Shown: piece after piece, positions 1 through 22,608 of the stretch
Layout of the letters: each line of letters opens with the position of its first letter
How positions within the stretch are numbered: position 1 is the stretch's first letter
Virus record (IMG/VR): IMGVR_UViG_3300031999_000210
Location: 1-22,608 of that record
Strand: one strand, 5' to 3'
DNA: 22,608 nt
Origin: a virus
Notes under the pieces: generated by a model
Database searches by the model: none
What the model was told of the DNA's origin: nothing
Seen by the model: the letters and a program-made list of their open reading frames with translations, nothing else
Position numbers and translations under genes: made by a program

Positions 1-942
1 AACTGCAAGTTTCTCAAGTTGTTCAAGTGGCTGATCTTCAAGTTGATTGTTGTTCACCGAGATATCAAATGCTACCTGATGCTTCTTGACATCTATAGCA
101 AACTGAAATGATAATGTAGTCTTCTGCTGATTGAAGAATTGACGATCTATAATATCTTTAACAATCTTGACACACTGATAGATCTTCGAGTTATCAGATA
201 TCTCAAAGGTCTTTCCTGATGCATAAATGTCAACTATTGGCGCAGTACTAGTATCCATTGAAGGAATCTCTGGAGTCTTCTCACCTGTAGCTACTGCTTT
301 CTGTGATGTAATTTCTGTATCCATAATTGATGTAAGACCTTCAGCTTCTTTAAGTTTTTCCATAAATGATCCCTTCTTTATATTTTTATTTTCATTAACA
401 CCGTGATATTTTCTAATTGTACTTGCATATTCTGGTTCTTCAATGTCAACATCTTCAGACTTTTCATCATGAGGTAATACGAGTACTACGCTATTATCCA
501 TTGCCTCTCTAACATCAACTATCTTACCAAGGAATTTAAATAAATCAGCAAATCTTTTAACATCATTATTTCCTTCTATAGAATTATCTATCATATTTTC
601 AAAATGATGCGGGTATTCTGTCAAGATAGAATTAGGAGATTGTTCATCCCAAACCAGTTTAAAATCAAAGAAAACATCCAATATACCTTCAGCAGTACCG
701 TGATATATACTTCCCGGCCATAAATAAACTTTTGGGGTAGAATTCTTTTTATAAAATCCAACCACACCCATTCTTACTCCCGAATTCTCTCTACGATACA
801 AGTGATATTTTGACAATTCGTTTCTTGCTATTATTTTAAAATCGTCTGTAGAAGGATCAATTGCATACGGCATTTTTCCATATCCACGACTTCCTGTGTC
901 AATATATTCAACTTCTTTTATAATTTCTTTTTCCATATTCAT
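1..942 (-). CDS. Late-type phage protein of unknown function, C-terminus cut off by window edge
   Basis: Reading leftward from an ATG at 942, the frame stays open for 314 codons to base 1, so the protein continues outside the window. A GGAG ribosome site lies 5 bases upstream of this ATG; a second in-frame ATG two codons later is less well placed. A TATAAATA element on the same strand (982-989), about 40 bases upstream, suggests gp55-dependent late expression. The protein begins MNMEKEIIKEVEYIDTGSRG and has no signal peptide or membrane segment. Its middle (around residues 155-200) is rich in E, D and K and looks like a linker, followed by a second more ordered half. I do not recognise the family. 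Late timing would fit a virion or assembly protein, but that is inference only. It follows uvsW on the same strand. Confidence 0.8.
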   Translation of the reverse strand, partial: MNMEKEIIKEVEYIDTGSRGYGKMPYAIDPSTDDFKIIARNELSKYHLYRRENSGVRMGVVGFYKKNSTPKVYLWPGSIYHGTAEGILDVFFDFKLVWDEQSPNSILTEYPHHFENMIDNSIEGNNDVKRFADLFKFLGKIVDVREAMDNSVVLVLPHDEKSEDVDIEEPEYASTIRKYHGVNENKNIKKGSFMEKLKEAEGLTSIMDTEITSQKAVATGEKTPEIPSMDTSTAPIVDIYASGKTFEISDNSKIYQCVKIVKDIIDRQFFNQQKTTLSFQFAIDVKKHQVAFDISVNNNQLEDQPLEQLEKLAV

Positions 943-981
943 CACACTCCGAATAAATTGAATATTCAGTTCCACTAATAG

Positions 982-989
982 TATTTATA
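982..989 (-). promoter_or_regulatory. Late promoter (TATAAATA) for the left-edge gene
   Basis: TATTTATA on the plus strand reads TATAAATA on the minus strand, an exact match to the T4 late -10 element. It sits in the short gap after uvsW and about 40 bases before the ATG at 942, where a late promoter would be expected. A gp55-like factor is encoded in this window. Confidence 0.7.
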
Positions 990-991
990 AT

Positions 992-2497
992 TTAAAGCTC
1001 GGAGATTCTTAAAGAAATGTTTTTAAATGGAAATCCTTCATGTCTATATATTTTTAATCTCTCTAGCCAATGGTCGTAAAGATAGTTCGTTCCTATTACT
1101 CCGGTTCTCTTCTGCCAACATAAATCATCAACAACATCAAAAAGAGTCATTGTTGATTTGATCTCTGTTTTTCTAAGACCTCTACCAATACTTTGAATTA
1201 TTCTCTGTGATGACTTTGCGCTTGATCCAAAAATAATAATGTTAAGATTTGGAATATTTACTCCTGTTGACATTGTAGCATAAGTAGCGCATATAATACT
1301 TCCAATTCCTGTATTAACTATTTTTCTAATTCTTTCTCTTTCATCACCTTTAACTTTTCCATAAATCTCATATACTTGTCTAGCAGTAAATTCATTCTGT
1401 AAATATGTTTTAATTGATCTAAGATGTTCTATTCTCTGTACCAAAAGTAAAACATTTTTAGATGGCCCACATTTCTCAATAATATATTTAAAAACTTTAT
1501 TCCTATCTCGATATGCTATTATTTTTTCAAATTCATCTTGATATTCACCACTTTTATCAATCATAGTTTCTGGATATTTACAAAGTACATTAACAATATT
1601 TATGGTTGCTAGTACCTTTTTCTCTATGAGTTCTAATGACTTTACAGTTGATACAATTTTACCAATATATCCTATGAGAGATCCGATGTTGATTGCTTCT
1701 GTTGGAAGAGTACCAGTACATCCCATTCTCCAAGAACAATTGATCATTCTCGAAAGTACATTTACTAAAACTTTACTCTTAAATGTTGTTCCATGTACTT
1801 CGTCAACCATAAAAGCATCTACTTTATCCATAAAACTCTGAGGCAATTTATGAAGTGTCTGCCATGTTGATATTAGATATTGTTTAGAAAAATCCCTGTT
1901 GTCAGAATCATGATAAATTGTTCCAAAATCTTCATCAAAATTATTGTAACCATATGATATAAAATCAGTTCTCATTTGCTCCACAAGAGAAATAGAAGGA
2001 ACAATTAAAATAAATTTTCCTTTCATTCCGATCATTTGAAAATACTTGACAATACAATAAATAACTAAACTCTTTCCAGATCCAGTTGCTAATTCAATTA
2101 AACATCTCTTATTTTTTATCATTTGTCTAACAGCAATCTCTTGATAATCTCTCAATTTCCATTTACTATCGGGAGGAAATAATACTTTTAAAAACTCTGT
2201 TATTTCTTCATCTGTAATTTTATTTGATAAAGAAGATTCGTCAAATGTCAATTCAAATTCATAATTAAAAGACTTACAGAATTCTTTAAGATTTTTTAGA
2301 AATCCTATTGGTAAAGTAAAATTATTAAAATTCAAGAATGATGATTTCCCATTCCATAATCGTGCTTTGAAAATAGGAAAATACTTATAACCGGGAACGT
2401 AGCAAGAAAAATGTTCATGTATCTCATTAGCAATATCATTTGAGATTTCTAATTGCAAAAAAGTTTCATTGAGTTTATTTATTCTTACATCAATCAT
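992..2497 (-). CDS. uvsW: UvsW-like recombination and branch-migration helicase
   Basis: A 501-residue superfamily 2 helicase, close to the 503 residues of T4 UvsW. Visible motifs are Walker A ATGSGKS (137-143), DEVH box (232-235), and a motif VI of the form QSIGRGLR near residue 440. The first ~110 residues form a separate N-terminal domain before the KLRDYQ Q-like region, as in UvsW. In T4 the enzyme unwinds R-loops and branched recombination intermediates, which shuts off origin-dependent initiation and promotes recombination-dependent replication. The start ATG at 2497 overlaps the stop of the upstream uvsY-like gene by 4 bases (ATGA), so the two are translationally coupled. The stop lies immediately before the late promoter of the next gene. 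Assignment is from motifs, length and the uvsY neighbour. Confidence 0.93.
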   Translation of the reverse strand: MIDVRINKLNETFLQLEISNDIANEIHEHFSCYVPGYKYFPIFKARLWNGKSSFLNFNNFTLPIGFLKNLKEFCKSFNYEFELTFDESSLSNKITDEEITEFLKVLFPPDSKWKLRDYQEIAVRQMIKNKRCLIELATGSGKSLVIYCIVKYFQMIGMKGKFILIVPSISLVEQMRTDFISYGYNNFDEDFGTIYHDSDNRDFSKQYLISTWQTLHKLPQSFMDKVDAFMVDEVHGTTFKSKVLVNVLSRMINCSWRMGCTGTLPTEAINIGSLIGYIGKIVSTVKSLELIEKKVLATINIVNVLCKYPETMIDKSGEYQDEFEKIIAYRDRNKVFKYIIEKCGPSKNVLLLVQRIEHLRSIKTYLQNEFTARQVYEIYGKVKGDERERIRKIVNTGIGSIICATYATMSTGVNIPNLNIIIFGSSAKSSQRIIQSIGRGLRKTEIKSTMTLFDVVDDLCWQKRTGVIGTNYLYDHWLERLKIYRHEGFPFKNISLRISEL

Positions 2498-2907
2498 ATT
2501 CCCAATCCCAATTTTAATTTCTGATTATCTAAATAATTTTTTATATTAAATGAATTTTTACTTATCATGTCTAAACTTTTTTCGAGATGATCAATATAAA
2601 CCTGATTCTTTGCTATTTTTCCTACTAGAGTTCTGTATTTATCATTCATCAAAATATAAGTTTCTATACTATTTTTCTGCTTCCCAACATCAAAACCATC
2701 ATATCCTTTTTTAATTAACTCATGATATTGTTTTCCATACATCTCAATTCTCTGTTGCTCCAATTGCGCCTGAGACATTCTTTCAGAAGACAATAATTTC
2801 AAATATTTATGGTACGTCCTGCCAACAGCTAAAATTTTCTGAGAAATATTATCTTCTGTAAAAGTCAGATCTTCTTCAAGCTGTATCTGTAATTCCTCAA
2901 ACGTCAT
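2494..2907 (-). CDS. uvsY: UvsY-like recombination mediator
   Basis: This protein has 137 residues, the same length as T4 UvsY. The N-terminus (MTFEELQIQLEEDL) has the same pattern as T4 UvsY (MRLEDLQEELKKDV). The C-terminal helix (around residues 108-128, SLDMISKNSFNIKNYLDNQK) matches the corresponding T4 stretch in its spacing of hydrophobic and basic residues. It is helical and charged with no membrane segment. UvsY loads UvsX recombinase onto gp32-coated single-stranded DNA, and both partners are encoded further along this window. It lies directly upstream of and overlaps uvsW. AAAGGATG is a good ribosome site for the ATG at 2907. No confident promoter was found in the AT-rich upstream stretch, though the repeats there could carry one. 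The assignment combines remote similarity, length and synteny. Confidence 0.78.
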   Translation of the reverse strand: MTFEELQIQLEEDLTFTEDNISQKILAVGRTYHKYLKLLSSERMSQAQLEQQRIEMYGKQYHELIKKGYDGFDVGKQKNSIETYILMNDKYRTLVGKIAKNQVYIDHLEKSLDMISKNSFNIKNYLDNQKLKLGLGI

Positions 2908-3129
2908 ATAAACATCCTTTTAGTAAAGTGGAAGTATCTCAATTGTATATATAATACTCCGAAATACCCTTAATGCTGATAGTTGATTAGACAAATATTA
3001 ACAAACTAGGCGTTAAGAATTACAACATCATCTTTAAATTAAAAAATCAGAGGTGTGAGGCGAAGCCGAACTGAGGGAGTCTTCGACCGAAGCAATTTGT
3101 AACTTTTAAAGGTAGGCAAAATTTACCGC
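2908..3129. other. Non-coding spacer upstream of uvsY
   Basis: There is no convincing ORF on either strand. The spacer holds the uvsY ribosome site, an AT-rich leader, the GC-rich patch at 3049-3093 and a small GGTA/TACC hairpin at about 3111-3127. Together with the repeats and hairpins that follow, it makes up the 655-base gene-free interval from 2908 to 3562. Confidence 0.7.
3049..3093. other. GC-rich structured patch within AT-rich spacer
   Basis: About 45 bases stand out from the AT-rich surroundings. They contain GGCGAAGCC (3059-3067), which includes the very stable mini-hairpin core GCGAAGC, and CTTCGACCGAAG (3081-3092), which can fold as a short hairpin. CGAAG at 3061-3065 can alternatively pair with CTTCG at 3081-3085, so two folds compete. 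It could belong to a small RNA, a protein-binding site or an origin element. None of these is shown. Confidence 0.4.
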
Positions 3130-3283
3130 TTTAATTCTTTACAAAGTTGATCAACAAAGTAAACAACTATCTTTGCGGTGATTTTCAAAAAAATTTAGTT
3201 ATATAGCTTTACTATCTTTTATTTATTATATAATATAATATATATAATCAATATAAGAGATTCCAAAGAGATTTTTTTTTGAT
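3130..3283. repeat. Long AT-rich direct repeat, copy 1
   Basis: This is the first of two adjacent copies of a ~155-base unit. It shares with copy 2 a 39-base identical block (3136-3174), a block of about 38 bases around ATAGCTTTACTATC through a TATAAT-rich run, and an end block of over 20 bases finishing in a T-run. The first block contains the perfect palindrome GTTGATCAAC (3146-3155), flanked by ACAAAGT on both sides. The centre is almost pure A and T and would melt easily. Confidence 0.9.
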
Positions 3284-3298
3284 CCAATTTTTTGAGGT

Positions 3299-3456
3299 TT
3301 TAATCTTTACAAAGTTGATCAACAAAGTAAACAACTATCTTTTCTGTTTTTTCGGTGATTTTCAAAAATTTTTAGTATTATAGCTTTACTATCTTTTATT
3401 TATTATATAATATAATAATATAATACAATAAGAGATTCCAAAGAGATTTTTTTGAT
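3299..3456. repeat. Long AT-rich direct repeat, copy 2
   Basis: The second copy starts 15 bases after the first ends. It has a short T-rich insertion after the 39-base block (3304-3342) and a few small indels in the AT run. The palindrome GTTGATCAAC recurs at 3314-3323. Conserved blocks separated by drifted AT spacers suggest that the blocks, not the spacers, are under constraint. Confidence 0.9.
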
Positions 3457-3474
3457 GATTGATTAAAACAATAC

Positions 3475-3556
3475 AAGAACGCCCTAAAACCCTCGAAGAT
3501 ATTTTAGGGCAGTCAGAGTACTCCCAATCAATCTTTGAAGGTTTTAGAGCGTTCTT
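3475..3556. terminator. Nested, mutually exclusive hairpins at 3' end of nucleotidyltransferase gene
   Basis: The outer arms 3475-3491 and 3540-3556 are 17 bases each with one mismatch (around 3483/3548). A shorter inner hairpin with perfect 9-base arms GCCCTAAAA (3481-3489) and TTTTAGGGC (3502-3510) uses the same left arm, so only one of the two can form at a time. They lie just after the stop codon of the minus-strand nucleotidyltransferase gene (stop at 3563). On the minus strand only a broken T-run follows (TTGTTTTAATC). They could terminate transcription, protect the 3' end, or act as a DNA cruciform site. Confidence 0.6.
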
Positions 3557-3562
3557 ACATAT

Positions 3563-4696
3563 CTACGATTGATCTTTGAGGGTTCGAGAGGTGACGTTAA
3601 GGTATTCTCCACAAATTTCTACAAGTAATTCATTAATCTTTGAAATTTGTGGGGATTTTTGAAGGGTTGAAGTTTTATAAAGTGTTTCAAGTTCTTTATC
3701 CATTGAATGAGAATATTCTTCAAGGTGATCATATGTCCATGCACCTCTTCGGATATCTCGGAGTTCTTCAGCATCAATTAGAGTTCTATCAACATTTACT
3801 TTTCCTGTTTCTAAAATTTCTTTTCCCATCCGATACAACCGACACAAATGCATTGCATGTTTTGTATCATAACCAAATTTAATTTCTAATTCTGCTCTTG
3901 ATTTATTTCTATGTTTTTTCCATTGTTCAAACTGTTCCCATTCTTTGCTTGCATAATAATATCTGAGTTCTTTTTCCGCTTCTTCTAAAAATTCGTCTTT
4001 GATGTATGATGCACCGAGAGATTTAAGAGTATTTGCATTTGACTTTATTCCTAATTGTAAATATTCCAATGCTAAGGTTTTTCGATCTTCTTTGATATAT
4101 CTTCCAAAAAGAGGAATTATATAATCTGCATAAATATCATCGAGTTCTGAAAGAAAATTCTCTTTCTCCTCATGAATCAAAAAATCTCCAAGTGTAGAAT
4201 ATACAATAGCTTTAAGTTGAGCAGTAGGAAAAATAGAAGTTGCTTTCAGACCATATGTTTCTCTTGTTGGTTTGACAGTAAGTGGATTAAGTAAAAATCT
4301 TCGATGTGTTTTGATTCTCTGAAGTTGTGCCACAGCATAGCCAGAAAATGTCATTCTTGCTCTTTTTGAAATGAATAGATGTGCATTGTCTTTCATTGTT
4401 TGCCAGTATTTTGATGTTGTGATTAGACATCTTTCTGGAGAAAATAGAAGATCTAACATATTTGGATTATTTTCAGCTATGAGTTTTGTAGCTTTGCGGA
4501 TATCGTATATTGTTCGATCTTTTTCTGGAAACCCTTGGAATTGTTCAAATTTTTCGAGACCATAAAAATAACTCTTATCGGGTATCATAACTCCTGCTCT
4601 ATCATAGTCTGCTGTTTCATCTAGGTTTGTTCCGTATGCTCTACTACCAACAACAGTCTCAAAAATAATTCTTGAAGATACATAAGAGGGTTCCAT
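3563..4696 (-). CDS. RlaP-type nucleotidyltransferase (DNA polymerase beta superfamily)
   Basis: A 377-residue protein with the polymerase-beta nucleotidyltransferase signature near its N-terminus: GSRAYG (17-22) followed by D30 and D32 in the ADYDRAG context. It continues with a region typical of the RlaP/YcgL-like family (NPNMLDLLF, then FSGYAVAQLQRIK). Known family members are linked to RNA repair, often beside RNA ligases, but no ligase or kinase is visible here. The natural substrate is therefore open: tRNA, RNA ends or small nucleotides. The start ATG at 4696 has a strong AAAGGAG ribosome site. That site abuts one arm of a perfect 14-base inverted repeat (4708-4752), and a sigma70-like promoter overlaps the other arm. 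The gene stands alone between non-coding regions, unlike its operon neighbours, which suggests an accessory cassette. Confidence 0.85.
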   Translation of the reverse strand: MEPSYVSSRIIFETVVGSRAYGTNLDETADYDRAGVMIPDKSYFYGLEKFEQFQGFPEKDRTIYDIRKATKLIAENNPNMLDLLFSPERCLITTSKYWQTMKDNAHLFISKRARMTFSGYAVAQLQRIKTHRRFLLNPLTVKPTRETYGLKATSIFPTAQLKAIVYSTLGDFLIHEEKENFLSELDDIYADYIIPLFGRYIKEDRKTLALEYLQLGIKSNANTLKSLGASYIKDEFLEEAEKELRYYYASKEWEQFEQWKKHRNKSRAELEIKFGYDTKHAMHLCRLYRMGKEILETGKVNVDRTLIDAEELRDIRRGAWTYDHLEEYSHSMDKELETLYKTSTLQKSPQISKINELLVEICGEYLNVTSRTLKDQS

Positions 4697-4707
4697 TTAA
4701 TTGCTCC

Positions 4708-4752
4708 TTTGTTTGCGATAAGGTATGAAAAATGTAGTTTATCGCAAACAAA
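4708..4752. promoter_or_regulatory. Perfect 14-bp inverted repeat reaching the ribosome site
   Basis: The arms TTTGTTTGCGATAA (4708-4721) and TTATCGCAAACAAA (4739-4752) are exact complements with a 17-base centre. On the minus strand, the arm nearer the gene supplies the first three A residues of the AAAGGAG ribosome site. The distal arm overlaps the predicted -10 element. It may be a protein operator, or an RNA hairpin that masks the ribosome site in transcripts started further upstream. Confidence 0.75.
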
Positions 4753-4778
4753 ATATATCATGGTAAAATAAAAGTCAA
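4750..4778 (-). promoter_or_regulatory. Candidate sigma70-type promoter for nucleotidyltransferase gene
   Basis: On the minus strand the -35 is TTGACT (complement of 4773-4778), followed after 17 bases by TATTTT (4750-4755), or after 15 bases by TGA-TATATT, which looks like an extended -10. Transcription would begin near 4743, inside the distal arm of the inverted repeat. Confidence 0.5.
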
Positions 4779-4784
4779 TAGAAT

Positions 4785-4792
4785 TATAAATA
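4785..4792 (+). promoter_or_regulatory. Candidate late promoter (TATAAATA) for homing endonuclease
   Basis: This is an exact match to the T4 late -10 element, about 100 bases upstream of the endonuclease start at 4891 and in intergenic DNA. Several such octamers are expected by chance in AT-rich DNA of this length, so position is the main support. Confidence 0.4.
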
Positions 4793-4890
4793 GTAATGGA
4801 CAGTTAGATTGTATGCGATAACATCCAATCAACTTTGAGGAGTCTTTCAAAGCTGTCTTGTCCATCTCACCTATTTATACGGAGTCTCAT

Positions 4891-5817
4891 ATGATAAAAT
4901 TAACTCAAGAAGAAGCTATTCAAAGATGTAAAGAAGCTCATGGAGATCGATATGATTATTCAAAAACAATATTTCAAAGCGTTCGTGATAAAATTGAAAT
5001 AATATGTAAAGAACACGGAAGTTTTTGGCAAAATTTTAAAGTACATACAAAAGGACATGGTTGTTCTATTTGTGGTAGCATATTAAAAATCAAAAAACAA
5101 AGACATTTACAGTTATTAATTGATAAATCAAATATAATTCATAATTTTTTATATGATTATTCTTCAATTAAAAATTATAAAAACAATAAAATAAAAGTTC
5201 CTATATATTGTTCTGTTTGTAAAGAAATATTTTATCAAAGTTTTAATTGTCATTTAACAGGATGTGGATGTTCAAAAGTTCATAAAATAAACCCGCTTTT
5301 ATTATCTCAAGAAGAATCTATTCTTAAGTGTAAATCTGCACATGGTAACAAATACGATTATTCAAAAACCAAATATATAAGATATAATGCTAAGATCGAA
5401 ATAATATGCAACGAACATGGTAGGTTTTTGCAGACGTATTCAACTCATGTTAGTCAAAAATGTGGATGTCCTATATGTAATTCAAGTCATGGTGAAAAAA
5501 TAATATTTAAATTTCTAAAAGAAAACAATATAGATTTTATTACTCAAAAAACCTTTGGTAATTGCAAACACAAAGGCATTTTAAAATTTGATTTTTATAT
5601 TCCCTCTAAAAATATTTTAATTGAATATGATGGTTGGCAACATTTCTTTGTTAATGAATATTTTGGTGGCATAGAAGCATTTAACGATAGAGAAATCAAA
5701 GATAATATTAAAAATAAATATTGCGAAGATAATAACATTCCGCTGATTAGAATTCCTTACTGGCTTTTAGATGATCCCAAAGAAATTGAAGAAATATTGT
5801 TAAATGATATAAAATAA
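4891..5817 (+). CDS. Free-standing EDxHD (Vsr-like) homing endonuclease with zinc-ribbon repeats
   Basis: I chose ATG 4891 (308 residues) because GGAG sits 6 bases upstream; an in-frame TTG at 4858 has no such site. The N-terminal two thirds hold three related units (about 5-62, 72-128, 139-197). Units 1 and 3 share the pattern AHG-(D/N)-(R/K)-YDYSKT, then IEIIC-x-EHG, then a C-x-I-C or C-P-I-C end, resembling DUF723-type zinc-binding repeats. The C-terminal domain (about 200-292) has E202, D234 in FDFYIP, H251 and D271 in an arrangement consistent with EDxHD homing endonucleases of the I-Bth0305I type, which are related to Vsr. Such enzymes cut DNA at long sites and spread their own gene. 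It sits alone between divergent transcription units, and its coding sequence looks even more A-rich than that of its neighbours, fitting recent entry. Confidence 0.85.
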   Translation: MIKLTQEEAIQRCKEAHGDRYDYSKTIFQSVRDKIEIICKEHGSFWQNFKVHTKGHGCSICGSILKIKKQRHLQLLIDKSNIIHNFLYDYSSIKNYKNNKIKVPIYCSVCKEIFYQSFNCHLTGCGCSKVHKINPLLLSQEESILKCKSAHGNKYDYSKTKYIRYNAKIEIICNEHGRFLQTYSTHVSQKCGCPICNSSHGEKIIFKFLKENNIDFITQKTFGNCKHKGILKFDFYIPSKNILIEYDGWQHFFVNEYFGGIEAFNDREIKDNIKNKYCEDNNIPLIRIPYWLLDDPKEIEEILLNDIK

Positions 5818-5820
5818 TCC

Positions 5821-5849
5821 TTGACTTTCAAAAAAAGATCCGCTATACT
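5821..5849 (+). promoter_or_regulatory. Sigma70-type promoter upstream of gene 46
   Basis: TTGACT and TATACT are 17 bases apart, with an A-rich spacer ending in CGC. The expected start is near 5856, about 30 bases before the ATG. It is one of five promoters in the window sharing CGCTATACT. Confidence 0.85.
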
Positions 5850-5885
5850 TCTATATAATTAATCGGTGAAAGGACTTGTTGAGAG

Positions 5886-7655
5886 ATGAATCTTCAAATA
5901 AAATCTATTACTTTTAGCAATATAATGTCATTCGGGTCAGAGCCAACAACCGTAAATTTTGAGAATGGTTTGACACTTTGGAATGGGTCTAATGGTCAAG
6001 GAAAGTCTTCTGCGCTTCTTGATACTCTCTCGTATAATTTGTATGGCAAGCCTTATCGTAAAATTAAACTTGAAGAACTGATCAATCGAAAGAACAAAGG
6101 GAATTTAAAGACGAAGTGTTTGTTTGCGATAGGAGACGATAATTATACCTTGGTGCGAACAAAATCTCCAGATTCTTTGAAGTTAGAAAAGAATGATATC
6201 GAAGTTGATTTATTGTCATCTAAGAAACTCACACAGGTTGAGATTGATAAGATTCTCGGAGTGTCATATGAAATCTTCAAACAGACAATTTCAATCGCAG
6301 TCAGTTACAACAAACCATTTTTAATACTTGACGCAAAAGAAAAGCGTAAAACAATTGAGCAGATGTTTGGTCTCACAGAATTTCAGAAGATGAATAAACT
6401 TCTCTCTGAAAAATCCAAGGCATCCAAGAGATCATTTGATTTACTTGAAAATAACATAGAGAATATTGAATCGACTATTAAACTTTTTAAGAAGCAGGTA
6501 ATTGACCTTGAGGAACAGAACAGAAATTTTGAGAGATTAAATCAAGAGAAGATTAATAAATACAATAAATTGTTAGTTGATGATAAAATTTTACTTTTAG
6601 CCGCTACAACAAAATCAGAACCAATCATAGAAGAAATTAAAAAACTCAAAGAAAAAATAAAGTCTTTAGACAAGCAAAAATATGTAACAGCAAAATTAAA
6701 ATTAGAGAAACAGAAGAATGAACTAGAATGGAATATCAAAAGTATTGGAAGTCAAATATCCAAGCTTCGTACACAAACAGATTGTCCTACCTGCAAGAGA
6801 CCCTTTGATACAGAAAAAAGAATGGCTGAGATAAACAAGAACGATACTCAAAAGAAGACAGATGAAAATACAGTTTCTGATCTATCAAATAAAATTAAAA
6901 TACTAACCGATAACATTGAGATTATTGAAGAGAAGGAATCAACACTTACAATAACAGAGGGAAAACTACAAAATATTCAACTTGACATTAAAGATAAGCA
7001 ACGAAATATTAAATCTTATGAGGATCAGATTGCAGAACTTCAAGGAGCAAAGAATGAAATTGACGTTGACAAAATCAGAAATCAAATTATTGAAAAGGAA
7101 ACAGAACTCACATCAAGTCAAGCTCGAAAAGATACAGAAGAAGAAAATATCAAAAACTATGAAATCATTGACAAAATATTATCAGATGAAGGGGTGAGAT
7201 CATACATCATTGAAAAAATTTATCCTCTTTTGAATAAGAAAATATCGGAGTATCTTGAGTTATTTGAAATTCCTATTCGATTGGTTTTTGACAGGAATAT
7301 GGAGGAGAAGATAATTTCATTGGAGCATTTTAGATCTGAGATATCTTACATGTCTATGAGTGAAGGAGAGAAGCGCAGAATTGACATTTCGGTTATGCTT
7401 TCTTTGATGGAAGTGATGAAAATAATATCTAACTGGCAATGTAATCTTCTTATCGTGGATGAATTGTTAGATGGAGCAACTGATATTTTTGGGCTTGAGC
7501 AGATGTTAATGTCTATGAAAAAACTATCCAAAGAAAAGAATGTAAATGTAAATATTATCTCTCACAGGTTGAACGAGAACTTTGCGGATATGTTTGATAA
7601 AAGAATAAGAGTATCTAAGACAGTTAATGGATTCTCAGAAATTAAGGAGGAATAA
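5886..7655 (+). CDS. 46: gp46-like recombination nuclease ATPase subunit (SbcC/Rad50 family)
   Basis: A 589-residue SMC-like ATPase (T4 gp46 is 560). Walker A is GSNGQGKSS (34-42). A long charged coiled coil is broken by the zinc-hook motif CPTCKRPF with C300 and C303. The ABC signature SMSEGEKRR begins near residue 490, and Walker B is LLIVDE (521-526). With gp47 it forms the Mre11/Rad50-type nuclease that resects DNA ends to make 3' single strands for UvsX. The order 46, two small ORFs, 55, 47 suggests one operon from the promoter at 5821. The ribosome site is weak (GAGAG or a distant AAAGGA), but the N-terminus aligns at this ATG with the usual start of the family, just before the first strand. 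Confidence 0.95.
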   Translation: MNLQIKSITFSNIMSFGSEPTTVNFENGLTLWNGSNGQGKSSALLDTLSYNLYGKPYRKIKLEELINRKNKGNLKTKCLFAIGDDNYTLVRTKSPDSLKLEKNDIEVDLLSSKKLTQVEIDKILGVSYEIFKQTISIAVSYNKPFLILDAKEKRKTIEQMFGLTEFQKMNKLLSEKSKASKRSFDLLENNIENIESTIKLFKKQVIDLEEQNRNFERLNQEKINKYNKLLVDDKILLLAATTKSEPIIEEIKKLKEKIKSLDKQKYVTAKLKLEKQKNELEWNIKSIGSQISKLRTQTDCPTCKRPFDTEKRMAEINKNDTQKKTDENTVSDLSNKIKILTDNIEIIEEKESTLTITEGKLQNIQLDIKDKQRNIKSYEDQIAELQGAKNEIDVDKIRNQIIEKETELTSSQARKDTEEENIKNYEIIDKILSDEGVRSYIIEKIYPLLNKKISEYLELFEIPIRLVFDRNMEEKIISLEHFRSEISYMSMSEGEKRRIDISVMLSLMEVMKIISNWQCNLLIVDELLDGATDIFGLEQMLMSMKKLSKEKNVNVNIISHRLNENFADMFDKRIRVSKTVNGFSEIKEE

Positions 7656-7656
7656 A

Positions 7657-7980
7657 ATGCGCTGCCCTACTGACAAGCAATGCCCAAAATCTCACTATAA
7701 TTTAAAATCAGATAAACGACCCTATTGTCAAAGATATGATAGTTATAAAAAAGATATAACAATACCTTCTTATAAAATATATCCAATAGATAAAAGTATA
7801 TATCCAGATCTTCAAAAAGAAATGACTCCTATAATTTCAAAAGAATTAGAAAAACAATGGAAGAGACAACAGAAGAAAATTATTAAGAGAAACGATAAGC
7901 TTATAAATGATATTGAGAAAGCGCATAAGCAATCAGGAAAATCAAAATTAGTATTTAAAGGAAAACTAAATGAAAATTAA
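7657..7980 (+). CDS. Small basic protein with N-terminal Cys/His cluster, unknown function
   Basis: ATG 7657 follows a strong AAGGAGG site and lies 1 base after the gene 46 stop; an in-frame ATG inside gene 46 (7627) is unlikely. The 107-residue product begins MRCPTDKQCPKSHYNL and has C3, C9, H13 and C24 in a spacing that could bind zinc. Its second half is lysine- and glutamine-rich and probably helical (QWKRQQKKIIKRNDKLINDI). It could bind nucleic acid, but I do not recognise the family. Its place between genes 46 and 55 corresponds to the small ORFs found in the same cluster of T4-type phages. Confidence 0.72.
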   Translation: MRCPTDKQCPKSHYNLKSDKRPYCQRYDSYKKDITIPSYKIYPIDKSIYPDLQKEMTPIISKELEKQWKRQQKKIIKRNDKLINDIEKAHKQSGKSKLVFKGKLNEN

Positions 7981-8122
7981 AGATCTTAAAAAATGGTTAA
8001 GCGATGTCCCTGATAAATATGAAGTCGATATTAAGATGACTTTTATTTTTAAAGGCGAGGAAGATACAATGGAAGTTCTTTTAGACTCTAAGAAAAATTT
8101 AATGTCAACGAGGGTAAAATAA
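7970..8122 (+). CDS. 50-residue small protein of unknown function
   Basis: ATG 7970 overlaps the end of the previous ORF by 11 bases and has AAAGGA 7 bases upstream. The frame reads MKIKDLKKWLSDVPDKYEVD and ends at TAA 8120-8122, directly before the gp55 start, so it fills the space exactly. The pattern of a short helix ending in L-x-x-V-P-D-K-Y-E-V, followed by strands, is common in small phage proteins of unknown role. Tight packing and a ribosome site support a real gene. Confidence 0.65.
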   Translation: MKIKDLKKWLSDVPDKYEVDIKMTFIFKGEEDTMEVLLDSKKNLMSTRVK

Positions 8123-8123
8123 C

Positions 8124-8519
8124 ATGGCACAGAATTATATCGATCCGGTAATGTTTCATAATTTACTCGTGGCTTATAAGAACAGTGGTGAGTCCGATAA
8201 AAAAATATGGAACGAGTTAGGAAAGTGTTTTCTTCTTATAGCTAAACGACAACTCATGAGAGGAAAGTTTTTTAATTATAGTGAGGAACGCAGGAATGAA
8301 ATGGAATCATTGGCATGTCTTTATATGATTCGTTATTACAAGACCTTCGATTTAACTAGAGGAACCTCTGCATTCGCTTATTTTACTCAGATTGCTTTTA
8401 GAGCGGCGCAACAAATATTAAATGTATATAAAGTCAGAGATACTATGTTTACTTCTCTCGATTTTATTACAAGCAAAGAAAATGTTTTTACTTCCGAAAA
8501 TTATAATACAGAGGAATAA
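8124..8519 (+). CDS. 55: gp55-like late-transcription sigma factor
   Basis: A 131-residue protein, shorter than T4 gp55 (185). The core around residues 30-100 fits the gp55 pattern: LGKCFLLIAKRQLMRGKFFNY, then a segment equivalent to RDEMISDALENC (here RNEMESLACLY), then the FAYFTQIAFRAAQQIL stretch, very close to FAYFTTIIWRAFVRRI of T4. This is the sigma region 2 equivalent that reads TATAAATA with host core polymerase. The family carries a clamp-binding motif at the C-terminus. Here SLDFI occurs near residues 113-117 instead, followed by an acidic tail ending NTEE. The gene lies between genes 46 and 47. The ribosome site GAGGG is moderate. Confidence 0.88.
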   Translation: MAQNYIDPVMFHNLLVAYKNSGESDKKIWNELGKCFLLIAKRQLMRGKFFNYSEERRNEMESLACLYMIRYYKTFDLTRGTSAFAYFTQIAFRAAQQILNVYKVRDTMFTSLDFITSKENVFTSENYNTEE

Positions 8520-8522
8520 TCG

Positions 8523-9551
8523 ATGGCTAAGGTTGCAATTTGTGGAGACATACATTTAGGAATTAGGAAGAATTCTGAGATAATGTTAGAGAGTCAATTA
8601 CGATTTTTTAACAATCAAATGTTTCCTTATCTTCGAGAACATGATATTAAAAACATTGTAGTCCTTGGAGATGTTTTTGATACACGCCCTGCAATTAATA
8701 CAAAAATATATAATGAAGCATATGATCTTTTTAATAATGATTTTCAATATACTGTTTTAGTTGGAAATCACGATTGTTATGGGAACTCTAATCTTAAAAT
8801 ACATTCTTTAAAAATATTACGAAAGTTCTCCAATGTTACTGTTATAGAATCCATGAGAGATATTCCATTGTTTGATAGAAGAGTATTATTTGTTCCTTGG
8901 ATATTTGATAATGAAAAATTTCTAGAAGACATGAATAAATCAACTGCCGAAGTTTGCTTTGGGCATTTTGATGTTGCAACTTTTTCGATGGGTGGTAAAT
9001 TATCAGAATCCTCTTTGACAATTCAAGATTTCTCGAAGTTTAAAAAAGTATTTTCTGGACATTTTCATACTCCACAAGTTAAGACATTCGGAAAAACCGA
9101 ATTTGTATATTGCGGAAGTATAGCACAGTATGATTGGGGAGAAGTCGGCCAGAAGAAGGGTTTTTATATTTTTGATACCGAAACATTGGAATATGAGTTT
9201 ATAGAGAATACGGTATCAGCCAAACATATTAAAATATTTTATGGAGATGAGATTGATCCTTCTGTGTTATCTAATAATTTCGTAAAAGTTTTTATAAAAG
9301 AATCAGAAACATCAGACGATAAAAAATTTGATGAGTTTACAAAGAAGATAACTGATTCTGGTAGTGCTTCGATTGCTACTTGTATTGTTAAAGAGGAAAC
9401 AGAATTAGATAACACAATTGAAATATCGGAGAAGGGTCAAACACTTCTCGAACTTATAAATGAGTATGTGGCATTACAAGAGAAAATAGAAAATAAAGAA
9501 ATAATAATATCACTTTTATCAACTATATACACAGAATCGTTGAGGGAATAA
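8523..9551 (+). CDS. 47: gp47-like recombination nuclease (SbcD/Mre11 family)
   Basis: A 342-residue metallophosphoesterase nuclease, near the T4 gp47 length. It carries the full set of metal ligands: GDIH (D9, H11), GDVFD (D50), GNHD (N82, H83), GHFD (H148) and GHFH (H180, H182). The C-terminal third is a capping and dimer region. It pairs with the gp46-like ATPase to process DNA ends. GAGGA precedes the ATG, which lies 3 bases after the gp55 stop, so it is cotranscribed with 46 and 55. Confidence 0.95.
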   Translation: MAKVAICGDIHLGIRKNSEIMLESQLRFFNNQMFPYLREHDIKNIVVLGDVFDTRPAINTKIYNEAYDLFNNDFQYTVLVGNHDCYGNSNLKIHSLKILRKFSNVTVIESMRDIPLFDRRVLFVPWIFDNEKFLEDMNKSTAEVCFGHFDVATFSMGGKLSESSLTIQDFSKFKKVFSGHFHTPQVKTFGKTEFVYCGSIAQYDWGEVGQKKGFYIFDTETLEYEFIENTVSAKHIKIFYGDEIDPSVLSNNFVKVFIKESETSDDKKFDEFTKKITDSGSASIATCIVKEETELDNTIEISEKGQTLLELINEYVALQEKIENKEIIISLLSTIYTESLRE

Positions 9552-9555
9552 TTTT

Positions 9556-10749
9556 ATGATTACACTTCCGACCTCTGACATTTCCAGATTTCGCCAACAT
9601 CTTCTTCAACCAAATATTTCTCAAGGATTATCGCAACAAGCTCCAACATTATCCAAGGTAGATAAGAATCTTGTATTAGCGCATAGTTCTGATTATGCAG
9701 GATGTTATTTTTACCGAGTATCACAACCGTTAAATTATTTACATTCCATATTTGCTAAAGACGGAAATCTTCAAGTTATTTTATCGAATCCGTTGATCTT
9801 CCAACATGATATTCTTTTAAGAGCTAAAAGTTTATTTTTACAAAGGCTAATGTCTCCTCAGCATCTTGATCAAATTAAACAAATGAAAGAATTACAAAAA
9901 AAATATGGATTCAAGATGATATATGAGATAGATGATTATATTTTTAAAGGTAACGATGTCGGAGAAGAAATACCAATATACAACATGGGACGGGAAGGAA
10001 TAACAGAACAAATTATGACATGTTGTATTGAGATTATGAAACAATGTGATTTAATAACTGCCCCAAGTCAATTTCTTTTAGATTATATTAACAAAAATCT
10101 TGGGGTAAATGTACCTACTTTTTTTCTTCCTAATGTTGCATCTCAGGTTACTTGGGGAACTAAAAGAAAAAAGCCAATCACAGAAAAAATAAAAGTTCCT
10201 AAAATTCTTGTAGCATCTTCTCCTTGTCATTATTCCACACAGAACAAACATCCCGGAGATTTTGAAGGTGCGTGGTGTGAATATTTAATTAAGAATGTTA
10301 GAGAAAGTAAAATAGAATTGACCGTAATGGGTGGACTTCCTTGGTTTTTGGAGCCTGTAAAGAATCGTATTAAAGTTATCGATTGGGTAAATTCTTATAT
10401 GCACTCACAGGCATTACTTGGATGTAAGACTGATTTTCTTGTAGCTCCTTTGATCGATAATTATTTTAATGCTTCTAAGAGTGATATAAAGTATGTTGAA
10501 GCTTCTGCTAGTGGAAATTTCTTTATAGGTTCTGTTTTTTCTAGAGGCAAACTTCCTTCTCCATATGATCACTGTCACACTACGATATCCGATAAATGCA
10601 CAGTAGAGGATATCAGGGCATTAATAGATCATTGTAGTGAGCCAGACGTATATAATAAAGGTCTCCAAATTCAATATAAATGGATGAAAGACGAGGGTAG
10701 ATATCTCGAATCATCTAAAAATATTCAGAGGTGGACTTCGATTCTTTAA
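9556..10749 (+). CDS. Glycosyltransferase-like protein (GT-B fold, GT4-type)
   Basis: A 397-residue protein. The N-terminal Rossmann half includes GCYFYRVSQPLNYL (49-62) and YEIDDYIF (123-130). The C-terminal half has PCHYSTQNKHPGDFEG and the donor-site-like stretch FNASKSDIKYVEAS (304-317), typical of phage GT4-like enzymes. It starts 4 bases after gene 47 and is probably the last gene of the operon that begins at 5821. The acceptor is unknown: it might glycosylate modified bases in phage DNA or a virion protein. No hydroxymethylase or other base-modification enzyme is visible here. The family is convincing; the target is not inferable. Confidence 0.8.
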   Translation: MITLPTSDISRFRQHLLQPNISQGLSQQAPTLSKVDKNLVLAHSSDYAGCYFYRVSQPLNYLHSIFAKDGNLQVILSNPLIFQHDILLRAKSLFLQRLMSPQHLDQIKQMKELQKKYGFKMIYEIDDYIFKGNDVGEEIPIYNMGREGITEQIMTCCIEIMKQCDLITAPSQFLLDYINKNLGVNVPTFFLPNVASQVTWGTKRKKPITEKIKVPKILVASSPCHYSTQNKHPGDFEGAWCEYLIKNVRESKIELTVMGGLPWFLEPVKNRIKVIDWVNSYMHSQALLGCKTDFLVAPLIDNYFNASKSDIKYVEASASGNFFIGSVFSRGKLPSPYDHCHTTISDKCTVEDIRALIDHCSEPDVYNKGLQIQYKWMKDEGRYLESSKNIQRWTSIL

Positions 10750-10758
10750 ATATTTCCC

Positions 10759-10787
10759 TTGACTTTCCTAAAAATATTCGCTATACT
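10759..10787 (+). promoter_or_regulatory. Sigma70-type promoter for metallopeptidase and DNA polymerase genes
   Basis: TTGACT and TATACT are 17 bases apart, with CGC before the -10. The expected start near 10794 would leave a leader of only about 11 bases, with the AAGGAAA ribosome site at its very 5' end. Confidence 0.85.
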
Positions 10788-10804
10788 CTCTTTAAGGAAA
10801 AATT

Positions 10805-11215
10805 ATGGAGCTACCAAATTCTATAAAAATATTTGATTCGATATTTAAGATTGAATATTTTGACACACATTTGAAGGTTGATCCTGATGGTATAGAAGAA
10901 CTTTCTGGAATGGTAGATTATGCTTCATCTACAATTAGAATCTTTAATGGATTTGGAAATTCAGATGATGTTTTTCAAATTCTATGGCATGAAGTTTTAC
11001 ATGCTATCGGAGAAAAATTAAAAATAAAATATCTTAGAGATGATAGTGAGAAAGCAGATGAACGAGTAGATATGTTAGCCATAGCAATTAATACAATCGT
11101 TAAAGACAATATCAATATTTTTACTCATAAAGAAAAGAAACCCCGTAAGAAAAAAGTTTGGGTTGTCGATCCTCCCCTTGAACTTCCTATAACAGATCAA
11201 GGAAATAATTTCTAA
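10805..11215 (+). CDS. Small HExxH zinc metallopeptidase-like protein
   Basis: A 136-residue protein with WHEVLHAIGE at 61-70. H62, E63 and H66 form the HExxH zinc and catalytic motif; an acidic stretch downstream (DERVDMLA) is placed to give the third ligand. The C-terminus is basic (KKPRKKKV). Such small metallopeptidase-like proteins are common in phages, but their substrates are mostly unknown. It has AAGGAAA upstream of the ATG, and its stop TAA shares a base with the polymerase start (TAATG), so polymerase translation is probably coupled to it. Confidence 0.8.
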   Translation: MELPNSIKIFDSIFKIEYFDTHLKVDPDGIEELSGMVDYASSTIRIFNGFGNSDDVFQILWHEVLHAIGEKLKIKYLRDDSEKADERVDMLAIAINTIVKDNINIFTHKEKKPRKKKVWVVDPPLELPITDQGNNF

Positions 11216-13788
11216 TGTCTTCTATTGGTTTTAAAAATGTGTATTATGATATGTACCGTTCTAAGATTCATCATTGGTATACAGATGAAAATCATGTAGC
11301 TCGTCACGAAGAAGTTAATGCAGAACATGATTATTATCTTTATGATCCAACAGGAAAATCAGAGACAAAGGATATCTACGGAGTTCCTGTTATTAAAGAA
11401 ACAGCTAAGACATATACCGATTTAAAGATGTTACTTGACAGTGGAGTTAAGACATGTGAAGGAAAAATATCACAGGAAATTAAATTTCTTCAAAAGACAT
11501 ATGGCAATCAAGTTATTAAAACCGATATATCTCAGTTTAATATTGGTATTGTTGATATAGAATGCGCAGTTGAAAATTTCTTCCCAAAACCAGAAGAAGT
11601 AAAAGTACCTGTAAATCTTATTTCTATTTGGTTGAGTAAAAAGAATCAAGTTTATACATTTGGTCTTCAAGATTATACAGGAGATAAAGAGCTTGTAAAG
11701 AATTATATTTACTGCGCTGATGAAAAAATTCTTCTTGAAAAATTTATTGAGTTTACCAGAAAATGTAGATTGAATATTATAAGTGGATGGAACATAAAGT
11801 TATTTGATATCCCATATATTATCAATCGTTGCAAGCTATTAAACATTGAATCTTCGTTATCTCCTCTAAATTATTACAAAGAGAACCATGCACAAGAAGG
11901 ATATCATACCGATGGAGGGGGATATTCATTAGCAGGTCTCGCAACTCTTGATTATATTGATTTATATAAGAACTTTACAAGAGCTAAGAAAGAAAAATAT
12001 AGTCTTGACGCTATCTGCTCGGAAGAAATTAAAGAAGGAAAGATACGATTTGATGGAGAATTAAATAATCTTTGGAAAACAGATTGGAATAAATTCGTTG
12101 TCTATAATGTTCAGGATGTTCTACTTGTTAAAAAATTAGATGAGAAGCTTAGATTATTTGAGCTTGCAATCAGCATGTGTCAAGATTCGCTTATTCCTTT
12201 GGAGAAAGTTTTTAGTTCTTTAAATTTGATTACCGGACAGGTTCTCAAATATTGTCACAAGAAAAATATTGTTATTCCAGATATGCAAATTGGAGATAAA
12301 AAAGAATATGAAGGTGCTTATGTAATGGCAAAGGAAGGATATTATAAGTGGTGTGAGAACTTTGATATTGTTTCGATGTATCCTCACGTTCTGATGGGAT
12401 TTAATCTTTCGCCAGAGACAATAGTACACGATCCAATAGATAATTCTGGTCTTATTAAAACTCCGATTGCGGGACTGTATTATAAAAAAGAATTAGGAAT
12501 ATTACCGGAGATTACTAAAAATATATTTGATGAACGAGTTAAAAATGTATATAAGAGAGATGTTTGTATTGGTGTTGATGAGGGATTATCGGATAAAGAA
12601 CTTTCTAAAAGATATGGTGTAGATATAAAACAAATTCCATATTTCAAAGCACAAATAGAAGCAGAGTCAGGTACTGCACCATATTATGATAGAATGCAAT
12701 ATGTTTTGAAAATATATATCAATTCAATTTATGGTGCCGCCGCTAATAGATTTTTTTGTCTTTATAACATTGATATTGCTCGGACTGTTACAGCAGGTGG
12801 TAGAGAGCTTATTACATTCTTAACTAATAAGACTAATAATTATCTTATCGAGAACTGGCATCTTGTAGCTCATAGGATAGTCCCTGATTATTTAAGAGTT
12901 GATAAAGTTGCTCCACTGACAAAAGAAGTTGTTTGTTTGATTGATACAGATTCTGGTCATATTTGTATGGATGAAATGTTACAGTCGATTGGTTATAAAA
13001 TAAAAGACAATAAAGATTTCTTGGAGTTTACACATGAAATCAACGATAAATTTTTTAATCCGTTCTATGATAAAATTCTGAAATTGTTTGCTGATAGATA
13101 TGGTATTGAACAGATCTTTAAATTCAAACCAGAAAAAATTATTACTAAGAAGCTTGTAGTTGCAATGAAGAAATATGTTGATGAGATTATTGAAAAGAAA
13201 GGGCAGAGATTCGATCCTCCCAAACTTGCAATAACAGGTATAGAAATTGTCAGAACAGATACTCCCAAGTTTTGTAGAGAAAGAATTAAAGATGTAGTTA
13301 AGATGATTTTTGAAACTGAAGATAAAAATAAAGTTATAGATACTATCAGAGAAATTAAGAAAGATTTTTTTAAATGTTCGCCCGATGAAATAGCAAAACC
13401 TAAAGGTGTTAAGGAGTATCAAAAGTATGCAAAATCTATGGAATTTTATGCAGAGAACGGTTTACGATATATCGGCCATCTTCCACCCCAACACAATAGA
13501 GCAAGTATTAATTATAACTATATTGTTAATACTTATAATCTTCCATTAAAATATATTGACGATAAAGAAAAAATTAAATTTGTTTACATCCATGATAATA
13601 ACGAAATCAATCAGGATGTTATAGCAATGATTGGGAAATGGCCTGAAAAATTTAATGAACTATTTACCGTAGATTATGAAGCGCAATGGTCTATTACATT
13701 TGAAGAAGTTATTGGTAGATTTTTCCACGCATTAAATTGGGGTAAAATTAACTTAGAATCAAATTCAATGGAAGATATGTTTAATTAA
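11215..13788 (+). CDS. 43: Family B replicative DNA polymerase with 3'-5' exonuclease (gp43-like)
   Basis: An 857-residue family B polymerase (T4 gp43 is 898). The exonuclease domain has D114-I-E116 (motif I), a motif II region SGWNIKLFDIPY and a motif III YNVQDVLL. Polymerase motif A is FDIVSMYP (383-390), motif B begins at K499 (KIYINSIYGAA), and motif C is IDTDS with D577 and D579. KKY-type thumb residues follow (AMKKYVDE). The C-terminus ends NSMEDMFN, which resembles the clamp-binding ends of T4-type polymerases. The frame is intact, with no intein or intron. It overlaps the metallopeptidase stop by one base and shares its promoter. Confidence 0.96.
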   Translation: MSSIGFKNVYYDMYRSKIHHWYTDENHVARHEEVNAEHDYYLYDPTGKSETKDIYGVPVIKETAKTYTDLKMLLDSGVKTCEGKISQEIKFLQKTYGNQVIKTDISQFNIGIVDIECAVENFFPKPEEVKVPVNLISIWLSKKNQVYTFGLQDYTGDKELVKNYIYCADEKILLEKFIEFTRKCRLNIISGWNIKLFDIPYIINRCKLLNIESSLSPLNYYKENHAQEGYHTDGGGYSLAGLATLDYIDLYKNFTRAKKEKYSLDAICSEEIKEGKIRFDGELNNLWKTDWNKFVVYNVQDVLLVKKLDEKLRLFELAISMCQDSLIPLEKVFSSLNLITGQVLKYCHKKNIVIPDMQIGDKKEYEGAYVMAKEGYYKWCENFDIVSMYPHVLMGFNLSPETIVHDPIDNSGLIKTPIAGLYYKKELGILPEITKNIFDERVKNVYKRDVCIGVDEGLSDKELSKRYGVDIKQIPYFKAQIEAESGTAPYYDRMQYVLKIYINSIYGAAANRFFCLYNIDIARTVTAGGRELITFLTNKTNNYLIENWHLVAHRIVPDYLRVDKVAPLTKEVVCLIDTDSGHICMDEMLQSIGYKIKDNKDFLEFTHEINDKFFNPFYDKILKLFADRYGIEQIFKFKPEKIITKKLVVAMKKYVDEIIEKKGQRFDPPKLAITGIEIVRTDTPKFCRERIKDVVKMIFETEDKNKVIDTIREIKKDFFKCSPDEIAKPKGVKEYQKYAKSMEFYAENGLRYIGHLPPQHNRASINYNYIVNTYNLPLKYIDDKEKIKFVYIHDNNEINQDVIAMIGKWPEKFNELFTVDYEAQWSITFEEVIGRFFHALNWGKINLESNSMEDMFN

Positions 13789-13791
13789 CAC

Positions 13792-13820
13792 TTGACTTCT
13801 TAAAAAATATTCGCTATACT
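13792..13820 (+). promoter_or_regulatory. Sigma70-type promoter upstream of phosphoesterase gene
   Basis: TTGACT and TATACT are 17 bases apart, with the same CGC-TATACT end and A-rich spacer. It starts 4 bases after the polymerase stop codon and would give a leader of about 25 bases. Confidence 0.85.
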
Positions 13821-13851
13821 ATTATCTCCACTTTATCGAAAGGCTTTACTT

Positions 13852-15165
13852 ATGAGTGACGAAGTATATATTCTTTACTGTCCTAATGGTGATACTTACA
13901 AGAACAAAAATCTTCAAGCATTTTGTGATGAATACAATACAAAAGTTAGCGAAGATGAAAAGGTTTGTTATGATGGAATGAGAAAAGCTTGTAAGGCAGG
14001 TAAGGAATACAAGGGATGGATTATTGAGAAAACTACAGAAGATGCACTAGCCGACATTGATATAAGTTCTAAACCTGAAGTTTTTGGACTCACATCAGAA
14101 GAAAAGATTCTTAAACTCTCGGAAGAAAATAGTCGGCTTAAATCTCAAGTAAAAGAAAATATGAGAAGTAGTAGTCTTTTTAAAGAATTAGCTGACATTA
14201 TAACTAGCCGACAAGCACCAACATATGTACCTGAGCTTTTATACAAAGAACAAACTGGAAAGATAAATGAGAGTGCTGTATTGGTTCTTTCCGATTTGCA
14301 TAGCGATCTTCTTATAAAATCAGAACGAGTTAATGATTGTGAAGAATATAATTTTAATTCTTTTTGTCGTAGAGCAGAAAAACTCGTAGAAACTACAATT
14401 AAACATCTAACACAGAATCTTAAAGGATATTCATTTGAAACTTTGTATATCTTTTCCCTAGGTGACAATATTCAAGGGCTGATTCATAACTCACAGCAAC
14501 ATACGGAATGGGCAAATTGTTTGAAATCTTCTGTTGCATGTGGAACTGTTATTTCTAAAATGATTCTTGATCTGTCTCAATATTTTAAAAAGATTGTATA
14601 TATCGGACTTAGTGGTAATCATCCAAGACTTGATATTGGTAAAAAAGATTATCGTGGAGCGCATCTAAACTTTGATTGGTTGGTTAATGCAGAAGCTAAG
14701 AAACAGTGTAAAGCTCTTGTAGATACTGGTAGAGTTGAATTTGCTATACCTGATTCTTGGTCTACAGTTGTTAATATCTTTAAATATAATTTTCATTTGT
14801 CACATGGAGATACGTTAACTGGTTGTAGTCTTGGTATTCCGTTCTATGCTTTACAAAGACGTTCGTATAGACTTGCGGCTCTCGGTGCAGTAAATGGGGT
14901 TGTTCCTCATTATCAAATCATTGGACATTATCACAATCAGAGTTCTATGAAACAAACTGTGGGTGAGCTTATTGTCAATGGTGCTTTCCCTGCTACAGAC
15001 GAGTTTGCTTATCATGGTCTTTCACTATTTAATGAACCTTCACAACTTCTATTCGGTGTACATCCTAATCACGGAAAAACTTGGGAAATGCCAATACTTC
15101 TTAGAGAGAAGGATTGGAGAGAGTTTGAGAAAAAACGTTCACGATATAATAAAGATCTTTTCTAA
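13852..15165 (+). CDS. Calcineurin-like metallophosphoesterase with N-terminal helical domain
   Basis: A 437-residue protein in three parts. Residues 1-62 form a small domain ending YKGWIIEK, similar in style to the modular DNA-binding segments seen in phage and homing nuclease proteins. Residues 80-120 are charged and probably coiled coil. Residues 142-400 are a metallophosphoesterase with DLH (D148, H150), GDN (D205), GNH (N256, H257), SHGD (H318) and GHYH (H359, H361). All expected metal ligands are present, so it is likely active. It is distinct from gp47 and has no T4 equivalent that I recognise. It could be a nuclease or a nucleotide phosphodiesterase. AAAGG precedes the ATG, and it leads the uvsX cluster. 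Confidence 0.82.
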   Translation: MSDEVYILYCPNGDTYKNKNLQAFCDEYNTKVSEDEKVCYDGMRKACKAGKEYKGWIIEKTTEDALADIDISSKPEVFGLTSEEKILKLSEENSRLKSQVKENMRSSSLFKELADIITSRQAPTYVPELLYKEQTGKINESAVLVLSDLHSDLLIKSERVNDCEEYNFNSFCRRAEKLVETTIKHLTQNLKGYSFETLYIFSLGDNIQGLIHNSQQHTEWANCLKSSVACGTVISKMILDLSQYFKKIVYIGLSGNHPRLDIGKKDYRGAHLNFDWLVNAEAKKQCKALVDTGRVEFAIPDSWSTVVNIFKYNFHLSHGDTLTGCSLGIPFYALQRRSYRLAALGAVNGVVPHYQIIGHYHNQSSMKQTVGELIVNGAFPATDEFAYHGLSLFNEPSQLLFGVHPNHGKTWEMPILLREKDWREFEKKRSRYNKDLF

Positions 15166-15176
15166 AAGGAGATTCT

Positions 15177-15404
15177 ATGCCAAAGATAATTTTCACTCAG
15201 GAATTTGATGCGGTTGAGGAGCAGTCTGAATTTCTTATTGCTTCTCAAGCTCCAGAAATGGCATGTGCTATCGATGATATTCTTCAGATGCTTCGGAGAT
15301 ATGACAAGTACGGACACACCTTCAATTCTATCGAAGAAGCAATTGAGAAGATCAGAGAAGAAGCATGTGATATTGTATCCTCACATAATGTTGTATTGGA
15401 GTAA
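15177..15404 (+). CDS. Small conserved-type phage protein, unknown function
   Basis: A 75-residue acidic protein starting at an ATG with a strong AAAGGAG site. The pattern F-x-x-x-E-F-x-x-A ... LRRYDKYG ... IEKIREEA is shared by a widespread group of small phage proteins of unknown role that sit in replication and nucleotide clusters. It is helical with no membrane segment or catalytic motif. It is followed 2 bases later by the next ORF. The family link is from pattern memory only. Confidence 0.75.
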   Translation: MPKIIFTQEFDAVEEQSEFLIASQAPEMACAIDDILQMLRRYDKYGHTFNSIEEAIEKIREEACDIVSSHNVVLE

Positions 15405-15406
15405 AT

Positions 15407-15745
15407 ATGAAAACTAAAAAGATATCAAAATTAGTCGGATTTACTGCTATTAATAGTGACTACGAGTTTATTTTACTTGCGGCAATGAGATATGCTATTG
15501 GGCGCAGATCGTATGCTGTTGGGTTGGTTGCATCTTACATTAAGAGTATGTGGGATCATATTTCAGACAATTGCAAGAAACTTCTACAGAGAGACCTTGA
15601 ATACGAAATCTCACAAGCTGACCGAGGACTCGAATTCAAAATATTTACATACGATCCTCTCGGAGATAAATGTGATCGGGAAACTTGGATAACTTTAAAT
15701 ACTTGGATGATTAAGAAACTTGACAATAGAAAGGATTTAAAATGA
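15407..15745 (+). CDS. Small phage protein upstream of uvsX, unknown function
   Basis: A 112-residue protein with GGAG before the ATG. It contains AAMRYAIGRRSYAVGLVASY followed by W, a pattern seen in many small phage proteins of about 100 residues encoded in early operons. No function is known to me. Its TGA stop overlaps the uvsX ATG (ATGA), so uvsX translation is coupled to it. Confidence 0.75.
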   Translation: MKTKKISKLVGFTAINSDYEFILLAAMRYAIGRRSYAVGLVASYIKSMWDHISDNCKKLLQRDLEYEISQADRGLEFKIFTYDPLGDKCDRETWITLNTWMIKKLDNRKDLK

Positions 15746-16890
15746 ATATTCACGATATGATAATGAAAGACAAAGGATCAGAGAAAGCAGGAACTCTTAA
15801 TATTCCTATGAGTGATATGTTGCGATCTGAGGATGAAGATATAAGAGATCAGGATAAGTTTTTGTCAAGTGGTATTATTTCTTTTAATATTCTTGCAACA
15901 GGAACAGTCAACAAATCAATTATTATAGGTGGGCAACTTTTAATCTCGTCTCCATCGAAGTTTGGGAAAAGCCTAGTTTGTCTTGCCCACTGTAAAGATG
16001 CTCAGAAGAAAGGCATGGAAGTAGTTTACATTAATACTGAAGGTCGTGGTGCATTTAATTTTGCTACAGCTAAAGCTTTTGGAATTAATACAGATCCTAA
16101 AAAGTTTAGCGTACTTGAAACAGATTCTATTGAGTCATGTGAAACAATAGTTATGAAATTAGTTGAAGGAAAAACCAGAGAGCAACGTAAGAATATTTTC
16201 TTGATTATAGATTCTTTCTCTGCGCTTATATCAACTACACAGACAGTTAAGATTATTGATGGAAATACTCTTAAAGTTGATATGTCTGATAGTAAGATTA
16301 GAAATAAACTTAGCTCTGTGCTTAATGCCTCTGGAATGACTCGGTTGATTATTGTCCATGCGTATGCTAATACTTCTGGTCGTGGAGATCCTTTGGCTAT
16401 CGGTGGTGCATCAAAGATATATTTCTTATCTGATTCATGTGTTCTTTTTTCTGGAAGGTCTAAAGAGAAAGACGCTGATGATAAAGTTACTGCCAGAATC
16501 ATAACAGGAAGAACCCACAAGTCAAGATATTGTGTTGAAGATTCTAAGCTTGAAGTACAGATTACTAAAAAAGGATTGAATAGTTTTTATGGTCTTCTTC
16601 CTGATGCTCTTGAGGGTGGATTCGTTCTCAAAGATAAAGGAAAATGTTATAGGGAATGCTTAACAGATGATGTTCCTGTAAAAGAAGAAGAAATTTACAA
16701 TAAAGAATTTTGGACTCCAGTATTTCAGAAGGCAGAGTTTAGACAATATCTTGAAAGCAAATACAGACTCGGAAATGATCTTGAGATTGCTAAAACAGAT
16801 GTTGAAGATATGTTTACGGAAGAGAAGATTACCGATGAACCAGTTGAAATAGAAACATCAAAGAAAGTCAAGAAAGGTAAGAAATCATGA
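15742..16890 (+). CDS. uvsX: UvsX-like recombinase (RecA/RAD51 superfamily)
   Basis: A 382-residue protein (T4 UvsX is 391). Walker A is SSPSKFGKS (69-77), with the altered form also typical of T4 UvsX (GPSKSFKS), and Walker B is IFLIIDS (152-158). A lysine-rich tail (KKVKKGKKS) follows an acidic stretch. UvsX forms filaments on single-stranded DNA with help from UvsY and drives strand invasion for recombination-dependent replication. AAAGGA sits 6 bases before the ATG. The gene overlaps its upstream neighbour by 4 bases, and its own stop overlaps the next start by 4 bases. Confidence 0.94.
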   Translation: MNIHDMIMKDKGSEKAGTLNIPMSDMLRSEDEDIRDQDKFLSSGIISFNILATGTVNKSIIIGGQLLISSPSKFGKSLVCLAHCKDAQKKGMEVVYINTEGRGAFNFATAKAFGINTDPKKFSVLETDSIESCETIVMKLVEGKTREQRKNIFLIIDSFSALISTTQTVKIIDGNTLKVDMSDSKIRNKLSSVLNASGMTRLIIVHAYANTSGRGDPLAIGGASKIYFLSDSCVLFSGRSKEKDADDKVTARIITGRTHKSRYCVEDSKLEVQITKKGLNSFYGLLPDALEGGFVLKDKGKCYRECLTDDVPVKEEEIYNKEFWTPVFQKAEFRQYLESKYRLGNDLEIAKTDVEDMFTEEKITDEPVEIETSKKVKKGKKS

Positions 16891-17069
16891 ATAAGAAAAT
16901 TGCCAAGGTTATAAACAGCGCATGTATGAACGAAACATCCGCTTTTAAAAATGATCTCAAACGTCTATGGAATAAAACTCCTAGACCTTTGAGGAATAAA
17001 TTTAAAAACGATCTCATTGAAGCAAGTAACACAACCAAGGAAGAGATTAATGTTGAACAATCCGCTTAA
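16887..17069 (+). CDS. 60-residue basic protein overlapping uvsX, unknown function
   Basis: The ATG at 16887 overlaps the uvsX stop (ATGA), with AAAGGT upstream. The product is helical and lysine/asparagine-rich (FKNDLKRLWNKTPRPLRNKF) and has no recognisable motif. The downstream gene starts inside its last 20 bases. A compact overlap chain supports a real gene, but the length is short. Confidence 0.55.
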   Translation: MNKKIAKVINSACMNETSAFKNDLKRLWNKTPRPLRNKFKNDLIEASNTTKEEINVEQSA

Positions 17070-17544
17070 GATATATTTGGCAGGTTTCATAGAATTTCAA
17101 AATGATGGTAAAGAATTGGTTCCTGAATGTATGGAATGGAGAAAATACATTCGGGAATTCTATCAAAAGTTCCATACGTCATCTGGAGAAATTTTAGATT
17201 ATGGCATTGAATTTTTTGATCCATTAATAGGAGAAAGTCCCTCTGAAAAACTATCAGATGCTTTAATTTTCTCCAAGGATTATTTGTCTATTAAGAACTG
17301 TGATATGCTTATTTGTAATTTTGATACATTCCATAATTTAAGACCTGCTATTGGTACGACATTGGAGTGTGGAATTGCTTATGAGATGAAGAAACAAATC
17401 ATAGTCATTTCCAGTGATCCAAGATATATTAATCATCCTTTTATTCAGCGTATGGCATGTTCAATTTTTCCAGATGTAGAATCACTTTGCAAATCTAAAA
17501 TACTTAATATTTTCTTCAAGTCAATTAATACTGCACTTTATTAA
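17050..17544 (+). CDS. Nucleoside 2-deoxyribosyltransferase-like enzyme
   Basis: I chose ATG 17050 (164 residues) because of AAGGAAGAG just upstream; the in-frame TTG at 17017 lacks support. The fold signature is clear: KIYLAGFIE at the N-terminus (7-15), CDMLICNFD (84-92), then IGTTLECGIAYEMKKQIIVI (101-120), in which E106 matches the catalytic glutamate of the family. These enzymes break or exchange the base-deoxyribose bond of nucleosides or nucleotides. In phages they may salvage bases, remove unwanted dNMPs or support modified-base synthesis. It sits between uvsX and helicase 41, so early expression is likely. The substrate cannot be predicted. Confidence 0.8.
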   Translation: MLNNPLKIYLAGFIEFQNDGKELVPECMEWRKYIREFYQKFHTSSGEILDYGIEFFDPLIGESPSEKLSDALIFSKDYLSIKNCDMLICNFDTFHNLRPAIGTTLECGIAYEMKKQIIVISSDPRYINHPFIQRMACSIFPDVESLCKSKILNIFFKSINTALY

Positions 17545-17553
17545 GGAGATTTT

Positions 17554-17769
17554 ATGATTGCAAAAAATAAAAAACTTAAAAGATTAGAAGGTGAAGAAAT
17601 ACTTTATGGTTTTTGTGGGTGGTTAACTACAAGAGATAAGAGAACTGTTATGTCTTCTGGAGATGATTGTGGTTGTATTGCTGACCTCATTAAAGAATTT
17701 TCTGAGGTTAATAAACTGTCAGAATGCCGAGATGGATGGAATAAGATTTTAATTCATCCAAAAAAATAA
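17554..17769 (+). CDS. Small phage protein with CGWLTTR motif, unknown function
   Basis: A 71-residue protein with a strong AAGGAG site before the ATG. The sequence FCGWLTTRDKRTVMSSGDDC followed by a helix with IKEFSEVNKL and a W near the end follows a common small phage protein pattern (C-G-F/W-L-T ... A-x-L-x-x-x-F-x-x-x-N). The role is unknown. It is last in the run from the promoter at 13792, just before a new promoter. Confidence 0.75.
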   Translation: MIAKNKKLKRLEGEEILYGFCGWLTTRDKRTVMSSGDDCGCIADLIKEFSEVNKLSECRDGWNKILIHPKK

Positions 17770-17777
17770 AATACCGC

Positions 17778-17806
17778 TTGACTTTTAAAAAAATATCCGC
17801 TATACT
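17778..17806 (+). promoter_or_regulatory. Sigma70-type promoter for helicase operon
   Basis: TTGACT and TATACT are 17 bases apart, with CGC before the -10. The predicted leader is about 14 bases, reaching the AAGGAAA ribosome site of the 83-residue ORF. Confidence 0.85.
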
Positions 17807-17826
17807 ATTATCAACAAGGAAATCCA

Positions 17827-18078
17827 ATGCCCTACATTTCAGATGAAGATCGTATTCAGTTCGATGTTGTTTTAGATAGACTTCCAGAAATCAAAACAAA
17901 AGGCGAACTCGAATATATATTGTTTAGAACATTAAAGATTTATATGGACGATAGGAAGTATAAGTACGGTGAATTACATGATGCAGTGTATGCTTGTGCT
18001 CATGTTTCTGATGAGTTCCGTAGAAGGTATTTAGACAAAAGAGAAGATGAAGCGATTCAATGCAATGGGGATATTTAA
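17827..18078 (+). CDS. Small conserved phage protein (DUF6899-like), unknown function
   Basis: An 83-residue protein beginning MPYISDEDRIQFD, then GELEYILFRTLKIY, then HVSDEFRRRYLDKREDEAIQ and ending CNGDI. This pattern (MPYI-x-x-x-x-R ... GELNY ... EFYRR ... ENGD) is one of the most widespread small phage proteins and is usually annotated only as a domain of unknown function. It is encoded 3 bases before helicase 41 and is probably cotranscribed with it. The family name is from memory and less certain than the pattern. Confidence 0.82.
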   Translation: MPYISDEDRIQFDVVLDRLPEIKTKGELEYILFRTLKIYMDDRKYKYGELHDAVYACAHVSDEFRRRYLDKREDEAIQCNGDI

Positions 18079-18081
18079 TCG

Positions 18082-19452
18082 ATGAATCCTATAAAGTTTG
18101 AGCGTATTATTATTAAGCTGTTATTTGTAAATGATAAAGTTAGAAATAAAGTTCTTCCGTTCCTTAAGGAGTCTTTGTTTGATAATGAAGGTCATAAAAG
18201 TTTAATTAAAAAGGTTTTAGAATTTTATGAAAAACATACAAAGTTTCCTACGATATCAGATATTAAATTAAAAATAGAAGGTGATATATTTACTGTATTT
18301 AAAGAAATTATAGAACAGGATATTTCAGATTATACAGAGGAAGAACTATTCGAGGGCATCCAACAATTTTTTAAAGAGAAGCTTGTTAAAAATGTTAATG
18401 TTGAAATTATGGACAAGCTAGTAGATGGTAAAGTTGACGAATGCTTTCCACATGTTGACGAACTCCGAGAAGCTCTTTCATTTTCATTCGATACAAGCAT
18501 AGGAGTTGACGTATTAGAAGATTCCAAAAAATTCTATGATCATTTACATTCAACCGAAAAGTTTGTTGCTACAGGAATACCGACATTAGATTATTTTTTG
18601 CAAGGTGGATTATACGAGAAAACATTGTCTCTTCTCATGGCAAATTCTAATATGGGTAAATCTCTTGTCATGGGATCTCTCGCAACAAATATGCTTCTGT
18701 GCAATAAAAAAGTTCTAATAGTATCATTGGAGATGTCTGAGTTTAAATATGATAGGCGCATACTTGGAAATTTGTTCGATGTTGAAGTTAATAGTTTGAA
18801 GAATATTTCCGAGAAAGATCTTATGGAAATGTTCGAGCAAAAAAGAGGAATGATCAACAGTAAAATGATTATCAAAGAATTCCCGACAAAATCCATCAAT
18901 GCGAATAATATTAGAAATCTTTTGACGAACTTAGAGTTGAAAAAGAGTTTTGTACCTGATGTAATTTTTGTGGACTATCTCGAAATAATGAAAGCCAATA
19001 ATACAAATAAGAACGGCAATTCATTCGAGGAAATTAAAAAAATATCAGAAGACTTACGAGGATTGGCATGTGAGAAAGCAGTTCCTATCTTCTCAGGTAC
19101 TCAGACAAATAGACAAGCATTAGGATCTCCAGAACTCGGTGTTGAAGATATGTCACAGTCAATCGGCCCGTTGTTTACAGCAGATACACTTTTAGGTCTC
19201 ACACAGCCAGAAGAGTATCAGAAGATTAGTAAATTCCTTCTACATATTCTTAAACATAGAGATGGTGAGAAGAATAAGAAAATAACATTAGATGTTAACT
19301 ATCCCAAGATGCGCATATCAGAGGATGTTGAAGCAAATAAAAAGCTTAGAGAACCTCCTGTAAGTAAAACAGATTCCGCTATTGGTATGGTTGGTAGAGC
19401 TTTGTCTCAAGATATAGAAACAAAAAAAGCTAACAATTTTGAATGGGACTAA
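18082..19452 (+). CDS. 41: DnaB-type replicative helicase (gp41-like)
   Basis: A 456-residue hexameric helicase (T4 gp41 is 475). The N-terminal helical domain (1-150) is followed by a RecA-type ATPase core with Walker A ANSNMGKS (187-194), the SLEMSEFKYDRR region, and Walker B VIFVDY (294-299). An arginine- and lysine-rich KHRDGEKNKK loop lies near the end. It unwinds the fork 5' to 3' and recruits the gp61-type primase, whose gene starts at the right edge of the window. The ribosome site is weak, suggesting coupling to the small ORF 3 bases upstream. Confidence 0.95.
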   Translation: MNPIKFERIIIKLLFVNDKVRNKVLPFLKESLFDNEGHKSLIKKVLEFYEKHTKFPTISDIKLKIEGDIFTVFKEIIEQDISDYTEEELFEGIQQFFKEKLVKNVNVEIMDKLVDGKVDECFPHVDELREALSFSFDTSIGVDVLEDSKKFYDHLHSTEKFVATGIPTLDYFLQGGLYEKTLSLLMANSNMGKSLVMGSLATNMLLCNKKVLIVSLEMSEFKYDRRILGNLFDVEVNSLKNISEKDLMEMFEQKRGMINSKMIIKEFPTKSINANNIRNLLTNLELKKSFVPDVIFVDYLEIMKANNTNKNGNSFEEIKKISEDLRGLACEKAVPIFSGTQTNRQALGSPELGVEDMSQSIGPLFTADTLLGLTQPEEYQKISKFLLHILKHRDGEKNKKITLDVNYPKMRISEDVEANKKLREPPVSKTDSAIGMVGRALSQDIETKKANNFEWD

Positions 19453-19454
19453 TA

Positions 19455-19745
19455 ATGGAACAGCTTCTCCCAATTGATTTCTTTACATCTAAATATCAGC
19501 AAATGATGGATGGTGTAAATTATCAAAAAATTGTGAAATATAATAATGAATTAAGAGACGGGTATATTCCAGATGTTATTAAATCAATACAACATTCAAT
19601 TGAGTCAACATCAGATCATACCTTATTAAAAGATTGGAACCCAGTACAGAACGAAGTAAATGTGATAGATTATATGTCTTTTGAAAACATAATAGACAGA
19701 CTCATAGATCCATCTGTTAAATTTATTCCTGAAATTATACTGTAA
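19455..19745 (+). CDS. Unknown 96-residue protein between helicase and gp33-like gene
   Basis: The start is uncertain. I prefer ATG 19455, 3 bases after the helicase stop, over the in-frame ATG 19443 inside helicase coding sequence. Neither has a strong ribosome site. The product begins MEQLLPIDFFTSKYQQMMDG and is mixed helical and acidic, with no motif known to me. Its position before the 33-59-32 group suggests a replication or transcription accessory protein. Confidence 0.65.
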   Translation: MEQLLPIDFFTSKYQQMMDGVNYQKIVKYNNELRDGYIPDVIKSIQHSIESTSDHTLLKDWNPVQNEVNVIDYMSFENIIDRLIDPSVKFIPEIIL

Positions 19746-19754
19746 GGAGATACA

Positions 19755-20099
19755 ATGGTTTACAATAATGAGAGATTGCTTTGTGATGGGATTGATCAGA
19801 AAAAATTCTTTAAGTCTCTACGGTTGAAAGGATATACTGAAGATATTCTCACAATGTTATTTACCGAAGATAACTTCCAGACAACAGATATTTGTGATTT
19901 TAATAGTGCGATTAGAAATATAAACAAGATTGATAAAATTCCTATATTCGATATGCTTGTTTATCTTGAGAAGCATTTTGCAGAACCAAAAAAAGTTTTG
20001 AGTATACTTGACGATAGAACGACTTCAATGTTGAGAGTAGAAGCAGAGAAATCGTTTAATATTAAAATTCCTTCTTGTAGTCTATCGGAGTTTTTTTAG
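19755..20099 (+). CDS. 33: gp33-like late-transcription co-activator (tentative)
   Basis: A 114-residue protein (T4 gp33 is 112) directly before 59-like and 32 genes, the same order as in T4. The last third, MLRVEAEKSFNIKIPS, roughly parallels T4 gp33, and the protein ends SLSEFF. T4 gp33 ends in a comparable hydrophobic clamp-binding motif (LDFLL). gp33 bridges the sliding clamp and host polymerase flap to activate late promoters with gp55. Overall identity by eye is low, so this rests on length, synteny and the C-terminal motif. AAGGAGA precedes the ATG, and the stop TAG overlaps the next GTG start. Confidence 0.55.
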   Translation: MVYNNERLLCDGIDQKKFFKSLRLKGYTEDILTMLFTEDNFQTTDICDFNSAIRNINKIDKIPIFDMLVYLEKHFAEPKKVLSILDDRTTSMLRVEAEKSFNIKIPSCSLSEFF

Positions 20100-20659
20100 T
20101 GGACAGAGTAGATATTTTAAACATCATTTATAATTTCTTGAATATGCTATCGGGTCTTAATGTAAGATTCTTTGAACAACCAGTTGACTTATACAATAGA
20201 CGAGGAGTTCAATCTTTTATAAATAAAGCAAAGATAGTAGCAAGAGATATAAATAGTAGTAAATATTCTACAGATCAATTCATAAAATTCTTGTTTTTAA
20301 CTGCGCTACTAGAAGGAAAAGCAGGAATTTATACATTTCAACCAAAGGAGGTCATTAGAATTAGACGTATTACAGAACGGTTTGCAAAGAAAGATGAAAA
20401 CATTATTAACTCCATATGTCAAAAGTATGGAATGCCCGAAGAGGGTTTGATGGAGGTGAGAGATAACGGAGAGACTATACTTTATAAACTTTTAAAGACA
20501 AAGCACATTTCGATGGCATACGCTTTAAAAAATTATAAAAAGGTCTTGACAATTGCAGAAAAAAACGCTATACTATTTAACACAGAATACAGTATATTTC
20601 ATAAAACATTCAAACAATTCATTCAATTCATTCAAGGAGAAGCGTATGCAAAAATTTAA
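20099..20659 (+). CDS. 59: gp59-like helicase loader (tentative), GTG start
   Basis: A 186-residue helical protein (T4 gp59 is 217) that starts with GTG overlapping the previous stop (TAGTG), with GGAG 8 bases upstream. By eye it parallels T4 gp59 in three stretches: an early helix around YNFLNML, RRGVQSFINK near 34-43, and ILYKLLKTKHISMAYALKNY (about 128-147), which resembles YIFKLLQSNIISFETFILLD of T4. In T4 the gene sits directly before 32, as here. gp59 loads gp41 onto gp32-coated forks. The last part of the gene carries the gene 32 promoter, leader and ribosome site, and it overlaps gene 32 by 14 bases. The final ~35 residues may be shaped by these DNA signals. Confidence 0.62.
   Translation: MDRVDILNIIYNFLNMLSGLNVRFFEQPVDLYNRRGVQSFINKAKIVARDINSSKYSTDQFIKFLFLTALLEGKAGIYTFQPKEVIRIRRITERFAKKDENIINSICQKYGMPEEGLMEVRDNGETILYKLLKTKHISMAYALKNYKKVLTIAEKNAILFNTEYSIFHKTFKQFIQFIQGEAYAKI
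20546..20574 (+). promoter_or_regulatory. Strong sigma70-type promoter for gene 32, inside the 59-like gene
   Basis: TTGACA and TATACT are 17 bases apart, the best -35 of the five. It lies within the coding sequence of the upstream gene and gives a leader of about 65 bases before the gene 32 ATG. Confidence 0.85.
20608..20640 (+). promoter_or_regulatory. Unstructured repeat-bearing leader of gene 32, candidate autogenous operator
   Basis: The leader carries a tandem 9-base repeat CAATTCATT (20615-20623, 20624-20632) preceded by ATTCAA and running straight into AAGGAGA. It is A/U-rich with no obvious stem. T4 gp32 represses its own mRNA by binding an unstructured A/U-rich leader over the ribosome site, so a similar role is plausible. 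Confidence 0.45.
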
Positions 20660-21530
20660 ATTCGATTGGTCAGATTCAAAGAAGAAGATGGCAGAACCTG
20701 TTTCAACCACTGGATTCAAAAAAGATGAGAGAATTTACTCACCTGAATTCAGCAAGCAAGGTACTGTTAACGTCCTTATGCGGTTCCTTCCTCCAATGAG
20801 AGATGCACAAGGTAAGCTCTGTGATGCCGATTTCCCCTTTGTCGGCCCTGTTTACTACCACAACATTTCAGAGCATAAGAAGTGGCTGAACGTTACATGT
20901 CCTACTTCGGTTGGTCTTCCCTGTCCTATTTGTGAATTCAACAAAGAAAATTGGGATGATTACAATGGTCTTCAACGTAAACGATCTCGTAAGATGAATT
21001 ATTTTTCAAACATCCTTATTATTAAAGATCATTTGCATCCTGAAAACGAAGGCAAAGTTTTTATCTTTCGTTATGGTAAAAAGATATATGAGAAGATGAT
21101 GGAGAAAGCAAATCCTCCTGCCGATTCTCTTGTATCTCAAGCAGATTATTGGGATTATTATCAGGGTACAAACTTCAAGCTCATCATCAAGAAGATCAAA
21201 CTTCCTGAAGATACTTATGCTCAGAACAATTATGATTCCTGTTGCTTTGAAGATTCATTGTCTCCAATTGCAAAGACGGATGAAGAGATCGAAGCTGTTA
21301 TGAATAAATGCTTCCCTCTTAAACCGTTTAATGCAGAATCATCATTTGAATCATATGAAACTCTGACTAAGAAATTTTCAAAGTTCATATCGACTTCATC
21401 TGCATCTTCTGAAAAGCGTCAAGCTACTGCTGAAGATGCTCCAGACGATGATATCACTCCAGATGCTACTGAAGTAGTTTCGTCAGAAGATTCGGATGAT
21501 ATTTTCAACAAGATCAAAGATGAAGACTAA
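20646..21530 (+). CDS. 32: gp32-like single-stranded DNA-binding protein
   Basis: A 294-residue protein (T4 gp32 is 301), starting at ATG 20646 with AAGGAGA 5 bases upstream. The basic N-terminal segment ends in TTGFKKDERI. A zinc site is formed by H72, C85, C93 and C96; H72-C85 and C93-C96 match the T4 spacing. QRKRSRKMNYFSN (110-122) lies in the DNA-binding core, and a flexible acidic tail rich in D, E and S (DDDITPDATEVVSSEDSDD) is where T4 gp32 contacts partner proteins. It coats single strands for UvsX/UvsY exchange and fork synthesis. Codon choice looks more GC-balanced than in its neighbours, as expected for a highly expressed gene. A strong hairpin follows the stop. Confidence 0.94.
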   Translation: MQKFKFDWSDSKKKMAEPVSTTGFKKDERIYSPEFSKQGTVNVLMRFLPPMRDAQGKLCDADFPFVGPVYYHNISEHKKWLNVTCPTSVGLPCPICEFNKENWDDYNGLQRKRSRKMNYFSNILIIKDHLHPENEGKVFIFRYGKKIYEKMMEKANPPADSLVSQADYWDYYQGTNFKLIIKKIKLPEDTYAQNNYDSCCFEDSLSPIAKTDEEIEAVMNKCFPLKPFNAESSFESYETLTKKFSKFISTSSASSEKRQATAEDAPDDDITPDATEVVSSEDSDDIFNKIKDED

Positions 21531-21548
21531 TAGTTTCAGACTCTATTA

Positions 21549-21580
21549 TAACAGGAGAGGCTTTAAGACCTCTCCTGTTA
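21549..21580 (+). terminator. Strong 12-bp hairpin after gene 32
   Basis: TAACAGGAGAGG (21549-21560) pairs perfectly with CCTCTCCTGTTA (21569-21580) around the 8-base loop CTTTAAGA. It starts 18 bases after the gene 32 stop. No U-run follows, so it may stabilise the gene 32 message, or attenuate rather than fully terminate. The next ribosome site begins just after it. Confidence 0.75.
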
Positions 21581-21594
21581 GTAAAGGAAATAAA

Positions 21595-21831
21595 ATGAAA
21601 GATTTAGTTGTTGGGAAAGTGGAATGCTTATCTAATAGTCTTGGAGATAAACCAAGATCGTATATTAGAAAACAAGATGATTTTTTAGAATGGATAGAAG
21701 GTTATAAAAAGAATCTCCAAGAAAAATTAGAAAAAGCAATCAAAGATAATAAAAGTAATCTTGCGTTGCTACTAACAGGAAAAATAGTTACTTGTAATGA
21801 CATAGAACTTGCATATCTTAAATTGAAATAA
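21595..21831 (+). CDS. Small charged protein of unknown function
   Basis: I chose ATG 21595 (78 residues), which has AAAGGAAA upstream and follows the hairpin; in-frame ATGs further up lie inside gene 32. The middle, EWIEGYKKNLQEKLEKAIKD, is a charged helix that may form a coiled coil. No family is recognised. It is separated from the macrodomain gene by 2 bases. Confidence 0.65.
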   Translation: MKDLVVGKVECLSNSLGDKPRSYIRKQDDFLEWIEGYKKNLQEKLEKAIKDNKSNLALLLTGKIVTCNDIELAYLKLK

Positions 21832-21833
21832 TT

Positions 21834-22286
21834 ATGATTAAATATATTCAATATGATATTTTTAAGGGTGGGGATGATGTCATTGTTCATGGTTGTAACT
21901 GTCTATGTAATTTTGGCGCAGGGATAGCTCTTCAAGTTTTTAAAATATATCCAGAAGCTTATTATGTTGACAAGAAAACAAAATATAAAGATGCTAGTAA
22001 GCTCGGAACATTTACATCTTGGACAGGACATAATATTTATGATTATTCAAGAGATATTACAATAGTTAATGCGTATACACAATTTTATCCTAATATAGCA
22101 TCCAAACCATTTGATTATAACGCATTTGAGACTGTACTTCCAAAAATTAAAGATTCTTTTCATAATAAAACAATTGCATTTCCTAAAATCGGATGTGGTC
22201 TCGCAGGTGGTGATTGGAATATTGTTTCTAAAATGATTGAAGATTGTTTTAAAGAAAAAGAAATAAAAGTCTACTTATGGAAATAA
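21834..22286 (+). CDS. Macrodomain protein (ADP-ribose-binding, Poa1/TARG1-like)
   Basis: A 150-residue single-domain protein. HGCNCLCNFGAGIA (19-32) is the phosphate-proximal loop and PKIGCGLAGGDW (117-128) is the second ligand-binding loop of macrodomains of the ALC1/TARG1/Poa1 class. The fold would bind ADP-ribose and may remove it from modified targets or hydrolyse ADP-ribose phosphate. The position where TARG1 has its aspartate (GCGLD) is alanine here, so a TARG1-type mechanism is not assured. In a phage it could process NAD-derived metabolites or reverse host ADP-ribosylation defences such as DarT-type toxins. That is inference. The ribosome site is weak. The stop overlaps the primase start. 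Confidence 0.88.
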   Translation: MIKYIQYDIFKGGDDVIVHGCNCLCNFGAGIALQVFKIYPEAYYVDKKTKYKDASKLGTFTSWTGHNIYDYSRDITIVNAYTQFYPNIASKPFDYNAFETVLPKIKDSFHNKTIAFPKIGCGLAGGDWNIVSKMIEDCFKEKEIKVYLWK

Positions 22287-22608
22287 ATATCTTTGCAATG
22301 GATAATGTTATTCGCTCCGTTCTATCAGCAAAGTTTGAACGCTATAGGATGCTCGGAGATAAATATAATTTTCGTTGTAATGTCTGTGGGGATTCCAAAA
22401 AGAACAAGACAAAGAAGCGTGGATACATTTTAAAGAATCGTAACCCTTGGGTATTTTACTGTCAGAATTGTCAAGCTTCTATGTCTGTTACTAGATGGTT
22501 AAAATCTTATTTCCCCGAATACTGGAAAGAATATCTCACGTTAAGTTGCCGATCAAATACAACAGAAAAACCACAACATCCTGCCATGCCAGAAGTTATT
22601 TATAATGA
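22277..22608 (+). CDS. 61: gp61-like DNA primase, N-terminal part
   Basis: ATG 22277 overlaps the macrodomain ORF by 10 bases; ATG 22298, seven codons later, is an alternative. The frame is open for 110 codons to the right edge. The product has a CHC2-type zinc-binding domain close to the T4 gp61 N-terminus: FRCNVCGDSKKNK (C34 and C37), then KKRGYI, then FYCQNCQASMSV (C62 and C65), then WLKSYFPEYWKEYL, like YLKEFEPDLYREYI in T4. The primase makes RNA primers with gp41, encoded upstream. The TOPRIM catalytic domain lies outside the window. Confidence 0.9.
   Translation, partial: MEINIFAMDNVIRSVLSAKFERYRMLGDKYNFRCNVCGDSKKNKTKKRGYILKNRNPWVFYCQNCQASMSVTRWLKSYFPEYWKEYLTLSCRSNTTEKPQHPAMPEVIYN

Follow-up and report, generated by a model that had tools for sequence, protein, structure and literature searches.

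A tandemly duplicated cis-acting element beside uvsY in a divergent T4-like phage: a candidate origin-type site

Introduction

The T4 origins oriF and oriG each consist of a promoter plus an A+T-rich unwinding element and, like oriE, are situated at switches of gene direction and base skew (PMC3016281). The primer RNA of oriF, also known as ori(uvsY), is the uvsY transcript (T4 record). T4 oriE carries a cluster of evenly spaced 12-nt repeats, and the origin of the PLE satellite is built of three ~30-bp RepA_N iterons and depends on a RepA initiator.

Herein, we describe two long AT-rich direct repeats located next to uvsY in a T4-like phage, which a first-pass annotation made from the DNA letters had proposed as a candidate replication origin. 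The locus resembles T4 oriF in its place beside uvsY, its A+T-rich element, its proximity to a switch of gene direction and base skew and the T4-type replisome encoded around it; a transcript coming from the side of the upstream neighbour would also run towards uvsY, as in T4. Unlike in T4, where uvsW and uvsY occupy opposite strands and the upstream neighbour is gene 25, here both genes lie on one strand and the neighbour is a nucleotidyltransferase gene; the gap is longer, it holds tandem copies and a palindrome, and a MotA-type promoter is unsupported. With oriE, the locus has in common that direct repeats occur in a candidate origin region close to where gene direction changes, although they come as two ~150-bp copies and not as a cluster of short ones. 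With the PLE origin, it shares semi-palindromic repeats in a long non-coding region. However, an iteron origin combines several short direct repeats with a cognate initiator, whereas we found two long copies and identified no initiator among the window proteins scanned.

Results

The stretch analysed (hereafter, the window) is a complete 22,608-bp IMG/VR record, which is probably a fragment of a larger genome. It encodes a T4-type replication and recombination set, namely UvsW, UvsY, 46/47 (identified by tblastn synteny with the relatives and from their sequence), DNA polymerase B, UvsX, a gp41-like helicase and gp32, along with a gp55-type late sigma factor (PHROG 234; 8124-8519). A Macro-domain protein and a nucleoside 2-deoxyribosyltransferase are encoded as well (21834-22286, +; 17017-17544, +). 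Since identity to isolate phages is only ~35% for UvsW and ~30% for the polymerase, the window phage is a very divergent T4-like member; blastn against isolate phages gave short, weak matches only.

The best relative is G001 (68 kb), with identities of 72% for the polymerase, 66% for UvsW, 55% for gp46 and 48% for UvsY, followed by G002 (158 kb) and G006 (104 kb), both near 38% for UvsW. No further relatives emerged from IMG/VR single-protein scans (UvsY, UvsW, gp46) or from a polymerase scan of genome contigs. The DNA polymerase ORF of G001 (L002:9917-13819) encodes 1300 aa versus 857 aa in the window and contains an extra, intein-like insert. G002 harbours diverged direct-repeat families (L026, L029) of 58-87 nt spaced by ~220 bp or more, which are possibly repeated protein modules.

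Table 1. Coordinates of the features at the uvsY locus of the window.
Feature	Position	Strand	Remarks
uvsW helicase gene	992..2497	-	
uvsY	2494..2907	-	PHROG 231, E 7e-15
Non-coding gap between uvsY and the nucleotidyltransferase gene	2908..3562		655 bp; longest in the window
Degenerate T4-late-type promoter TATTATATATACAATT	2941..2956	-	~35 bp before uvsY; score 8.7, rank 11 in the window
Repeat copy 1	3130..3278		149 bp; non-coding, AT-rich
Near-dyad TTTAC-AAA-GTTGATCAAC-AAA-GTAAA, copy 1	3138..3163		
Candidate DNA-unwinding element, copy 1	3207..3256		least stable 50 bp of the window
Block ATAAGAGATTCCAAAGAGATTTTTTT, copy 1	3253..3278		26 bp, identical in both copies
Repeat copy 2	3299..3453		155 bp
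Near-dyad TTTAC-AAA-GTTGATCAAC-AAA-GTAAA, copy 2	3306..3331		
Candidate DNA-unwinding element, copy 2	3376..3425		second least stable 50 bp of the window
Block ATAAGAGATTCCAAAGAGATTTTTTT, copy 2	3428..3453		26 bp, identical in both copies
Long RNA hairpin directly after the nucleotidyltransferase stop codon	3470..3562	- (read towards uvsY)	z -5.8 (plus strand, z -3.7)
Nucleotidyltransferase gene	3563..4696	-	PHROG 388, RlaP; same family and place in G001

The tandem repeat noticed in the first-pass annotation is real (Table 1). Its two direct copies are 88.6% identical with gaps included (E = 7.8e-47), and the ~155 bases given for it hold as the copy length, the start-to-start period being 168-177 bp. 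In ungapped columns, the copies agree at 151 of 157 positions (96%), which indicates a young duplication, younger than the divergence between the window and G001. The remaining differences are mostly indels in A/T or T runs. The identical blocks separated by drifted AT spacers were thus rightly seen; however, the drift amounts mostly to indels in low-complexity runs, so the identity of the blocks is not by itself a sign of selection. The palindrome GTTGATCAAC lies at 3146 and 3314 with ACAAAGT on both flanks, as annotated. Each copy of ~150 bp is laid out as a near-palindromic box, a gap of ~52 bp, a melting-prone AT run of ~50 bp and a TCCAA-containing block. A tandem-repeat scan of the region reported only AT-run periods of 5-13 bp.

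No ORF of at least 40 aa falls within the gap, in agreement with the earlier remark that no gene explains the region; a 453-bp "gap" at 20100 holds a GTG-start ORF and was not counted. Next to the repeats lies the near-perfect hairpin. We rejected it as a shared RNA element, since no such fold is present in G001; a search of the window and the gap against Rfam gave nothing at gathering score, and the sub-threshold miRNA matches reflect only this hairpin.

An easily melted run had been noted in each copy, and the two runs turned out to be the two least stable 50-bp stretches of the entire 22.6 kb. In G001, the least stable 50 bp of 68 kb (53720-53769) falls inside the syntenic gap, so both phages carry an A+T-rich candidate unwinding element of the kind found in the R-loop origins oriF and oriG of T4. 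Melting rank alone is non-specific and does not single out T4 oriF, which ranks among the 1.5% least stable 50-bp stretches of a 40-kb T4 segment but outside its top eight sites. We also ran a one-run superhelical-opening model, which ranks the repeats first if the window is treated as a single domain but places 5080-5245 ahead of them in 5-kb domains. Since this result depends on domain size and the model did not flag T4 oriF, we excluded it from the support.

The window and G001 share one gene order on one strand, namely the nucleotidyltransferase gene, a long non-coding gap and uvsY-uvsW; gp46 diverges on the other side. The gap spans 655 bp in the window and 523 bp in G001 (53490-54012), and neither sequence has a longer non-coding stretch. 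In G001, it contains one copy-like element with its parts in the same order. There, GTTTATAAAC replaces GTTGATCAAC and is followed by AGTAAAC; the palindrome is still perfect, its symmetry having been kept through paired changes, and the distance from it to the AT minimum is 57 bp, versus 52 bp in the window. A log-odds alignment of the two gaps is collinear through ACAACATC, the palindrome, CTTTACT, the AT run and the CCAA block, and its score is reached by 4 of 300 and by 6 of 500 shuffles (~1%). When either copy is compared with the G001 gap by ungapped matching, the palindrome gives the best match, with a score that 35 or 14 of 300 shuffles attain. Such evidence suggests only moderate sequence homology between the gaps. 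Because G001 has a single element, the duplication most likely occurred in the lineage of the window, and the element itself probably predates it. A search of relatives for the same blocks beside uvsY, proposed in the first-pass annotation, thus recovered one similar element, but the tandem repetition is absent from this closest relative.

In the data covered, the element is confined to this small lineage. Only short gaps adjoin uvsY at ~75 other T4-like uvsW loci for which upstream sequence is available. G002 has a gap of 86 bp upstream of uvsY without the motif, and an apparent gap in G006 was rejected, as it reads as a uvsY-sized gene that is directly preceded by another gene. The location next to uvsY, deemed suggestive in the first-pass annotation, is therefore correct but weak as evidence of an origin, since those other uvsY-uvsW loci do without such a gap. 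Among 112 loci, the motif AGTTNATNAACNNAGTAAA was found twice in the window, at one site in G001 and in no other record, a rarity that overstates the case because the motif was chosen after the alignment had been seen; it was absent from five further records. The near-dyad pattern had 0 matches in IMG/VR, from which the window's own record may be excluded. A looser motif, which was set aside, retrieved 30 stretches including G001, and none of the others was shown to lie beside a related uvsY.

Gene direction in the window switches at 4697-4857, and the cumulative GC skew forms a flat plateau of ~2 kb (2907-4857) with its minimum at 4189. The skew minimum lies at 51292 (within gp46) in G001 and at 148709 (in uvsW) in G002; in all three, direction and skew switch no more than ~2.5 kb away from the corresponding gap or from uvsY. 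On its coding strand, the nucleotidyltransferase gene shows almost no skew in the window and a low one in G001. Skew is confounded with gene direction, so this pattern fits an origin nearby but does not point to the repeats. An HNH endonuclease gene (4858-5817, +) stands between the nucleotidyltransferase gene and gp46 and was not found there in G001; it contains an internal repeat (4899-5027 / 5301-5430, 75%).

As for promoters, the plus-strand AGCTTTA followed 12 bases later by TATTAT had been likened to a MotA-type middle promoter. The pair is present at 3205 and 3382, and GCTTTA-N(9-13)-TATTAT occurs nowhere else in the window, but the MotA reading, which would place a middle-mode promoter just upstream of the unwinding element, gained no support: GCTTTA shows no enrichment ahead of genes (3 sense versus 7 antisense), and a MotA homologue (DNA-binding C-terminal domain) was not found in G001 or G002, both of which are incomplete. 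The lineage has two promoter classes of its own. The first, TTGACTTT-(A-rich)-CGCTATACT, occurs on the plus strand at 5821, 10759, 13792, 17778 and, with TTGACA, 20546; it is highly uniform, precedes replication genes and has TTGACA-N17-TATACT (TTGACA...ACATTATACT) as its counterpart in G001. The second is of the T4-late type, AATTATAAATACTAAT, which occurs at 4782 (+) and at 992 (-) and precedes several genes of G001, in keeping with the gp55-like gene.

Discussion

Overall, we conclude that the locus is a duplicated cis-acting element. Our leading reading is that of an origin-type site, to which we assign a probability of roughly 0.45. Its position fits a replication start site, a function that we infer from an easily melted element at a conserved position. 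It is tempting to suppose that a ~150-bp element, recently duplicated in tandem, works like T4 oriF. A transcript directed towards uvsY would start in the gap or read through from the nucleotidyltransferase gene, upstream of which TTGACT-N17-TATTTT at 4778 (-) could give such read-through. This transcript would open the AT runs, and the leftover RNA, as an R-loop, would prime leading-strand synthesis by the T4-type replisome encoded nearby, while the palindrome may bind a dimeric protein. The coincidence of the least stable DNA with the longest non-coding gap in both the window and G001 argues for an origin, as do the replisome and recombination genes around it. Against it, the repeats contain no conspicuous promoter of the two classes that the lineage uses (the best class 1 score in the gap is weak, rank 32), and G002, G006 and other T4-likes are without the element. 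Within the repeats, the candidate promoters that would read into the unwinding element are weak and on the minus strand.

These minus-strand candidates bring us to the strongest competitor, somewhat less probable in our opinion, namely that the element controls transcription of the uvsY-uvsW operon: each copy would supply a dyad operator and a weak minus-strand promoter, and the duplication would serve to increase expression or shift its timing. The two genes directly follow the gap, the dyad resembles a dimer site, and both copies carry on the minus strand TTGGAA-N18-TATTAT / TATATT (9 of 12 matches) and the late-type TATAATAAATAAAAGA, for which a gp55-type factor is encoded in the window. 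However, sigma-70-like matches in the region are no more frequent than shuffling predicts (19 versus 19.5), and the late-type matches in the repeats are weak (score 7.3, ranks 27-28) and unmatched in G001; the candidate at 2956 is better placed to serve uvsY. The origin and transcription-control readings are not exclusive, since the primer RNA of T4 oriF is itself the uvsY transcript.

An unlikely explanation is a chance tandem duplication in a decaying non-coding spacer, whose AT richness would be that of an ordinary spacer in a genome with an overall GC of ~31%. The youth of the copies, their indels in slippage-prone runs, the single element of G001 and the other relatives without such a gap are what one would expect of it. 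Nevertheless, phages usually trim idle spacers, and it would leave unexplained that the gap is both the longest non-coding stretch and the site of the least stable 50 bp in two genomes, with part order and spacing kept in G001 although UvsY is only 48% identical. Slightly more doubtful still is a dedicated non-coding origin independent of MotA, in which a protein bound to the palindrome would act as the initiator beside a spaced unwinding element, the whole being duplicated, unlike the transcript-primed origins of T4. Finally, the repeats could be a tandem pair of small-RNA genes, or specify an RNA antitoxin partnered with the nucleotidyltransferase. This would suit the RNA-repair-like family of that enzyme and the strong hairpin after its stop codon, but is very improbable, as folding of the repeats hardly improves on that of shuffles (z -0.3 to -1.5), no terminator-like site or Rfam family at gathering score was found, and the hairpin was not seen in G001.

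Conclusions

Returning to the origin-type reading, the locus offers a compact, duplicated and palindrome-bearing candidate in a very divergent phage, in the form of a defined ~150-bp fragment. If it is an origin, it would tell whether an origin on the side of uvsY persists while its sequence and promoter type change.
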